Of a DNA stretch of 64,000 nucleotides, positions 1-64,000 are shown piece by piece; positions within the stretch are counted from its first letter, which is position 1; every line of letters begins with the position of its first letter. Origin of the DNA: Planctomyces sp. SH-PL62 (lineage in GTDB: Bacteria; Planctomycetota; Planctomycetia; Isosphaerales; Isosphaeraceae). The stretch spans positions 3,720,001-3,784,000 of the forward strand of contig NZ_CP011273.1 of the NCBI RefSeq assembly GCF_001610895.1. The letters are read 5' to 3'. Both the position numbers and the translations under genes were made by a program. Under the pieces are notes generated by a model. It saw only the letters and a list, made by a program, of their open reading frames with translations, was not told the DNA's origin and made no database searches.

Positions 1-5209
<5,209 letters not shown>

Positions 5210-5258
5210 GCCGAACTCGGGGGCTCCGACCCCCCGCGACGCCCACCTCCGAAACCCG

Positions 5259-5301
5259 ACGGCCCCGGCCGGCGACCTTGACGTCGCCCGGCCGGGGCCG
5301 T
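5259..5301 (+). terminator. Strong hairpin after gltBD
   Basis: An 18-19 bp GC-rich inverted repeat (ACGGCCCCGGCCGG... pairing with ...CCGGCCGGGGCCGT, one-base bulge, loop cttgac) begins 50 bases after the gltD stop. The following bases are T/C-rich but not a clean U-run, so intrinsic termination is likely rather than certain. The rest of the 5210-5520 gap shows no gene; it holds the leader of the porin gene. Confidence 0.7.
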
Positions 5302-5520
5302 TCGCGTTCTCCTCCCCCCCGCGCGTCATGCCCGGACCAATCGGAGCTATTTCGACGAAAGGGATAATCCTTGGAAGCCGTTCATCCGATCATTCTGCCG
5401 GGGGACCGACGCAAAGCGGTCGCGCAGGCGGCCGTGGACGCGTAGGGTCCGAAAGTGGGGTCACGGACGACCCCTGGATCATGGATTCTCGTTACGAGAC
5501 AGGAAGAAAAGAGAGGCCCT

Positions 5521-7146
5521 ATGAGGTACTGGCTCTGGAGACCGCCGAGGCGCTGGGTATGCTGCATGGCCGCCATCCTCGGCGCGTGGTCGGGGACGGC
5601 CTGGGCTCAGGATCCGGGTCGAGGATTCGCGGAAGCCGCCAAACCCAGACCTGCACGAAGGTTCTTCGACCCATCGACGTGGGGCAAGAGCGGGAAGGCT
5701 GCGACGTCCGCGATCCCGGAACCGGGCGGCGGGAATCGCACCGTGCCGGCCCGCGAGGCCCTCGCGACGGCCCCGCCGCGCGACGAGCGCGTGCGGCTCG
5801 TGCAGCAAGAGGCGCCGCCGGACCTCAAACTCCCCGCGTCCGATCGCAACATCGGTGGAGGTGAGCCGTCCTCGGCGAGCGCCGAGGAAGCGATGGCCGC
5901 CGAGGAGGCTCCTGCCGGGGAGGAGGCTCCCGCCGACGATGCCGGGCAGCCGAAGCACCTCCAGGATCTGCTGGGCTTCGATGAATCCCCCGTGAAGATC
6001 TACGGCTGGATTCAGAACAGCTATACCGGCAACACCAACGGCCGGGGCCGGAGCGGCGAGAACTTCGGCGTGAACCCCAATCACAAGGCCAACTGGTGGA
6101 TGGGGAACCAGTACTACGTCGTTGTGGAGAATCCGCTCGAGCAAAACGACGCGATCAACTTCGGCTTTCGCGTCGACAACCTCTTCGGCAACGACTGGCA
6201 GTTCAACTACATGCAGGGCCTGTTCAACGGGGCCTTCCCGCTGAACTCCTTCGCCGGCTACGACATGGCCCAACTCTATGGCGAGGTCCATCTGCCGATC
6301 CTCACCGAGGGAGGACTGGACGTCAAAGGCGGGCGATTCTATACGCTCGCGGGTTATGAACAGGTGCCGGCGATCGCCCGCCCGCTCCTCTCGACCCCTT
6401 ACATGTTCACCTACGGCCAGCCATTCACCCACACCGGCGTCATGACGACGCTGCACCTGACCGACCGGATCAATCTCTTCAACGGCGCCATCAACGGCTG
6501 GGATCGCTTCATCAACGAACGCTATGTATGGGGCTACCTCGGCGGCTTCTCCTGGACCAGCGAGGACGACCGCACCACCCTGGCCATGACCGCCGTCTGG
6601 GGGCCTAATCAGTTCCCTAGCTTCCTCCCCGCAAACCAGCAGATTTATCCGGGAGGCTACGTCAACATCCCGTCGGTCGCCGGCCTCCGCAATCCCGGCT
6701 ACTGGCGCAACGACCGCACGCTGTTCACCTGGGTCGGCACCCACAGGTGGACCGACAAGCTGACGCAGGTCATGGAGACCGACCAGGGGTGGGAGCGGGC
6801 GATCCCCGGCCTCGGCTCGGGCGGCCAGAACGGCGCCCCCCGCGACGCCACCTGGTTCAGCTTCGGCAACTGGTTCCTCTACGAGTTCAACCCCAAGCTC
6901 ACCGGCGTCTGGCGCTCCGAAGTCTTCTGGGACCCCCAGGGGGCGCGGACGCAGAAAATGCTCAACGGCGAATTCGTCGGCGACCGCTTCTATGAGATGA
7001 CCGTGGGCGCGATCTACAAGCCGCACCCGAACCTCTGGATCCGCCCCGAGGCCCGGTACGACTGGTCGCAGTATCACCCGGCCTACACCGACGACACCCG
7101 CAAGAGCCAGTTCACCCTCGGGATCGACGCGATCATCCTCTGGTGA
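5521..7146 (+). CDS. Porin-like outer-membrane beta-barrel protein (BBP2 type)
   Basis: The product is about 541 residues. The start at 5521 is preferred over an upstream in-frame codon because AGAGAGG lies just before it and the N-terminus then forms a signal peptide (basic MRYWLWRPPRR, hydrophobic core, cleavage after TAWA). A low-complexity Ala/Glu/Pro-rich stretch covers about residues 60-145. From about residue 155 (KIYGWIQNSYTGN) the protein is rich in aromatic, alternating strands (YVVVENPLEQND, FGFRVDNLFG, YDMAQLYGEV, GGRFYTLAGYE) typical of the planctomycete BBP2/OmpL-like porins, and it ends in a strand finishing with tryptophan (AIILW). It should sit in the outer membrane. Its place between gltBD and amt suggests it lets a nitrogen compound or ion into the periplasm, but that is inference from position only. 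Confidence 0.8.
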   Translation: MRYWLWRPPRRWVCCMAAILGAWSGTAWAQDPGRGFAEAAKPRPARRFFDPSTWGKSGKAATSAIPEPGGGNRTVPAREALATAPPRDERVRLVQQEAPPDLKLPASDRNIGGGEPSSASAEEAMAAEEAPAGEEAPADDAGQPKHLQDLLGFDESPVKIYGWIQNSYTGNTNGRGRSGENFGVNPNHKANWWMGNQYYVVVENPLEQNDAINFGFRVDNLFGNDWQFNYMQGLFNGAFPLNSFAGYDMAQLYGEVHLPILTEGGLDVKGGRFYTLAGYEQVPAIARPLLSTPYMFTYGQPFTHTGVMTTLHLTDRINLFNGAINGWDRFINERYVWGYLGGFSWTSEDDRTTLAMTAVWGPNQFPSFLPANQQIYPGGYVNIPSVAGLRNPGYWRNDRTLFTWVGTHRWTDKLTQVMETDQGWERAIPGLGSGGQNGAPRDATWFSFGNWFLYEFNPKLTGVWRSEVFWDPQGARTQKMLNGEFVGDRFYEMTVGAIYKPHPNLWIRPEARYDWSQYHPAYTDDTRKSQFTLGIDAIILW

Positions 7147-7338
7147 TCCGACCATACCTTCTGCCTTTCTCCGCGGCGTCCCTCTCCCGCCGCGTTTCAT
7201 CTCCGCTTCGATGCCCCTCGGCGCCTTCCCCTCCTGCCGTGATTCGCCCCTCGAACACCCCGCCGCGGCGTCCCTCCGCGCCGCGCACCCACGCTTCACA
7301 AGCGGCGTCCCGCCTTCTCCTCGCGACTTTTCGGCGAC

Positions 7339-7354
7339 TGGCACGACCAATGCA
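7339..7354 (+). promoter_or_regulatory. Sigma-54 type -24/-12 promoter upstream of amt
   Basis: The sequence TGGCACGACCAATGCA matches the sigma-54 consensus TGGCACG-N4-TTGCA at all but one base. The invariant GG (7340-7341) and GC (7352-7353) are separated by exactly 10 bases, as required. It faces amt, whose start codon is about 185 bases downstream. amt genes are classic NtrC/sigma-54 targets. No NtrC-type site was clearly recognised nearby. The rest of the 7147-7538 gap holds no gene. Confidence 0.65.
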
Positions 7355-7424
7355 CTGCGACCTTGCACGACGCTCTCATCGTGTCCTCTCCGCTGACTCG
7401 ACTCGCCGACTTTCATGCGTCTAA

Positions 7425-7434
7425 ATCACGTGAT
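7425..7434. promoter_or_regulatory. Palindrome ATCACGTGAT in amt leader
   Basis: A perfect 10-bp palindrome lies about 105 bases before the amt start and about 70 bases after the predicted sigma-54 promoter. It could be an operator, but a 10-bp palindrome can occur by chance and no matching regulator is known here. Confidence 0.25.
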
Positions 7435-7538
7435 AATCGAGATTTACGAATCGCATGGGTGACGACGGCCGCCGCGTCCGGCCTCGACGTCGAGATGTCG
7501 AGATCCGCTCTTCGCCTAACTTCTAGCAGGACCTGCCC

Positions 7539-8927
7539 ATGAAACGTGCAGCGACCCCCTTCCTCCTCCTGGTAGCCCTGGCGGTCCTCGCCCTGATCCC
7601 GTTCAATCTGGGGAGGGAGCTGCCCGCCGGCAACGAGCCGAATTCGGGCGACGTGGCCTGGATGCTGACGGCGTCGGCCCTGGTCCTGCTGATGACCCCG
7701 GGGCTCTCGTTCTTCTACGGCGGCATGGTCGGCAGCAAGAACGTCGTCTCCACGATGCTCCAGAGCGTGATCGCCCTGGGGGTCATCAGCCTGCTCTGGG
7801 TCTTCGTCGGCTTCAGCCTGGCGTTCGGCGACGACGTCGGCGGCATCATCGGCGACCCCCGGACGTTCTTCATGTTCGACAACGACGTCGCCGGCACGAT
7901 CACCCTGGGCCAGGGGGACGCAGCCGTGAAGATGGGGATCCCGCTCCTCCTCTTCTCGATGTTCCAGCTGAAGTTCGCGATCATCACGCCGGCCCTGATC
8001 ACCGGCTCGTTCGCCGAGCGGGTGCGGTTCTCGGCCTACCTGCTGTTCATGGTGCTGTTCAGCCTGATCATCTACTCGCCGCTGGCCCACATGACCTGGC
8101 ACCCCCAGGGCCTGTTCGCCGCGTGGGGCGTTAAGGACTTCGCCGGCGGGACCGTGGTCCACATGTCGGCGGGCTTCGCGGCCCTGGCCGGGGCGATGTT
8201 CCTGGGCCGCCGCAAGAGTCACATCAACAACGTGGCGCATGAACCGGCGAACATCCCGTACGTCCTGCTCGGGACGGGCATGCTCTGGTTCGGCTGGTTC
8301 GGCTTCAACGCCGGCTCGGCCCTCGCCGCCGACAAGGTGGCCACCCTGGCGTTCGCGACGACCAACACGGCCTCGGCCATGGCGATGCTCGGCTGGATGT
8401 TCTTCGACTGGATGCGCGGCAAGAAGCCCTCGGCGATGGGAGCCTGCATCGGCGCCGTCGTCGGCCTGGTGGCCATCACCCCGGCCGCCGGCTTCGTCAC
8501 GGTCCGACACAGCCTCGTGATCGGCCTGGTCGCCGGCGTGGTCTCCAACCTCGCGGTCTCGATGAAGACCAGGTCGACCCTCGACGACACGCTCGACGTC
8601 TTCCCCTGCCACGGCGTCGGCGGCATCGTCGGCATGATCGCCACGGGGATCTTCGCCCAGGACGTCGGCCTCTGGTACGGCCAGACAGAGACCTTCAAGT
8701 ACCACATGATCGCCCTGGTCATCGTCGCCGTCTTCTCGTTCTTCGGCTCGCTGGCCCTCTACAAGCTCGTCGATATGATCATCCCGCTTCGCGTCACCGA
8801 CGACCAGGAACAGCTGGGCCTCGACCTCAGCCAGCACGGCGAGGCCGCCTGGCGGCTCAACGGCCTGCTCGCCCACGCCCATCACGACGTGGTCGTCGAA
8901 GAGGCGCTCGTCGCCACCGTCGATTGA
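7539..8927 (+). CDS. amt: Ammonium transporter, Amt family
   Basis: A 462-residue polytopic inner-membrane protein with about 11 transmembrane helices after an N-terminal hydrophobic, possibly cleaved, segment. Family signatures are TPGLSFFYGGMV, the pore-histidine region GGTVVHMSAGFAAL (first conserved His), the Amt signature around FGFNAGSALAAD, and FPCHGVGGIVGMI (second pore His). It conducts ammonium/ammonia into the cytoplasm to feed glutamine synthetase. The start is preceded by AGGA. A terminator hairpin follows, and a sigma-54 type promoter lies upstream. No glnK is visible next to it, which is unusual since amt and glnK are often paired. The assignment is secure. Confidence 0.96.
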   Translation: MKRAATPFLLLVALAVLALIPFNLGRELPAGNEPNSGDVAWMLTASALVLLMTPGLSFFYGGMVGSKNVVSTMLQSVIALGVISLLWVFVGFSLAFGDDVGGIIGDPRTFFMFDNDVAGTITLGQGDAAVKMGIPLLLFSMFQLKFAIITPALITGSFAERVRFSAYLLFMVLFSLIIYSPLAHMTWHPQGLFAAWGVKDFAGGTVVHMSAGFAALAGAMFLGRRKSHINNVAHEPANIPYVLLGTGMLWFGWFGFNAGSALAADKVATLAFATTNTASAMAMLGWMFFDWMRGKKPSAMGACIGAVVGLVAITPAAGFVTVRHSLVIGLVAGVVSNLAVSMKTRSTLDDTLDVFPCHGVGGIVGMIATGIFAQDVGLWYGQTETFKYHMIALVIVAVFSFFGSLALYKLVDMIIPLRVTDDQEQLGLDLSQHGEAAWRLNGLLAHAHHDVVVEEALVATVD

Positions 8928-8969
8928 CCGCGAGTCATCGCCGCTGCATCCTCATGACGTGATCTTATG

Positions 8970-9005
8970 ACGGGATCCTTCCGATTCGCATCGGACGGAT
9001 CCCGT
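8970..9005 (+). terminator. Terminator of amt
   Basis: An inverted repeat with outer arms ACGGGATCC and GGATCCCGT and an inner CCGA/TCGG stem is followed by ttccgttccc. It begins 43 bases after the amt stop and is well placed as the intrinsic terminator. Confidence 0.75.
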
Positions 9006-9218
9006 TTCCGTTCCCTGGGATGCGTTGCGGCGATTACGGGACCGACGCCGATGCCCCAGCCCGCTTGATTCAAGGCAGACGACGCCTGCCGAGCGGCAGA
9101 TCGTGACGCCGGGACGCGGGGGAGTCAGGCGCGGTCGCAGAATATGCCCCTGGGTCGGGAAAGCGGGACCAGGCCGTGATCGGACCTTTCGATCGGCCGG
9201 TCCTTTCGAAACGAAAAC

Positions 9219-9240
9219 GGGGGACGCCGTAGCGTCCCCC
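9219..9240 (-). terminator. Original terminator of glnA, now separated from it
   Basis: A perfect 9-bp stem (GGGGGACGC / GCGTCCCCC, loop cgta) is followed, on the minus strand, by GTTTTCGTTTCG, which is a U-rich run. It therefore terminates leftward transcription. No leftward gene ends next to it now. It lies 18 bases outside the left repeat of the mobile element, where the glnA 3' end would have been before insertion. I infer it is the ancestral glnA terminator. Confidence 0.7.
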
Positions 9241-9258
9241 GCCCTGGGTTCATCAGGA

Positions 9259-9277
9259 TTACTTGATGAACAGCATC
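9259..9277. repeat. Left attachment site (attL)
   Basis: TTACTTGATGAACAGCATC is identical to the last 19 bases of glnA at 12451-12469; the bases on either side differ. It lies within a short inverted repeat, TTCATCA-N8-TGATGAA (9249-9270), as expected for the core binding sites of a tyrosine recombinase. Confidence 0.85.
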
Positions 9278-9305
9278 ACTCAAGTTACGCTGTAGGTTGC
9301 GATTG

Positions 9306-9376
9306 TGTAACAGGTTACGCCAAGGGTTTACCAACGGTCAAGGGTAAAGGCCGGTATGCGACACTTGTAACAGGTT
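9306..9376. repeat. Direct repeats TGTAACAGGTT (candidate arm sites)
   Basis: The 11-mer TGTAACAGGTT occurs at 9306-9316 and again at 9366-9376, 60 bases apart and just inside the left attachment site. The first copy also forms GTAAC-AG-GTTAC. Repeats at this distance from an att core could be arm-type recombinase or accessory-factor sites, or part of a replication origin. The function is inference. Confidence 0.4.
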
Positions 9377-9590
9377 TGGCTTGTGTTAAGATGGGAAATA
9401 TGGGAGTTGTAGGATGGTTGCCTGCAAGGTTGCTTTGAACGTATGCTCAGTAGTGGGTTTGAAAACATAAGTCCATGGTTGCTTGCATGAGGGATTGGGT
9501 TTGCAGGGCTAGGTTCGTCCTCCCTCCCTTCGGTCGGTGCGGAGCCGATGGGCCTGCGGCCCACCGACTGTCTTTGCCCACAAGGGCTTA

Positions 9591-9607
9591 GGTCAAGTCT
9601 ATTGACC
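9591..9607. promoter_or_regulatory. Inverted repeat GGTCAA-N5-TTGACC inside the element
   Basis: Perfect 6-bp arms around gtcta. Immediately left of it, 9530-9570 contains another structured stretch (GTCGGTG ... CACCGAC with inner GGGCC/GGCCC). These are downstream of the last leftward gene of the element and may be a terminator, an operator or a replication structure. The remainder of 9278-9691 shows no convincing gene. Confidence 0.35.
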
Positions 9608-9691
9608 ATGTGATAACGTCAGGAATTGTTAATGTGATTAACAAGGCCAGGCCAGCAAACCAAAAATTGTGGCGGAATCTGGGCGGTCTGG

Positions 9692-10108
9692 TCAGGTTAA
9701 CAAGGGCTTGAGGGCGATGGGGGTTCGCCATAAAAAATTGTGGGCCGCAAGCGTCCGACGGAGAAAAGTTATAGCTGCGGGCTTATATGACGACCTAAGC
9801 ATGAGCAGGCATGCTGATGCGTTGGTTCGTTCGCCGCTGGGCGTCTGGCAACTGTCAGGAGTGTCGGTAATATTGATCTTACTTGTGGGAGCCGGTTCGC
9901 CGCCTGATCTGGGGGCGATACCAGCCGTTGAACGATGCCGATCCGTCCGACAGGGTTTCCCCCTGGTCTGGACGGCCTGGGAGCTGTCCAATACGTCCCT
10001 CATGTACTCTGGGCTGACCCCCCACTTCTGGGCGTAGTCGGACAGGCCGACAGCCTCATCGGCCGACCTGGGAAGACGGCTGACGAACCTATGCCTGTCC
10101 GCCTCCAT
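9692..10108 (-). CDS. Small protein of the element, possible helix-turn-helix
   Basis: A 138-residue frame begins 4 bases after the stop of the Rep-like gene, with AGGTGAGG immediately before its ATG, so translation is likely coupled. Residues about 22-42 (LSDYAQKWGVSPEYMRDVLD) have the spacing of a DNA-binding helix-turn-helix, compatible with an excisionase or copy-control protein. The C-terminal two thirds are low in recognisable structure. No family is recognised. The evidence that it is a gene is its ribosome site and position, not homology. Confidence 0.45.
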   Translation of the reverse strand: MEADRHRFVSRLPRSADEAVGLSDYAQKWGVSPEYMRDVLDSSQAVQTRGKPCRTDRHRSTAGIAPRSGGEPAPTSKINITDTPDSCQTPSGERTNASACLLMLRSSYKPAAITFLRRTLAAHNFLWRTPIALKPLLT

Positions 10109-10112
10109 GTCC

Positions 10113-10985
10113 TCACCTGGGACGTAGACTCTCTGACACTTGTCCTGAGTGGTCGTAAGTTCTATCTTGCTTGTTGGGAGCCGGTTCCGGCTTAGTCAGC
10201 GCCAACCACTCCCTGATGACCTTGGCCCAGACCTCATCGGCTGATGTGTCGCCCCAGAATCCAGCCGTCGCCCATGTGCATTCCAGACCGGACGATGAGG
10301 GCAGGTAGTGGGCCTGATCCCTGACCCTGGCGACCGGCTTGGCCTGGTAGTGGGCCGACGCCTCAATGTCGCCTGGGACGACCAGGCTCAGACGACGACC
10401 CCCAGCCCTGACCCATGCCTTCGCCCAGAAGTCATGCAGGGGCGTCAGGGGGGCGTTCGTCCAGACCCCCACATCCCAGTGGCAAGCGTCAGGGGCCGTA
10501 ACATGGATCGTCCCATGAACTTGGACGACGTAACCATGACGGTCGGCCCATCGCTTGATTGATTTCAGGAACTTGGCCCTGGCGTCCCTGTGCATGCTTG
10601 CAGTTGAGCCGGCGGCCATCATCAGGTTGCCGGTCAGGACTTGGTATCCCTTGGCTTGCTGGTCGGACAAGTGCCTAGAAAGACATGTCCCCAACTTCCT
10701 TGACCAGTTCTTCTGACAGTCCAGGGAGCACCTGGGATTGCGACACTTGCAGACGTATCCCTTTTGTTGGCTTAGACTTCGGAAATGACTTGCGGCCCTG
10801 CATGTGTACCTGGGATTTTGCTGTGCGAACTGATTGGTGTTTGAGATACTTACATGAGTCAAGGTTGTTGATCCTATCGCCCTGGCAGGGGCACATATTC
10901 TGGGGCCTGGATGGTTTCGTCGCCATTCAGGCCCTTTCTCTTTCTCATGTAGCCATTCCTTTATTGGCTTTGCATTGCAAAGCAT
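10113..10985 (-). CDS. Rep-like (possible rolling-circle initiator) protein
   Basis: The frame is 290 residues; the true N-terminus is uncertain because the first 60 residues look poorly conserved and a palindrome overlaps the start. A cysteine cluster at about C79, C81, C86 and C90 (CKCRNPRCSLDC) resembles the zinc-binding region before the catalytic domain of some Rep proteins. Residues 135-175 (KSIKRWADRHGY, VHGTIHVT, CHWDVGVW) resemble the HUH region in order and spacing, but with HWD instead of a strict His-x-His. Tyrosines at 213 and 227 followed by GFWG (242-245) resemble the catalytic-Tyr helix and the RFWG-like motif of such proteins. I infer a replication initiator for the element's excised form. 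It could instead be a different planctomycete-specific DNA-binding family. Confidence 0.55.
   Translation of the reverse strand: MLCNAKPIKEWLHEKEKGPEWRRNHPGPRICAPARAIGSTTLTHVSISNTNQFAQQNPRYTCRAASHFRSLSQQKGYVCKCRNPRCSLDCQKNWSRKLGTCLSRHLSDQQAKGYQVLTGNLMMAAGSTASMHRDARAKFLKSIKRWADRHGYVVQVHGTIHVTAPDACHWDVGVWTNAPLTPLHDFWAKAWVRAGGRRLSLVVPGDIEASAHYQAKPVARVRDQAHYLPSSSGLECTWATAGFWGDTSADEVWAKVIREWLALTKPEPAPNKQDRTYDHSGQVSESLRPR
10968..10982. promoter_or_regulatory. Palindrome overlapping the rep start
   Basis: CTTTGCATTGCAAAG has perfect 7-bp arms around one central base. It covers the first codons of the annotated rep frame. It may be an operator for copy control, in which case the real start is further downstream. 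Confidence 0.35.
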
Positions 10986-11170
10986 TGTGGTTAACCGGAT
11001 TTAATCTTTGCCAGCAAGCCGTCTAGGACGCTCCGGTCTTCCAGGGCCGGTCAGGGGCCTTGTGGGGCGTCCCAGGGGCCTTCTGCGGCGTCTCAGCGGC
11101 CTTGTGGCGGATGATGATGGGGGTGGGATGCCATCGCTTCGCGACGGACATCCCTACCCCTTTCAATCTT

Positions 11171-11225
11171 GGCCGATGGAGGGCCGATGGGGGGCCGATG
11201 GGGGCCGATGGGGGGCCGACGGCCG
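11171..11225. repeat. Iteron-like tandem array GGCCGATGG
   Basis: Four to five copies of GGCCGATGG(R)G in units of 10-11 bases start at about 11171, 11182, 11193, 11203 and 11214, the last degenerate (GGCCGAC, GGCCGAA). The array lies in the gap between the recombinase stop and the rep start. A second, looser repeat with a period of about 21 bases (AGGGGCCTTGTGG variants) occupies 11050-11110. Short tandem repeats directly upstream of a rep gene are the usual layout of a plasmid origin. Confidence 0.6.
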
Positions 11226-11227
11226 AA

Positions 11228-12337
11228 TCAGAAGTGGATATCCTGGACTGCCTGGATTTTGGCCTGATCCCTGACTTGGGCGTACCTTTGGGTGGTCTTC
11301 AAGTTGCGATGACCTAGTTGCCCAGCGATCGTCTGAATGGGGATTTTGGCGTCCACAAGGCTTGTGGCAAGAGTGTGGCGGAGAGCGTGGTTGAAACTGC
11401 CGCCCTTGAAGTCGATCTTGTGCCGCTTCGCAAGTTGGCGGAGATGGTAGTACGACATCGCCGCCGTAGTGCAGGCTGGGAACAGTCTGCCCTTGCCCAT
11501 CCGCCTCTGGAGTACGCCCCAGCCACCGGAAGCCACCGCCGCTGTGTAGCCGATCTTCGCCTTGTCATGCTCTGGCGGCACTTCCACCGTCCAGTTCTTG
11601 CAGTTGATCCAGGACGATTCCATGTGGATCGTCGCCGACACCCTCATGCCGCTGTTCAGCATGAGGATCGCAAGGTCGGCATAGTGGTCAGGAATCTTCC
11701 CTGACTCCCTGTCGGCTTCAACCGCTTCGACGAACGCCTTGACCTGTTCAGGCTCAAGGTACTTCGTCTTCTCTCTTCTGGGATAGGCTTCTCTCAGGAC
11801 AGGAACTACGGCGGAGACAGGGTTGTCCTGGATGATCTTCGCCTTCCTGGCCGCTGAGAACACACCGCTCAGCAACTCCAACTCCGACAGGGCCGTCTGC
11901 GGCTTCACTTTGATCTTGAGACGTGGATCAACCTTGTGGAGACGCCACTGGAAGAACCCCTTGATGACAGCCTCATCTACGTCCTCAAGGCGGTTCAGGC
12001 GGAGATCTCTGGCGTAGGCCAGGAAGTTGTCCTGGATGCCCCTGAGTCGCTTGGACGACCCAGGCCGCTTGTGGAGGCGGTAGTCCTGGAAGTGAGACTC
12101 CATGAACCCCTCTAATGTGGATTTAGAGGGGGACATGGAGTGTGGAACCGGAAGTGTGGACTTCGTTGCCGAATTTGGGCTCAAAAGCCTATCGGCGAGA
12201 ACTTGGACATCGGCAGGGATCGGCTTGCTGGCCTCACCCTGACTTGCTGGGCGGAGAGTATGCCGCTTCTCTTTACCTGCGACCTTTACCTTGACGACCC
12301 AACACCCTCTGGTGTTGTCCAGGAATACGCTTGCCAT
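11228..12337 (-). CDS. Tyrosine recombinase (site-specific integrase)
   Basis: The product is about 369 residues from the ATG at 12337, which has AGAGG before it; an upstream in-frame ATG lacks such a site. An N-terminal SAM-like core-binding domain (residues about 70-165) precedes the catalytic domain. The catalytic set is complete: Arg in SGMRVSA (about R232), Lys in DKAKIG (about 259-261), H-x-x-R in NHALRHT (about H317, R320), His in LGHRNL (about H343) and nucleophile Tyr in TTQRYAQV (about Y352). It lies next to the att repeat at the glnA end, as integrases usually do, and is the likely agent of insertion into glnA. The first 113 bases upstream to the att site hold no other gene. Confidence 0.92.
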   Translation of the reverse strand: MASVFLDNTRGCWVVKVKVAGKEKRHTLRPASQGEASKPIPADVQVLADRLLSPNSATKSTLPVPHSMSPSKSTLEGFMESHFQDYRLHKRPGSSKRLRGIQDNFLAYARDLRLNRLEDVDEAVIKGFFQWRLHKVDPRLKIKVKPQTALSELELLSGVFSAARKAKIIQDNPVSAVVPVLREAYPRREKTKYLEPEQVKAFVEAVEADRESGKIPDHYADLAILMLNSGMRVSATIHMESSWINCKNWTVEVPPEHDKAKIGYTAAVASGGWGVLQRRMGKGRLFPACTTAAMSYYHLRQLAKRHKIDFKGGSFNHALRHTLATSLVDAKIPIQTIAGQLGHRNLKTTQRYAQVRDQAKIQAVQDIHF

Positions 12338-12450
12338 CCATGAGCCTCTTGCTGTCCATCGCAGTGCCTCTAGCGATGAGGAAGCGGGGGCGAACACCTT
12401 GCTCACCCCCATGAAGGCTCATATTAGCAAGTTCACTCATCAAGAGAAAC

Positions 12451-12469
12451 TTACTTGATGAACAGCATC
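12451..12469. repeat. Right attachment site (attR) = glnA 3' end
   Basis: This copy of TTACTTGATGAACAGCATC encodes the last six residues (MLFIK plus the partial codon before) and the stop of glnA on the minus strand. An inverted repeat TCATCAAG-N9-CTTGATGA (12437-12461) spans the element side of the junction. Insertion therefore keeps glnA intact. Confidence 0.85.
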
Positions 12470-14643
12470 TCCTGGTAGGTGGGGAGCGGCCAGAGGTCGC
12501 TGGCGACCAGGCCTTCGAGCTTGTCGCCGGCGGCGCGGACGGCGTTCATCGCGGGGATGACGACGTCGCGCGAGTGCTTGGCGTGATCGAGCGCGGTGCC
12601 TGCGGGGTGCTCCTCGAGGATCTCGGCGAGCTTGTCGGAAGCGGCCTGGAGGTCGTCGACCAGGGCGACCAGCTCGTCGAGCAGGGCGGACTGGTTCTTG
12701 GGGACGGAGAGGCCGGCGGCCTTGAGCTTGGCCAGCGAATCCGCGACTTCGCCCTGATAGCGGAGGGCCGCCGGCAGGATCATCCGGTTGGCGATCTGGA
12801 GCGTGAGGTAGGACTCGACGGTGAGCGTCTTCCGGTAGTTCTCCAGGAAGATCTCGAACCGGGAGTGGAGCTCGCGCTCGCTGAAGACGCCGTACTTGTT
12901 GAAGAGGGCGGTCGATTTGGGCGAGATGAAGTCGGGGAGGCTGTCGACGGTCGAGCGGCGGTTGGGCAGGCCGCGCCGCTCAGCCTCGGCGTGCCAGGCC
13001 TCGCTGTAGTTGTCGCCGTTGAAGATGATATGGCGGGATTCCTTGATGGCCGCCTGGAGGAGCGTCTGGATCTCGGAGTTGAGGTCCTTGCCGGCGGCCA
13101 CGGCGTTCTCAAGCTCGGTGGCCAGGAAGTCGAGGCTCTCGGCGACGACCGTGTTGACGACGATGATCGGGCCGGAGATCGACTGGGCCGAGCCGCAGGC
13201 GCGGAACTCGAACTTGTTGCCGGTGAACGCGAAGGGGCTGGTCCGGTTGCGGTCGCCCGGGTCGCGGGGAAGGATCGGCAGGGTGGAGACGCCGATCTTG
13301 AGCTCGCCCCCCGCCTTGGCCGTGGTGGCGCCCCCCTTGGCGATCTGGTCGACGATGTCCTCGAGCATCTCGCCGAGGAAGATCGAGATGATGGCGGGCG
13401 GGGCCTCGTTGGCGCCGAGCCGGTGATCGTTGCCGGCGTGGGCGACGGCGACTCGGAGCAGGTCGCCGTGCTTGGCGACGGCCCGGATGACGGCGGTCAG
13501 GAAGATCAGGAACTGGGCGTTGCCGTGGGGCGTGGCGCCGGGCTTCAGCAGGTTGTTCCCCAGGTCGTCGGCCATCGACCAGTTGACGTGCTTGCCCGAG
13601 CCGTTGACGCCGGCGAACGGCTTCTCATGCAGGAGCACCTGCAGGCCGTAGCGATCGGCGACCCGCTTGAGCGTCTCCATGATCAGCATGTTGTGATCGG
13701 TGGCGACGTTGGCGCTCTCGAAGACGGGGGCGATCTCGTACTGGGCCGGGGAGACCTCGTTGTGGCGGGTCTTCACCGGGACGCCCAGCTTGTAGAGCTC
13801 GGTCTCGGTCTCGAACATGCAGGCCAGGACGCGCTCGGGGATGGAGCCGAAGTAGTGGTCCTCCATCTCCTGGCCCTTCGGCGGCTTGGCGCCGAAGAGG
13901 GTGCGGCCGGCGTTGATGAGGTCCGGGCGGGCGTAGTAGAAGTTCTTGTCGATCAGGAAGTATTCCTGCTCGGCCCCGGCCGTCGGCGCGACCCGGGTGG
14001 CCGTCGAGCCGAACAGCTTGAGAATTCGGACGGCCTGGGTCGAGAGCGCCTCGACCGAGCGGAGCAGGGGGGTCTTCTTGTCGAGCGCCTCGCCGGTCCA
14101 CGAACAGAAAGCGGTGGGGATGCAGAGGGTGGTGCCGTTGGGGTTGTCGAGGATGAAGGCCGGGCTGGTCGGGTCCCAGGCGGTGTAGCCGCGGGCCTCG
14201 AACGTGGAGCGGATGCCGCCGGAGGGGAAGCTCGACGCGTCGGGCTCGCCCCGGACCAGCTCCGAGCCGCTGAACTCGGCGATGGCCGAGCCGTTCTCGG
14301 TGGGGGACAGGAACGAGTCGTGCTTCTCGGCCGTGAGGCCGGTCATCGGCTGGAACCAGTGGGTGAAGTGGGTGGCGCCCCGCTCCATCGCCCAATCCTT
14401 CATGGCCGTCGCGACGACGTCCGCGACGCACGGATCGAGCGGCTCACCCTTCTTGACCGTGTTCCGCAGCATCCGATAGACGTTCTCGGGCAGCCGCGCC
14501 CGCATCACGTCGTCGGAGAAGACGTTCATGCCGAAGAGCTGGGTGAACGGCGTGGCCGACTTGGGCGCCCTTCGTCCCAGGTTGGTCCATGAGGTGATCG
14601 CCTCGATCGCGGATTGGCGGGCGTTGTCATGGTCGTACGGCAT
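12451..14643 (-). CDS. glnA: Glutamine synthetase, type III
   Basis: A 730-residue cytoplasmic enzyme that makes glutamine from glutamate, ammonia and ATP. Length and sequence match GSIII rather than the about 450-residue GSI: N-terminal [17 protein letters not shown], then [64 protein letters not shown] (ATP-binding glycine-rich region) and [20 protein letters not shown]. It is convergent with amt and close to gltBD, completing the ammonium uptake and GS-GOGAT set. Its last 19 bases are the attachment site of the adjacent mobile element, and the stop codon is regenerated at the junction. Its former terminator is now about 3.2 kb away. Confidence 0.97.
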
Positions 14644-15118
14644 CGAGAGGCTCCATCGATCAATCGGGATGATTGGTGGGTCCGGGGCGCGCGGATCGAC
14701 TTCGAACCGAGGACGGGTCGGGCCCCGGCGAGGGATCTCGCCATAGCCGGCCGGACGCGACGTCGGTAAATCTCGAAGCGAGACGCGGAGTCTGGGAACG
14801 CCGATCGATTCGGAGAGCCTTGGATTTCGACGAGGAATCGTCGGAGTGGGAGCGTGATCCCGGGCGAAGTGCCGGGACGACGGCTTCGGCGTCCGACGGG
14901 AGAGTCATCTTCGCGAAGCAAGGCTGACGATACGGGCGGGGGTGACCGCGGCGAGCGGATTGTCCGCACAAAGGCTGGAAAGCCCCGTGCGATCAGGCTC
15001 GCGATCGGCCGCGCCGCCGTTTCATCTCAGCGCGGGAGAGTCGCCGATCCTGGGATTGCGTTTGATTTCCACCCTCATTGAGGCAGGGCGGTTTCGAGAT
15101 CCCATTCTCGCTGGGCAG

Positions 15119-15147
15119 ATTATATCGGCAACACGTCGTCCTGACCA
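15119..15147 (-). promoter_or_regulatory. Sigma-70 promoter upstream of glnA
   Basis: On the minus strand TGGTCA (15147-15142) and a perfect TATAAT (15124-15119) are separated by 17 bases. It faces glnA, whose ATG is about 470 bases further on, so the transcript would have an unusually long leader. No gene is convincing in 14644-15118. No sigma-54 motif was found there. Confidence 0.55.
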
Positions 15148-15233
15148 GACCTTCACGAACCTCGTCGACGAGGAGCGGGCGGGAGGGGGAGGATCGAAGG
15201 GATTGGACGGGGGGAGGGGGGCGGCGGCGATCG

Positions 15234-15261
15234 CCCGGGGGCCGTTGAAACGGCCCCCGGG
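15234..15261 (-). terminator. Hairpin after the YHS-like lipoprotein gene
   Basis: A 13-bp perfect stem (CCCGGGGGCCGTT / AACGGCCCCCGGG) with a two-base loop starts 10 bases after the lipoprotein stop. No U-run follows, so it may act as an RNA end-stabiliser or as a weak terminator. Confidence 0.5.
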
Positions 15262-15270
15262 GCGCGAGGC

Positions 15271-15786
15271 TCACTTCTTGTCGAGCTTGGCGATGACGGC
15301 CTTGGGGTCTTCCTCGACGGCCTTCTTGCAGCCTTCGCAGCAGAGGTAGAAGGTCCGGCCTTCGGCGGTCACCTTGAGGGGCATGTCCATCGCGCCGAGG
15401 TGTTCGTCGCTGACGGGGCAGACGGCCTGCTTCAGCGCGGCGTCCTGCTCGTCGGCGGGGAGCTTCTTGATGGCGGCGATTTCCTCGTCGCTCAGCTTGA
15501 CTTCGCCGGCCGTGGGGCCTTCCAGCGTCGGCTCGGCTTCCTTCTTGGTTTCGTCGGCGGGCGCCGGGGCGGCCTCCGTGGGGGCCGGGACGACGGCGTC
15601 GGGGCGGCGGCCGGGGCCTCGGGGGCGACCGCCGGGCGTCGGCGGGGGCCGGTGCCGGGGCGGCGGCGGGGGCATGCCCGGGGCTTCCCTGTTGGTCGCC
15701 GGGGAGGTCGCGTCTTCCTCGGAGCCGCAGCCGAAGACGAGGGCCAGGATCAGGGCCGGGGCCCCAATTCGCAAGAACCGGTCCAT
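15271..15786 (-). CDS. Lipoprotein with C-terminal YHS/metal-binding-like domain
   Basis: A 171-residue secreted protein. The N-terminus is a lipoprotein signal (MDRFLRIGAPALILALVFGC, lipobox LVFG-C). A Pro/Arg/Ala-rich linker covers residues about 35-95. The C-terminal 55 residues contain AVCPVSDEHLG and FYLCCEGCKKAVEEDP, the pattern of YHS-like domains that bind heavy metals through paired cysteines. Likely periplasmic, membrane-anchored and metal binding; the metal is unknown. AAGGAT precedes the ATG. It stands alone between glnA and the next leftward gene. Confidence 0.7.
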   Translation of the reverse strand: MDRFLRIGAPALILALVFGCGSEEDATSPATNREAPGMPPPPPRHRPPPTPGGRPRGPGRRPDAVVPAPTEAAPAPADETKKEAEPTLEGPTAGEVKLSDEEIAAIKKLPADEQDAALKQAVCPVSDEHLGAMDMPLKVTAEGRTFYLCCEGCKKAVEEDPKAVIAKLDKK

Positions 15787-15958
15787 GAAGGATCCTTTAT
15801 CTCTTGGGTTCGCGTGAGGGGTCGAGTCGCCGAGCCTCGGCGACGCGCAACGACGCCCTGGATTGTACCCGTCGCGGGATCCGGCCGCCAGGCGCGCGAG
15901 GCCGCCGCCGGAGTCGCGAGGGGTGCGTCGAGGCCGGCGGCGGCGAAGGGGCCGGGGA

Positions 15959-17005
15959 TCAGAAGCCGGGGTCTTCGCCGTCGTCGCCGGCTTCGAGGGG
16001 GATTCCCTTGTAAATCCGCCGGTTTTCCAGGGCGAAGACGCGGTCGGTGAACGCGTCCTCGGTCTTCGAGTTCTGTCGGTGGCGGGCCACCGCGTTCATC
16101 TTGGCGTCGAGGTCGTCGATGAACGAGACCAGGAGCGCCTCGATCGTCATGGGGACGACGGGGGCGCCGAACTCGCGTTTGCCGTGGTGGGAGAGGATCG
16201 CGTGCTCCAGGCAGAGCAGGGTCTCCTCGGGGAAGCCCTCGATGGTCCGGGCGGTCTCGCGGACGAGGTCGCGTCCCATGATGATATGGCCCAGCAGCGA
16301 TCCTTCCTTGGTGTAGCGGGCCTCCACCGGGTCGTACGACAACTCGCGGAGCTTGCCGATGTCGTGGAGGATGATCGCCGCCATGACCACCCCCTTGTCG
16401 AGCGGCGGATTGAGCTGGTCGTAGTAGTCGCCGTAATGGTCGACGAGCACGGCGCCGACCCGGCTCATGCTCCAGACGTGCTCCAGCAGGCCGCGCGTGT
16501 AGCTGTGGTGCATGGCCGTGGCCGCCTGCATCCGGCAGAACAGCTCGGCGTTTTCGTCGATGATGCGGGTCACCAGCAGCTTCAGGTGGGGCTCGGTGAT
16601 GTAGCGGTCGATCCGTTGTCGGATCGACTCGGTCATCGAGGCGGCGGTGTACTTGCTGCTCTCGTAGAGTTCGTCGAAGTCGAAGCCGTCGACGGCGTCG
16701 GCCTCGGTCGCGGGCTGGATGCCCAGCAGCTCGATCTGCATGCCGAAGCGGATGTTGAAGCTGGCGCGGACCTGGATCCGGTAGGCGAGGCCCTCCACCC
16801 ACGAGCCGGCCTCGGGGAAGAAGCGGTGGTCGTGCCAGAGCGGGGCCTCGCACGACGCCTCCTTGTCGCGGAAGAGGCACTTGATGAAGGGCTGGTTCGA
16901 CTTGGTCGTGCCTCGCGTCTTCCTCACGAGGGCCGCGAAGCACACGGCCTCCTGACCGTCCACCAGATCCGAGAGCCGCGTAATGACGATCGAGGTCGAA
17001 GCCAT
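15959..17005 (-). CDS. OB-fold/HD-domain 3'-5' exoribonuclease, YhaM-like
   Basis: The preferred start at 17005 gives about 348 residues (MASTSIVITRL). The first about 110 residues form an OB-type nucleic-acid-binding fold (KSNQPFIKCLFRDKEASCEAPLWHD). From about residue 160 an HD domain follows: His of MHHSYTRGLLEHV, the HD pair of IILHDIGKLREL, and later HAILSHHGKREFG, which are metal ligands. This order is that of YhaM/CBF1, an exonuclease that trims RNA or single-stranded DNA 3' ends. It is divergent from the next gene with 272 bases between. Confidence 0.8.
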   Translation of the reverse strand: MASTSIVITRLSDLVDGQEAVCFAALVRKTRGTTKSNQPFIKCLFRDKEASCEAPLWHDHRFFPEAGSWVEGLAYRIQVRASFNIRFGMQIELLGIQPATEADAVDGFDFDELYESSKYTAASMTESIRQRIDRYITEPHLKLLVTRIIDENAELFCRMQAATAMHHSYTRGLLEHVWSMSRVGAVLVDHYGDYYDQLNPPLDKGVVMAAIILHDIGKLRELSYDPVEARYTKEGSLLGHIIMGRDLVRETARTIEGFPEETLLCLEHAILSHHGKREFGAPVVPMTIEALLVSFIDDLDAKMNAVARHRQNSKTEDAFTDRVFALENRRIYKGIPLEAGDDGEDPGF

Positions 17006-17277
17006 GTCCGTGCCGTCCCCCCGTCGGGATTCCAGAGGCCCCGGCCCTCGGCGAGGGGGGGCGGTCGCCGTGGATCCGCGACACGAGTCAAGTTTACACC
17101 AGGATTCGCCGCGCGACCGCGCTTTTCGACGGCCCGGCGCTTCCGATCGCGAGGACCGGACCGTTACGTAGATGGGACGGGCCGCGGTATCCTGGATCAC
17201 GGGGCCCGTCGCTCGCCGCGTCCGCTCGGCGACGTCGCGGTCCTCCTGGACACTCATGCCGAGGAAGAGGAGCACCC

Positions 17278-18876
17278 ATGGCGACGACCCTCGGGGGCCG
17301 CAGGCCGACGCTGGAAACCCTTGGTAGGATGGACCTTGAGGCCTCGGTCCGGGACGTCGCCGGCCGCCGCTGGGACGTCGTCGTGATCGGCGCGGGGCAC
17401 AACGGACTGACGGCGGCGGCGTATCTGGCGAAGGCCGGAAAGTCGGTCCTGGTGCTGGAATCTCGGGACCGAGTCGGCGGCGCCTGCACGATCGAGGAGG
17501 TCTGGCCGGGCTTCCGGCTCTCTCCCTGCGCCTACCTGGTCGGACTCCTCCACCCACGGGTGATCGAGGAGCTGCGGCTCCCCGCCTACGGCTTCCGTTG
17601 GACTCCCGCCACGGCGGGGCTGTTCGTCCCGTTCGAGGATGGGAGCAGCATCCAGCTCTGGGACGACGTCGCCCGTTGCGAGGAGGAGATCCGTCGCCTC
17701 GCGCCGGCGGACGTCGACGGCTGGCGGGATTTCGGCGAGGCGAAGGCCCGGCTCCGCGACGCGATCCGGCCCCAGGGCGACGGCGACCTCTGGATCGGCA
17801 AGGCCCCGACGATTGAGCAGATCGACGAGCGGCTGGGGGGCGATCACGAGGCCCGACACTTGCTGTTCGATTGGTCGATGGTCGAGTGCGTCGAGCATTA
17901 CTTCCAGGATGAGCGGCTCCAGCAGGCCTATCTCGGCCAGGGGGTCATCGGCACGAACGCCAGCCCGCACGACCCGGGGACGGCCTCGATCCACTTCCAC
18001 CATCAGTCGGGGCGGTTGGGCGGCGAGCCGGGGCAGTGGGGGTACGTCGAGGGGGGGATGGGGATGGTCTCCTTCCTCCTCTGCGACGCGGCGCGGGATC
18101 TCGGGGCGGTCGTCGCCACCGGAGCGCCGGTCGCTCGGATCCTGCCTGGCGAGGGGGTCGAGCTGGAAGGCGGCGAGCGGATCCTCGCCGACCTCGTCGT
18201 CTCCAACGCCGACCCGAGAGCCACGCTGAAGCTCCTGGGGGACGCGGCCGACCCTTCGTGGAAGGCGCGGGTGGAGGCGGTCCCGCAACTCGGCTGCACG
18301 CTCAAGATGAACGTGGCGCTCAAGGAACTGCCGAGCTTCAAGGCGCGGCCGGGCGTGCGTCGGGATCATCATCTGGGACAGATCAACACGCCGTTGTCGA
18401 AGGCGGAGTGGGACGAGGGCTACCGCGCGGCGCGTCGCGGCGAGCTTCCCGCCCGGCTCTGGACCGAGCTGTACTTCCACACGGCCCACGACCCGAGCGT
18501 CGCCCCAGAGGGGGTCCACACGATGAGCGTCTTCGCCCAGTACGTCCCGTACGCCTTCGCGCAGGGGGACTGGGATTCGCGCCGGGGGGAGGTGGTGGAC
18601 CTGGCCCTGGACTCGATCGGCCGGTTCTGCGAGAACCTTCCCGGCGCAGTCCTCGACGTCCAGGCGTTGGGGCCGCCGGACGTCGAGGCGCGGGTCGGCC
18701 TGACGGGTGGGCATATCTTCCAGGGCGAATGTCTGCCGGCCTATATGTGGGAGAACCGGCTCTCGCCCCGGACGCCGATGCCGGGCGTGTTCCTCTGCGG
18801 GGCCTGTACGCACCCCGGCGGGAGCGTGATCGCGATCAACGGCCGCAACGCCGCGATGGAAATCCTCGGGGCGTGA
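17278..18876 (+). CDS. CrtI-type FAD-dependent oxidoreductase (phytoene desaturase/PYROXD2 family)
   Basis: A 532-residue protein with an FAD-binding Rossmann motif (VVVIGAGHNGLTAAAYLAKAG, about residues 35-56) followed by LESRDRVGGACTIEE, and a C-terminal FAD-contact region (GVFLCGACTHPGGSVIAINGRNAA). GAGGAG precedes the ATG. The family includes carotenoid desaturases and the PYROXD2-like oxidoreductases; VVIGAGHNGL and the length point to the latter. No carotenoid pathway neighbour is visible, so the substrate is unknown. Confidence 0.82.
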   Translation: MATTLGGRRPTLETLGRMDLEASVRDVAGRRWDVVVIGAGHNGLTAAAYLAKAGKSVLVLESRDRVGGACTIEEVWPGFRLSPCAYLVGLLHPRVIEELRLPAYGFRWTPATAGLFVPFEDGSSIQLWDDVARCEEEIRRLAPADVDGWRDFGEAKARLRDAIRPQGDGDLWIGKAPTIEQIDERLGGDHEARHLLFDWSMVECVEHYFQDERLQQAYLGQGVIGTNASPHDPGTASIHFHHQSGRLGGEPGQWGYVEGGMGMVSFLLCDAARDLGAVVATGAPVARILPGEGVELEGGERILADLVVSNADPRATLKLLGDAADPSWKARVEAVPQLGCTLKMNVALKELPSFKARPGVRRDHHLGQINTPLSKAEWDEGYRAARRGELPARLWTELYFHTAHDPSVAPEGVHTMSVFAQYVPYAFAQGDWDSRRGEVVDLALDSIGRFCENLPGAVLDVQALGPPDVEARVGLTGGHIFQGECLPAYMWENRLSPRTPMPGVFLCGACTHPGGSVIAINGRNAAMEILGA

Positions 18877-18897
18877 GCGGCCGTCTCCGACGTCGGC

Positions 18898-19830
18898 TCA
18901 GACCACGGTTCGGAAGTAGGCGAGGGTCGTCTTGAGGCCCTCGGCGCGGTCGATGGTCGGGTTCCATCCGAGGATCTTCTGCGCCTTGGTGATGTCGGGA
19001 CGCCGCCGCTTGGGATCGTCTTCGGGGAGGTCCTCGTAGATGATCCGGCTCTTGGTCCCTTCCACCAGGGCGATGATCTCCTCGGCGAGCTGGTGGACGG
19101 TGATCTCCGACGGGTTGCCGATGTTGACCGGCAGGGCGTAGTCGGAGTGGAGCAGGCGGTAGATGCCGTCGACCAGGTCGGTGACGAAGCAGAAGCTTCG
19201 GGTCTGGTCCCCCTTGCCGTACATGGTGATCGGCTCGCCGCGGAGGGCCTGCTTCATGAAGTTGGGCAGGACGCGGCCGTCGTTCAGCCGCATCCGGGGG
19301 CCGTAGGTGTTGAAGATCCGGACGATGTGGGTCTTCACGCCGTGGAAGCGGTGGTAGGCCATCGTGATGGCCTCCGCGAACCGTTTGGCCTCGTCGTAGC
19401 AGCCGCGGGGGCCGATCGGGTTGACGTGGCCCCAGTATTCCTCGGTCTGGGGGTGGACGTCGGGGTCGCCGTAGACCTCGGACGTGCTGGCGAGCAGGAA
19501 CCGCGCGTCCTTGGCCTTCGCGAGCCCCAGCGCGTTGTGAGTGCCGAGCGCCCCGACCTTGAGCGTCGGGATCGGGTGGGCGAGGTAGTCGGCCGGGCTG
19601 GCGGGGCTGGCGAAATGCAGGACGTTGTCGACGCCGCCGTCGATCTCCAGGGGCTCGGAGACGTTGTGCTCGAGGAACCGGAACCTGGGATTCGCGTTCA
19701 GGTGCTCGATGTTCCGGAGCGAGCCGGTGAGCAGGTTGTCGACGCAGACGACCTCGTCGCCTTCGGCGAGGAACCGCTCGCAAAGATGCGATCCGACGAA
19801 ACCCGCTCCTCCCGTGATGACCGTTCTCAA
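18898..19830 (-). CDS. UDP-glucuronate decarboxylase/NAD-dependent sugar epimerase
   Basis: An extended SDR enzyme of about 310 residues. The TTG at 19830 is chosen because GGAG lies 8 bases upstream and the protein then begins directly with the NAD motif ([18 protein letters not shown]). Other signatures are [12 protein letters not shown], the catalytic Ser/Tyr/Lys region STSEVYGDP and [14 protein letters not shown] (YxxxK), and [10 protein letters not shown]. This is close to UDP-xylose synthase (UXS), which converts UDP-glucuronate to UDP-xylose for surface polysaccharides. It is the last gene of a leftward cluster starting with thrC. Confidence 0.85.
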
Positions 19831-19904
19831 AGTTGTTCTCCGATGTCGTTGCCAAGGCGGGGCCGCCCCGAGGATTCCGATCCCAAGGGGGCGGACGACG
19901 CCCA

Positions 19905-20483
19905 TCATAACGATTCGGCGGGGGCCTCGTCAGCCGGATGCGGAGGGCGCGGCGGCCCGGCGGCGGGGGGCCGGCCGTGGACGAGCCGGCGGACGAGGGC
20001 GACCAACCGCCGCCAGGCCCGTCGCCGGAGCCCCGGCCGAGGCGGGTCCTCGAACGAGAGGAAGTCGACGAGATCGTAGCCGAAGGGCCGGAACTCGGCC
20101 GCGTAGTCGTTCCGGAGCAGGCACTCGACCATGAGCGAGGCCGCGGCGAAGTTATAGCTGTGGATGATGAACCGCGCATCGAGGACCGGCTCGCGGGGCT
20201 CGGCGCAGAGCCATCGGACGACGGCCATGCCGCAATCGTCGCGGTTGACGTCGACGTACTGCTCGCCCCCCAGGTCGTGGTCGAGGTGCACCTCGTCCCA
20301 GCCCCGCTCCAGCAGGGCGATGCAGGCGTCGACCGTGGAGACCCACGTCGCTTCCGGGCATCGTCTGAGAAAGTCCTCGGCGCGACGGGGGTCGTCGTCC
20401 AGGAACAGGACGCGCCGCTTCCCCGATCCCGGGCCGTCGCCGCGGGAGGCGTCGAATTCAGCGGCTCGAGGGCCCTCGGTCAT
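19905..20483 (-). CDS. Cyclic-phosphate-processing receiver-like (cREC) protein
   Basis: About 192 residues from the ATG at 20483 ([10 protein letters not shown]). The fold resembles a response-regulator receiver ([51 protein letters not shown]). The acidic LDDD and LDHDLGG motifs and the HSYN motif are those of the cREC family, in which a receiver-like domain is thought to act on cyclic phosphates rather than accept phosphate from a kinase. The C-terminal 45 residues are Arg/Pro-rich. It overlaps the preceding gene by 26 bases. Confidence 0.72.
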
Positions 20484-20904
20484 CGGCGCGACCTCCCCGC
20501 CCGGCCGCGGAACCGTCTTCTGCGGTCGGCGAGTCCTCGGAGCGATCGGGGGCCTCTCGGGCATTCGCCAGGGGATAGTCCCAGATCGACCCCGCCCGAT
20601 CGGGGCCCGAAAGCTCCAGCAACCGGCGGTATCCCGCCGTCACCCGGGCTTCCTCCTCGGCGACGAACGACGGGTCGAGCGCCGCCTTGGCGAACGGGCC
20701 GTCCAGGACCACGGCGGCGAAGGACTCGTCGACGATGAACTGCGCCAGCGAGGGATTGCAGCGGAGGTGCCGCTCCGGCAGCTTGGGGAGGAGTTCGGGG
20801 TCGACTTCCCCCAGGACGTACCGGAGGTACAGTTCGGAGTCGAGCAGGACCTCGACCTCCTCGCCGCAGACTGAGCACAGATAACCTTGATCGCAACGGG
20901 CCAT
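20458..20904 (-). CDS. Conserved planctomycete-type zinc-ribbon protein, function unknown
   Basis: A 148-residue protein starting MARCDQGYLCSVCGEEVE; the C-x5-C-x2-C pattern at the N-terminus looks like a zinc knuckle, with another Cys at HLRCNPSLAQFI. The central part (YLRYVLGEVDPELL, FVAEEEARVTAGYRRLLEL) is orderly and looks conserved; the last 35 residues are low complexity and overlap the downstream gene. It lies 29 bases after dapB. I do not recognise a function. Confidence 0.65.
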   Translation of the reverse strand: MARCDQGYLCSVCGEEVEVLLDSELYLRYVLGEVDPELLPKLPERHLRCNPSLAQFIVDESFAAVVLDGPFAKAALDPSFVAEEEARVTAGYRRLLELSGPDRAGSIWDYPLANAREAPDRSEDSPTAEDGSAAGRGGRADDRGPSSR

Positions 20905-20933
20905 GATCGGTCGCGCCTCGAGTGGAGGCTCCT

Positions 20934-21746
20934 TCAACGGGGCGATTCTAGCACGTCGGCCATCGCGTAAGAACCCGGGGGCTTGCCGGCCAGGAAGACG
21001 GCGGCGTCGATCGCCCCCCGGACGAAGCCGTCGCGGTTCAGGGCGCGGTGGCTGAGTTCCAGCGTGTCGCCGGCGAGGGCGAACAGGACGGTGTGCTCTC
21101 CCGGGCAGTCGCCGGCGCGGACGGCGTGCATGCCGATCTCGCCGCGGGGCCGCTCGCCGACCTGCCCCTCTCGACCGTGGACCAGGGGGCCGGCGCCGGT
21201 CGAGGCGGTGACGATCTCGGCCAGCCGGAGGGCGGTCCCGCTCGGGGCGTCCTTCTTGAGTCGGTGGTGCCGCTCCACGATCTCGACGTCCGCCTCGATC
21301 CCCATCCCCGAGGCGGCTTCGCCCACGAGCTTCATCAGCAGGTTCACCGCACGGCTCATGTTCGGCGAGGCCAGCACGGGGATCGCGGACGAGGCGGCCT
21401 CCAGGAGACGGACCTGATCGGGCCCGAGACCCGTCGTGCCGACTACCAGGGCGATCCGGTCGCGTCGGCAGTACGAGGCGATCTCGGTCGTCGCCGAAGG
21501 GTGGGTGAAGTCGATGAAGACGTCGGGCTTCGCGGACGAGTCGAGCGTCCCGAGCGTCTGGACGGTTACGCCGAGCGGGCCGATCCCGGCCGCGACGCCG
21601 GCGTCCTCGCCGAGTTTCGGGAAGTCCTCGCGGTCGATCGCCGCGACCAGCTCGACGCGGGGGTCCTGGGCGATGAGCTGGACCAGGCGAAGGCCCATCC
21701 TCCCCGTCGCGCCGTACAGCCCAATGCGGATTCGCGCCGTGCTCAC
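20934..21746 (-). CDS. dapB: 4-hydroxy-tetrahydrodipicolinate reductase
   Basis: A 270-residue cytoplasmic enzyme of lysine/diaminopimelate synthesis. Signatures: NAD(P)-binding IGLYGATGRMGLRLVQL at the N-terminus, FIDFTHPSATTEI, VVGTTGL, and the active-site ERHHRLKKDAPSGTALRLAE with the conserved His-His and Lys. The start is GTG, preceded by AAGGAAGG. It sits 80 bases after thrC; both draw on aspartate semialdehyde or its products, so co-regulation makes sense. Confidence 0.95.
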   Translation of the reverse strand: MSTARIRIGLYGATGRMGLRLVQLIAQDPRVELVAAIDREDFPKLGEDAGVAAGIGPLGVTVQTLGTLDSSAKPDVFIDFTHPSATTEIASYCRRDRIALVVGTTGLGPDQVRLLEAASSAIPVLASPNMSRAVNLLMKLVGEAASGMGIEADVEIVERHHRLKKDAPSGTALRLAEIVTASTGAGPLVHGREGQVGERPRGEIGMHAVRAGDCPGEHTVLFALAGDTLELSHRALNRDGFVRGAIDAAVFLAGKPPGSYAMADVLESPR

Positions 21747-21826
21747 GGGCCGGCCTTCCTTTCGAGTCGATGTGATTCGATGCGGTGGATCGGTTTCGGG
21801 TGATGCGCCCCGTCGTCGCGGTCGGC

Positions 21827-23131
21827 TCAGGAGGCCGACGACTCGGAGTGGAGGGCGATGGCGCGGACGATCGCGTCGAGGTCGTTGGCGACGACGACCG
21901 GATGGTTGGCGAAGTCGGCCCGTTGCACGCCCCGGCTCCCGAGGACCTTATCGAAGGTCTCGCGGTCGGAGCTGTGATAGGCGACGGTCGCGGTGGGGTC
22001 TTTGAGCTGGTGGCCGGTGAGGATGCAGACCACGCGATCCGAGGGGGCGATGACCCCCTCCTCCCGGAGCCGACGCGCCCCGGCGACGCTGGCCGCGCTG
22101 GCGGGCTCGCATCCCAGGCCGCCGGCGCCCACCTGCGCCTTGGCGTCCATGATCTCCTGGTCCGAGACCTCGCGGACGACACCGTCGCAGAAGTCCAGGG
22201 CGCGGAGGCATTTCTTGAAGTTCACCGGCCGGTTGATCTCGATGGCCGAGGCGATCGTCGACGCCTTGACGCCGGCCGTATCCAGCTCGCCGTAGTAGGC
22301 GTCGACCTTGCCGGAATCCGCCAGGCCGTTCCGCCAGCGAATCTCCCGAGATCCGTAAAGTTCGTGAAGCGTCCGTGCACCGTTGGCGTTGATCACCGCG
22401 AGCCGGGGGGCGCGGGGGATCAGGCCCAGGTGGACCAGCTCGATGAACGCCTTGCCGAAGGCGCTGGAGTTGCCCAGATTCCCCCCGGGCACGACGATCC
22501 AGTCCGGGACCTCCCAGCCCATCGCTTCGAGGACGCGGTACATGATCGTCTTCTGCCCTTCCAGCCGGAAGGGGTTCACCGAGTTCATCAAGTAGACGCC
22601 CAGTCGATCGGCGACCTCGCGGACCCGCCGCATGGCGTCGTCGAAGTCCCCCTCAATCTGGATCGTCAGCGCCCCGTGGTCGAGCGCCTGCGCGAGCTTG
22701 CCGTAGGCGATCTTCCCCGAGCCCACGAAGATGATCGCCTGGAAGCCCAGGTCGGTGGCCGAGCAATAGACCGACAGGGCCGCCGAGGTGTTGCCGGTGC
22801 TGGCGCAGGCCACCCTGCGGGCGCCGATCATCCGGGCGTGGGTGAACGCCGCGGTCATGCCGTTGTCCTTGAAGCTCCCCGAGGGATTCAACCCCTCGTA
22901 CTGGAGCATCAGCCCGCCCGGATTCAGGCCGACGAACCGGCCCACCTTCTCGGCCTTCTGCAGGAGCGTGCGGCCCTCGCCGATGGTGACGATCCGGTCC
23001 GGGGGGGCGAAGGGGAGCAGCTCGCGGAACCGCCAGACGCCCGAGAAGTCCAGCGGGTCGAGCGGGCGCGACCACTTGGCCTCGAAGTCCTTGAGGCTCC
23101 GGGGCGTCTCCAGCCGGTCCCAGTCGTACAC
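21827..23131 (-). CDS. thrC: Threonine synthase; N-terminal frameshift suspected
   Basis: A PLP-dependent enzyme that converts O-phosphohomoserine to threonine. PLP lysine is in [11 protein letters not shown], the phosphate-binding loop in PGGNLGNSS, with [12 protein letters not shown] between. The intact frame can begin only at GTG 23131, giving 434 residues. In the same frame upstream, without a start codon, is a clear zinc ribbon (QQCLNPSC ... HFGCPRCGD), which homologues carry at their N-terminus. An ATG at 23279 would start [11 protein letters not shown] in the neighbouring frame, and loss of one G from the five-G run at 23245-23249 would join the two into a normal N-terminus. So either the sequence has one base too many or the gene really lost its zinc ribbon. 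Confidence 0.9.
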
Positions 23132-23519
23132 GACGTCGATCAGGTCGCCGCAGCGAGGGCAGCCGAAGTGCGCCTCGTCGATGGCGAACGTGGCCGCGCA
23201 CGACGGGTTCAGGCACTGCTGGTATACGGCCTCGGCGGCGCGGCGGGGGCTCGGTCGTCAACGTCGAATGCCCAGACATCGGTCTGACTCTCGCGGGAGT
23301 GGGACGCGACGGAAAAGACGACCCCGTCGCGGGGGGGGCGACGCGGGGAAGGTCCGCCGTCGGACGCCTCGCCTTCGAGCCTCCACGCCACTCTAAAAGA
23401 ATCGCCACGCGGCGGCAAGGCGAGCGCCTCGTCGGCGTCCCCCGCGTTCATCCGGTCGAGTTGCAGACGGCGAGCCGCGGGGGCGCGGCCTCGTCGGCGA
23501 GGCGCCGGCTGATGCGGAC

Positions 23520-23548
23520 TTGACTGAACACAAGAATGTGTCTACTCT
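23520..23548 (+). promoter_or_regulatory. Promoter and operator-like palindrome of the ArsR-type gene
   Basis: TTGACT (23520-23525) and TACTCT (23543-23548) are 17 bases apart. Between them is ACACA-agaa-TGTGT (23528-23541), a perfect palindrome where a repressor would block RNA polymerase. ArsR/SmtB proteins bind such dyads in their own promoters. The 23280-23519 part of the gap holds no gene. Confidence 0.5.
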
Positions 23549-23642
23549 ATTATGCATTAAGGTCACGCCGCACACCGACCCGTGCGAAGGCCCAACGGCC
23601 TGCCCGCCCCAATCGATCCCGCCCAGCCAGGAGAGCACTGCG

Positions 23643-23990
23643 ATGGCTGCAACCTCTGCACGCGCGTCCACATCGAGCCGAACGTCGAAGACCGCCGCGG
23701 CCGCTTCCGCCCGCCACCTCGCCGACATCCGCCGCGTCGCCGAGCTTCTCAAGCAGGTCTCCGACCCGACCCGCCTTCAGGTGCTGCTCCTGCTGAGCGA
23801 GAAGGAGCGGAACGTCACCGAGCTGTGCGCCGAGCTCGGCAGCCAGAGCCAGCCGGCGGTCAGCCACCATCTCGCCTTGCTGCGCCACGGCCGGCTGATC
23901 GAGCCCCGCCGCTCCGGGAAGCACAACTACTACGCCCTCACCGAGGGGGGCCGGGAGCTCGCCAAGGTGGTCGACTCGGTCGTCGGCTGA
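23643..23990 (+). CDS. ArsR/SmtB-family transcriptional regulator
   Basis: About 115 residues from the ATG at 23643, which has AGGAG upstream. After a Ser/Thr/Ala-rich N-terminal tail, a winged helix-turn-helix covers residues about 28-110: VSDPTRLQVLLLLSEKERNVTELCAEL, then the recognition helix SQPAVSHHLALLRHGRLIEPRRSGKHNYYALTEGG. Only one Cys (ELCAEL) is present, at the position of the usual ELCVC metal motif but lacking its second Cys, so metal sensing through that site is doubtful. The target is unknown; the promoter palindrome suggests autoregulation. Confidence 0.85.
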   Translation: MAATSARASTSSRTSKTAAAASARHLADIRRVAELLKQVSDPTRLQVLLLLSEKERNVTELCAELGSQSQPAVSHHLALLRHGRLIEPRRSGKHNYYALTEGGRELAKVVDSVVG

Positions 23991-24072
23991 GCCGTACGCG
24001 CCTCGCGCTTCGCCTCGGGCCGGCTCACCGGCCGGCCCGAGGTCGCCGCGGCTCGATTGCGGTTCGATTGAT

Positions 24073-24942
24073 TCAATCCGCCAGGCATTCGCGGAGGAAG
24101 GCGAGCCCGTGGGCGACGTCGCGAAGGCGTCCCTGCTGGTCGCCCACCTCGCGCTCCAGGACCAGCGGGCCGCGATAGCCGACCCCCTTCAGGGCCTGGA
24201 CGAAGGCCCGGACGTCCACCTCGCCCTCGCCGAGCGGGACTTCCTCGCCCCACGCGCCTTTCACCTTGGGGCGGCGGGCGTCCTTCAGATGGACCGAGCG
24301 GATGTCGGGGCCGAGGATCTTCACGGCCTCGATCGGGTCGCCCATGTCGTAGAGCAGCATGTTGGCCGGGTCGAAGTTGATCTTGATGTTCGGCGACTTC
24401 AGGTCGTCGAGCGTCCGTCGCAGCAGCGTGGCCGTCTCCTGGCCGGTCTCGAACGCGAGCGTGACGCCCTGGGCCGCCGCCATGTCGCCGGCGCGGGCGA
24501 GGACGTCGAGCAGGGCCGAGCGCGCGGGGTCGTCGACCTCGGGCAGGAAGCCGGCGTGGAGCATCAGGTCCGTCAGGCCCAGCGCGCGCGTACGGTCCAG
24601 CGCCCAGGCGAGCCGTTCCAGGCGTTCGGGGCGGGTGGCGGGGTCGCCGAAGCCGCCGGTCTGCTGGATGGTCTGGGGCGTGGTGTAGTCCTCGCCCGGG
24701 AAACCGAGCATCGCGCCGGTCATCCGGAAGCCGGCGGCCTTCGCCGCGGCCGGCAGGTCGTCCCCCTCGTCCCAGCTCGCGTGGTGGGGGTCGCCGCAGG
24801 CGATCTGGACGACGTCCACGCCCAACTGATCGAGGAACCCCTTCAACTCGGGGACGTTCTTGACCTGGAGGCTCCAGCTGCAGACCCCCAGCGCGAAGGG
24901 CTCGAAGGGGCGCGAGGGCGAGACGTCGGGCGTCGTGGACAC
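24073..24942 (-). CDS. Sugar phosphate isomerase/epimerase (xylose isomerase-like TIM barrel)
   Basis: About 289 residues from a GTG at 24942 with GGAAGGTGA before it. The fold is recognised from LGVCSWSLQ, VVQIACGDPHH, DLMLHAGFLPE, TLAFETGQET, IKINFDPANMLLYDMGDP and IRSVHLKDARRP. The Glu, Asp, His and Glu residues expected as metal ligands are present (ETGQE, FDPAN, HLKD, LEREVG at the end). Many such proteins in planctomycetes act in sugar or inositol catabolism. The substrate is not determined. Confidence 0.82.
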   Translation of the reverse strand: MSTTPDVSPSRPFEPFALGVCSWSLQVKNVPELKGFLDQLGVDVVQIACGDPHHASWDEGDDLPAAAKAAGFRMTGAMLGFPGEDYTTPQTIQQTGGFGDPATRPERLERLAWALDRTRALGLTDLMLHAGFLPEVDDPARSALLDVLARAGDMAAAQGVTLAFETGQETATLLRRTLDDLKSPNIKINFDPANMLLYDMGDPIEAVKILGPDIRSVHLKDARRPKVKGAWGEEVPLGEGEVDVRAFVQALKGVGYRGPLVLEREVGDQQGRLRDVAHGLAFLRECLAD

Positions 24943-25050
24943 GGTTCCGTCACCTTCCGGAAACGGGGGACTCGGGGGGGACCGCCCCGGTGGGGCGCAC
25001 GCCCGATCATAGCCCACGAGGCTCCGCGACGCGAGGGGCCTCGGCGTCCC

Positions 25051-26022
25051 CTATACGGCCAGCGCGTCGAAGGACTCCGTCCGGCGCTCGCCGTCGAGGA
25101 GGATCTGGCCGGCGTCCACGACGCGGTCGCGGCCGGTGCGTTTGGCCTGGTAGAGGGCGAGGTCGGCCGTGGCGATCAGGGCGTTGACGGTGCGCCGGCG
25201 GCCGACGGTGCTGTAGGAGACGCCTACGCTGGCCGTGATCCCGAACTCGCGGCGGCCGATCCGCACCGGCCGGGTCGCGAGCAGCCCGCGGATCCGTTCG
25301 GCTCGTTCCATCGCCTGTTCGGCCGAGGAGACCGGCAGCGCGACGATGAACTCTTCCCCGCCGTAGCGGGCGACGAGGTCCTCGGAGCGGGTGGAGTCTC
25401 GAAGCGACTTCGCCACCTCGCGGAGCGCGGCGTCCCCCACGTCATGGCCGTAGGCGTCGTTGATCCGTTTGAAGTGGTCGACGTCGACCATGAGGACGGC
25501 CGTCCCCAGGTTGCGCAGGAGGTTACGCTCGCAGAGCGGTCCGATCTGCTCCAGGAAGTAGCCGCGATTGTAGAGCCCGGTCAGGTTGTCGCGCACCGTC
25601 CGTTCGAACATCTCGCGCTGGAATCGCTCGTCGTAGGGGTTGAGGCAGACGTACTTCAGGACGATCGAGCCCCCGAGCTGGATCCTTGAGCCGTCCTCGA
25701 CCTGGGTCGGCTTTCGGGCCGAGATCCGCTTGTTGTCCAGGTAGGTGCCGTTGCTGCTCCCCAGGTCCGTCACCCAGGCCAGGTTTTTCTCATCGTGGGA
25801 GAGGACGGCGTGCCGTCGCGAGACGGTGGGGTCGTGGAATTGATGGGTGTTGTCCGCTGCACGGCCCAGGGTCGTCGTCCGTCCGTCGATCCGGAGCATG
25901 GCGCCGGTGGTCCCTCCGTGCACCATGATCAGGTACATGGGCGTGGGTGGGGGGATCTGGGTCTCCTCCGACTCGTCGCTGACGGGCGAAGGGCAGATCT
26001 GCGTGGTTCCCTTCAGATCCAT
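25051..26022 (-). CDS. FHA-GGDEF diguanylate cyclase
   Basis: A 323-residue cytoplasmic protein from the ATG at 26022 (GAGG upstream). The FHA phosphothreonine-binding domain spans about residues 30-115 (LGRAADN, VSRRHAVL, LGSSNGTYLD). The GGDEF domain spans about 145-310 (DNLTGLYNRGYF, MVDVDHFKRINDAYGHDVGD, active site GGEEF). RSED lies exactly five residues before GGEEF, the position of the inhibitory I-site, so c-di-GMP feedback is likely. FHA input suggests control by a Ser/Thr kinase; one is encoded at 30.9-34.4 kb, but a link is only a guess. Confidence 0.92.
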   Translation of the reverse strand: MDLKGTTQICPSPVSDESEETQIPPPTPMYLIMVHGGTTGAMLRIDGRTTTLGRAADNTHQFHDPTVSRRHAVLSHDEKNLAWVTDLGSSNGTYLDNKRISARKPTQVEDGSRIQLGGSIVLKYVCLNPYDERFQREMFERTVRDNLTGLYNRGYFLEQIGPLCERNLLRNLGTAVLMVDVDHFKRINDAYGHDVGDAALREVAKSLRDSTRSEDLVARYGGEEFIVALPVSSAEQAMERAERIRGLLATRPVRIGRREFGITASVGVSYSTVGRRRTVNALIATADLALYQAKRTGRDRVVDAGQILLDGERRTESFDALAV

Positions 26023-26168
26023 GACCGCCTCGTTTCCCACTGGATGGCTTCGCGCCGAGTCTCGGCGCGGGGAGGTCCTTGGGCCTGGAGCGGCCCGGAC
26101 GCCCCGCCATGGCCAAGGTGATCCGACTTCCCGCGGCGATCCCCGGCAGGGGGCGTCGCCTTATCGGT

Positions 26169-26196
26169 AACCTAGGTCGCCCCTCGAAGTTGTCAA
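26169..26196 (-). promoter_or_regulatory. Possible promoter of the FHA-GGDEF gene
   Basis: On the minus strand a perfect TTGACA (26196-26191) is followed after 16 bases by TAGGTT (26174-26169), a weak -10. The -35 quality makes it worth noting; the start codon is about 145 bases away. Confidence 0.35.
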
Positions 26197-26306
26197 CTCG
26201 GCCCGCCGAATTGGCGGGATCGGCCTTCGCCGGTGGTCCGGGCGGCCGGTACGGATAGAATGAGTCGCCGAGATGACGAGGAACGAGACCGACGGGAGGG
26301 GCGAGG

Positions 26307-27443
26307 ATGTCGTGGTCGTGGAATCTGGGGCGCGTGGCGGGGATCCCGATCTTCGTGCACTGGACCTTCTTGATCCTGATCGCCTGGCTGGTCGCGGCTG
26401 GGGTGATGGAGAATCGAAGTCTCGTCGAGGTGCTGGAGCAGGGGGCCTTCGTCGTGGCCCTCTTCGGCTGCGTGGTCCTTCATGAGTTGGGGCACGCCCT
26501 GACCGCGCGACGGTTCGGGGTGCCGACCTCGGACATCACCCTGCTCCCGATCGGCGGCGTGGCGAGGCTGCAGCGCATCCCCGACCGGCCCGGGCAGGAG
26601 CTGCTGGTGGCCCTGGCCGGGCCGGCGGTCAACGTCGTCATCGTCGCGCTGATGGTGGGCGTGTTCGGGGTCCGCCTGCCGTCGTCGGCGGATTCCGGCC
26701 AGGTCCTGCATGCGGGGTTCTGGTCCAAGATCCTCCTGGTGAACGTCTTCCTCGCCGGCTTCAACATGCTGCCGGCGTTCCCGATGGACGGCGGCCGGGT
26801 CCTCCGGGCGCTGCTGGCGATGAAGCTCCCCTACGCCAAGGCGACCCGCCTGGCGGCGTCGATCGGCCAGCTCATGGCGATCGCCTTCGGCCTGTTCGGG
26901 CTGAGCAACGGGGCGCCGATGCTCCTGTTCATCGCGCTCTTCGTCTGGATCGGGGCCGAATCCGAGGCCGTCCAGGTCGCCGAGCGGGCCGCGCTGAAGG
27001 ACGTCGCCGTCCAGGAGGCGATGCTGACGGACTTCCACACCCTCCAGGACGACGACACGCTGGGCCGGGCCGCCGAGCTGCTGCTCGCCGGGACGCAGCA
27101 GGACTTCCCGGTCGTCCAGACCGGGGGAGGGGAAGGGGACGCCGACGGCCTTGTGCTGACCCGGGCGAACCTGATGGCCGGCCTGTCGGCGCGCGGTCCC
27201 GAAGCCCCGATCCGCGAGTTCGCCACGGCGGCCGCGCCGACGGTCGACGCCGACGGCCCGCTGGTCGCCGCGGTGGGGGTGCTCCGCGAGCGCGGCGTCC
27301 CCTGCCTCCAGGTGACTCGCGGCGGCCGGGTCGTCGGCCTGCTCACGCTGGAGAACGTCGGCGAGCTTCTCATGGTGCGCGAGGCGCTCGGCAAAGTCGG
27401 CGACGGCTCGGTCGCGCCGGCGGGGGGCGAGCGGGTGTACTGA
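26307..27443 (+). CDS. M50 site-2 protease with tandem CBS domains
   Basis: A 378-residue inner-membrane zinc metalloprotease. It starts MSWSWNLGRVAGIPIFVHWTFL; the zinc motif HELGH is at about residue 60 in a membrane helix, and the third ligand in NMLPAFPMDGGRVLRALL at about 152. About five hydrophobic segments lie in the first 215 residues. The C-terminal 150 residues contain two CBS-type repeats (VQEAMLTDFHTLQDD, LVAAVGVLRERGVPCLQV), often nucleotide-sensing. Such proteins cut membrane-bound anti-sigma factors or other substrates within the bilayer. The ATG is directly preceded by GGGAGGGGCGAGG. An HNH gene follows after 26 bases. Confidence 0.92.
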   Translation: MSWSWNLGRVAGIPIFVHWTFLILIAWLVAAGVMENRSLVEVLEQGAFVVALFGCVVLHELGHALTARRFGVPTSDITLLPIGGVARLQRIPDRPGQELLVALAGPAVNVVIVALMVGVFGVRLPSSADSGQVLHAGFWSKILLVNVFLAGFNMLPAFPMDGGRVLRALLAMKLPYAKATRLAASIGQLMAIAFGLFGLSNGAPMLLFIALFVWIGAESEAVQVAERAALKDVAVQEAMLTDFHTLQDDDTLGRAAELLLAGTQQDFPVVQTGGGEGDADGLVLTRANLMAGLSARGPEAPIREFATAAAPTVDADGPLVAAVGVLRERGVPCLQVTRGGRVVGLLTLENVGELLMVREALGKVGDGSVAPAGGERVY

Positions 27444-27469
27444 ATGAGACGCCGCGGGAGGCGCCCGGG

Positions 27470-27817
27470 ATGACCACCGCCCAGAAGCTCGGCCTGGCCG
27501 CCCTGACCGACGTCACCTTCGAACGTCGGGGGGGCGACTGGGTGGGCAAATGCCTGATCTGCAACGGCCCGATCGCCTTCGACGCCCGGACGGGCGAGGG
27601 GGCGACGCTCGAACATATCCGCGCGCGAGGTCGCGGGGGGACGGACGATGCCGCGAACCTCGCCGCCGTGCACGGCCGTTGCAACTGGGAGAAGGGCCGG
27701 CGCTGGGACCCCAGGAAGAAGCGGTCGGCCGACGACTACGAGGCGTTCGTGGCCCGCCTGCTCGTGAAGCGGGCCGAACGCTGGCGGCCTCCTCCCCAGG
27801 GCGTCGCGTCCTTCTGA
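27470..27817 (+). CDS. HNH endonuclease domain protein
   Basis: 115 residues with a single HNH fold: CLICNGPI (first Cys pair), the catalytic LEHIRARGRGGTDDAANLAAVHGRCNWEKG (His of EHI, Asn of AANL, His of VHGRCN). The protein is little more than the nuclease module plus a basic C-terminal tail. GGGAGG precedes its ATG 26 bases after the M50 gene, so it is probably cotranscribed. Stand-alone HNH proteins can be DNA-repair, phage or restriction-related; nothing here decides. Confidence 0.82.
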   Translation: MTTAQKLGLAALTDVTFERRGGDWVGKCLICNGPIAFDARTGEGATLEHIRARGRGGTDDAANLAAVHGRCNWEKGRRWDPRKKRSADDYEAFVARLLVKRAERWRPPPQGVASF

Positions 27818-27822
27818 CCCGA

Positions 27823-27874
27823 GCGGTCCAACGGGCCTTGGACCGCGCCGGGCCGGGGTCGAGATTCTCGACCC
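27823..27874. terminator. Two hairpins between the convergent HNH and S46 genes
   Basis: GCGGTCCA-N8-TGGACCGC (27823-27846) follows the HNH stop, and GGGTCGAGA-T-TCTCGACCC (27856-27874) follows the S46 stop on the other strand. Neither has a clear U-run. Their placement between two converging genes fits a bidirectional terminator. Confidence 0.5.
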
Positions 27875-27891
27875 GAAGCCCGGCGGGAAGC

Positions 27892-29979
27892 TCAGCGGGC
27901 GGTCAGTTCCCGGACCAGATCGTCGGCCCGGTAGACCGACCGGAGGGCTTCCATGATCCCCCGCGAGTCGACCGAGACGGCGCGGGCGACGACGTCCTCG
28001 TAGCCGAAATCGAGGACGAGCGACTGGATGTTGCCGTCGAAGATGAGGCCGACGACCTCGTTGTCCTTGTTGACGACCGGGCTGCCGGAGTTGCCGCCGA
28101 TGATGTCGGCCGTGGAGACGAAGTTGATCGGCGTCTCGAGCTTGAGCAAGCCCGACGCCTTGGCCTCGTGCCACGACTTCGGCAGGGCGTAGGGGGGCTT
28201 CGCGTCGTGGGCCGCCTCGTGGTCGAAGGCCCCTTCGATGTTCGTGAACGGAGGGACGTCCTTGCCGTCGACCTTGTAACCCTTGACGACCCCGAAGGCG
28301 AGCCGGAGGGTGAAGGTGGCGTCGGGATAGATGGAGTCCCCCTTCTCTTCGAAGAGGGCCCTGGCGATGAGCGCGTAGTTGGCGGCCTCGACCCCCTCGA
28401 CCTTGTCCTCGCGCTCCTTGCGGAGAGCGCGGGCCTCGGGGTCGACGGCGACGGCCAGCTTGATCATGGGGTCGTCGGAGGCTTCGATCGCGGCCTTGCC
28501 CCCCTCGGCCAGCTTGCGGCGGACCGCCACGTCGGCCAGCTTCGATCCGCCGACGAGCGCGGCCGCGGCCTGCTCCGACGAGCGGCCGTCGAGGACGCGG
28601 GCCAGGTTCGGGTCGTCGGGGGCGACCTTCTTCCAGTAGTCGAGGCCGAATGCGAACTTGGCCTGCTCGAACGCGGGGTAGATCGGGGCGTCGGAGAACA
28701 GCTCCAGTTCCAGCGATTCGAGGGCCGAGTCGCGGTATTCCTTGAGCCGATCGGCGTTGGGCTTGGCCTTCTCGTCGGCCAGCCGGACGAGGTCGCGGGC
28801 GATGTGGAACAGCGTCGAGTCGAGCCCCCGTCCCCGCTCCAGGAACATATAAGGCTTCGCCGTTCGGACGTTGACCTGCTGGGCCTCGGCGATCCGGTCC
28901 CAGGCCCCGCCGTAGGCGGCCTTCTTGGTCGGGTCGGCGTCGACGCGGGCCCGCAGTTCGGCCTCGGCCTCCCGCTTGGGGACCATGAAATTGGGATTCT
29001 TCAATCCCCCGAGGCCCCCCATGCGGGCCTTTCGGCTGTTCTGGATCGAGAACAGCTCCTCCTTGGACTGGCGGAACGCCTCGTCCCCCTGCTTGCCGTA
29101 GCCGACGAGGAACTCCTCCTTGGCGTGGAGCCAGTCGAGCAGGCTGGGGAAGCCGAAGTCGCGGAGGTACTCGACGCTCGCCACGGTGTTGAGGCGGTCG
29201 GTGCGGCCGGGGTGTCCGGCGACGAACACCAGCTCCCCGTCCTTCGAACCGTCGGGGCTCCAGTTCAGATGGTGCTCGATCTTCGCCGGTTTGCCGTCCT
29301 CGTAGGCCCGGAAGAAGCAGACGTCCAGGCAGTAGCGGGGGTATTCGAAGTTGTCCGGGTCGCCGCCGAAGAAGGCGATGTCGAACTCGGGGGCGAAGAC
29401 CAGGCGGACGTCGGTGTACTTCTTATAGGTGTAAAGGTGATAGCGGCCCCCCTGGTAGAGGGTCACGACGTCGCTCCGCAGGCCGGTCTTCTCGGTCGAC
29501 TCCTTCTCGATCTCGGCCGACGCCTTGCGGCGGGCGGCCGCCGAGGCGGCGTCGTCCATCTCGGGAGTCACGCCCGCGTTCACCCTCGCCGTGACGTCCT
29601 CGATGGCGACGAGCACGTTCAACTCCAGGTCGGGGGCTTTCGCCTCCTCCTCGCGGGATTTGGCGTGGAAGCCGAGCTTGTAGTAGTCCTTCTCCGGGGT
29701 GCTGAGCTTGGCCAGGGTGTCGGCGCCGACGTGGTGGTTGGTCATGACCAGGCCGTCGGCCGAGACGAACGAGCCCGAGCCGCCGTTGTTGAACCGGACG
29801 GCCGCCGACCGCAGGTGCTCGGCCCAGCCGGGCGGGGGCGTGAAGTCGTGCCGGGCCTTGAGGGTCTCCAGCGGCAGGTTGTTGAACAGCCACATCCCCT
29901 CGTCGCCGCGAGTCGTCGTCATCGTCATGATCGTGCACAAACCCGTAAGGACCGCGATCGACCGCCGTCGAATCCACAT
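27892..29979 (-). CDS. S46-family dipeptidyl-peptidase
   Basis: A 695-residue secreted serine peptidase. The N-terminal signal is MWIRRRSIAVLTGLCTIMTM. Mature signatures are EGMWLFNNLP, SGSFVSADGLVMTNHHV (catalytic His), EFDIAFFGGDPDNFEYPRY (catalytic Asp region) and, near the C-terminus, FVSTADIIGGNSGSPVVNK (catalytic Ser). Length and motif order fit DPP7/DPP11-type enzymes that remove dipeptides from peptide N-termini in the periplasm. A residue near the active site decides DPP7 versus DPP11 specificity, which I cannot read reliably by eye. AGG/GGAG lies upstream of the ATG. Confidence 0.93.
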   Translation of the reverse strand: MWIRRRSIAVLTGLCTIMTMTTTRGDEGMWLFNNLPLETLKARHDFTPPPGWAEHLRSAAVRFNNGGSGSFVSADGLVMTNHHVGADTLAKLSTPEKDYYKLGFHAKSREEEAKAPDLELNVLVAIEDVTARVNAGVTPEMDDAASAAARRKASAEIEKESTEKTGLRSDVVTLYQGGRYHLYTYKKYTDVRLVFAPEFDIAFFGGDPDNFEYPRYCLDVCFFRAYEDGKPAKIEHHLNWSPDGSKDGELVFVAGHPGRTDRLNTVASVEYLRDFGFPSLLDWLHAKEEFLVGYGKQGDEAFRQSKEELFSIQNSRKARMGGLGGLKNPNFMVPKREAEAELRARVDADPTKKAAYGGAWDRIAEAQQVNVRTAKPYMFLERGRGLDSTLFHIARDLVRLADEKAKPNADRLKEYRDSALESLELELFSDAPIYPAFEQAKFAFGLDYWKKVAPDDPNLARVLDGRSSEQAAAALVGGSKLADVAVRRKLAEGGKAAIEASDDPMIKLAVAVDPEARALRKEREDKVEGVEAANYALIARALFEEKGDSIYPDATFTLRLAFGVVKGYKVDGKDVPPFTNIEGAFDHEAAHDAKPPYALPKSWHEAKASGLLKLETPINFVSTADIIGGNSGSPVVNKDNEVVGLIFDGNIQSLVLDFGYEDVVARAVSVDSRGIMEALRSVYRADDLVRELTAR

Positions 29980-30172
29980 TGGCCTGATCTCCAGGGAGCG
30001 AGCAGGGGGCCGGAGCCGAGCGTTGCATCATCCGAGCCCGCCGGCGGGGCTGTCAAGACGTTGCACGGGCCGAAGCCGCCCCCGCCGGGGCCTTGATCGG
30101 GCGGCCCGATCGGGTCAAATTCGAGGCGTCCCCGTCCCGGAACCCGACCCGAACCCGGAAAGAGGTCCGACC

Positions 30173-30868
30173 ATGACAGCCCGACGATTCGGAATGCAGG
30201 CGGCGCTCGCCGCGGCGGCCTGCGCGACGGCCCTCGGCGCGGGGGCCCCCGCGGCCTCGGCCGACGACCCACCCGCCGCCGTGCGGACCACCCCCTTCCG
30301 CGACGACTTCGAGCGCGACGTCCCCACGGGCTGGACCTTCACCGACCCCGACGCCTGGCGGATCGCCCGGGCCGAGGACGGCGGGCGTGTCCTGGAGCTG
30401 TTCGGGGCGAGCCGGTATGAGCCCAGGGTCCGCTCCCCGCTGAACATCGCCCTCATCGAAGGCCAGGAGTTCGGCGCGTTCGACCTGCGGGCCAGGGTCC
30501 GGTCGACGGTCAAGGACTACGGCCATCGCGACCTCTGCCTGATCTTCGGCTACGTCGATCCGGCCCATTTTTATTACGTCCACATGGCCAAGGCGGCCGA
30601 CCCGCACGCCCACAGCGTCTTCCTGGTGAACGACGCGCCCCGGCTCTCGATCGCCGAGACGCGGACGAAGGGGGTGGACTGGACCGACGGCTGGCACGAG
30701 GTCCGCCTGGTCCGCGAGCCCGGTTCCGGGCTGGTCGAGTTCTACTTCGACGACCTGGAGAAGCCGATCATGACGGCCCACGACAAGACGTTCGCGAAGG
30801 GGCGGATCGGCCTGGGCTCGTTCGACGACAAGGGGATGTTCGACGATCTGACGATCAAGCCTCGCTGA
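30173..30868 (+). CDS. Secreted DUF1080/LamG-like protein
   Basis: About 231 residues with a Tat- or Sec-like signal (MTARRFGMQAALAAAACATAL ... cleavage near ASA). The rest is a beta-sandwich-type domain: FRDDFERDVPTGWTF, FGAFDLRARVRSTVKDYGHRDLCLIFGY, FYYVHMAK, WHEVRLVREPGSGLVEFYFDD, KGRIGLGSFDDKGMFDDLTIK. This is the pattern of planctomycete family-16-like or 3-keto-disaccharide hydrolase domains that bind or cut carbohydrate. Function is inferred only from fold. It converges on the kinase-WD40 gene. Confidence 0.7.
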   Translation: MTARRFGMQAALAAAACATALGAGAPAASADDPPAAVRTTPFRDDFERDVPTGWTFTDPDAWRIARAEDGGRVLELFGASRYEPRVRSPLNIALIEGQEFGAFDLRARVRSTVKDYGHRDLCLIFGYVDPAHFYYVHMAKAADPHAHSVFLVNDAPRLSIAETRTKGVDWTDGWHEVRLVREPGSGLVEFYFDDLEKPIMTAHDKTFAKGRIGLGSFDDKGMFDDLTIKPR

Positions 30869-30883
30869 TCCCTTTCAGTCGCC

Positions 30884-33800
30884 TCAGCGGGGGGCGTCGG
30901 GGCGGGTCCGCCAGAATCGGACGACGCCGGAATGGTCGGCCGAGGCCAGGGTATCGCCGTCGGGGGAGAAGGCGAGGGCGTTGATCTGGGCCTCGTGCCC
31001 TTCCAGGGTCATGAGCTCGTCGCCGGTCTCGGGGATCCAGAGCCGGACCACCCGCCCGAGGCCCCCCGCGGCGAGGGTGCGGCCGTCCGGGCTGAAGACC
31101 AGGGCCCGGATCTCGGCGTCGTCGCCGTGGATCGTCCGGAGCAGTCGCGCCGAGCCGGCGTCGAGGGAGTGGACGCGCCCCTCCCGATCGGAGACGGCTA
31201 GAAAACGGCCGTCCGGGCTGTAGGCGAGGGCGAGGCTCGGGACGCTCGCAACGTACTCCATGAGGACGTTCCCCGTCTGGACGTCACGGATCCGGACACG
31301 GCCTTGGTCGTCCGCGCAGGCCAGGTGGCGCCCGTCCGGGGAGACGGCCAGGTCGTGCAATCTCGCGCTGATTCTCCCCCGCTCCAATTCCTCCTGCGAC
31401 GGCTGATCCATCCAAATGTTCGTCTTCCGGGCCACGTCCCAGGCGAACACCGTCCCCCGATCGCCCCCGAAGTAGATCCGGCGGCCGGTCGGATCGAAGG
31501 CCACGGCGCGGGCCCTCTCGTCTCCGGGAAGATCCAGGGTGGCGATCTCTCGGCCGCTCGCCACGTCCCAGATGCGGATTGGATCCTGGACCGCCAGGCT
31601 GGTCGTGGCGAGCAACTTGCCGTCGGGTGAGAAGGCGAGGTCGCTGACGGTGGCCTCGTGGCCTTTCCAGGCGCGGAGCAACCGTCCCGATCGAGCGTCC
31701 CACAGCTTGATCGACTCGGGGTCGCGCTCCTCGTTTCCAATCGTCGCTCGGAGCTTTCCATCGGCGGTGTAGGCGACCCCCCAGACCTCGTCGCGATGCG
31801 CCTGGAGGGCGGTCGCCGGGTCCGGTTCGAGCGTCCGCCGCAAGTCCCAGCGCCATGTGTGACGCCCCAGGCCGTAGATCAGCGACGGGCCGTCGGTTCG
31901 TCGGACGAGCCAGGTCCCTTCCCCCGCCTGGGCGGCCCGGCCGGGCGATTCGCCGAGGAGGCGGCCGTCGTCGCTCGACCGGATCTCCAAATGGTCCGCG
32001 GCCATGAACTCGGCCCGATGGACGAGGAACGCCGAACCGTCGGGGATGAAGCGCAGGTGGGTCGTCCGAACTCCCGGTGCCGAAGTCGGTTCGTGGATCA
32101 GGACGTCGAGCCCCCGCGAGGGATCGAGGAGCCGGACTTCCCGGTTCTCCTCCAGGAGGAGCAGGCCCTCGCCGTCGGGCTGGAATGCAACCTTCAAGCA
32201 CGCGGCGGCCAGTCCGGGAAGGACGCGGAGAGGACGCCCCGACGCCACGTCGAGAATCGCCAGGTCGCGGGCCTTGCGACGACCGACGGCCAACCGGCGG
32301 TCGTCCTCGCTGAACTGGACTGCTCCCAGGTCCGCGACCGGCGCCTCCGGGAAGGTGGCGACCCAGGATTGCGACGAGGCGTCGTAGAGTCCGAGGCGGC
32401 CTTCGGGCGTGACGGCGGCGTGTCGTACGCCGTCGTGGGTCGCCTGGATCCAGGCGATCGGGGTCGACGACTCCGGCTCCTCGATGCGACCCTCCCGACA
32501 TTCCCAGCGGAGGATCGCGGCGTCGTTCGGGATCTCATGGAGGACGTCGGCGACGACTGCCGTGAGCTTCCGGCCGGAGTCGAGGAAGGCGAGGCTCCGG
32601 ACGAACCGATTGGGGGGCGTGAACGCCTGGGTCACGATCCTGCCGGTCTCGACGTCGCGGATCTCGACGCCGATCGCGCCCCGCGGATCGTCCCCCGATT
32701 TGCCCGCGCCGCCGAAGGCTACCCGACGTCCGTCCGGCGAGAAGGCGATCTGGGTGCACGCCGTCAAGGCCCCGCTGCGGACCGTCCAGGCCGGTCGCTC
32801 GCGGGTCAGGTCGTAGATGCCGAAGGGGTAGCTCGAACCCTGGTCGACCCAGGCCATCCAACGCTCGTCCGGGCTCAGCCGGCCGATGTCCACTCCGGTG
32901 TTGGAATCGGGGAGCTCTCGGGCCTCGCGACGCGTCAACCGCCAGAGATATCGCCAGGCGAACCCGCGACGATCGGCCTCTCCGGGACCCGGACGCAGTT
33001 CCTGGAGGATCTGCTGGGAGCGGCCGACCTGGCCATCCTGGAAGGCCTCGGCCGCGACCCTGACCTGGGAGGCGTAGAAATGGTTCCGGGCGGATTCGGC
33101 GTTCTCGTCCGCACGATCGCGCTCCTGGACCAGCTCCGCGTTGGCCAGCTTGAGGAGCCGGCCGTTCCGTTCGAGCTGGTCTCTCGACCGGCGAAGCTCT
33201 TCGGTGATCCGTTGGAGCGACAGGTTCCAGGCCGCGAAGCCGACGATGACGACCAGGATCGCCATGAGGGAGCCCGCGAGGGAGAGAGCCGCGCGAGGAT
33301 GGCGGCGGGACCAGCGGCGTCCTCGTTCGATCAGGCCCGGAGGCCGGGCGAGGATCCGACGGCCGTTCAGGAAGCGGTCCAGGTCGTCTCGAAGGTCCGC
33401 CGCCGTCGCGTAGCGAAGGTCCGGGTTCTTCTCCAGGCATTTCAGCGCGACGATTTCCAGGGGCCGGGGCGCGCCCGGGCGGAGGTCCCGCACCCGGACG
33501 GGCTCGTCGTGGACGACCATACGCAGGGTTTCGGTCTTGGACTCCCCTCGGAACGGCGGCCGGCCCGTCAGCAGTTCATAGAGGACCGCGCCGAGCCCGT
33601 AGACGTCGCTTCGTCGGTCGGCTTCTCGGCCACGGGCTTGCTCGGGCGCCATGTACGGGGGGGAACCCAGGAGCATTTCGGCCGCGGTGGCGACCTGGGT
33701 CCCGGCCGGATCCTCGCCGATCGCCGCGTCGAGCATCTTGGCGAGCCCGAAGTCGGTCAGCCGCGGCGAGAGCGACTCGGCGCCGGAGTCGAGCCGCGAA

Positions 33801-34399
33801 CCGGGGAGCAGCACGTTCGACGGCTTGATGTCCCGGTGCAGGATGTTGTGTTCGTGCGCGTGCTCGATCGCGTCGGCCAGAGTCCGGATGATCCGGGCGG
33901 CCTCTCGGGGGGAGATCGGGGCCCGGTTCGCTTTCAACCAGTCTTCAAGGTCGGGCCCGTCGCAATACTCGCTGACGAGGTAGCAGTGGTCTCCGTCCTC
34001 GCCCGAATCGAGGTGCGGGACGATCGCCGGATGGTCGAGGCTGCGGACGGCCTCCGTCTCCCGGAGGAAACGCCGGCGGACGGAGGGAAACGCCGTCGCC
34101 TCCGGGGAGGGGATCTTGACGGCCACGGCCCTCGCCGTGACGGGGTCGAAGGCGCGGAACACCACGCCCATGCCGCCGCGGCCGATCTCTTCCAGGTCCT
34201 TGTAAGGGCCTAGCGAGGAAAGCTGCATCGGGGAGGACGGCCCCCCCCGACGGAATTCGCCAATCCCGGCGACCGCCCGGCGGACCTCGTCCAGACCCTC
34301 CTTGCCCAGCTTGCGCAGGAACAGCGAGAGCGTCTCGCCCTCGAAGAGGGTCGGAGCCTGATCGTCGTCGCGCTCGTGGAGCGGTTGAAATTGGGTCAT
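30884..34399 (-). CDS. Transmembrane serine/threonine kinase with WD40 repeats
   Basis: A 1171-residue signalling protein. The kinase domain (residues about 65-340) has the glycine loop IGRGGMGVVFRAFD, VAVKI, catalytic ILHRDIKPSNVLL, DFGLAK, and PPYMAPEQARGREADRRSDVYG. A transmembrane helix follows at about 370-395 (ALSLAGSLMAILVVIVGFAAW), then a coiled-coil-like stretch, then about 650 residues of WD40 repeats (FSPDGRRVAFGG, FSPDGKLLATTS, WDVASG, FSPDGRTLAAGGLG, FSPDGDTLASADHSG). This design is widespread in Planctomycetota. The beta-propeller is outside the kinase compartment and probably binds a ligand or protein. Confidence 0.95.
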   Translation of the reverse strand: MTQFQPLHERDDDQAPTLFEGETLSLFLRKLGKEGLDEVRRAVAGIGEFRRGGPSSPMQLSSLGPYKDLEEIGRGGMGVVFRAFDPVTARAVAVKIPSPEATAFPSVRRRFLRETEAVRSLDHPAIVPHLDSGEDGDHCYLVSEYCDGPDLEDWLKANRAPISPREAARIIRTLADAIEHAHEHNILHRDIKPSNVLLPGSRLDSGAESLSPRLTDFGLAKMLDAAIGEDPAGTQVATAAEMLLGSPPYMAPEQARGREADRRSDVYGLGAVLYELLTGRPPFRGESKTETLRMVVHDEPVRVRDLRPGAPRPLEIVALKCLEKNPDLRYATAADLRDDLDRFLNGRRILARPPGLIERGRRWSRRHPRAALSLAGSLMAILVVIVGFAAWNLSLQRITEELRRSRDQLERNGRLLKLANAELVQERDRADENAESARNHFYASQVRVAAEAFQDGQVGRSQQILQELRPGPGEADRRGFAWRYLWRLTRREARELPDSNTGVDIGRLSPDERWMAWVDQGSSYPFGIYDLTRERPAWTVRSGALTACTQIAFSPDGRRVAFGGAGKSGDDPRGAIGVEIRDVETGRIVTQAFTPPNRFVRSLAFLDSGRKLTAVVADVLHEIPNDAAILRWECREGRIEEPESSTPIAWIQATHDGVRHAAVTPEGRLGLYDASSQSWVATFPEAPVADLGAVQFSEDDRRLAVGRRKARDLAILDVASGRPLRVLPGLAAACLKVAFQPDGEGLLLLEENREVRLLDPSRGLDVLIHEPTSAPGVRTTHLRFIPDGSAFLVHRAEFMAADHLEIRSSDDGRLLGESPGRAAQAGEGTWLVRRTDGPSLIYGLGRHTWRWDLRRTLEPDPATALQAHRDEVWGVAYTADGKLRATIGNEERDPESIKLWDARSGRLLRAWKGHEATVSDLAFSPDGKLLATTSLAVQDPIRIWDVASGREIATLDLPGDERARAVAFDPTGRRIYFGGDRGTVFAWDVARKTNIWMDQPSQEELERGRISARLHDLAVSPDGRHLACADDQGRVRIRDVQTGNVLMEYVASVPSLALAYSPDGRFLAVSDREGRVHSLDAGSARLLRTIHGDDAEIRALVFSPDGRTLAAGGLGRVVRLWIPETGDELMTLEGHEAQINALAFSPDGDTLASADHSGVVRFWRTRPDAPR

Positions 34400-34446
34400 C
34401 GGCTGAATCCAGGTCCTCGCCGATGGGGGGAAGGAGGCGGACGTGG

Positions 34447-34475
34447 ATTATCCCCCGCGAGAGGCCCGATTACAA
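34447..34475 (-). promoter_or_regulatory. Promoter of the kinase-WD40 gene
   Basis: On the minus strand TTGTAA (34475-34470), a 17-base spacer and GATAAT (34452-34447) lie about 48 bases before the ATG at 34399. Both boxes are good sigma-70 matches. Confidence 0.5.
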
Positions 34476-34612
34476 GTGGTCGAATTCAGTGGCGTGACCT
34501 CGACTGATGGGTTTCGGGCGTCGCGGCGGCCCCTGGATTCCCGGCCCCCGCGCGGCGATGATGGGCCGGTCGGGATCGCGCCCCCCTCGTTTCGCCCCAG
34601 GAGCCTCCGCCC

Positions 34613-35404
34613 ATGCCTCGATTTCGTCTCCCGCTCGCGCTCGGCCTGATCCTCGCGGGGCTCTCGCTCACCTCGACGGCCACGGCCCAGCCCGAATCGG
34701 GCCGCTGGATCAGCCTGTTCAACGGCAAGGACCTGGAGGGCTGGATCCCCAAGTTCACCGGGAGCCCGCTCGGCGAGAACTACCGGGACACGTTCCGGGC
34801 CGAGGACGGCGTCCTGAAGGTGGCTTACGACAAGTGGGACAGGTTCGACGGCGAGTTCGGCCACCTCTTCTACCACCTGCCGTTCTCGAAATACCGGCTC
34901 CGGGTCGAGTATCGGTTCGTCGGCGAGCAGTGCCCGAAGGGCCCCGGCTGGGCCTTCCGCAACAGCGGGGCAATGCTCTACAGCCAGGACCCGACCACCA
35001 TGCGCAAGGATCAGGAGTTCCCGGCCTCGCTGGAAATCCAGTTCCTGGGCGGCGGCGAACGCGGCGAGCGGCCCACGGCCAACGTCTGCTCGCCGGGCAC
35101 CGTCTTCACGATGGACGGCAAGCTGATCACCCAGCACTGCACCGAGTCGAAGTCGAAGACCTATCGGGGCGACCAGTGGGTGACCGTCGAGGTCGAGTGC
35201 CACGGCTTCGGGACGATCAAGAACTTCGTCAACGGCGACCTGGTCATGGAGTATGAGAAGCCGCAACTCGACGCCAACGACCCCGACGCCGCCCCGCTCA
35301 TCAAGGACGGCCGCAAGGATCTTGAGGGCGGTTGGATCGCCCTCCAGGCCGAATCGCACCCGATCGAGTTCCGCAAGGTCGAGATCCTTCCCCTGGCCGA
35401 CTGA
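34613..35404 (+). CDS. Secreted DUF1080 (3-keto-disaccharide hydrolase) protein
   Basis: 263 residues with a clear signal peptide (MPRFRLPLALGLILAGLSL ... TATAQ). The mature part starts with the DUF1080 signature WISLFNGKDLEGWIPKF, then DTFRAEDGVLKV, YRLRVEYRFVG, FRNSGAMLYSQDP, ASLEIQFLGGGERGERPTANVCSPG and GGWIALQAESHPIEFRKVEILPL. Members of this family hydrolyse 3-keto-glycosides or related sugars. AGGAG precedes the ATG. Substrate unknown. Confidence 0.88.
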   Translation: MPRFRLPLALGLILAGLSLTSTATAQPESGRWISLFNGKDLEGWIPKFTGSPLGENYRDTFRAEDGVLKVAYDKWDRFDGEFGHLFYHLPFSKYRLRVEYRFVGEQCPKGPGWAFRNSGAMLYSQDPTTMRKDQEFPASLEIQFLGGGERGERPTANVCSPGTVFTMDGKLITQHCTESKSKTYRGDQWVTVEVECHGFGTIKNFVNGDLVMEYEKPQLDANDPDAAPLIKDGRKDLEGGWIALQAESHPIEFRKVEILPLAD

Positions 35405-35431
35405 CCAGGGGCGATCCGATCCTCCTCCCGG

Positions 35432-36352
35432 TCACTCCGGCTTGCGGAGCGGCCGGGGGAAGACGTCCAGCGGCGCCAGCCGTTCCCAGAGCGCCAGCCG
35501 CTGCTCGCGCGACAGGTCGCGGACCGGGGAGCGGGTCGGCCCGCAATCAGCCCCGACCATCGCCATCACGGCCTTCGAGGCCGCCAGGAATCCGAAGGCG
35601 GCCAGGGCCTTGACGAGGTCGATCGACTTCCCCTGCTCGCGGCGGGCGGTTTCGAAGTCGCCGCGCTCGAACGCCTCGCGGATCCGGTGGTAGACGGGGG
35701 CCGCGAAGTTGTAGGTGTTGCCGATGGTCCCGCGGAACCCCATGCTCAGCCCCGCCAGGTAGCACTCGTCGGCCCCCAGCAGGGCGTCGAAGGAGCCCCC
35801 GTCGAGCCGGATGCACTCCTGGAACTCCAACCAGTCGTTGTTCGAGAACTTCAGGCCCTGGAGCGTCGGGATCCGCGGACGGCCCTCGCGAAGGCACTCG
35901 GACATGGGGAACCGGACGCCCGTCATTACGGGGAAGTCGTAGAAATAGAACGGCAGGGGGGCGGCGGCCGCCGCGATCGGGACGCAGAACTCGACGAAGT
36001 CGCGGATCGTCTCGGGGCGATAGTAGCTGGGGAAGATCGCCGCGACGGCCTTCGCGCCGGCCGCTCGGGCGTGCGCGGCCAGTTCCACGGCTTCGCCCTG
36101 GCAGTTGCCGCCGACGTGGACCGCGACCTGGAACGAGCCCCCGGCGGCTCCGATCCACTTCTCGGCCAGGGCGCGTCGCTCGGCCAACGTCATCGAGGCC
36201 CATTCCCCGGTCGTCCCGCCGATGAACGTCGACGTTAGCCCGGATTCCCGGAGCAGTTCGGCCTGGAGGTCGACGGCCGACAGGTTCAGGCCGCCGTCCG
36301 GGTGGAATGGGGTGTGAGGGGCGGGGATCAGTCCCGACAGCGGCCCAGGCAT
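35432..36352 (-). CDS. Dihydrodipicolinate synthase/N-acetylneuraminate lyase family aldolase
   Basis: A 306-residue class I aldolase. Signatures: TPFHPDGGLN, GGTTGEWASMTLAERR (GTTGE loop), FYFYDFPVMTGV (catalytic Tyr) and LQGLKFSNND (Schiff-base Lys). The lyase-like YDFPVMTG motif and its distance from dapB argue for a sugar-acid aldolase such as an N-acetylneuraminate lyase relative rather than lysine synthesis. Downstream of DUF1080 genes it may act in carbohydrate breakdown; that is inference. Confidence 0.85.
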   Translation of the reverse strand: MPGPLSGLIPAPHTPFHPDGGLNLSAVDLQAELLRESGLTSTFIGGTTGEWASMTLAERRALAEKWIGAAGGSFQVAVHVGGNCQGEAVELAAHARAAGAKAVAAIFPSYYRPETIRDFVEFCVPIAAAAAPLPFYFYDFPVMTGVRFPMSECLREGRPRIPTLQGLKFSNNDWLEFQECIRLDGGSFDALLGADECYLAGLSMGFRGTIGNTYNFAAPVYHRIREAFERGDFETARREQGKSIDLVKALAAFGFLAASKAVMAMVGADCGPTRSPVRDLSREQRLALWERLAPLDVFPRPLRKPE

Positions 36353-37019
36353 GGGAGTCTCCCGAAAGTTGCTGGCTCAAGAGGGCTTCCGGTCGATCTC
36401 GCGAATCGCCCGAACGTCCCAGTCTACAGGCACGAAGCGCGGCCATGAACAGGCGATCGGCCCATGTGCGGAATTGGCGACGCGGCGCGTCCTCGCAACC
36501 CGCGCCATTGGAATCATCCGTGCTGGCGGAACGGCGGGAATTGAGACTCCTCACTCGACTCCATCAAGTTTCGGCGGAATCCCTGTGGGAGCCACGGGTT
36601 CCGCGAACCCGTGGATCGGCGTCGGGGCGGTCCCGAGCCGTGGTCCCAATCCCCGGCCGGCGCCACGGGTTCAGAGATCCCATGGCACCCCGATCGCCGT
36701 CTCCCGATTCCCTGGAGGCGGTGGAGTTAGCTGAGGAGTCTCCAGGAATTTGGGTTCGATATTCCGTGGAGGGCGGCATGGGTTTTCGGCGTAACTTCTG
36801 AATTAGTAGTTTGTTGAGGCGAATTCATGGGTGGCGGGATTGGGTTCGTTCGGCGGAATCTTCTCATTTCGGCCCCTCCCCAGACTTACCACGGAAGTCG
36901 GCGACGAGTCCCGAAACGACCGGGGGCCGATCCGGAGCGGACTCGCGAACCGCGCTCGGCGCGCAGGGGCACCTGAAGGGGAATATGCGTCGAAATGCGC
37001 ACGCGGGGAGGGGAAAGAT
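36353..37019. other. Intergenic region with a 10-bp-arm hairpin
   Basis: No convincing gene lies here. A perfect inverted repeat CCACGGGTTC-cgc-GAACCCGTGG is at 36592-36614, and a partial extra copy of one arm (CCACGGGTTCAG) lies near 36662. The motif GGCGGAAT recurs several times. It is less GC-rich than its surroundings at 36730-36870 and probably holds the promoter of the aldolase gene and degraded DNA. Confidence 0.4.
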
Positions 37020-38096
37020 TTAGCGTGAACGCTTCGGCGGGGCGGTCGGAATCCGGTGCGTGCGGAGGGCTTCCAGGGTTCGGGCCATGTCGGGAGGGAG
37101 CGGAGCGGACAGCTCGACGGGCTGTTCCGTCATGGGGTGGGCGAACCGCAGGGTGTGGGCGTGGAGGGCCTGGCGGTCGATCAGCCCGGAGGCGAGGGCG
37201 TCGGGATCGGCTCCGGGAACTTCCAGATCGGCCAGGGTGAGTCGGGACCGGCCGGAGTACGCTCGGTCGGCGACGATCGGGTGGCCGATGCTGGCCATGT
37301 GGACGCGGATCTGATGGGTGCGGCCGGTTGCGGGCTTGCAACGCACGAGGGCGTAGCCCTGGAACCGTTCGAGGATCTCATAGAAGGTGACGGCCTCGCG
37401 ACCGCCGTCGGCGATTTCGCGGACCGCCATGCGTTCGCGGATGATCGGGTGATAGCCGATCGGCCGTTCGATGTAGTCGCTGTCGCGTTCGGGGATCCCG
37501 TAGACGAGGGCGAGGTATTCCTTGTGGACGGTCCGATGCTCGAACTGGAGAGCCAGCCGGCGATGGGCGAGGTCGTCCTTGACGACGACGATCAGGCCGG
37601 TGGTGTCGCGGTCCAGGCGGTGGACGATGCCCGGCCGCTCCTCGCCGGCGACGGTCGAGAGCTTGTCGTAATGGTGCTGGATGGCGTTGACCAGCGTCCC
37701 TCCCCAGTTGCCGCGCGAGGGGTGGGTCACCATATCGGCCGGCTTGTTGACGACGGTCAGGTGCTCGTCCTCGAAGACGACCTCGATGGGGATGTCTTCG
37801 GCCGTCGGGGTCGTGTCATGGAGCGGCGGGAGCCAGAGCTTGACCTGATCGCCGGCCCGAATCTTGTACGAGGCCCGCACGGCGCGGCCGTTGACCTCGA
37901 CCGCGCCGGCGTCGATGATCCGCTGCATGACGCTTCGGGAGTAGTCGACGTATCGGCTCGCCAGATAGGCGTCGATCCGCTTGCCGTCGGTGCGCGGCTT
38001 GACTTCAAACTCTTGAGGCGTCTCGGAAAGCGGCGTCTCCGGCACGTCCGGCGTGGTCGGGGCGGTCTGATCCGGGTCGGACGAAGTCGGTGGCAT
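37020..38096 (-). CDS. RluA-family 23S rRNA pseudouridine synthase
   Basis: About 358 residues from the ATG at 38096. After a Pro/Thr-rich tail an S4 RNA-binding domain covers about residues 35-100 (KRIDAYLASRYVDYSRSVMQRIIDAGAVEVNG). The catalytic domain has HPSRGNWGGTLVNAI, the hallmark GIVHRLDRDTTGLIVV (catalytic Asp), EYLALVYG and GRTHQIRVHMASIGHPIVADRAY. The size and S4 domain point to the RluD subgroup. A transmembrane protein gene lies just upstream on the same strand. Confidence 0.93.
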   Translation of the reverse strand: MPPTSSDPDQTAPTTPDVPETPLSETPQEFEVKPRTDGKRIDAYLASRYVDYSRSVMQRIIDAGAVEVNGRAVRASYKIRAGDQVKLWLPPLHDTTPTAEDIPIEVVFEDEHLTVVNKPADMVTHPSRGNWGGTLVNAIQHHYDKLSTVAGEERPGIVHRLDRDTTGLIVVVKDDLAHRRLALQFEHRTVHKEYLALVYGIPERDSDYIERPIGYHPIIRERMAVREIADGGREAVTFYEILERFQGYALVRCKPATGRTHQIRVHMASIGHPIVADRAYSGRSRLTLADLEVPGADPDALASGLIDRQALHAHTLRFAHPMTEQPVELSAPLPPDMARTLEALRTHRIPTAPPKRSR

Positions 38097-38128
38097 GTCG
38101 GAAACGCCGGCTTTCAATGACGAGAAAA

Positions 38129-39211
38129 TCAGGCCTTGGGAGCTTCAGCGGGCGCGTCTTCAGCCTTGGGGGCTTCGGCAGGCGCGTCTTCAGGCTTGGG
38201 AGCTTCGGCGGGCGCGTCTTCAGCCTTGGGGGCTTCGGCAGGCGCGTCTTCAGGCTTGGGAGCTTCGGCGGGCGCGGCTTCGGCCTTGGGGGCCTCGGCG
38301 GGCACAGCCTCAGGCTTGGGGGCCTCCGCGGGCGCGGCTTCGGCCTTGGGAGCTTCGGCGGGCGCGGCTTCAGCCTTGGGGGCTTCGGCGGGCGCGGCTT
38401 CGGCCTTGGGGGCCTCGGGTGACGATGGGGGCGGGGGGATCAGCAGGGAGCCATCGATCGGGGCGTCGGTGGGCGAGGGGACGACGGGGGGGAAGTCGAG
38501 GCTCTCGCTGCCCAGAGGGGGGAGGCTGACCTTGGTGGGCTTGTACTCGTAGAGTTCCTTGTAGAAGCTCACGGCTTCGGGCTTCTGAAGTTCGGCGGCG
38601 AGCTTCTTGGCTTCGGCGGCCTCGGCGGTGTCGGGCCAGGTCTCGGCCACGAGCTTGTACTGGTCGACGGCCTTGGGGAGTTCATTGCGTGCTTCGAGGG
38701 CCCGGGCCATGCCGAAAGCGGCGGCGGTGGCGACCGGCGAATCCTTGGGCTCGGACTTGGCGAGTTGGTCGTACAGGTCGGCGGCCTTCTTCAGGCTCTG
38801 GAGGGCGGCCTCGGAGTTGCTCGGGAGGTCGGCGACGCCGGACTGGTAGAGCCGCGAAGCCGCCTGGAAAGTGGCCCAGGGGGCGGCCGGGGACTCCGGA
38901 TTCGCCTTGGCGATCGCCAACTGGTCGTCGGCGTTCTTGGCCTCGTCGAGCTGATTCCAGACGTCGGACTGGCTGCCGCCCCGGGCGCCGAACATGTTGA
39001 CGGCCAGCACGACGGCCAGGATCGCGACGACCAGGCCGCCGAGCACGCCCCAGAACTTCACCGGGTCTTTCATCGCGCGGTGCATCCACCGGGCCAGGAG
39101 CGTCATGTCCTGTTCCGGGTCGTGGATGACCGTCGGCGTCGCGTGGTCGAACTGATGTCGAGGGGGCGGTGTGGTGCCGGGGGATTGATAAGGGGTCGGT
39201 TCGTTCTTCAT
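38129..39211 (-). CDS. Membrane-anchored protein with TPR-like region and EAPK repeat tail
   Basis: About 360 residues from the ATG at 39211 (GAGGTGAG upstream; a GTG nine bases earlier is an alternative). One transmembrane helix lies at about residues 53-75 (FWGVLGGLVVAILAVVLAV). Residues 85-210 look like helical tetratricopeptide repeats (ATFQAASRLYQSG, AAFGMARALEARNELPKAVDQYKLVAETWPD), similar to YfgM/YbgF-type proteins. The last 95 residues are nine and a half copies of a 10-residue unit EAPK(A/P)E(A/D)(A/V)PA, an extended flexible, charged stalk. A chaperone-like or envelope-spanning role is possible. It lies 32 bases before the RluA gene. Confidence 0.75.
   Translation of the reverse strand: MKNEPTPYQSPGTTPPPRHQFDHATPTVIHDPEQDMTLLARWMHRAMKDPVKFWGVLGGLVVAILAVVLAVNMFGARGGSQSDVWNQLDEAKNADDQLAIAKANPESPAAPWATFQAASRLYQSGVADLPSNSEAALQSLKKAADLYDQLAKSEPKDSPVATAAAFGMARALEARNELPKAVDQYKLVAETWPDTAEAAEAKKLAAELQKPEAVSFYKELYEYKPTKVSLPPLGSESLDFPPVVPSPTDAPIDGSLLIPPPPSSPEAPKAEAAPAEAPKAEAAPAEAPKAEAAPAEAPKPEAVPAEAPKAEAAPAEAPKPEDAPAEAPKAEDAPAEAPKPEDAPAEAPKAEDAPAEAPKA
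38132..38416. repeat. 30-bp tandem repeats coding for EAPKxExxPA
   Basis: About nine and a half 30-bp units. The four units nearest the stop form two nearly identical 60-bp pairs (alternating KPEDAPA and KAEDAPA), so the array has a higher-order repeat and probably expanded recently. Copy number is likely to vary between strains. Confidence 0.9.
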
Positions 39212-39609
39212 CCATCTCACCTCGCGCCCTGGCTCGCGGTCCCCGCGAGACGGACCTCGACATTCGGGCCTGAAATTCGGGCCTTAAACCAATCAGGATC
39301 TTAGTGTTTCGACGGGCGGGCGGTCAAGCCGACAGCCCGCCCTCGTCGCAAGTCGGTCTCGGGCGACCGTCGCCGACGTCCGCGGCCGGACGATCGACGC
39401 GGCGGCGAGGGAAATTTCGATTGTCGGTCTTCGAAAACGGATCGTTTCGCCATATGATGCTAGTTCGGTCTACCGACGGCCGGCGATGGGTCCGAGATCC
39501 TTGGGGGCAAGGACGGCCGGGGTCGCCGCGACGGGGGGCCGCCGCTGACGAAGATGTCGGCGGAGATGTGGTCCCGAGCACCCCGGACGATTGAAGCGTA
39601 GAGGCTTCG

Positions 39610-42354
39610 ATGCACAAATCCGAGTCCAACGATTCCGCGTGCGCATCGTCGAAGAGCCAGGCGGCCCGTTTTCGCTCGCTTTTCGACAACCGGCTGGTGG
39701 GGATCGACATCGTCGACGCTGAGGGCCGCTGGGTCGAAATCAACGATCGGCTCTGCGAGCTGCTGGGCCGATCCCGCGAAGAGTTGACGGGGCGTCGGCT
39801 CGACGAATTCACGCATCACGAGGACCTGGAGGTCGAGGCGGCCCTGGCGCGTCGGCTGTTCAACGGCGAGATCCGGTCGTATCGGCTGGAGAAGCGGTTC
39901 TTGCGGGGAGACGGCGGCTGGGCCCGGGTGGAAGTCGACGCCTTGCTCGTCGACGACGAGCCGGGGCCGTTGCGGGCCTCGGTGATCCTGGACCTGGGGG
40001 ATCGCGAACGCGATCGGGAGGAGTCCGCCCGGCTCCAGACGCTGGTCGAGCAGTCGCCCCTGGGCGTGGTCGTGATCGACCCGGAGACGGCGCGGTTTCT
40101 GCAGTTCAACGAAACCGCGCACGAGTCTCTGGGGTACGCGCGCGAGGAGTTCGCCGGGCTGACCCTGGCCGACATCGACGAGCAGAAGACCCACGAGGCG
40201 GCCGTGGGCCGGATCGCCATGGTCTTGAAGACGGGGCGGGCTCGGTTCGAGGCGAGCCAGTGGACTCGCAAGGGAGAGCTTCGGCGGGTTCGGGTCACGG
40301 CGCGGCGGGTGTTCCTCGACGGTCGGCCCTGCGTGCAATCGGTCTGGCAGGAGGTCGCCGCGTCGCGGGATTCCTCGACGGAGCAGGCCCGACAGGACGC
40401 GACGATCCGGCAGATCCTCCGGACCGCGCCGCTGCCGATGGGGATCGCCGAGCTGCGCGAGGACGACGGCGACATCCTCCACATCTTCGACAACCGGGCG
40501 GCGTGCCGGTCGTTCGCCCGGCCCGCGGGCTCGACCTCGGGACGTTGGGGAGGGGCCGAGCTGGGGATGGACGGGGCGGCCTTGAAGGCCTGGATCGCGG
40601 CGTACCGGGCGAGCCAACGCCTGGGGCGGGCCGTCCATTTCGAGGATGGCCGCGACTTCGGCGGGGAACAGCGGTGGCTCCGAATCGTCGTCTCCTACGT
40701 CGGACCCGCGACGAGCGGGCGCGACCGGTTCTGCTACATCGCCGAGGATATCACGGAGCGAAAGCGGGCCGAGGCGGAGATCCTCCGCCTGAACCGCTCG
40801 CTGGAGCGGCGGGCGGCCGAGCTGCAGACGATTTTCGAGGTGATTCCCATCGGCGTCGGGATCGCCGACGATCCGGAGTGCCGGTCGATCCGCGCCAACC
40901 CCGCGCTCGCCCGAATACTCGGCACCGAGGTCGGCGTGAACGTCTCGCTCAACGCCCCGGAATCCGAGCGCCCGACGACGTTCAAGGCCTTCCACGGGGG
41001 TCATGAGGTCGCGGTCGACGATCTCCCCATGCAGGTTTCGGCCAAGCGGGGGATCGCGCTCCACGACGTCGAGATCGACGTGGCCTTCGAGGACGGCCGG
41101 GTGGTTAATCTCCTGGAACACGTGTCGCCACTGTTCGACGAGCAGGGCTCGCCCCGGGGCTGCGTCGCGGCGATCCTCGACGTGACCGAGTGGCGGCGGG
41201 CCCAGCGCGAGCGCGAGCGGCTGCTCGAGGATCTCCGCGAGGCTGACCGCCGCAAGGACGAGTTCCTGGCGATGCTCGCGCACGAGCTGCGCAATCCCCT
41301 CTCCGCGGCCGGCAACGCCGCGGAGATCCTCCGCCTCAAGGAGCCGGACGACCCCGAGACTCGCTGGTGCTGCGAGGTGATCGAGCGCCAGACCCGGCGG
41401 CTGGCGAGGCTGCTGGAGGACCTGCTGGACGTCTCCCGGATCACGCGCGGCAAGATCGTGCTCAGGCGCGAGACGATGGACCTCCGGGGCGCCGTGGAGC
41501 GGGCGGTCGAGACGATCCGGCCGATGATCGAGGAGCGGCGGCACCAGGTCGAGGTCCACCTCCCCGCCGAGCCGCTCTGGGTCCACGCAGACCCCGCCCG
41601 GATCGAACAGGTCGTCGTCAACCTGCTCGGCAACGCGGCCAAGTACAGCGAGGAGGGGCGGAGCGTCTCGGTCACCGTCTCGCGGAACGGCGAGTCCGCG
41701 GTCGTGCGGGTCGAGGACCAGGGAATCGGCATGTCGCCGGCGGTCCTGGAGAAAGTCTTCGAGATGTTCTCCCAGGTCGAGAGTTCGATCGACCGCTCGC
41801 GCGGCGGGCTGGGGATCGGCCTGACGATCGCCAGGTCGCTGGTCGAGCTGCACGATGGGAGGATCTCCGCGACCAGCGAGGGGCTCGGGAGCGGCAGCAC
41901 GTTCCTCGTCCGGCTGCCGTGCGTCGGCGACCCCGCCCCCGACGACCCGTCCCCGCCGCGGCCCGCGAACGCGACTCGCGCGACGCCCCGGCGGATCGTC
42001 GTGGTCGACGACAACGTCGAGGCCGTTGTGGCGCTCGCCCGGCTCCTTGAACTTGCCGGCCACACGGTCGCCACGGCCTTCGACGGACCTTCGGGGCTGG
42101 AGGCCGTGGACGACTTCCGTCCCGACGTCATCCTCCTCGACGTCGGCCTGCCGGGGATGGACGGCTACCAGGTGGCCGAGCGGCTCCGGTCGCTGCCGGA
42201 CGGCCACGCCCTCTTTCTGGTAGCGCTGACCGGGTACGGCCAGGAGAGCGACCGGCACCGCGCGTTCGACGCGGGATTCGACCGCCACCTGATCAAACCG
42301 GTCGAGGTCGAGACCATCCTGGAGGTGATCGCCTCCGCCCTGCCGCCGTCCTGA
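39610..42354 (+). CDS. Multi-PAS hybrid sensor histidine kinase
   Basis: A 914-residue protein with no clear membrane segment, so probably cytoplasmic. Four PAS-like domains cover about residues 20-535 (LFDNRLVGIDIVDAEGRW; LVEQSPLGVVVIDPE; ILRTAPLPMGIAEL; IFEVIPIGVGIADD). HisKA follows at about 550 (MLAHELRNPLSAAG, phospho-acceptor His), then HATPase (NLLGNAAKYSEEG, EDQGIGMSP, GGLGIGLTIARSL) and a C-terminal receiver (IVVVDDNVEA, VILLDVGLPGMDG with acceptor Asp, LIKPVE). AGAGG lies before the ATG. In the gap upstream (39212-39609) a TATGAT box at 39453 is the only promoter-like element. The signal is unknown. Confidence 0.94.
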   Translation: MHKSESNDSACASSKSQAARFRSLFDNRLVGIDIVDAEGRWVEINDRLCELLGRSREELTGRRLDEFTHHEDLEVEAALARRLFNGEIRSYRLEKRFLRGDGGWARVEVDALLVDDEPGPLRASVILDLGDRERDREESARLQTLVEQSPLGVVVIDPETARFLQFNETAHESLGYAREEFAGLTLADIDEQKTHEAAVGRIAMVLKTGRARFEASQWTRKGELRRVRVTARRVFLDGRPCVQSVWQEVAASRDSSTEQARQDATIRQILRTAPLPMGIAELREDDGDILHIFDNRAACRSFARPAGSTSGRWGGAELGMDGAALKAWIAAYRASQRLGRAVHFEDGRDFGGEQRWLRIVVSYVGPATSGRDRFCYIAEDITERKRAEAEILRLNRSLERRAAELQTIFEVIPIGVGIADDPECRSIRANPALARILGTEVGVNVSLNAPESERPTTFKAFHGGHEVAVDDLPMQVSAKRGIALHDVEIDVAFEDGRVVNLLEHVSPLFDEQGSPRGCVAAILDVTEWRRAQRERERLLEDLREADRRKDEFLAMLAHELRNPLSAAGNAAEILRLKEPDDPETRWCCEVIERQTRRLARLLEDLLDVSRITRGKIVLRRETMDLRGAVERAVETIRPMIEERRHQVEVHLPAEPLWVHADPARIEQVVVNLLGNAAKYSEEGRSVSVTVSRNGESAVVRVEDQGIGMSPAVLEKVFEMFSQVESSIDRSRGGLGIGLTIARSLVELHDGRISATSEGLGSGSTFLVRLPCVGDPAPDDPSPPRPANATRATPRRIVVVDDNVEAVVALARLLELAGHTVATAFDGPSGLEAVDDFRPDVILLDVGLPGMDGYQVAERLRSLPDGHALFLVALTGYGQESDRHRAFDAGFDRHLIKPVEVETILEVIASALPPS

Positions 42355-42384
42355 TCCAAGGACGTTGCAAGCCAGGGGCCGCCC

Positions 42385-44148
42385 TCAGGGCGTGGGAAAG
42401 CCGAGGATGCGGCGCACTTCATCGATGGTCTCGGGCTGATAGTAGATGTTGCTGTGGGTCGCCCGGACATGGTGCTCGGACGCCGCCTCTTCCACATGGG
42501 CGCTGGAGAGGGGGACGACCAGATCGCCCCGGCCCCGGTCGGGGGGATGCAGCCCGGTGCCGGCGATCGTGTGCAGGGACACCCTCGGATCGTAAGGGAG
42601 CCGGCGGATCACCGGGAGCAGGGGGCTGTAGGCGGCCAGCGAGTCGACGCTGCTGGGGAGTGAGCGGAGCGCCGGCCGGAGCGCGCCGGGATTCTCGCGA
42701 TCGATCTCCTCGACGATCCGCCGGGTGTCCGCCGGGCGCTGGACGATCCGGGTGGCGAGCCAACTCGCCCCGGCGATGGCTCGCGACGCGCCGTCGTGGG
42801 GCGTCGCGAGGAAGATCACCCGGTCGACTCGCGGCGAGGGCTCGAAGAAGAACAGGTCGCGGATCGTCCGTCGCGCTTCCTCCGGCATGCTCAGGCTCTC
42901 CAGAGGGCGGGTCGAGGCCGCGTCCCAGATCGCGTCGCCGCTTCGGCTGACCTGGAGCCGACAAAGCAGCCCCCCCATGCTGTAGCCGACGAGCGTCAGG
43001 CCGGAAACGGCCGGGTCGGCGGCGGTCGGGGCGAACGTCTCGGAAATCCGCTCGATCTGCTTGCGGAGGATCGAGGCGCTTCGGAGAAAGGTGACCCCCG
43101 TCGGATAGCGGAAGACCCAGAGCTGATGACGGTCGAGGAAGCCCGGCGTCCGCTGGAGGGCGATGACCATGTCGTTGAAGAGGAAGGGGTCGTCGAGCAG
43201 GCCGTGGACCAGGAGGATGGGGGCCTTGCCGGGCTGGTACGGCTCCAGCATGCGGATGTCGGCCTTGTCCAGCAGCAGTTCGGGCCTCGCGAAGCCGGCC
43301 AGCGCGTACGGCCCTCGCGCTTCCTGGATCTGCCGGGCTCGGGCGGTGGCCAGCCCCAGGTTCGCGCGGAGCGGCGCGGGGGACGCCGGACCGAACGCTA
43401 CGCTCGGCGTTCGGAGCGGGTCGTGGAACTCCAGGACGTCCGTCGGCGCCCGCGCGGGCGTTTCGCCGTACCAGGCGTCGAGGTCCGGGCGGAGGATGGC
43501 CGTGGCGTTGAACACCGCCACTTCGGGGAGGAATTCCTCGGGTCCCTCGGCTCCCGAATTGGGCCGTTCGAAGGCGACGCCGGCGCCCAGCCCGGGGAAG
43601 TCGCCGGGGGCGTGCGCGCTCGGGTTCCGCGCGACCTCGCAGGGGTCGACCAGGCGGCCGAAATCGTCCGGCTTCCAGACGAAGCCGAGTCGGCGGATCG
43701 GCACGCTCCGGGAGCCTTGCGGCGTGTTCACGAACAGCGAGGGGGTCGCGTCGAGCCTCCCGAATCGCTGCGCCGCGCGGAGGCAGTCGCCGAGGCAATC
43801 GTTGTAGAGGTCGCGGACCGCGTCGAGGTCTTCGCCGCCGAAGGGTCCCGAGGCCGTCGCCGCCGTGAACGCCGCCGCCGCGTGGACGGCCGCCTCATAG
43901 TAGTGGTCGACGCTCGTGTCGACGCCTCGTCGCTCCAGCCTCTCCCCCTCGCGTCGGGCCTCGCGAGCGCGAGGGACGAGCGAAAGCCGCCCCGCGGCCT
44001 TCGAGCCGATCGGCGCCGCCACGTCGAACGATCGGCAGCCGCCGGCGATGAGCGCGGAGAGGGCCGCGGCGGCGAGCACGAGGGCTCGGCCGGTACGGAA
44101 ACCAGGGATGGACGCCTGGAACCGCAGGGCTCCGGCGATGCCTTTCAA
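42385..44148 (-). CDS. Alpha/beta-hydrolase (lipase-like) lipoprotein
   Basis: 587 residues from a TTG at 44148 with GAGG upstream. The N-terminal signal ends in a lipobox (SALIAGG-C, about residue 38). The hydrolase core is in the C-terminal half: oxyanion region ILLVHGLLDDPFLFND (about 315), nucleophile elbow LVGYSMGGLLCRL (about 405) and HVRATHSNIYY, which supplies the likely catalytic His. The N-terminal 280 residues are of unknown fold (DHYYEAAVHAAAAF, DLYNDCLGDCL). It should be an outer-membrane or periplasmic esterase. Substrate unknown. Confidence 0.82.
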   Translation of the reverse strand: MKGIAGALRFQASIPGFRTGRALVLAAAALSALIAGGCRSFDVAAPIGSKAAGRLSLVPRAREARREGERLERRGVDTSVDHYYEAAVHAAAAFTAATASGPFGGEDLDAVRDLYNDCLGDCLRAAQRFGRLDATPSLFVNTPQGSRSVPIRRLGFVWKPDDFGRLVDPCEVARNPSAHAPGDFPGLGAGVAFERPNSGAEGPEEFLPEVAVFNATAILRPDLDAWYGETPARAPTDVLEFHDPLRTPSVAFGPASPAPLRANLGLATARARQIQEARGPYALAGFARPELLLDKADIRMLEPYQPGKAPILLVHGLLDDPFLFNDMVIALQRTPGFLDRHQLWVFRYPTGVTFLRSASILRKQIERISETFAPTAADPAVSGLTLVGYSMGGLLCRLQVSRSGDAIWDAASTRPLESLSMPEEARRTIRDLFFFEPSPRVDRVIFLATPHDGASRAIAGASWLATRIVQRPADTRRIVEEIDRENPGALRPALRSLPSSVDSLAAYSPLLPVIRRLPYDPRVSLHTIAGTGLHPPDRGRGDLVVPLSSAHVEEAASEHHVRATHSNIYYQPETIDEVRRILGFPTP

Positions 44149-44368
44149 GGGCGACCTCGGTGTCGATCTCGTGGTGCGGCGTCAAGTCGGTCGAGACGGC
44201 GTCTCTCGATATCTCATCGACCCGGGGATTCTCGATCATGAGGCGATTCCGCGGGGTTTCGATCGTCCCTCGGGAGAATCGACGCAACCCGCGCGGTCGG
44301 GTCGGACGGGGCGTCTGGTAGAATCCAGGTTGTGAATCGCAGGAGTTCTTCACGAGAGGGAGGCCCGC

Positions 44369-44899
44369 TTGGCCGCCGCCGCAACCGAGACCACGGCCGT
44401 ACTTCTGATCGCGCATGGCAGTCGACGACCGGCCGCGAACCTGGACCTGCACGAACTGGCCGCGAGGCTGGCGGCCGACGGGCGCCGGCCGATCGTCGAG
44501 CCCTGTTTCCTGGAACTGGCTGAGCCGGACATCCCGGCCGGGGGGGCGGCCTGCGTGGCCAGGGGCGCGCGCCGGGTCCTGATGATCCCCTACTTCCTCT
44601 CCGCCGGCGTCCACCTGCTCCGCGACCTGACGGCGGCGCGCGACGAACTCTCGGCGCGACATCCCGAGGTGGAATTCGTGCTTGGGCCGCCGCTCGGGCC
44701 GCATCCGCTCCTGGACGAGCTGGTCACGGCTCGCGTGGAGGAGCTGGGGAGGGGCGTGGGCGCGGTGGTCGATTCGCCCGCCGAGGCCGAAGCTCGCTAT
44801 CGCCCGATGGAAGACCGGACGAGTCGAGCCGAGGAGGCCGGTCCTGGCGGTGGGCCGGGGGGTGTAGATCGTCTTGACGGAAAAACAAGGAAGGACTAG
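44369..44899 (+). CDS. CbiX/SirB-like sirohydrochlorin chelatase
   Basis: About 176 residues from a TTG start at 44369 (GGGAGG upstream; no closer ATG). The CbiX signature is clear: VLLIAHGSRRPAANLDLHEL at the N-terminus (metal/porphyrin His), FLELAEPDIP, VLMIPYFLSAGVHLLRDL and LGPPLGPHPLLDELV. The family inserts cobalt, nickel or iron into sirohydrochlorin. The last 40 residues are low complexity. TGGTAGAAT at 44316-44324 could be an extended -10 promoter. No cobalamin genes are adjacent, so which metal is used is open. Confidence 0.85.
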   Translation: MAAAATETTAVLLIAHGSRRPAANLDLHELAARLAADGRRPIVEPCFLELAEPDIPAGGAACVARGARRVLMIPYFLSAGVHLLRDLTAARDELSARHPEVEFVLGPPLGPHPLLDELVTARVEELGRGVGAVVDSPAEAEARYRPMEDRTSRAEEAGPGGGPGGVDRLDGKTRKD

Positions 44900-45006
44900 A
44901 AGACGCAGGCCGATCTACTCCAAGGAGGGAGACGCCACCTCGAGTGCATTTCGCACGCGCGTGCCCCAGGGCGCGACCGCACAAGGCGTCGAAGGAGTGA
45001 CTGCCG

Positions 45007-46185
45007 ATGTCCGTAGCATACGAACCGACCGGGGTTCCCGCGCTCAACCTGCGCGCCCAGTACCAGTCGATCCGCGACGAGATCGAGCCGGTCGTCCGCC
45101 AGGTCCTGGAGAGCCAGGGCTTCGTGATGGGTCCCGAGGTCAGCCACCTCGAGGCCGAGATCGCCGAATACTGCGGGGCCGCGCACGCGGTCGGGTGCGC
45201 CTCCGGGACGGACGCGCTCCTGCTCCCGCTCATGGCGATCGACCTCGGCCCCGACGACGAGGTCATCACCAGCCCGTACACCTTCTTCGCCACCGGCGGC
45301 TCGATCTGGCGAACCGGCGCGAGGCCGGTCTTCGTCGACATCGAGCCCGACACCTACAACATCGATCCCGCCCGGATCGAGGCCGCGATCACCCCGCGCA
45401 CCAAGGCGATCATCCCGATCCACCTGTACGGCCAGACCGCCGACATGGACCCGATCCGCGAGATCGCCGATCGGCATGGGCTGATGGTCCTGGAAGACGC
45501 CGCGCAGGCCATCGGCGCCGCCTACCAGGGCCGTCGCGCCGGGACTCTGGGGACCGTCGCCGCCTTCAGCTTCTATCCCTCCAAGAACCTCGGCGGCTTC
45601 GGCGACGGCGGCATGATCGCCACCGACGACCCCGTGCTGGCCCGCCGGATGGCCCGCCTCCGGGTCCACGGCATGGAGCCGAAGTACCACCACCACGAGG
45701 TCGGGCTGAACTCGCGGCTCGACGCCCTCCAGGCGGCCGTGCTCCGCGTCAAGCTCCGCCACCTCGACGACTGGACGACCGCCCGTCGCGAGGTCGCCGA
45801 TCGCTACCGCAGCCTCTTCGCCTCTCACGGGCTCGACGAGATGGTCGGCCTGCCGATCGAGCGACCGGGCAACTTCCACGTCTACAACCAGTTCGTGATT
45901 CGGGTCCCGGGGCCGATCCGCGACGAACTCCGGCAGCACCTGACGGATCGCAAGATCGGGACCGAGGTCTATTACCCGATCCCGCTCCATCTCCAGACCT
46001 GCTTCAGCTCGCTCGGCTACCAATACGGCGACTTCCCCCAGTCCGAGGCGGCCGCCCGCGAGACCGTCGCCCTGCCGATCTACCCCGAGCTGTCCGAGGC
46101 CGAGCAGCGGCTGGTCGTCGGGGCCATGCACCAGTTCCTCCACGACCGCGCCTATCCCTCGCTCTTCACGGATCGCGCGGCCTGA
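45007..46185 (+). CDS. DegT/DnrJ/EryC1/StrS-family sugar aminotransferase
   Basis: 392 residues, PLP-dependent. Signatures: [57 protein letters not shown] (Asp binding the PLP ring nitrogen), [16 protein letters not shown] (Schiff-base Lys), and a C-terminal YYPIPLHLQ. Such enzymes transaminate nucleotide-linked keto-sugars for surface glycans. AAGGAG is well placed before the ATG. It may cooperate with sugar nucleotide enzymes such as the UXS-like protein at 18.9 kb, but they are far apart. Confidence 0.93.
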
Positions 46186-46271
46186 GCTCGCGGCTCATCC
46201 GAACCGGACCCGGAAGGGGGCGATTCCCGTCGCTCTCGCCGGGTCCGTTCGCTTGCGCCCGCGAGGGGGCG

Positions 46272-47045
46272 TCAACTCGCCACCTGGAGCCGCCCGGCTT
46301 CGGCGGAGCGACGGGCGTCCTCGCGGGACAGTCGAGCCTGCTGGACCCAGAGCAGGGTCTCGCGATGCATCCGGCTCATGGCCGCCTTGGAGAAGCCCAT
46401 CAACTCGGCGGTCTCCTCCTGGGTCATTCCGTCCAGATAGATGTGGCGGAAGGCGACGGCGTGCCGTTTGGGGAGCCGTCGGAGCCAATATTCGACGTCG
46501 TCGTGCAACTCCAGGCTCGCGCCCACCGGCTCCTCGCCGTGGGCCCCGACGCAGCGTCCCCGGGCTTCGGAATCGGCTTCCAGGGGCTGGAACCGGGGCG
46601 TGAATTCGACCGATCCGCGCCAGCCGTCGCACAGGAAGCCGCGCCGGGCGTCGATCAGGGCGCCCCGGATTCGAAGGCGTGCGAAGGTGGAGAAATCCAC
46701 TCCCTTGGCGGCGTCGAACGCCTGCGCGGCCTCGACGAGGGCGAGGCAGGCCGAGGCCTGGAAGTCGTCCCGGCCGGCGAGGAAGGTGCGAGCGAAACGG
46801 TGGGCCATCGCCCGGGCCAGGGGGAGATACCGCTCCGCAAGCTCGCGCTGGGTCTCGCTGAGGGGGGGCTTCGGGTTCGGGTTGCATCGGCGGGGATAGG
46901 AAGGGTCCGCCTTGGGTTTCTCGGAACATCGTGGAGGCGTCGGGGGGGAGGGGGGGCGGACCGGGTTGGTCCGATCGGGGTATTCATCACGAGGACCGCG
47001 TCGATCACAATGCAGACGTCGCATTTCGATCGGGTTCATCTTCAT
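46272..47045 (-). CDS. Sigma-70 family factor, FliA-like
   Basis: 257 residues from the ATG at 47045 (GAGG upstream). Region 2 lies at about 70-130 (ERYLPLARAMAHRFARTF, DDFQASACLALVEAAQAFDAAKGVDFSTFARLRIRGALID), closely following the sigma-28/FliA layout. Region 4 lies at about 195-245 (RHAVAFRHIYLDGMTQEETAELMGFSKAAMSRMHRETL) with the recognition helix. Region 3 between them is short and unusual. The first 55 residues are basic and Pro-rich. No flagellar gene or anti-sigma factor is adjacent, apart from the unknown gene upstream. Confidence 0.85.
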   Translation of the reverse strand: MKMNPIEMRRLHCDRRGPRDEYPDRTNPVRPPSPPTPPRCSEKPKADPSYPRRCNPNPKPPLSETQRELAERYLPLARAMAHRFARTFLAGRDDFQASACLALVEAAQAFDAAKGVDFSTFARLRIRGALIDARRGFLCDGWRGSVEFTPRFQPLEADSEARGRCVGAHGEEPVGASLELHDDVEYWLRRLPKRHAVAFRHIYLDGMTQEETAELMGFSKAAMSRMHRETLLWVQQARLSREDARRSAEAGRLQVAS

Positions 47046-47097
47046 CGACCTCGCTCTATCCGGGTTGCCGGCTCAAGATTATGCGGGGAGGCGCAGC

Positions 47098-47118
47098 CCC
47101 CACCATCCTCTGGTGGGG
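47098..47118 (-). terminator. Hairpin between the small coiled-coil gene and the sigma gene
   Basis: A perfect 8-bp stem CCCCACCA / TGGTGGGG with loop tcctc lies in the 129-base gap between the two leftward genes. With no U-run it could be an attenuator, processing site or weak terminator. Confidence 0.45.
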
Positions 47119-47174
47119 TGGATCGAGCATTCCGAGGCTTAGGGGCTGGGATTCAAGGAAGGGGACCGCGAGCG

Positions 47175-47588
47175 TCAGACGCCGACGGCGCGACGGAGGG
47201 GGGAGGGGTTCGAGAGGGCCTGACGTCGCTCGCATTCGCGAACGAGTCCAACGGCCGCCCGGCGGTCGGACCGGATCGAGGCTAGGCAGGCGTCTTTCTT
47301 CTCGATGAGTCGCCTAAGATAAGCCTCGCCGAGTGCCCGACCCGACGAGGACGAGGAAAGCCGCCGCCGCGCCGCGTCGATCTTATCGCGGAGGCGGTCG
47401 AGGTCTTCGAGACGCCGGGCGTTCCGACTCCAGACCTGGGCGAGCCGGTCCGCCAGGAGGAAAGGAGTTAGGCCGGCCAGATCATCCAACGGCCCGGACG
47501 GATGAGCCACGGCGGGGGCATCGACCCGAGTGGAGAAACCTGCGGATTCCAACATCGGACGCTTCATCGTCAACGTCGTCTGGATCAT
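47175..47588 (-). CDS. Small helical protein upstream of the sigma factor
   Basis: 137 residues from the ATG at 47588 with AGGA upstream. The middle and C-terminal parts are strongly helical and charged (LADRLAQVWSRNARRLEDLDRLRDKIDAARRRL; LGEAYLRRLIEKKDACLASIRSDRRAAVGLV), suggesting a coiled coil. It lies 129 bases before the sigma gene on the same strand, so it may be a partner or regulator, but no family is recognised. Confidence 0.5.
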   Translation of the reverse strand: MIQTTLTMKRPMLESAGFSTRVDAPAVAHPSGPLDDLAGLTPFLLADRLAQVWSRNARRLEDLDRLRDKIDAARRRLSSSSSGRALGEAYLRRLIEKKDACLASIRSDRRAAVGLVRECERRQALSNPSPLRRAVGV

Positions 47589-47951
47589 GATGGCCGTCCT
47601 GAAAGATCATAAGGAAGAGAAGGCGTCATCGCCTCGATGGGAGGGATGCCACTCGTGGCCGTCCCTTTTGCGGATTTGGATTCCCGGCAAGAGAATCGTT
47701 TCGTGTGCAGACGGGATGATTGTTGCGTCGCCTAATCACTTCGGCTTAATCATTCCCGTTGATGCAAGTATGATGCATGGAGTAAGTGAGTCAAGCAGTC
47801 TTATAAAAAATCTGAAGATTAAGACGTTTTCTTGGGCGAGACGTCCTAAGGTTTGTTCTTCCCCTGATTTCCCCGGTATTCCCACAATGCACCCGTCGGA
47901 AGGATTGGAAAACGGGAAGCCAAGAATAGCGACAAATGCATGAATAATACG
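47589..47951. other. AT-rich intergenic stretch
   Basis: No gene is convincing here. The stretch is clearly richer in A/T than the rest of the window (for example 47800-47840). It separates the divergent small-protein gene and mutY and must hold the promoter of the former; a TATGAT box on the minus strand near 47605 lacks a good -35. Confidence 0.5.
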
Positions 47952-47980
47952 TTGCTTGCAATGGTGATTGCATTGATGAT
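47952..47980 (+). promoter_or_regulatory. Possible promoter of mutY
   Basis: TTGCTT (47952-47957) and GATGAT (47975-47980) are 17 bases apart, and the spacer holds GCAAT-ggtg-ATTGC, an operator-like palindrome. The mutY start is 35 bases downstream. Confidence 0.4.
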
Positions 47981-48014
47981 TTGACAGGGATCGGCCGCAG
48001 GAGGACCATGCTCG

Positions 48015-49160
48015 ATGGGGGGAGATCTGGACGCGGGATGGGTGGCGACGATTCGTCGACGACTACTGGCGTGGTTCGCGACGGAGAAGCGAGACCTGCC
48101 GTGGCGGGCCGATCGGGATCCGTACCGCATCCTGGTGTCGGAGATGATGCTGGTGCAGACGACGGTTGCGGCGGTGGTGCCGTTTTTCGAGCGATTCGTC
48201 GGCGTCTTCCCGGATTTCGAAGCCTTGGCGGGGGCCGAGGAGGAGCGGGTCGTCAAGGCGTGGGAGGGCCTTGGCTATTACCGAAGGGCCCGGCAGCTTC
48301 ACGCGGCGGCGAAGGCGGTCGTCGCCGAGCATGGGGGCCGGATGCCGGAAGACCCGGCCGCGGTCCTGGCGTTGCCCGGCGTGGGCCGGTACATGGCCGG
48401 GGCGATCCTCTCCCAGGCTTTCGACCGTCCCGAGCCGATCCTCGAAGCGAACTCGCAGCGCGTTCTGGCGAGGCTCCTGGCCTGGACCGAGGACCTTGCG
48501 ACGACCTCATCGAAGAAGCGGCTCTGGGACGCCGCGGCGAGATTGGTCCCTCCGGAGCAGGCGGGGGATTTTAATCAAGCGATGATGGAACTGGGGGCTT
48601 TGATTTGCTCGCCGCGATCGCCTCGTTGCCTTTTTTGTCCGGTTGCGGCGGAATGCGAGGCGAGACGGCTAGGGATTCAGGACCAGATCCCTCGGACCAG
48701 GCCGAAGCCTGCGCCGACGGCGGTGCTCGAGGCCTGCGTGGTGGCGGTTCGCGAGGGCCGTGTGCTGATGGTGCGACGGTCGGGGCCGGGACTCTGGGCC
48801 GGGTTCTGGGAATTCCCGACGATCCATCGTGAGGGGGGCGATCCGGCTGCGCGCTCGTTCGGCGATCCCGTCGACCTGGCCGACGGGGTGGAACGTCTCA
48901 CCGGGGTTCGCGTGGAGGTCGCCGGCCAGGTTCAGTCGATCACCTACGGCGTCACCCGGTATCGCGTCCGACTCGACGCCTACGCCGCGACCGTCGGCGG
49001 CGGGCGAGGGCGACGGAAGCCCCTACCCGGAAAAGGTTTGTCGGAAGCGGCCTGGGTCGATCCGGCGAGTTTCGGCGAGCTGACGCTGGCTGCGGCGGGC
49101 CGTCGTCTGGTCGCCGCGATCATTGATGAGCCGGAAGCGTGGGGCCTTGCGAGGCCCTGA
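48015..49160 (+). CDS. mutY: Adenine DNA glycosylase
   Basis: A 381-residue repair enzyme that removes adenine opposite 8-oxoguanine. N-terminal LPWRADRDPYRILVSEMMLVQTTV, GLGYYRRARQLH, helix-hairpin-helix LPGVGRYMAGAIL and catalytic Asp region. The 4Fe-4S cluster is intact (C-x6-C-x2-C-x5-C from CSPRSPRC to AAEC). A C-terminal NUDIX-like 8-oxoG recognition domain is recognisable (VLMVRRSGPGLWAGFWEFPT). AGGAGG lies 10 bases before the ATG. The usual MLQQTQV box reads MLVQTTV, a small deviation. Confidence 0.95.
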   Translation: MGGDLDAGWVATIRRRLLAWFATEKRDLPWRADRDPYRILVSEMMLVQTTVAAVVPFFERFVGVFPDFEALAGAEEERVVKAWEGLGYYRRARQLHAAAKAVVAEHGGRMPEDPAAVLALPGVGRYMAGAILSQAFDRPEPILEANSQRVLARLLAWTEDLATTSSKKRLWDAAARLVPPEQAGDFNQAMMELGALICSPRSPRCLFCPVAAECEARRLGIQDQIPRTRPKPAPTAVLEACVVAVREGRVLMVRRSGPGLWAGFWEFPTIHREGGDPAARSFGDPVDLADGVERLTGVRVEVAGQVQSITYGVTRYRVRLDAYAATVGGGRGRRKPLPGKGLSEAAWVDPASFGELTLAAAGRRLVAAIIDEPEAWGLARP

Positions 49161-49256
49161 TCGAGCGCCGGCGACTGGAACTCCGCGGCCAGGATCCTTC
49201 CAACCGCTAGGATCTGCATGCGTGTCGCCGCCGGGGGCGGGTCTTCGCGAGCGGAC

Positions 49257-49285
49257 TTGCTTGGGGTTGAACGGTGCTCTAGAAT
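49257..49285 (+). promoter_or_regulatory. Promoter upstream of clpX
   Basis: TTGCTT (49257-49262), 17 bases and TAGAAT (49280-49285) form a good sigma-70 promoter. The clpX start is about 300 bases on, so the leader is long. The 49161-49593 gap holds no other recognised gene; its in-frame extension of clpX is Arg-rich and unlike ClpX. Confidence 0.5.
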
Positions 49286-49593
49286 AGGATCGGATGGGGA
49301 TGCACCGCCGAAGGGATAGGCGGGTGGCGAGGTCCGATCGATTCCCACGTCGATCCGATTTCCCAAGTCTCCCGGACCCAAACGGCGCCGGGACGCGCCG
49401 TCGAGCCCAAGGGCCGGCGCAGCCGACCGCGGCCGTCATGACGACCTCTCGCTGTCCTCTTCTCGAAATTCTCGGACGACGTCGACGGCGATTGCGGAAG
49501 AGGGCGGGCGTTCTCCGCACCCCGATCCCGCATCGGAGTCGGTCGCGACGTGGACGCGGCTTGATCCCTCGAATAGGGATGAAAGGGCTTGGT

Positions 49594-50955
<1,362 letters not shown>

Positions 50956-50973
50956 GCGCCCTCCTCGGATCGC

Positions 50974-52089
50974 TCAGGCCCCTCGCTCCGCCAGGTCGCG
51001 AAGGACGTCCAGGCCCCGCTTCAGCACGTCGTCGGCCACCGCGTACGAGATCCGGAAGTGGGTGTCGCGGCGGCTGAAGACGTTGCCGGGGATGATCAGC
51101 AATTCGCGCCTGGCGGCCTCGGCGCAGAACTCCGAGGCGGTCCCCCAGGGGGCCCTGGGGAAGGCGTAGAAGGCGCCTTCGGGGCGGGGCAGGTCGTACA
51201 GGCCGGCAAGGCCCTCGACGACGAGGTCGCGCTTGCGGCGGTAGGCTTCGATGTGCCCCGTCAGGTCCTGGTCGAGCGCATGGACGGCGGCGACCTGGAG
51301 CGGCGTCGGGGCGCAGATGAAGCTGAACTGCTGGAGTTTGGTCATCTCCTGGATCAGCCGAGAGGGGCCGTGCGCGAATCCCAGCCGCCAGCCGGTCATG
51401 CCGTAGGTCTTGCTGAAGCCGTCGACCACCAGGACGTCTTCGTTCCAGTCGGCCGGCGATCGGAACGGCCGGTCGTAGCAGAAGGCCTGGTAGACCTCAT
51501 CGCTGATCAGCAGCACGCCCTTCTCGCGGCAGAGTTCGGCGAGGGCTTGCAGCTCCTCGGCCGTGGCGACCACGCCCGTGGGGTTGACCGGGCTGTTGAC
51601 GATCACCGCCTTGGTGCGCGGGGTGATCGCGGCGGCGACCGCTTCCGCCCGGATCCGGAAGTCGGGATACGTGTCGATCAGGACCGTCTCGCCCCCGGCC
51701 ATCGTCACCTGATGGTTGTACATGACGAAGTAGGGGTCGAAGACGATCACCTGATCGCCCGGCTCCACCGTGGCGAGCATCGCCAGCATGAGCGCGCCGG
51801 CGGTCCCGGAGGTCACGATCACCTGGCGGTCGGGCTGGCCGTGGGCCTCGTCCACGCGGGCCTGGAGCTTCGCCCGCAGCTCGGCGACCCCCTGCGTGAC
51901 GGAGTACTGGTTGAAACCGTCTCGGATCGCCTCATAGGCGGCCTGCTTGACCGGCTCGTCGACGTCGAAGTTGGGCATCCCGATCGAGAGGTTGATCGGG
52001 TCTTTCATCGCCCTGGCCATCTCGAAGGCCTTGCGAATGCCCGAGGCGTCGATGTGGGCCATCCGTCCGGCGATCCAGCGCTCGTTCAC
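50974..52089 (-). CDS. Class I/II PLP-dependent aminotransferase
   Basis: About 371 residues from GTG 52089 with GAGGAA before it. Fold-type I signatures: INLSIGMPNFDVDEPVK, YSVTQGVAELRAKL, VTSGTAGALMLAML, NSPVNPTGVVA, ISDEVYQAF, VVDGFSKTYGMTGWRLGF (Schiff-base Lys) and the C-terminal Arg region HFRISYAV. It resembles aspartate/aromatic aminotransferases. Located 38 bases after apt on the same strand. Confidence 0.9.
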   Translation of the reverse strand: MNERWIAGRMAHIDASGIRKAFEMARAMKDPINLSIGMPNFDVDEPVKQAAYEAIRDGFNQYSVTQGVAELRAKLQARVDEAHGQPDRQVIVTSGTAGALMLAMLATVEPGDQVIVFDPYFVMYNHQVTMAGGETVLIDTYPDFRIRAEAVAAAITPRTKAVIVNSPVNPTGVVATAEELQALAELCREKGVLLISDEVYQAFCYDRPFRSPADWNEDVLVVDGFSKTYGMTGWRLGFAHGPSRLIQEMTKLQQFSFICAPTPLQVAAVHALDQDLTGHIEAYRRKRDLVVEGLAGLYDLPRPEGAFYAFPRAPWGTASEFCAEAARRELLIIPGNVFSRRDTHFRISYAVADDVLKRGLDVLRDLAERGA

Positions 52090-52127
52090 GGTCGTTCCTC
52101 GAGGGAGAGGAGAGGAGACGGGGGAGT

Positions 52128-52658
52128 TCAGTAGGTCACGAGGCTGAAGATCTCGCACGGTTCGAGCTTGGCCCGGCCGCCGAGGAACGACAACTCGATC
52201 ACGAAGGCGCAGGCGACGAGTTCCGCGCCGGTGGACTTCACGAGGTCGCGGCAGGCGCCCATCGTCCCGCCGGTCGCCAGCACGTCGTCGAGCAGGAGGA
52301 CGCGACGGCCGGGGCCGAGGGCGTCGGAGTGGACCTCCAGCCGATCCTGACCGTATTCGAGCGCGTACTCCTGGGCGATGGTGGCGTAGGGGAGCTTGCC
52401 CGGCTTGCGGATCGGGACGAAGCCGGCGTTCATCTTGATGGCCAGGGGCGCGCCGAAGATGAAGCCGCGGGCCTCGGCGGCGGCGATGACGTCGATCCGC
52501 TTGTCTCGAAACTCCGCTTCCAGCAGATCGATCGAGGCCCGGAACGCCTCCGAAGAGCTGAGCAGGGGGGTGATGTCCTTGAAGAGGACGCCCGGCTTGG
52601 GGAAGTCGGGAATGTCTCGGATCCACTGACGGATGTCCACGGCGGCGGACGTTGCCAT
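52128..52658 (-). CDS. apt: Adenine phosphoribosyltransferase
   Basis: 176 residues from ATG 52658. Signatures: IRDIPDFPKPGVLFKDITPLL at the N-terminus, EARGFIFGAPLA, FVPIRKPGKLPY and the PRPP-binding RVLLLDDVLATGGTM. It salvages adenine to AMP in the cytoplasm. The first gene of a two-gene leftward unit with the aminotransferase. It is divergent from the response regulator gene. Confidence 0.96.
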   Translation of the reverse strand: MATSAAVDIRQWIRDIPDFPKPGVLFKDITPLLSSSEAFRASIDLLEAEFRDKRIDVIAAAEARGFIFGAPLAIKMNAGFVPIRKPGKLPYATIAQEYALEYGQDRLEVHSDALGPGRRVLLLDDVLATGGTMGACRDLVKSTGAELVACAFVIELSFLGGRAKLEPCEIFSLVTY

Positions 52659-52851
52659 GATGCGGGTGCTCCAGGATCGGCGGACGGCGGGGCGCGGCGA
52701 CGCGGGTCGGGCCGGGCACCGACCAATATCCGTGATGCGCCCGGGGTTGTCCAGACGCGCATCCGGCCGCGAAGGCTCGCGGGGGGGCGGACTTCGGATA
52801 TCATGGAAGTCGCGACGGGCCGTCGATCGAAGGCGCATCCACGAGGCCGCC

Positions 52852-53523
52852 ATGCCCCGGATCCTGATCGTCGAGGACGAGGATAAGCTCCGACGCGCCT
52901 TGCAACGCGGGCTGAGCGACGAGGGGTACGACGTCACGGCGGTGGAGGACGGCGATCTCGGCCTGGCCTTCGCGGTCGAGGAGACGTTCGACTGCCTGAT
53001 CCTGGACCTCATGCTCCCCGGCCGCGACGGCATGGACATCCTGACGACGCTTCGGGCCGGCGGATTCCCGGGCCCGATCCTCATCCTCTCGGCGCGGGGG
53101 TCGCTCGAGGATCGGGTGCGCGGGCTCGACCTGGGCGCCGACGACTATCTAGCGAAGCCGTTCGCCTGGTCCGAGCTGCTGGCGCGGCTCCGGGCCTGCC
53201 TCCGGCGGCGGACGGTCGGCGAGGCTTCGCTGCTGCGCGCCGGTCGGATCGACCTGGACCGCGTCCATCGCCGCCTGAGCTGCGGCGCGCGCGAGGTCGA
53301 GTTGACGATCCGCGAGTGCGAGCTGCTGGAATATCTGATCCGTCGAGTCGGCCAGGTCGTCGACCGCGACCAGCTCGCGCGGGAGGTCTGGGGCGATCCG
53401 GGCGTGGTCCAGACCAACGTGATCGACGTGTTCGTGAACTACCTGCGCAAGAAGCTGGATCGGGTGGAGGCATCGGGGATGATCGACACGATCCGAGGCG
53501 TCGGCTACCTGCTGAAAGGCTGA
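52852..53523 (+). CDS. OmpR/PhoB-family response regulator
   Basis: 223 residues from ATG 52852. Receiver domain: ILIVEDEDKLRRAL, phospho-acceptor in LILDLMLPGRDGMD, LSARGS, DDYLAKPFAWSELLARL. DNA-binding winged helix at about 128-220: LTIRECELLEYLIRRVGQVVDRDQLAREVWG, NVIDVFVNYLRKKLD and the final IRGVGYLL. The pattern matches CusR/QseB-like regulators. The partner kinase gene follows after 4 bases. Confidence 0.94.
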   Translation: MPRILIVEDEDKLRRALQRGLSDEGYDVTAVEDGDLGLAFAVEETFDCLILDLMLPGRDGMDILTTLRAGGFPGPILILSARGSLEDRVRGLDLGADDYLAKPFAWSELLARLRACLRRRTVGEASLLRAGRIDLDRVHRRLSCGAREVELTIRECELLEYLIRRVGQVVDRDQLAREVWGDPGVVQTNVIDVFVNYLRKKLDRVEASGMIDTIRGVGYLLKG

Positions 53524-53527
53524 ATTC

Positions 53528-54910
53528 ATGCCCCGGGCGAGCCTCCGCGTCCGTCTCACCTCCTGGCACGCGATGCTCCTCATGGCCACGATCGCCGCCC
53601 TGGGGGTCGCCGTCTTCATCCTGATGTCGCAGTCGCTCTTGCGGCGTGTCGACGCGATGCTCGACTTCGAGTTCGCGGAGGCCGCCGAGCGTCTGGCGGC
53701 GCAACTCCCCGTGGAGGCGCTGGCGGACTCGCCCGCCTTCCATCAGGAGTACTTCCTGAGGGTTCGGGACGGCCGGGGTCGGATCGAGGCCGAGAGTCCC
53801 GGCCTGTCCGGCCTCGACCTCCCCACGTCGTCGTCGGACGACGAGGACGCGTCCCCGGCCCATTCCAGCGTCGTCGTCGGCGGGATCGGCCGTTGCCGCG
53901 TCGTTACGGGGGTCGTGGGCCGCGGCGAGGGGCGTCGGGTCATCCAGATCGCGACGCCGCTGCGCACGTACGAGGCCGACCTCGCCGAGCTGCGGGGCGT
54001 CTTGTGGGCCATCCTGCCGGCGGGGCTGGCCGCGTCCACGCTCGGCGGCTACTGGCTGTCCGGCCGCGCGTTGGCCCCGGTCGGCCGGATGACCGAGGCC
54101 GCGCGGCGGATCTCGGCCGCGAACCTCGGCGAACGCCTGGAGGTCGCCGTGGAGGAGGACGAGTTGGGCCGGCTGGCGACGACCCTCAACGCGATGCTCG
54201 ACCGGATCGATCGGGCGTTCGTCGCCGCCCGCCGGTTCACGGCCGACGCCGCCCACGAGCTGAGGACCCCGCTGACGTCCCTCCGCGCCGAGGCCGAGGT
54301 GGCCCTGATCGTCCCGCGATCCCCGGACGACTATCGCGATACGCTCCGGAGCGTGGTCGAGGAGGCGGACCGACTCGCGAGGCTGGCCGACCGGCTGCTG
54401 CTCCTCGCTTCCGAGGACTCCGGGGCGAGCCTCCCTCGTCGATCATTCCGGCTCGACGAGGCCGTGCGCGCGGCCGCCGCCCGGGCAGCCGAGCCGGCTG
54501 TTCGCGCCGGGATCGCGCTCCGCGTCGGGGACCTGCCCGTCGTCGCGGTCGAGGGGGATCGCGACCTGCTCCGGCAGGCGTTCGACAACCTGATCGAGAA
54601 CGCGGTCAAGTACACGCCGGCCGGCGGGGTCGTGACGCTGGAGGGCCGCCTCGACGACGGCCGGGCGGTCGTCGAGGTGGTCGATACGGGGGTCGGAATC
54701 CCCGCGGACGCCCTGCCTCGGGTGTTCGACCGCTTCTTTCGGGTCGACGTCTCGCGGAGCCGCCGCACCGGCGGGACGGGGCTGGGCCTGAGCATCGCCA
54801 AGGCCGTCGTCGAGCGCCACGGCGGGACGATCGAGGCGGCCGGCGAGCCGGGGCGAGGCGCCACCTTCCGCGTCGCCCTGCCGATCGCCCCCGACGGCCC
54901 GGCCGCTTGA
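53528..54910 (+). CDS. Transmembrane sensor histidine kinase
   Basis: 460 residues, partner of the preceding response regulator. First transmembrane helix at about 15-35 (AMLLMATIAALGVAVFILM), a periplasmic domain of about 125 residues with an acidic Ser/Asp/Glu stretch, second helix at about 160-180, a HAMP domain (GRALAPVGRMTEAARRIS), HisKA (DAAHELRTPLTSLRAEAE), HATPase (NLIENAVKYTPAGG, DTGVGIP, GTGLGLSIAKAV). CusS/QseC-type. The acidic periplasmic segment might bind cations, but this is a guess. Confidence 0.93.
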   Translation: MPRASLRVRLTSWHAMLLMATIAALGVAVFILMSQSLLRRVDAMLDFEFAEAAERLAAQLPVEALADSPAFHQEYFLRVRDGRGRIEAESPGLSGLDLPTSSSDDEDASPAHSSVVVGGIGRCRVVTGVVGRGEGRRVIQIATPLRTYEADLAELRGVLWAILPAGLAASTLGGYWLSGRALAPVGRMTEAARRISAANLGERLEVAVEEDELGRLATTLNAMLDRIDRAFVAARRFTADAAHELRTPLTSLRAEAEVALIVPRSPDDYRDTLRSVVEEADRLARLADRLLLLASEDSGASLPRRSFRLDEAVRAAAARAAEPAVRAGIALRVGDLPVVAVEGDRDLLRQAFDNLIENAVKYTPAGGVVTLEGRLDDGRAVVEVVDTGVGIPADALPRVFDRFFRVDVSRSRRTGGTGLGLSIAKAVVERHGGTIEAAGEPGRGATFRVALPIAPDGPAA

Positions 54911-54930
54911 CCCCGCCCCTCTCGGGCCGC

Positions 54931-54946
54931 GTTAGAAAGATCTAAC
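54931..54946. promoter_or_regulatory. Inverted repeat GTTAGA-N4-TCTAAC
   Basis: A perfect dyad lies 20 bases after the kinase stop and about 115 bases before the DUF1559 gene. It is A/T-richer than its context and could be an operator for the adjacent response regulator or the loop of a weak terminator. Confidence 0.4.
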
Positions 54947-55061
54947 CGAACCGGCCGTTCGCGGGCGCCACGCGGCGGGTAGCCTCGATCCTGGGCGGGA
55001 CCCGAGCGGAGGCGCGGACTTCCGGGGGACGTCCCGAGACGACCTGGAATTGGAGGGGCGA

Positions 55062-56084
55062 ATGTCGAGGATCGAACCGACCCGTGGGGGCGTCGACCGT
55101 GGCCGTGGGGGTTTCACGCTGATCGAGCTGCTGGTGGTGATCGCCATCATCGCGGTCCTGATCGCGCTGTTGTTGCCGGCCGTGCAGTCGGCCCGTGAAG
55201 CGGCCCGCCGCGCCCAGTGCGTGAACAACCTGAAGCAGCTCGGCCTGGCCCTGCACAATTACCTCTCCACGCACGAGGCCTTCCCGCCGGTCGTGGTTCT
55301 GCCGCGTACCCGCACGACGCAACCGTGGTCGGGCCTGACGCGGTTGCTCCCGCACATGGAGCAAGGGAATCTGTACAACGCGATCAACTGGAACCGGGAC
55401 TTCGAGTTCACGTCGAACGTCACGCTGACCGGCACGCGCGTGGCCGGGTTCATCTGCCCGAGCGAGGCCAACGATCGGTCGCGGGTCACGCCGACCATGA
55501 CCTACTACCCGAACAGCTACTGCTTCAACCAGGGGACCTGGTTCATCTACGACCCCCCCTCCGACACGGCCGGCGACGGCGCCTTCGAGCCCAACCGGGC
55601 CTTCAAGGCCGCGAGCTTCACCGACGGCCTGAGCAACACGCTGGGGATGTCCGAGACCAGGGCTTACCAGCCGAACTACTGGGACGGGGGCAATCCGTCG
55701 ACCCTAGGCGTCGCTGCGCCGACGACGCCGGCGGCACTCGCGGCGTTCCTCGGCGGCACGTTCGACTCCAACGGCCACACCGAATGGGTCGAGGGGGACG
55801 TCCACGAGGTCGGCTTCACGACGACCTTCGCGCCCAACACCCGGGTCGGGGCCGTGGTGGGCGGCCAGCCGTTCGACGTCGACTACACCTCGATGCGCGA
55901 CGGCGAGTCCACGACGCTCCCGACCTACGCCGCCGTCACCGCGCGGAGCTTCCACCCCGGCGTGGTGTCCGCGCTCATGATGGACGGCTCGGTGCGGGCC
56001 GTGAAGAGCTCGATCAGCCTCCAGGTCTGGCGCGGGCTGGGGACGCGGGCCGGCGGCGAGACCATCAGCTCGGACTCCTATTGA
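55062..56084 (+). CDS. DUF1559 pseudopilin-like protein
   Basis: 340 residues from ATG 55062 (GGAGGGG upstream). The N-terminus is a type IV pilin/T2SS prepilin signal ([26 protein letters not shown]) followed by the typical [24 protein letters not shown]. The DUF1559 body includes YSQ-like aromatic stretches ([27 protein letters not shown]), and the C-terminus ends with H-x9-DG ([19 protein letters not shown]). The family is vastly expanded in Planctomycetota; proteins are thought to be processed by prepilin peptidase and to be envelope or secretion-system components. Confidence 0.93.
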
Positions 56085-56095
56085 TCGGAGGGTGC

Positions 56096-56527
56096 ATGGA
56101 CATTCATCGGCCGTCAAGGACCGGGCGCATCCCGGCGACCGCCTTCCTGATCGCGCTGATCGGGGCCGGCTGCGCCGGGAGCGGGGGGGGCGGCGGCGCG
56201 GCGGACGCTCCTCGGGAAGCCGCGTCGCGGTTCCTGGACGAAGTCCGGGCGGGCCGGTTGCAACCGGCCTGGGAAGGCGCCTCGACGGAGTTCAAGTCGC
56301 TTATGGGGGTCGAGAACCTCCGCGATCTGGTGAGGGCGCATCCCCCCCTGAAGTCGCCCGCCGAGTTCGTCGAGTCTCGGGCGATCGACCGCGACGGCGT
56401 GCGCCAGGCCGAGTGCGTCTTCCACGCCAGGGCGAAGGTTCGCGGGAAGGAGGTCGCGGCGACGATCACCGTCCTCGTCGCCCCCGACTCCGACGGCTGG
56501 AAGGTCGAGCGTCTGGGCGTGCAATGA
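56096..56527 (+). CDS. Small lipoprotein downstream of DUF1559
   Basis: 143 residues from ATG 56096 with GGAGG before it, 11 bases after the DUF1559 stop. Signal with lipobox (LIALIGAG-C), a Gly-rich stretch, then a compact domain (ASRFLDEVRAGRLQPAWEGAS; VAATITVLVAPDSDGWKVERL) resembling small NTF2-like/DUF4878-type folds. A small lipoprotein often follows DUF1559 genes in this phylum. Function unknown. Confidence 0.7.
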   Translation: MDIHRPSRTGRIPATAFLIALIGAGCAGSGGGGGAADAPREAASRFLDEVRAGRLQPAWEGASTEFKSLMGVENLRDLVRAHPPLKSPAEFVESRAIDRDGVRQAECVFHARAKVRGKEVAATITVLVAPDSDGWKVERLGVQ

Positions 56528-56548
56528 GCCGGGTCGACACGCTTTCGC

Positions 56549-57334
56549 TCACGGTGCGAACGAGTCGAGGTCGCTGGCGGTGGCGGAGGGGGGGAGGGGG
56601 AGAGGCACGGCCTCGCCTCCCGCGGTCCCGTCGAAATCGAGGGCCGGCTGGCCGACGAGGCCGCCGGTGAGGTCGTGGGCGACGGGAATCCGCATGCCGT
56701 TGAACTCGGTGCTCTTGCGGATCGTGCCGCTCTGGATCGGGCCGACGCCGCCGACGTAGACGTCCTTGGCGTTCGACTTCGACTGCGAGGTCCCCGAGGT
56801 CCAGACGAGCTGGCCGGAGGCCCGGTCGTAGGCGAAGAGGGCCATCTTGACGACGCCGTGCTGGTCGGTGCGCTTGGCCAGCGACATCTCGGGGATGGTG
56901 CCGGCGGGGAGCCCGGTGATGGTCATCGGGATGGTCGTCTGGGGGATGCCGACCAGGAGGTTGTACTCGTCGGTGCCGTACGCGCCGACGCGGGCCTCGA
57001 CGATCCACTGGGCCTGCTCGGCCTTGGTGCGGAGCAGGACCCCCTGCTGGAGCATGGCCTGCTTGAGGCTGGAGATCACCCAGCCCTGGTCGACGGCCGT
57101 GATGTGCTGGGTCTCCAGGAACACGGGGACGCCGGTCAGGGGCCGGAAGTCGATCCGCGACAGGGCGGCGTCCCAGGCGTCGGTCAGCAGCAGCTGCTCG
57201 GTCCCCGTGCGCGCCGTGTTCGTGGTCTTGACCGTGCCGCAGCCGGCCAGCGAGCTCGACAGCACGAGGCCCAGCGCGACGACGCCGGCTGCGCGGAAAC
57301 TACGGTGCGTGGGCGGCGGGGCGGACTTCATCAT
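56549..57334 (-). CDS. Planctomycete lipoprotein (DUF6655-like)
   Basis: 261 residues. The N-terminus is a lipoprotein signal (VVALGLVLSSSLAG-C). The body contains NTARTGTEQLLLTDAWDAALSRIDFRPL, VFLETQHI, VISSLKQAML, WIVEARVGAYGTDEYNLLVGIP and MALFAYDRASGQLVWTSGTSQSKSNAKD, a pattern I associate with the DUF6655 family; it is of unknown function. It converges with the small lipoprotein gene, and a foldase gene precedes it on the same strand. Confidence 0.72.
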   Translation of the reverse strand: MMKSAPPPTHRSFRAAGVVALGLVLSSSLAGCGTVKTTNTARTGTEQLLLTDAWDAALSRIDFRPLTGVPVFLETQHITAVDQGWVISSLKQAMLQQGVLLRTKAEQAQWIVEARVGAYGTDEYNLLVGIPQTTIPMTITGLPAGTIPEMSLAKRTDQHGVVKMALFAYDRASGQLVWTSGTSQSKSNAKDVYVGGVGPIQSGTIRKSTEFNGMRIPVAHDLTGGLVGQPALDFDGTAGGEAVPLPLPPSATASDLDSFAP

Positions 57335-57343
57335 TCGCTTCGA

Positions 57344-58762
57344 TCACCGTCTGGAAAGCGACCGGGAAAGTCCGACGACGACGCGACGCCCCCCCCGGCG
57401 GGAGGCCGAGGGCGAGCGTCGACGCGTTCGGCCGGCGTCAGTCGGGGGCGCCCGGGGTCGGGGTGACGGCCGTCGGCGCGGCCGGCGTCCTGGGCGTCTT
57501 GACCTCCTTGAGCTTCTCGAACTGCGCCGCGGTGTCGGCCGAGACCGCGGCCGGGGTCGGCAGCTTGCGGGGGAGGCGGCGGGGGCCCCTTCGGGCCGGG
57601 CCGGGGCCTCGGGCGTGCTCGACTCGGGGTTGCTCATAAGCTTCACCTTGTCGTCGACCCGGAAGTCCGCTTCCTGCTCCTCGTTGGCCATCTTCAGGCT
57701 GCCGACGAGCTTGTTCTCGATCGCGGACTTGCGGATCAGCTCCTCGAAGACCTCGCCCATCTCCTCCTTGAGCTTGACCTCGAAGACCATCTCGTGGGTC
57801 TTGTTGCGGATGCTTTCATCCTTGAGCGTGACGTTGGTGTTGGCCGGGATGATCCCCTCGCGGCGGAGGATGATCCAGGCACCTTCGCTGGCCTGGATGG
57901 GGCCGGTGAAGTCGCCGTTCTTGGGCTTGTGGGACGGGTCCTTGTCGGCCGGGTCGCCGTCGAGGAGCTGGGCGAACGCGGCGTCCGAGACGGTCTTGGG
58001 ATGGGCGTGGCGGGTGATCGGCTCGCCGAGGAGGCCGCCCAGCGAGCGGGTGGCCAGGTCCATCGACTGCTCCTGGGCCATCTTCTCGAATCCGGCGGGG
58101 TTCTTGCGGAGGGCTTCCCAGATGTCCTGGGCCTTGGAGAGCTTGTCGACCATGATCAGGCGGCAGCGGAGCTTGTCGCCGTACTGGGCCTCGAACGCCT
58201 GCTTGACGTCGTCCTCGGTCACCTGGACGCGGCCGTCGCACAGCTTGCGCATGGCGAGGGCGGGGAAGATCACGTCGCGGGCGTACTGGAAGGGGCTGAT
58301 CCCGCGCTCCTTGTCGAGCGTGCGGAGCCAGGCCTCGCGGCCGATGCCGAACCGGGCGGCGACGTTGTCGATCTCCTGATCGATCTCGGCGGCGGTCACT
58401 TCCTTCTTCTGGGCCTTGAGGGCCTGCTCGATGAGCGACCGGTTGATCAGGGTTTCGAGGATCTCCTTGCCCTTCCGCGCGACGCATTCGTCGGCGAGCT
58501 GGGCCCGGGTGATGATCTGATCGTTGACGACCGCGATGGCGTCGGTCGGGTTGACGGGGACCGCCGTCTCCTTCAGGGGGGGGACGTCGATCTGGTCGAG
58601 CCGGACCTTGGCGGCCGGGGCTTCGGCGCCGGCCGTCGCCCTGGCGGCCGGGGCCCCTCGGGGCGCCTGCTGGGCGAAGGCGGGGACGGCCGCCGCGCCC
58701 CCAAGAATCGTCAGTCCCACCACCCAGCCGCGGGCGGTCCGACCGCCATCCTTTGCGATCAT
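57344..58762 (-). CDS. SurA/PrsA-like periplasmic foldase; C-terminal frameshift suspected
   Basis: Start ATG 58762 is preferred (GGGGAG upstream); it gives a signal peptide MIAKDGGRTARGWVVGLTIL...AFAQ. A SurA N-terminal-like region follows (AIAVVNDQIITRAQLADEC, ETLINRSLIEQALKAQKKEV, ARFGIGREAWLRTLDKERG), then a parvulin-like region (EKMAQEQSMDLATRSLGGLLG, PIQASEGAWIILRREGIIP). From near 57570 the frame becomes an Arg/Pro string that runs to 57344. In the next frame the same DNA reads RKLPTPAAVSADTAAQFEKL and stops at 57438, which looks like the true tail. One missing base in the G-run at 57569-57573 (or 57581-57585) explains it. Corrected length about 441 residues. Confidence 0.8.
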   Translation of the reverse strand: MIAKDGGRTARGWVVGLTILGGAAAVPAFAQQAPRGAPAARATAGAEAPAAKVRLDQIDVPPLKETAVPVNPTDAIAVVNDQIITRAQLADECVARKGKEILETLINRSLIEQALKAQKKEVTAAEIDQEIDNVAARFGIGREAWLRTLDKERGISPFQYARDVIFPALAMRKLCDGRVQVTEDDVKQAFEAQYGDKLRCRLIMVDKLSKAQDIWEALRKNPAGFEKMAQEQSMDLATRSLGGLLGEPITRHAHPKTVSDAAFAQLLDGDPADKDPSHKPKNGDFTGPIQASEGAWIILRREGIIPANTNVTLKDESIRNKTHEMVFEVKLKEEMGEVFEELIRKSAIENKLVGSLKMANEEQEADFRVDDKVKLMSNPESSTPEAPARPEGAPAASPASCRPRPRSRPTPRRSSRSSRRSRRPGRRPRRRPSPRPRAPPTDAGRTRRRSPSASRRGGRRVVVGLSRSLSRR

Positions 58763-58830
58763 CGTGTTGCGTCTCCCCATTCCGTGATTCGGTTCGAGAT
58801 CGTCTCAAGTCCGCGGACGAAACGGTCGAG

Positions 58831-58859
58831 AATTTAGAAGCTCGGGCTCGATCGGTCAA
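58831..58859 (-). promoter_or_regulatory. Promoter of the foldase gene
   Basis: On the minus strand TTGACC (58859-58854) and TAAATT (58836-58831) are 17 bases apart, about 70 bases before the ATG at 58762. The remainder of the 58763-59085 gap between the divergent foldase and ggt genes holds no gene. Confidence 0.55.
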
Positions 58860-59085
58860 CCTCAAGATCTGAAGCCCGACGCCCCCTCCACGTCCCGTCC
58901 CGCCGGGCGCCTCCGCCCCGTCGGGCAAGAGAGCGTGCCCACGCCTCGCCTCAGCTGCTAGACTGGCTGCCCAGGGAAAAACGTACCGACGCGGCCGGAC
59001 GACGCAAGATCCTCGGATCAGGCCCGGCTGCGAGGGCGACGACGCTTGGCGACGCAGCGAACCTCGAGGCGGGACGGACGAGTCG

Positions 59086-60828
59086 ATGGCAAATCTCGGA
59101 TTTTCAAGGGGACGCGCGGCGGGCTGGCTGCTGCTGGCGGTGGTCCCCGTCGCGGCTTTCGGGCAAGGCGGGACGTTCACCAAGTACGCGGTCTCCGCGC
59201 AGGAGTCGCACGCGGCCGACGTCGGCCGGGACGCGCTTCGCGCGGGGGGCAACGCCATCGATGCGGCGGTGGCCACGGCGTTCGCCATGGCCGTGACGCT
59301 CCCCGAGGCCGGCAACCTCGGCGGCGGCGGGTTCATCGTCGCCTACCTCCCCGCCTCGAAGCGGGTCGTCGACCTCGATTTCCGCGAGACCGCGCCGGGG
59401 TCTTCCACCCCCCGGATGTACCTCGACGCCGAGGGGAACCTCCTCCCACGCCACCGCGCCGGCGCCTGGGCGGCCGGCGTCCCGGGGACCGTCCGGGGCC
59501 TGGGGACGGCCCATGCGAAATGGGGCAAGCTCCCCTGGCGCGACCTCGTGGCCCCCGCCGTGAAGCTGGCTCGCGAGGGCTTCCCGATCTCCGACGAGCT
59601 GGCCGTCGCGCTCAACGTGCAACTGCGGCCCCGGGGGGGCGACGAGGGCCGGGGACGGGTCGGCGACCGGATGGCCGATTTCCCCGAGTCGGTCGCCGCC
59701 TTCGGCAAGCCGGACGGCCAGCCGTGGAAGGGGGGCGACCTTCTCGTCCAGGGCGACCTCGCCTCCACTCTGGAACGGATCGCCGCGGAAGGCCCCGACG
59801 AGTTCTACACCGGCCGCACCGCCGATCTCATCGCCGCCTACATGACCGAGAACGACGGCCGGATCAGCCGCAAGGACCTGGCGGACTATCGCGCCAAGGA
59901 ACGCCCCCCGGTGAGGACGACTTATCGCGGCCATGACGTCTACAGCGTCGGCCCGGCGTCGTCCGGCGGCGTCGTCCTCTGTCAGATGCTCAACATCCTG
60001 GAGCGCTACGACCTCATGGCCGACGGCCCCCAGTCGCCTCGGACCCTCCATCGCGTGACCGAGGCCATGCGCCGGGCGTATTACACCCGCGCCACCAGGC
60101 TCGGCGACCCCGACTTCGTCGACGTGCCGTTCGCGGACCTGGCCTCCAAGGCCGCCGCCGACGAGCTGGCGCGGTCGATCGACGACTCCCGCGCCACCCC
60201 CAGCGCCGAACTCGCCCCGTTCCCGATCGTCTCGACCGAGCCGGACCACACCACCCACTTCTCGGTGATCGACGGCGAGGGGGGGGCGGTCGCGATGACC
60301 TACACCCTTGAGGACAGCTACGGCGCCAAGGCCGTGGTCAAGGGCGCCGGGTTCCTGCTCAACAATGAGATGGGCGACTTCAATCTGAGGCCGGGCCGGA
60401 CCGACGACGCCGGGGCGATCGGGACCTATCCCAACCAGATCGCCCCCGGCAAGCGGATGCTCAGCTCGCAGTGCCCGACGCTCGTCCTGAAAGACGGCAA
60501 GGTCCGCATGGTGACGGGGTCGCCGGGCGGGCGGACGATCCCCAACACCACGCTCTGGGTCGTCCTCAACGTGCTGGAATTCGGGCTCGAACCCCAGGCC
60601 GCGGTCGACGCCCCCCGCACCCACCACTCCTGGTTCCCGGACGTCGTCGCCCTGGAAGGGCGGGAGTGGCCGCAGGAAACCCTGAAGGCGCTGACCGACA
60701 TGGGGCACAAGCTGCGGACCGGCGGCCGACAGGGGAACGCCAACTCGATCGTCGTCGATCCGGCCGACGGCCGAATCTTCGGCGCGCCCGACCGGCGTCG
60801 CACCACCACCAAGGCCTCGGGGGATTGA
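59086..60828 (+). CDS. ggt: Gamma-glutamyltransferase
   Basis: A 580-residue periplasmic Ntn hydrolase precursor. Signal peptide MANLGFSRGRAAGWLLLAVV...FG. The large-subunit part has AGGNAIDAAVATAFAMAVTLPEAGNLGGGGF and RETAPG (substrate Arg). The autocleavage/nucleophile Thr lies in DHTTHFSVIDGEGGAVAMTYTLE (about residue 386-390), followed by LNNEMGDF, SSQCPTLV and the GSPGGRTIP loop. It splits glutathione and other gamma-glutamyl compounds, a possible nitrogen and cysteine source. Confidence 0.95.
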   Translation: MANLGFSRGRAAGWLLLAVVPVAAFGQGGTFTKYAVSAQESHAADVGRDALRAGGNAIDAAVATAFAMAVTLPEAGNLGGGGFIVAYLPASKRVVDLDFRETAPGSSTPRMYLDAEGNLLPRHRAGAWAAGVPGTVRGLGTAHAKWGKLPWRDLVAPAVKLAREGFPISDELAVALNVQLRPRGGDEGRGRVGDRMADFPESVAAFGKPDGQPWKGGDLLVQGDLASTLERIAAEGPDEFYTGRTADLIAAYMTENDGRISRKDLADYRAKERPPVRTTYRGHDVYSVGPASSGGVVLCQMLNILERYDLMADGPQSPRTLHRVTEAMRRAYYTRATRLGDPDFVDVPFADLASKAAADELARSIDDSRATPSAELAPFPIVSTEPDHTTHFSVIDGEGGAVAMTYTLEDSYGAKAVVKGAGFLLNNEMGDFNLRPGRTDDAGAIGTYPNQIAPGKRMLSSQCPTLVLKDGKVRMVTGSPGGRTIPNTTLWVVLNVLEFGLEPQAAVDAPRTHHSWFPDVVALEGREWPQETLKALTDMGHKLRTGGRQGNANSIVVDPADGRIFGAPDRRRTTTKASGD

Positions 60829-60895
60829 ACCGCCGCCTCGACCACGGCGGTCGTCGCCCCCTCGTCCGACGGGGGGCGACCGAACTCGCCCGGGC

Positions 60896-61150
60896 TCAGG
60901 ACGACTGGATGTCGCTCTCCACCTCGATCGGCTGATAGCCCACGATCCGGATCAGGAGCCGGACCACGACGAGGATCGCCAGCGTGGCGCCGATGATCGG
61001 GGCCGTATAACCGTAGAATCCCAGGATCAGGAAATCGGCCACGCCGCCGATCGCCGCCGCGATCACGATCAGGGCGATCGAGAAGACGAGGAATTTCAAC
61101 CAGTGGACGTCCTTCTCACCGTGGCGGACGTCGACGAACATCGGTTTCAT
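60896..61150 (-). CDS. Small two-helix membrane protein
   Basis: 84 residues from ATG 61150, chosen because GAGGGAG lies six bases before it. Two transmembrane helices: LKFLVFSIALIVIAAAIGGV and YTAPIIGATLAILVVVRLLI; the tail is acidic. No family recognised; possibly a stress or envelope protein. Confidence 0.65.
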   Translation of the reverse strand: MKPMFVDVRHGEKDVHWLKFLVFSIALIVIAAAIGGVADFLILGFYGYTAPIIGATLAILVVVRLLIRIVGYQPIEVESDIQSS

Positions 61151-61681
61151 CAGAGACTCCCTCATACTTCGCGAGCGGCCGTCGAGCCGGCGCGCCGTTC
61201 AACGTTCCCGTCCGTGGGGGGATTCGCCCCGGGCGTCCCGGCATTCCGAATCACCGACGGCCCACGGATCATTTACGCGGACGCCGTGGCCATCCGAGGA
61301 CGTGTCGCGTCGGACCTTCGCTGCCGAGAGATCGTCGCGCCTGAACGCATCGACAGGACGTTTCTTGGCGAATTGCTTGGTCTTTCACGACGACCCAATG
61401 ATACCATTAGCGAAAGGGTGACGTGACGGGAATGCTCGAAATCACCAGGTCGAGTTCCCAGGGAACCAGGTCCGTGGATGTTGCCGCGAACGCGAGGCGC
61501 CCGGAACGGTCGACCGCTCGGCGGGACATCCCGCAGCCTAATTGTAAGGCCCGGGAATTCGGGAGGGAATCCCCCATTCGTGCAGGAGACGATGTCGACG
61601 GCTTGATATTTGCATCGCCAGTTCAAGCATGATCAAGGGATGGCGTTGGGCTTGCGTTCGCAGAAGGCAGGAGTTCCGATC
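61151..61681. other. Intergenic region between the membrane protein and receiver genes
   Basis: About 530 bases with no convincing gene on either strand. A/T content rises at 61370-61420, where TTGGTC and GATACC 17 bases apart may be a weak rightward promoter for the receiver gene. Confidence 0.4.
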
Positions 61682-62068
61682 ATGAAAAAACTCGCTCCCG
61701 CTCAAGGTTCGCGCGTCCTGATCGTCGACGACAACCGAGACACCGCCGACACCACGGCCATGATACTGCGAATGTACGGCTTCGACGTGGCGGTCGCCTA
61801 TGATGGGCGCTCGGCCCTGCAGAAGGCCAAGGGGTATGACCCCGACGTCGTGCTGCTCGACCTCTCGCTCCCCGACATCGACGGCTGCGCCGTGGCCGAA
61901 TCGCTGCGGAACGACGGCCTCGATCGGGCCTTGCTGATCGCGGTCTCCGGACACGGCCCGGACGACGCGGCCTGGGCCCATCCCTACTTCTCGGATCGGC
62001 TGGTCAAGCCCGTGGCCAAGGACGCCCTGGTCTCGCTCCTGAAGCGACTGCAGCCCGCCAACTCCTAG
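61682..62068 (+). CDS. Stand-alone receiver-domain protein
   Basis: 128 residues from ATG 61682 (AGGAG upstream), consisting of one receiver domain: RVLIVDDNRDTADTTAMIL, acceptor Asp in VVLLDLSLPDIDG, SGHG in place of the usual Thr/Ser-Ala, and the Lys of RLVKPVAKD. There is no output domain, so it likely acts by phosphotransfer or protein binding. Receiver domains of this DDNRDTADT type pair with hybrid kinases; the hybrid kinase at 39.6-42.4 kb is one possible partner. Confidence 0.9.
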   Translation: MKKLAPAQGSRVLIVDDNRDTADTTAMILRMYGFDVAVAYDGRSALQKAKGYDPDVVLLDLSLPDIDGCAVAESLRNDGLDRALLIAVSGHGPDDAAWAHPYFSDRLVKPVAKDALVSLLKRLQPANS

Positions 62069-62138
62069 AACCGCCGACGGTGGCGCGAGGGAAGAAGACG
62101 CAAGGTCTTCTCCTCCCGCCGCGGGCCGTCGGCCGCCC

Positions 62139-64000
62139 TCACCAAACGATGTGGACGGCGTCGACCTCCAACTCCAACTCGTTCGCGTCGACGTCGCCGT
62201 TCAGACCGAGACTGATCTTGCGCACCGCCTTGCGGTCCAGCTTCCCATCCGGGTCGGGGGCGTTGGCGTTGCTGCGCTCCATCGCGTCGAAATCGAGCCG
62301 GACGACATGCCAGTCGCCGTCGGCCGGGAACAGGCTGGCGACGTTGATATAGCCGACCCCGGTCTCTCCCTCCCAGAGGAAGGCCCGGACGTCCCCCGCG
62401 CCCCGACGTCGGGCCCGGAGGATCAGTCCCTTCGCCTCGGCGAGATCGACCGAATCCGGGAGCCGGAAGTACGGATAGGCCCAGCGATCGGTCCCGGGCT
62501 CATGAGCGACGTCCAGCCGCCAGCCGTCGGTCTCGACGGCCCGCATCGTCATCCGTCCCCCGGCGGCGATGTTCGGAGACCATCGCGAGAGATCCTCGAT
62601 CGGCAGCCGGACCGAACGCGAGACCCTGGCGAGGGCCACTTCGAGCTTGGCCTCCCCGAAGACCGCCAAAGACAGTCGATCGCGGATCCCGCGCTCATTG
62701 CGGGCGGTGACGAGGACTCTCGCCGGGGCGAAGTCGGCGAAGGCGTCCGAGAGGTCGACCGTCCATTCCACCTCCGCCTGCGATCGCGGGCCGACCTCGA
62801 CGCGGCGGGGTTCGGCGACCGTCCCCACGTCCGGCCGCTCCACCCCGAGCGTCAGGTCGAGCGATTCGGCCGTCTCGCCGAGGTTGACCACCTCGACGCG
62901 CACCGGCAGGGACGTGACGCCGGCCTTGAGTCGATAGCCCGTCGAACTCGGCGTCGCGACCATCGGGTCGAACCGATGGCGGAGCACGATCGGCGAGGGC
63001 TCGCCCCGTACGGGCTCGGCGTCGCGGGCCGGGTGCAGGCTCATCGCGCGGGTCTCTGCGTCGATCATCGGGGCGAGAGCCGCTCGCTCGAACCAGGCGT
63101 AGGCCAGGCCGTCGGTGAGCGGGAAGCCGCCGTCGCGGACGGGAACCGCCCGGCCGTCGGCCGCCTCGACGTGATCGGGCGTCACGGCAAGCCGGATCGG
63201 CTCGCCCAGGTCGGTTTCGGACAGCGTGGAGGCGATCACGACGACGGCGCGCCTGGCGTCGCCGAAAACCCGGGAGCGGAGGATTCGAGGGGCGTCGCAC
63301 TTCAGGTCGCCGAGATAGGAGAGGCCGCCCAGTGCGTGGATCGCCTGCGCGTACGCGGCCATGCTCCGCAGCGGGGTCGCGCTACGGTCCATGACGCTGA
63401 AGTTGTTCGCGTTCTCCTCGTAGAACGGGTAGACGAACGTGAAGAACCGCTCGACGCCGCACGCCCGCGCCTCGACCGCCTTCATCACGATCTGCGCCGC
63501 GCTGGCGCGGTCCTGATCGATGGGAGGCCGTTCGGGACCGCGCTTCCAGGGCCAGCCACATTCGGTGATCCAGAGCGGCATGTCGCCGTGGCCCGAAGCC
63601 CGCAGCCATTCGCGAAACCGGACGTTGACGTCTTCGAAGCTCTCGGCGGGGCCGTAGTCGTGGAAGCTGAAGGCGTCGACCCGTTCGAGCAGCCCCCCCT
63701 GGGCGCAGGCCCTGAGGAACTCGGGCGCGTGATGGGCCATCACGCCGCCGACGATCGGCACCCGGACGGGGGCCTGGCGGAGCCCGAACGACACGGCCTT
63801 GGCGTAGGCCGAATACTGGTCGCCGGGCATGTCGCCGCCGAAGCTGATCTCAGGCTCGTTCCAAATCTCGATCCCGCCCCAGGTCCGATCCCAGCGGCGG
63901 GCGATGGTCTTCCAGGCGTCGGCCGTCGCGACCAGGTCTCTTGAATACTTGCCGACCCGACCGGCCCATTCGGGCGCATCGTGGCCCATCTCCAGGACGG
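62139..64000 (-). CDS. Glycoside hydrolase-like (clan A TIM barrel) protein, 5' partial
   Basis: The frame is open to the right window edge (VLEMGHDAPEW), so the N-terminus is missing; about 620 residues are visible. The TIM-barrel part has IEIWNEPEISFGGDMPG (acid/base Glu of the NEP motif), DAFSFHDYGP and LWITECGWPW (nucleophile Glu), typical of GH5/GH39-type enzymes. From about window residue 270 beta-sandwich regions follow (VVNLGETAESLDLTLG; PYFRLPDSVDLAEAKGLILRARRRG), the last resembling a carbohydrate-binding module. Likely secreted polysaccharide breakdown. Family and substrate not settled. Confidence 0.8.
   Translation of the reverse strand, partial: VLEMGHDAPEWAGRVGKYSRDLVATADAWKTIARRWDRTWGGIEIWNEPEISFGGDMPGDQYSAYAKAVSFGLRQAPVRVPIVGGVMAHHAPEFLRACAQGGLLERVDAFSFHDYGPAESFEDVNVRFREWLRASGHGDMPLWITECGWPWKRGPERPPIDQDRASAAQIVMKAVEARACGVERFFTFVYPFYEENANNFSVMDRSATPLRSMAAYAQAIHALGGLSYLGDLKCDAPRILRSRVFGDARRAVVVIASTLSETDLGEPIRLAVTPDHVEAADGRAVPVRDGGFPLTDGLAYAWFERAALAPMIDAETRAMSLHPARDAEPVRGEPSPIVLRHRFDPMVATPSSTGYRLKAGVTSLPVRVEVVNLGETAESLDLTLGVERPDVGTVAEPRRVEVGPRSQAEVEWTVDLSDAFADFAPARVLVTARNERGIRDRLSLAVFGEAKLEVALARVSRSVRLPIEDLSRWSPNIAAGGRMTMRAVETDGWRLDVAHEPGTDRWAYPYFRLPDSVDLAEAKGLILRARRRGAGDVRAFLWEGETGVGYINVASLFPADGDWHVVRLDFDAMERSNANAPDPDGKLDRKAVRKISLGLNGDVDANELELEVDAVHIVW

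Follow-up and report, generated by a model that had tools for sequence, protein, structure and literature searches.

Tn5520 of Bacteroides fragilis is said to combine one integrase gene with one DNA-processing gene, for a mobilization protein, in 4.7 kb. Streptococcal IMEs such as IMESag-rpsI encode a tyrosine integrase and keep the 3' end of their target gene intact; among their standard targets are the 3' ends of protein genes with housekeeping roles, such as rpsI, some of these elements carry a rolling-circle Rep, and they measure 5 to 18 kb, with one of 53 kb, and have relaxases (PMC5704250, PMC5357655; here and for the other papers cited, statements refer to the portions of the text available). 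The pCRESS groups and unnamed HUH clusters are characterized by an HUH Rep, with a nuclease and a helicase domain in the pCRESS Reps, and by site-specific chromosomal integration, direct repeats and an absence of viral structural genes, and the string 'planctomyc' has no occurrence in the available main text (PMC6668415). PICMIs are very small elements with an integrase and a replication gene and no capsid genes, and are defined by AlpA, a DUF3987/DUF5906-type primase and a fis site (PMC10803314). Cryptic integrated elements of Thaumarchaeota use 3'-distal parts of protein genes, where 14 of 68 mapped elements are located, and one thaumarchaeal element has a rolling-circle Rep (PMC6563490).

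The element described here, E1, lies in a window of 64,000 nt, by which we mean the whole stretch of DNA that was analysed and within which all E1 coordinates are given. We consider, with a probability of about 0.8, that E1 is a minimal integrative rolling-circle element, i.e. an integrated small plasmid or hitchhiker. Like Tn5520 it pairs one integrase with one DNA-processing gene, but it is smaller and its second gene differs from the mobilization protein reported there. With the streptococcal IMEs, E1 and its relatives E2 and E3 share the tyrosine integrase and a housekeeping target gene left intact at its 3' end (in E2 and E3 this gene is rpsI), whereas E1 has only 3.2 kb and none of its four scanned ORFs matched a known MOB-family relaxase in Pfam or NCBIfam. 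The resemblance to the pCRESS groups and unnamed HUH clusters extends to the putative HUH Rep, integration, repeats and lack of viral structural genes, but in contrast to the pCRESS Reps neither the 290-aa Rep of E1 nor its coupled ORF has a helicase family match (Pfam, PHROGs, NCBIfam). E1 resembles PICMIs in size and in its integrase and replication genes, but no AlpA or primase match came from its four scanned ORFs, and its neighbours are glnA and amt instead of fis. The thaumarchaeal elements are archaeal, and their likeness to E1 is one of description; an archaeal Rep family (PMC13107129, in the portion available) was considered and has no bearing on E1. E1 and its sisters form a small new family within an established type of element. 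The features of E1 are as follows (coordinates, strand, description).

9259..12469, minus: the complete integrated element E1, including the repeat at each end (unit 3192 bp)
12451..12469, minus: gene-side attachment repeat, comprising the final glnA codons and stop
9259..9277, minus: distal attachment repeat
9201..9258, minus: hairpin and T-rich tail just past the distal repeat, from the sequence and its inverted repeat
11228..12412, minus: tyrosine recombinase (Int), 394 aa; Phage_integrase E 2.2e-17, SAM-like domain E 1.4e-5
11171..11219, no strand: 4.5 tandem copies of an 11-bp unit in the int-rep interval
11052..11107, no strand: 2.7 tandem copies of a 21-bp unit in the int-rep interval, of putative function
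10113..10985, minus: Rep, putative HUH-type endonuclease, 290 aa, from motifs, with a link to PF23343 through relatives only
10147..10168, minus: diverged first copy of the ATCAATATTACCGACACTCC motif, at the opposite side of the C-terminal domain, recognized by eye and of putative function
9858..9877, minus: motif ATCAATATTACCGACACTCC, a near-match to a motif found twice in E2
9692..10108, minus: coupled ORF in another frame, starting 4 nt past the rep stop, corresponding by homology to the C-terminal portion of the E2 Rep
9306..9376, no strand: 11-nt direct repeat TGTAACAGGTT, at 9306 and 9366

As originally predicted, two identical 19-nt direct copies of TTACTTGATGAACAGCATC, one at 9259-9277 and one at 12451-12469, bound E1 with a spacing of 3192, and this repeat coincides with the 3' end of glnA, a type III glutamine synthetase gene (ORF 12451-14643, minus strand; GSIII_N E 1.5e-79, Gln-synt_C-ter E 1.5e-41). 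When positions 9001-12700 were simulated 500 times with a first-order Markov model, which does not cover tandem arrays, the longest direct repeat never exceeded 15 nt and averaged 11.5 nt; an 18-nt repeat in a tandem array is also present in the region, and the 19-mer stands out over it because it fits the glnA end exactly. The G+C content of E1 is 57.2%, against 68.7% for the rest of the window, where none of 273 overlapping stretches of equal length was as low (minimum 64.5%). In all five genus relatives on which the empty-site claim rests, glnA is followed by amt without E1 and without a second copy of the core, and no Rep match was obtained in any of these genomes. Beyond the distal repeat of E1, TCCTGATG resembles the DNA that follows the glnA stop in two of these five (TCCCGATG and TCTTGATG). 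The hairpin at 9201..9258 is probably the native glnA terminator, displaced 3.2 kb from its gene; a terminator scan did not list it. These empty sites, and sister elements lying in rpsI, bear out the proposed site-specific insertion with restoration of the glnA end.

The choice of the end of a conserved core-metabolism gene as attachment site had been called unusual, which was an overstatement because 3' ends of protein genes, rpsI among them, are known integration targets; for glutamine synthetase itself our literature search found no earlier report. Nor did the expected recurrence of the E1 recombinase at the glnA end emerge, as the E1-type occupant of glnA is a single copy in the family sample of 45 genomes. 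Recombinase matches in 45 of 45 family genomes represent widespread recombinases and are no evidence of the element. An automated choice of the glnA stop at 30 loci, that of the host genome included, was right in 19 and took the wrong ORF in 11. In genome G028, glnA and amt are 2.3 kb apart, but the ORFs in this interval are different ones and the core is not repeated. The recombinases nearest to that of E1 (38%, 30% and 29% identity) sit at one intergenic repeat and two rpsI genes; no relative was found with the recombinase elsewhere and no repeat, since these three are accompanied by repeats (27 nt, 13 nt exact and 15 nt).

The int gene starts 39 nt from the glnA stop on the same strand and provides a site-specific recombinase between the E1 repeats (PF00589, E 2.2e-17). 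Residues R257, K284, H342, R345 and Y377, which we take to be catalytic, fall in invariant columns of a five-row alignment, and the ORF looks intact, in agreement with the original prediction of a complete tyrosine recombinase. A comparison of Int with the GTDB contig collection gave one distant Cytophagales match of 47 residues. The TGTAACAGGTT repeats are candidate arm-type integrase sites. About 0.4 kb at the distal end of E1 is without a supported gene, and one 93-aa ORF there has no matches.

The E1 Rep alone has no match in Pfam, PHROGs or PDB, and its NCBIfam matches are all far below cut-off; its nature was therefore drawn from its relatives. Three of six Rep relatives scanned matched Pfam REP_ORF2-G2P (PF23343; E 7.8e-6, 8.8e-6 and 5.4e-4, all below the curated cut-off), and the other three missed it. 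Among the aligned Rep rows of the relatives, all 20 contain H-x-H or H-x-D and 19 of the 20 contain Y-x-x-K, and the E1 Rep has CKCRNPRCS..C...W, HWD at 169-171 (a HUD variant, the second motif histidine being replaced by Asp) and YQAK at 213-216. Histidines ahead of the tyrosine are the motif order of Reps. A PDB profile search returned SIRV1 ORF119 (E 0.035), presumably an HUH Rep; a single-sequence AlphaFold model of the E1 Rep was poor (pLDDT 41). The gene most likely encodes a divergent HUH rolling-circle endonuclease. The earlier description of it as Rep-like is upheld by the motifs shared among relatives but not by any family model matching the E1 protein itself. What had been read as a separate small gene coupled to rep shares homology with the C-terminal region of the E2 Rep (E 5e-10, 25% identity, in a BLASTP of only those two) and thus looks like a separated Rep domain; 9692-10108 corresponds to this domain in a shifted frame. 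Its Pfam search gave DUF4680 alone (E 0.009, under cut-off), which was not used. The reading frame of the Rep is interrupted compared with that of E2, and E1 could therefore be decaying.

Of the predicted iteron-like repeats, the two tandem arrays between int and rep were found, and an iteron role for them is putative. The array at 11171..11219 is a candidate Rep-binding or promoter region and the motif at 9858..9877 a candidate replication-origin site; the origin-like motif, shared with E2, lies inside coding sequence, with a stem of at most 4 bp in 100-nt folds. Rfam gave no match on 8900-12600.

The mechanism that we propose is that the integrase recombines the 19-bp core with the glnA 3' end and rebuilds the stop codon, so that the host gene would retain its full reading frame. 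The excised circle would be copied by the HUH-type Rep, which would nick one strand via a single tyrosine before rolling-circle copying. None of the four scanned ORFs matches a conjugation protein, consistent with the prediction that E1 carries no recognizable transfer gene. Other means of movement would thus be required, and E1 may spread by transduction, mobilization by another element or DNA uptake.

Sister elements were found at other sites. E2 lies in the same genome as E1 (L036, 7966-11335; 3343 bp) in the 3' end of rpsI, is bounded by a perfect 27-nt repeat that is the end of rpsI, and has the int-rep order of E1 with an unbroken Rep (BLASTP identity to E1 26% for int and 48% for rep). 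A match to its joined flanks spans the junction in two of five genus relatives, the distal flank has a match downstream of rpsI in G030 (E 0.001), and the next large gene past its distal side is downstream of rpsI in three of four genus loci. E3, from a different genus, is also in rpsI; its int is 45% identical to that of E2, the distance from int start to core is about 109 nt in both, and its distal flank matches rpsI-adjacent DNA in 8 of 28 other loci. E4 measures 2989 bp and may have a damaged integrase, judging from one TGA within the match and LGQ where others have LGH. The E5 int had no BLASTP match to the ints of E1 to E4. We lean slightly towards regarding these elements as an undescribed two-gene family of the class, with a tyrosine integrase, a changeable target (glnA or rpsI 3' ends or an intergenic repeat), a divergent HUD-type rolling-circle Rep and int and rep exchanged between elements, near or at the smallest autonomous-looking integrative design.

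A possible though unlikely alternative is that E1 is a phage satellite, in which infection by a helper phage would lead to excision and replication by Int and Rep and to packaging of rolling-circle concatemers. PICMIs have this kind of life with an integrase, a regulator and a replication gene and form rolling-circle-like concatemers (PMC10803314). HTH_17, which is among the AlpA models of that study, occurs in a gene at two related loci, G009:C410 and G538. Close to the Rep of one relative (G020, L079) are a large serine recombinase and an ORF for an HK97-type capsid (PF05065, E 2e-21), but this capsid gene may be part of an unrelated prophage remnant; a capsid ORF is also present on a 12.5-kb contig of the E1 host genome. 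AlpA-type, primase, capsid and packaging matches are nevertheless absent from the four scanned E1 ORFs.

We are a little more doubtful that E1 is a decaying and now immobile remnant, comprising the integrase of a former larger island and leftovers. The frame difference in the Rep C-terminal domain, the gene-poor distal end and the single glnA copy in the family sample would all fit such decay, but the Int ORF is intact with its conserved residues, the repeats are perfect, and the small size looks like design because E2, with the same gene order and an unbroken Rep, and E4 are similarly small.

It seems distinctly improbable that E1 is a minimal integrative mobilizable element, with the HUH protein as relaxase and a conjugative element providing the channel. 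Streptococcal IMEs with Rep-related relaxases do integrate at the rpsI 3' end (PMC5704250, PMC5357655), and a small int and mob element is said to exist in Tn5520, a name in the reference list of PMC5704250. However, the E1 ORFs lack a relaxase family match, and VirB4-type PF03135 was not found in the one host genome, so that no conjugative helper of this type was seen there, in a search whose control detected PF03135 in only 1 of 14 genomes. The order of HUH then Tyr is also that of Reps. An IS or transposon is rejected on the lack of a transposase match and the presence of a tyrosine recombinase and gene-end core, and an ICE on the lack of conjugation genes in the four scanned ORFs.

The Rep family occurs in 17 of 397 sampled genomes of the class, the host included, and has no name in the libraries used. 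No Rep or Int relative was confirmed in IMG/VR, tblastn of the E1 and E3 Reps against plasmid and phage collections gave no match, and PADLOC detected nothing in E1 and two E3 ORFs. No relative was recovered from the plasmid, phage and viral-contig collections, where one might have turned up if such elements lived freely as plasmids or phages; this is a point against the favoured reading. If active, the minimal integrative rolling-circle element that we favour would reduce the needs of integration to a single recombinase, a nicking enzyme and a host gene whose end is preserved on insertion. The presence of two sisters with different targets in one genome makes target choice directly testable, and the Rep family could seed vectors for bacteria having few genetic tools.

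Two further candidates were set aside. At L142 an int ORF antisense to rep, and a short piece in L143, were flagged by profile search and neither was counted. G017 was not counted as a further rpsI occupant because visual inspection suggests a transposase fragment within its downstream DNA, where a search for Int was negative. At this locus the 86 nt after rpsI match E3 (210 nt counting the gene end), and it may be that E3 is partly native at its gene-side end.

Judged by sequence, the element E1 and its relatives form a small new family within a known kind of element, of putative mobility and mechanism. E1 lies between the genes for a type III glutamine synthetase (glnA) and an ammonium transporter (amt) in the window (G000:C1:3720001-3784000, in a host genome of 6.78 Mb and five contigs). 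The original prediction of a repeat-bounded insert in the glnA end was borne out, as a 3192-bp unit carries a perfect 19-nt direct repeat at both ends, the gene-side copy forming the terminal codons of glnA and its stop. The gene order from the glnA side is int (tyrosine integrase), rep (a Rep-like gene) and a small coupled ORF.

7539-8927, plus strand: amt (ORF)
9259-9277: distal copy of the repeat (direct, perfect, 19 nt)
9692-10108, minus strand: coupled ORF
10113-10985, minus strand: rep
11228-12412, minus strand: int, starting 39 nt from the glnA stop
12451-12469: gene-side copy of the repeat (direct, perfect, 19 nt)
12451-14643, minus strand: glnA (ORF)

The longest repeat was at most 15 nt in all 500 first-order Markov simulations of this region. 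The simulations do not reproduce its tandem array, and that array by itself yields an 18-nt repeat. GC content is 57.2% in E1 versus 68.7% in the remaining window, where none of 273 overlapping equal-length stretches falls under 64.5%.

The E1 flanks, joined by script, were compared to the glnA ends in five genus relatives (G028-G032), all of which have glnA followed by amt in the host's orientation. None of the five has a second copy of the repeated attachment sequence (core), no more than 8 nt from its 3' end recurring in the downstream stretch examined, and none has a Rep match. The joined-flank match extends 8 and 11 nt beyond the junction in two relatives and ends 1 to 2 nt beyond it in the other three. 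The window reads TCCTGATG past the distal repeat; directly after the glnA stop, two relatives have TCCCGATG and TCTTGATG and the other three differ. The glnA-amt gap ranges from about 0.3 to 2.3 kb, and the longest, in G028, contains other ORFs.

A sister element, E2, lies elsewhere in the host genome at the end of a gene that we take, from its sequence, to be rpsI, encoding ribosomal protein S9. Its 27-nt repeat consists of the rpsI end plus 3 nt.

L036 7966-11335 (G000:C1 3329965-3333334): E2
L036 7966-7992 and 11309-11335: repeat copies (perfect, 27 nt)
L036 8101-9255, plus strand: E2 int
L036 9588-10700, plus strand: E2 rep

In two of the five relatives, the joined E2 flanks match past the junction (592), as far as 682 in L100 and 607 in L101; in the other three the match ends at the core. 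The rpsI-downstream DNA of one relative (G030) matches the distal flank of E2 (E 0.001) and not its gene-side flank, and in 3/4 genus loci the next large gene past the distal side is found downstream of rpsI.

Two further relatives were delimited in other genomes, E3 in another genus (G042) and E4 in G009.

L038 5718-6119, plus strand: rpsI adjoining E3
L038 7539-8642, minus strand: E3 rep
L038 9420-10655, minus strand: E3 int
L037 (G009:C223) 4704-5687, minus strand: E4 rep
L037 6138-7193, minus strand: E4 int

At a distance of 4667 bp from the rpsI end, E3 carries an imperfect copy of it, of which 13 nt match exactly. By their coordinates, the int genes of E2 and E3 both start some 109 nt from the core, and the two integrases are 45% identical. 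In 8 of 28 other loci, DNA next to rpsI matches the distal flank of E3 (E 3e-42 to 4e-14), which indicates that E3 too occupies a gap between rpsI and a usual neighbour. However, the gene-side flank of E3 also resembles rpsI-downstream DNA in one genome, G017 (E 1e-15). The 86 nt directly 3' of rpsI are 79% alike in these two genera (L152 687-778 in G017, L038 6122-6207 in G042), of which only G042 has a recognised element there; this likeness reflects either a native terminator common to both or what is left of an element.

E4 is bounded by a 15-nt repeat with copies 2989 bp apart, at a site that is no recognised gene end and has similar copies in G009 (about 30 nt long, at 93% and 91%). Its int has one TGA within the match and LGQ in place of LGH, and may be damaged. 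Nearby, L037 966-1041 matches the group II intron family RF00029 (53.2 bits). A fifth element, E5 (L078, G009:C410), has an HTH_17 gene in addition to an int and a rep, the latter coding for 544 aa; by BLASTP, its integrase matched none of the E1-E4 integrases. E1 and E2 share 48% identity in Rep and only 26% in Int, and E1 and E4 share 35% in Int and 28% in Rep. Thus, int and rep do not have one common history, a pattern that suggests exchange of these modules between elements.

The E1 integrase matches Phage_integrase (E 2.2e-17) and a SAM-like domain. Its R257, K284, H342, R345 and Y377, presumably the catalytic residues, fall in invariant columns of an alignment of five recombinases. E1 Rep matched nothing in Pfam, PHROGs or the PDB, and NCBIfam only far under cut-off. 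Pfam PF23343 (REP_ORF2-G2P) was found in three of six relatives scanned, all under the curated cut-off (E values 7.8e-6 in E3, 5.4e-4 in G020 and 8.8e-6 in G260), and not in the other three. A profile alignment of 20 relatives' Rep ORFs has H-x-H in 15 and H-x-D in five, with Y-x-x-K in 19. All 20 rows were selected by the profile, so this agreement is partly built in; six were already in the profile, and among the 14 new rows the first motif occurs in 14 and the second in 13. E1 has HWD and YQAK, and the last histidine of the HUH motif is aspartate in E1, E2, E4 and E5. Histidines before the tyrosine is the order of Reps, not relaxases. A PDB profile search gave a single weak match (E 0.035), SIRV1 ORF119, which we take to be a rolling-circle Rep. 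Rep is a probable HUH enzyme. The coupled ORF of E1 resembles the C-terminal part of E2 Rep (E 5e-10, 25% identity), and the DNA CTACGTCCCAGGTGAG is common to both elements but is read in another frame in E1, with a stop there. Either Rep has been split into two coupled genes in E1 or it is decaying.

As sole query, E1 Rep found the host alone among 392 genomes sampled across the phylum. Counting the host each time, a four-row profile found 2/392 phylum and 4/45 family genomes, and a seven-row profile 17 of 397 genomes sampled in the class. ORFs were inspected in eight of 14 further rep loci, and a nearby recombinase was Pfam-confirmed in four of the 14, tyrosine-type in L138, L139 and L141 and serine-type in L135. 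This indicates that Rep travels with different recombinases and that compact int-rep elements make up one branch. A similar layout of two serine-type recombinase ORFs, a secreted-looking ORF and Rep occurs in two genera (L135, G725; L136, G602; Pfam-scanned in L135 only and assigned by similarity in L136), and may be a different mobile element with the same Rep. In L138 (G641:C36), a radical SAM ORF at 5241-7121, adjoining Rep, has further matches to families of intein splicing and HNH domains.

Two tandem arrays lie between int and rep in E1. The motif AAT[A/C]TTACCGACACTCC occurs beside the Rep C-terminal domain in both E1 (one good copy and one diverged copy, the latter by eye) and E2 (two copies inside a 36-nt perfect repeat). 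The motif is a possible origin site, but its position is within coding sequence, and 100-nt folds placed it in at most a 4-bp stem. TGTAACAGGTT, at 9306 and 9366 in E1, may be an integrase arm site. A hairpin past the distal repeat, absent from the calls of a terminator scan, is probably glnA's own terminator. Insertion would then leave int 3' of glnA without that terminator, and int could be expressed by read-through from glnA. Such read-through is not general, because E2 int is oriented against rpsI.

The original interpretation was right about the kind of element and overstated the rarity of its target. Two reports describe IMEs (integrative mobilizable elements) of 5 to 18 kb, with one exception of 53 kb, at the 3' ends of housekeeping genes, rpsI among them (PMC5704250, PMC5357655). 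In other published work, 14 of 68 archaeal elements lie in 3'-distal parts of protein genes (PMC6563490), and site-specifically integrated HUH-Rep plasmids (PMC6668415) and the phage satellites termed PICMIs (PMC10803314) are described. In titles and abstract openings from the open-licence literature searched we found no report of glutamine synthetase as an integration target, and no title among the matches listed described planctomycete elements like E1.

The VirB4-type family PF03135 had no match in the host genome (0/1; control search 1/14 genomes). The host's one capsid-family match is on a 12.5-kb contig, G000:C5, and in G020 the neighbourhood of Rep includes a large serine recombinase and an ORF for an HK97-type capsid (L079 2243-8332, G020:C382). 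These observations are a hint of phage involvement and no proof of it for E1. On G000:C5 (L154, 12,514 bp), the ORF at 8642-9760 encodes an HK97-type capsid (E 3.6e-24 to the PHROG major head protein), and an HTH ORF has weak likeness to excisionases (E 0.0016). A primase ORF runs off one end and the N-terminal portion of a primase is found close to the opposite end, so the contig is perhaps circular; it is possibly a phage-plasmid or capsid-encoding satellite. Its capsid and that of G020 are 26% identical over 274 aligned positions.
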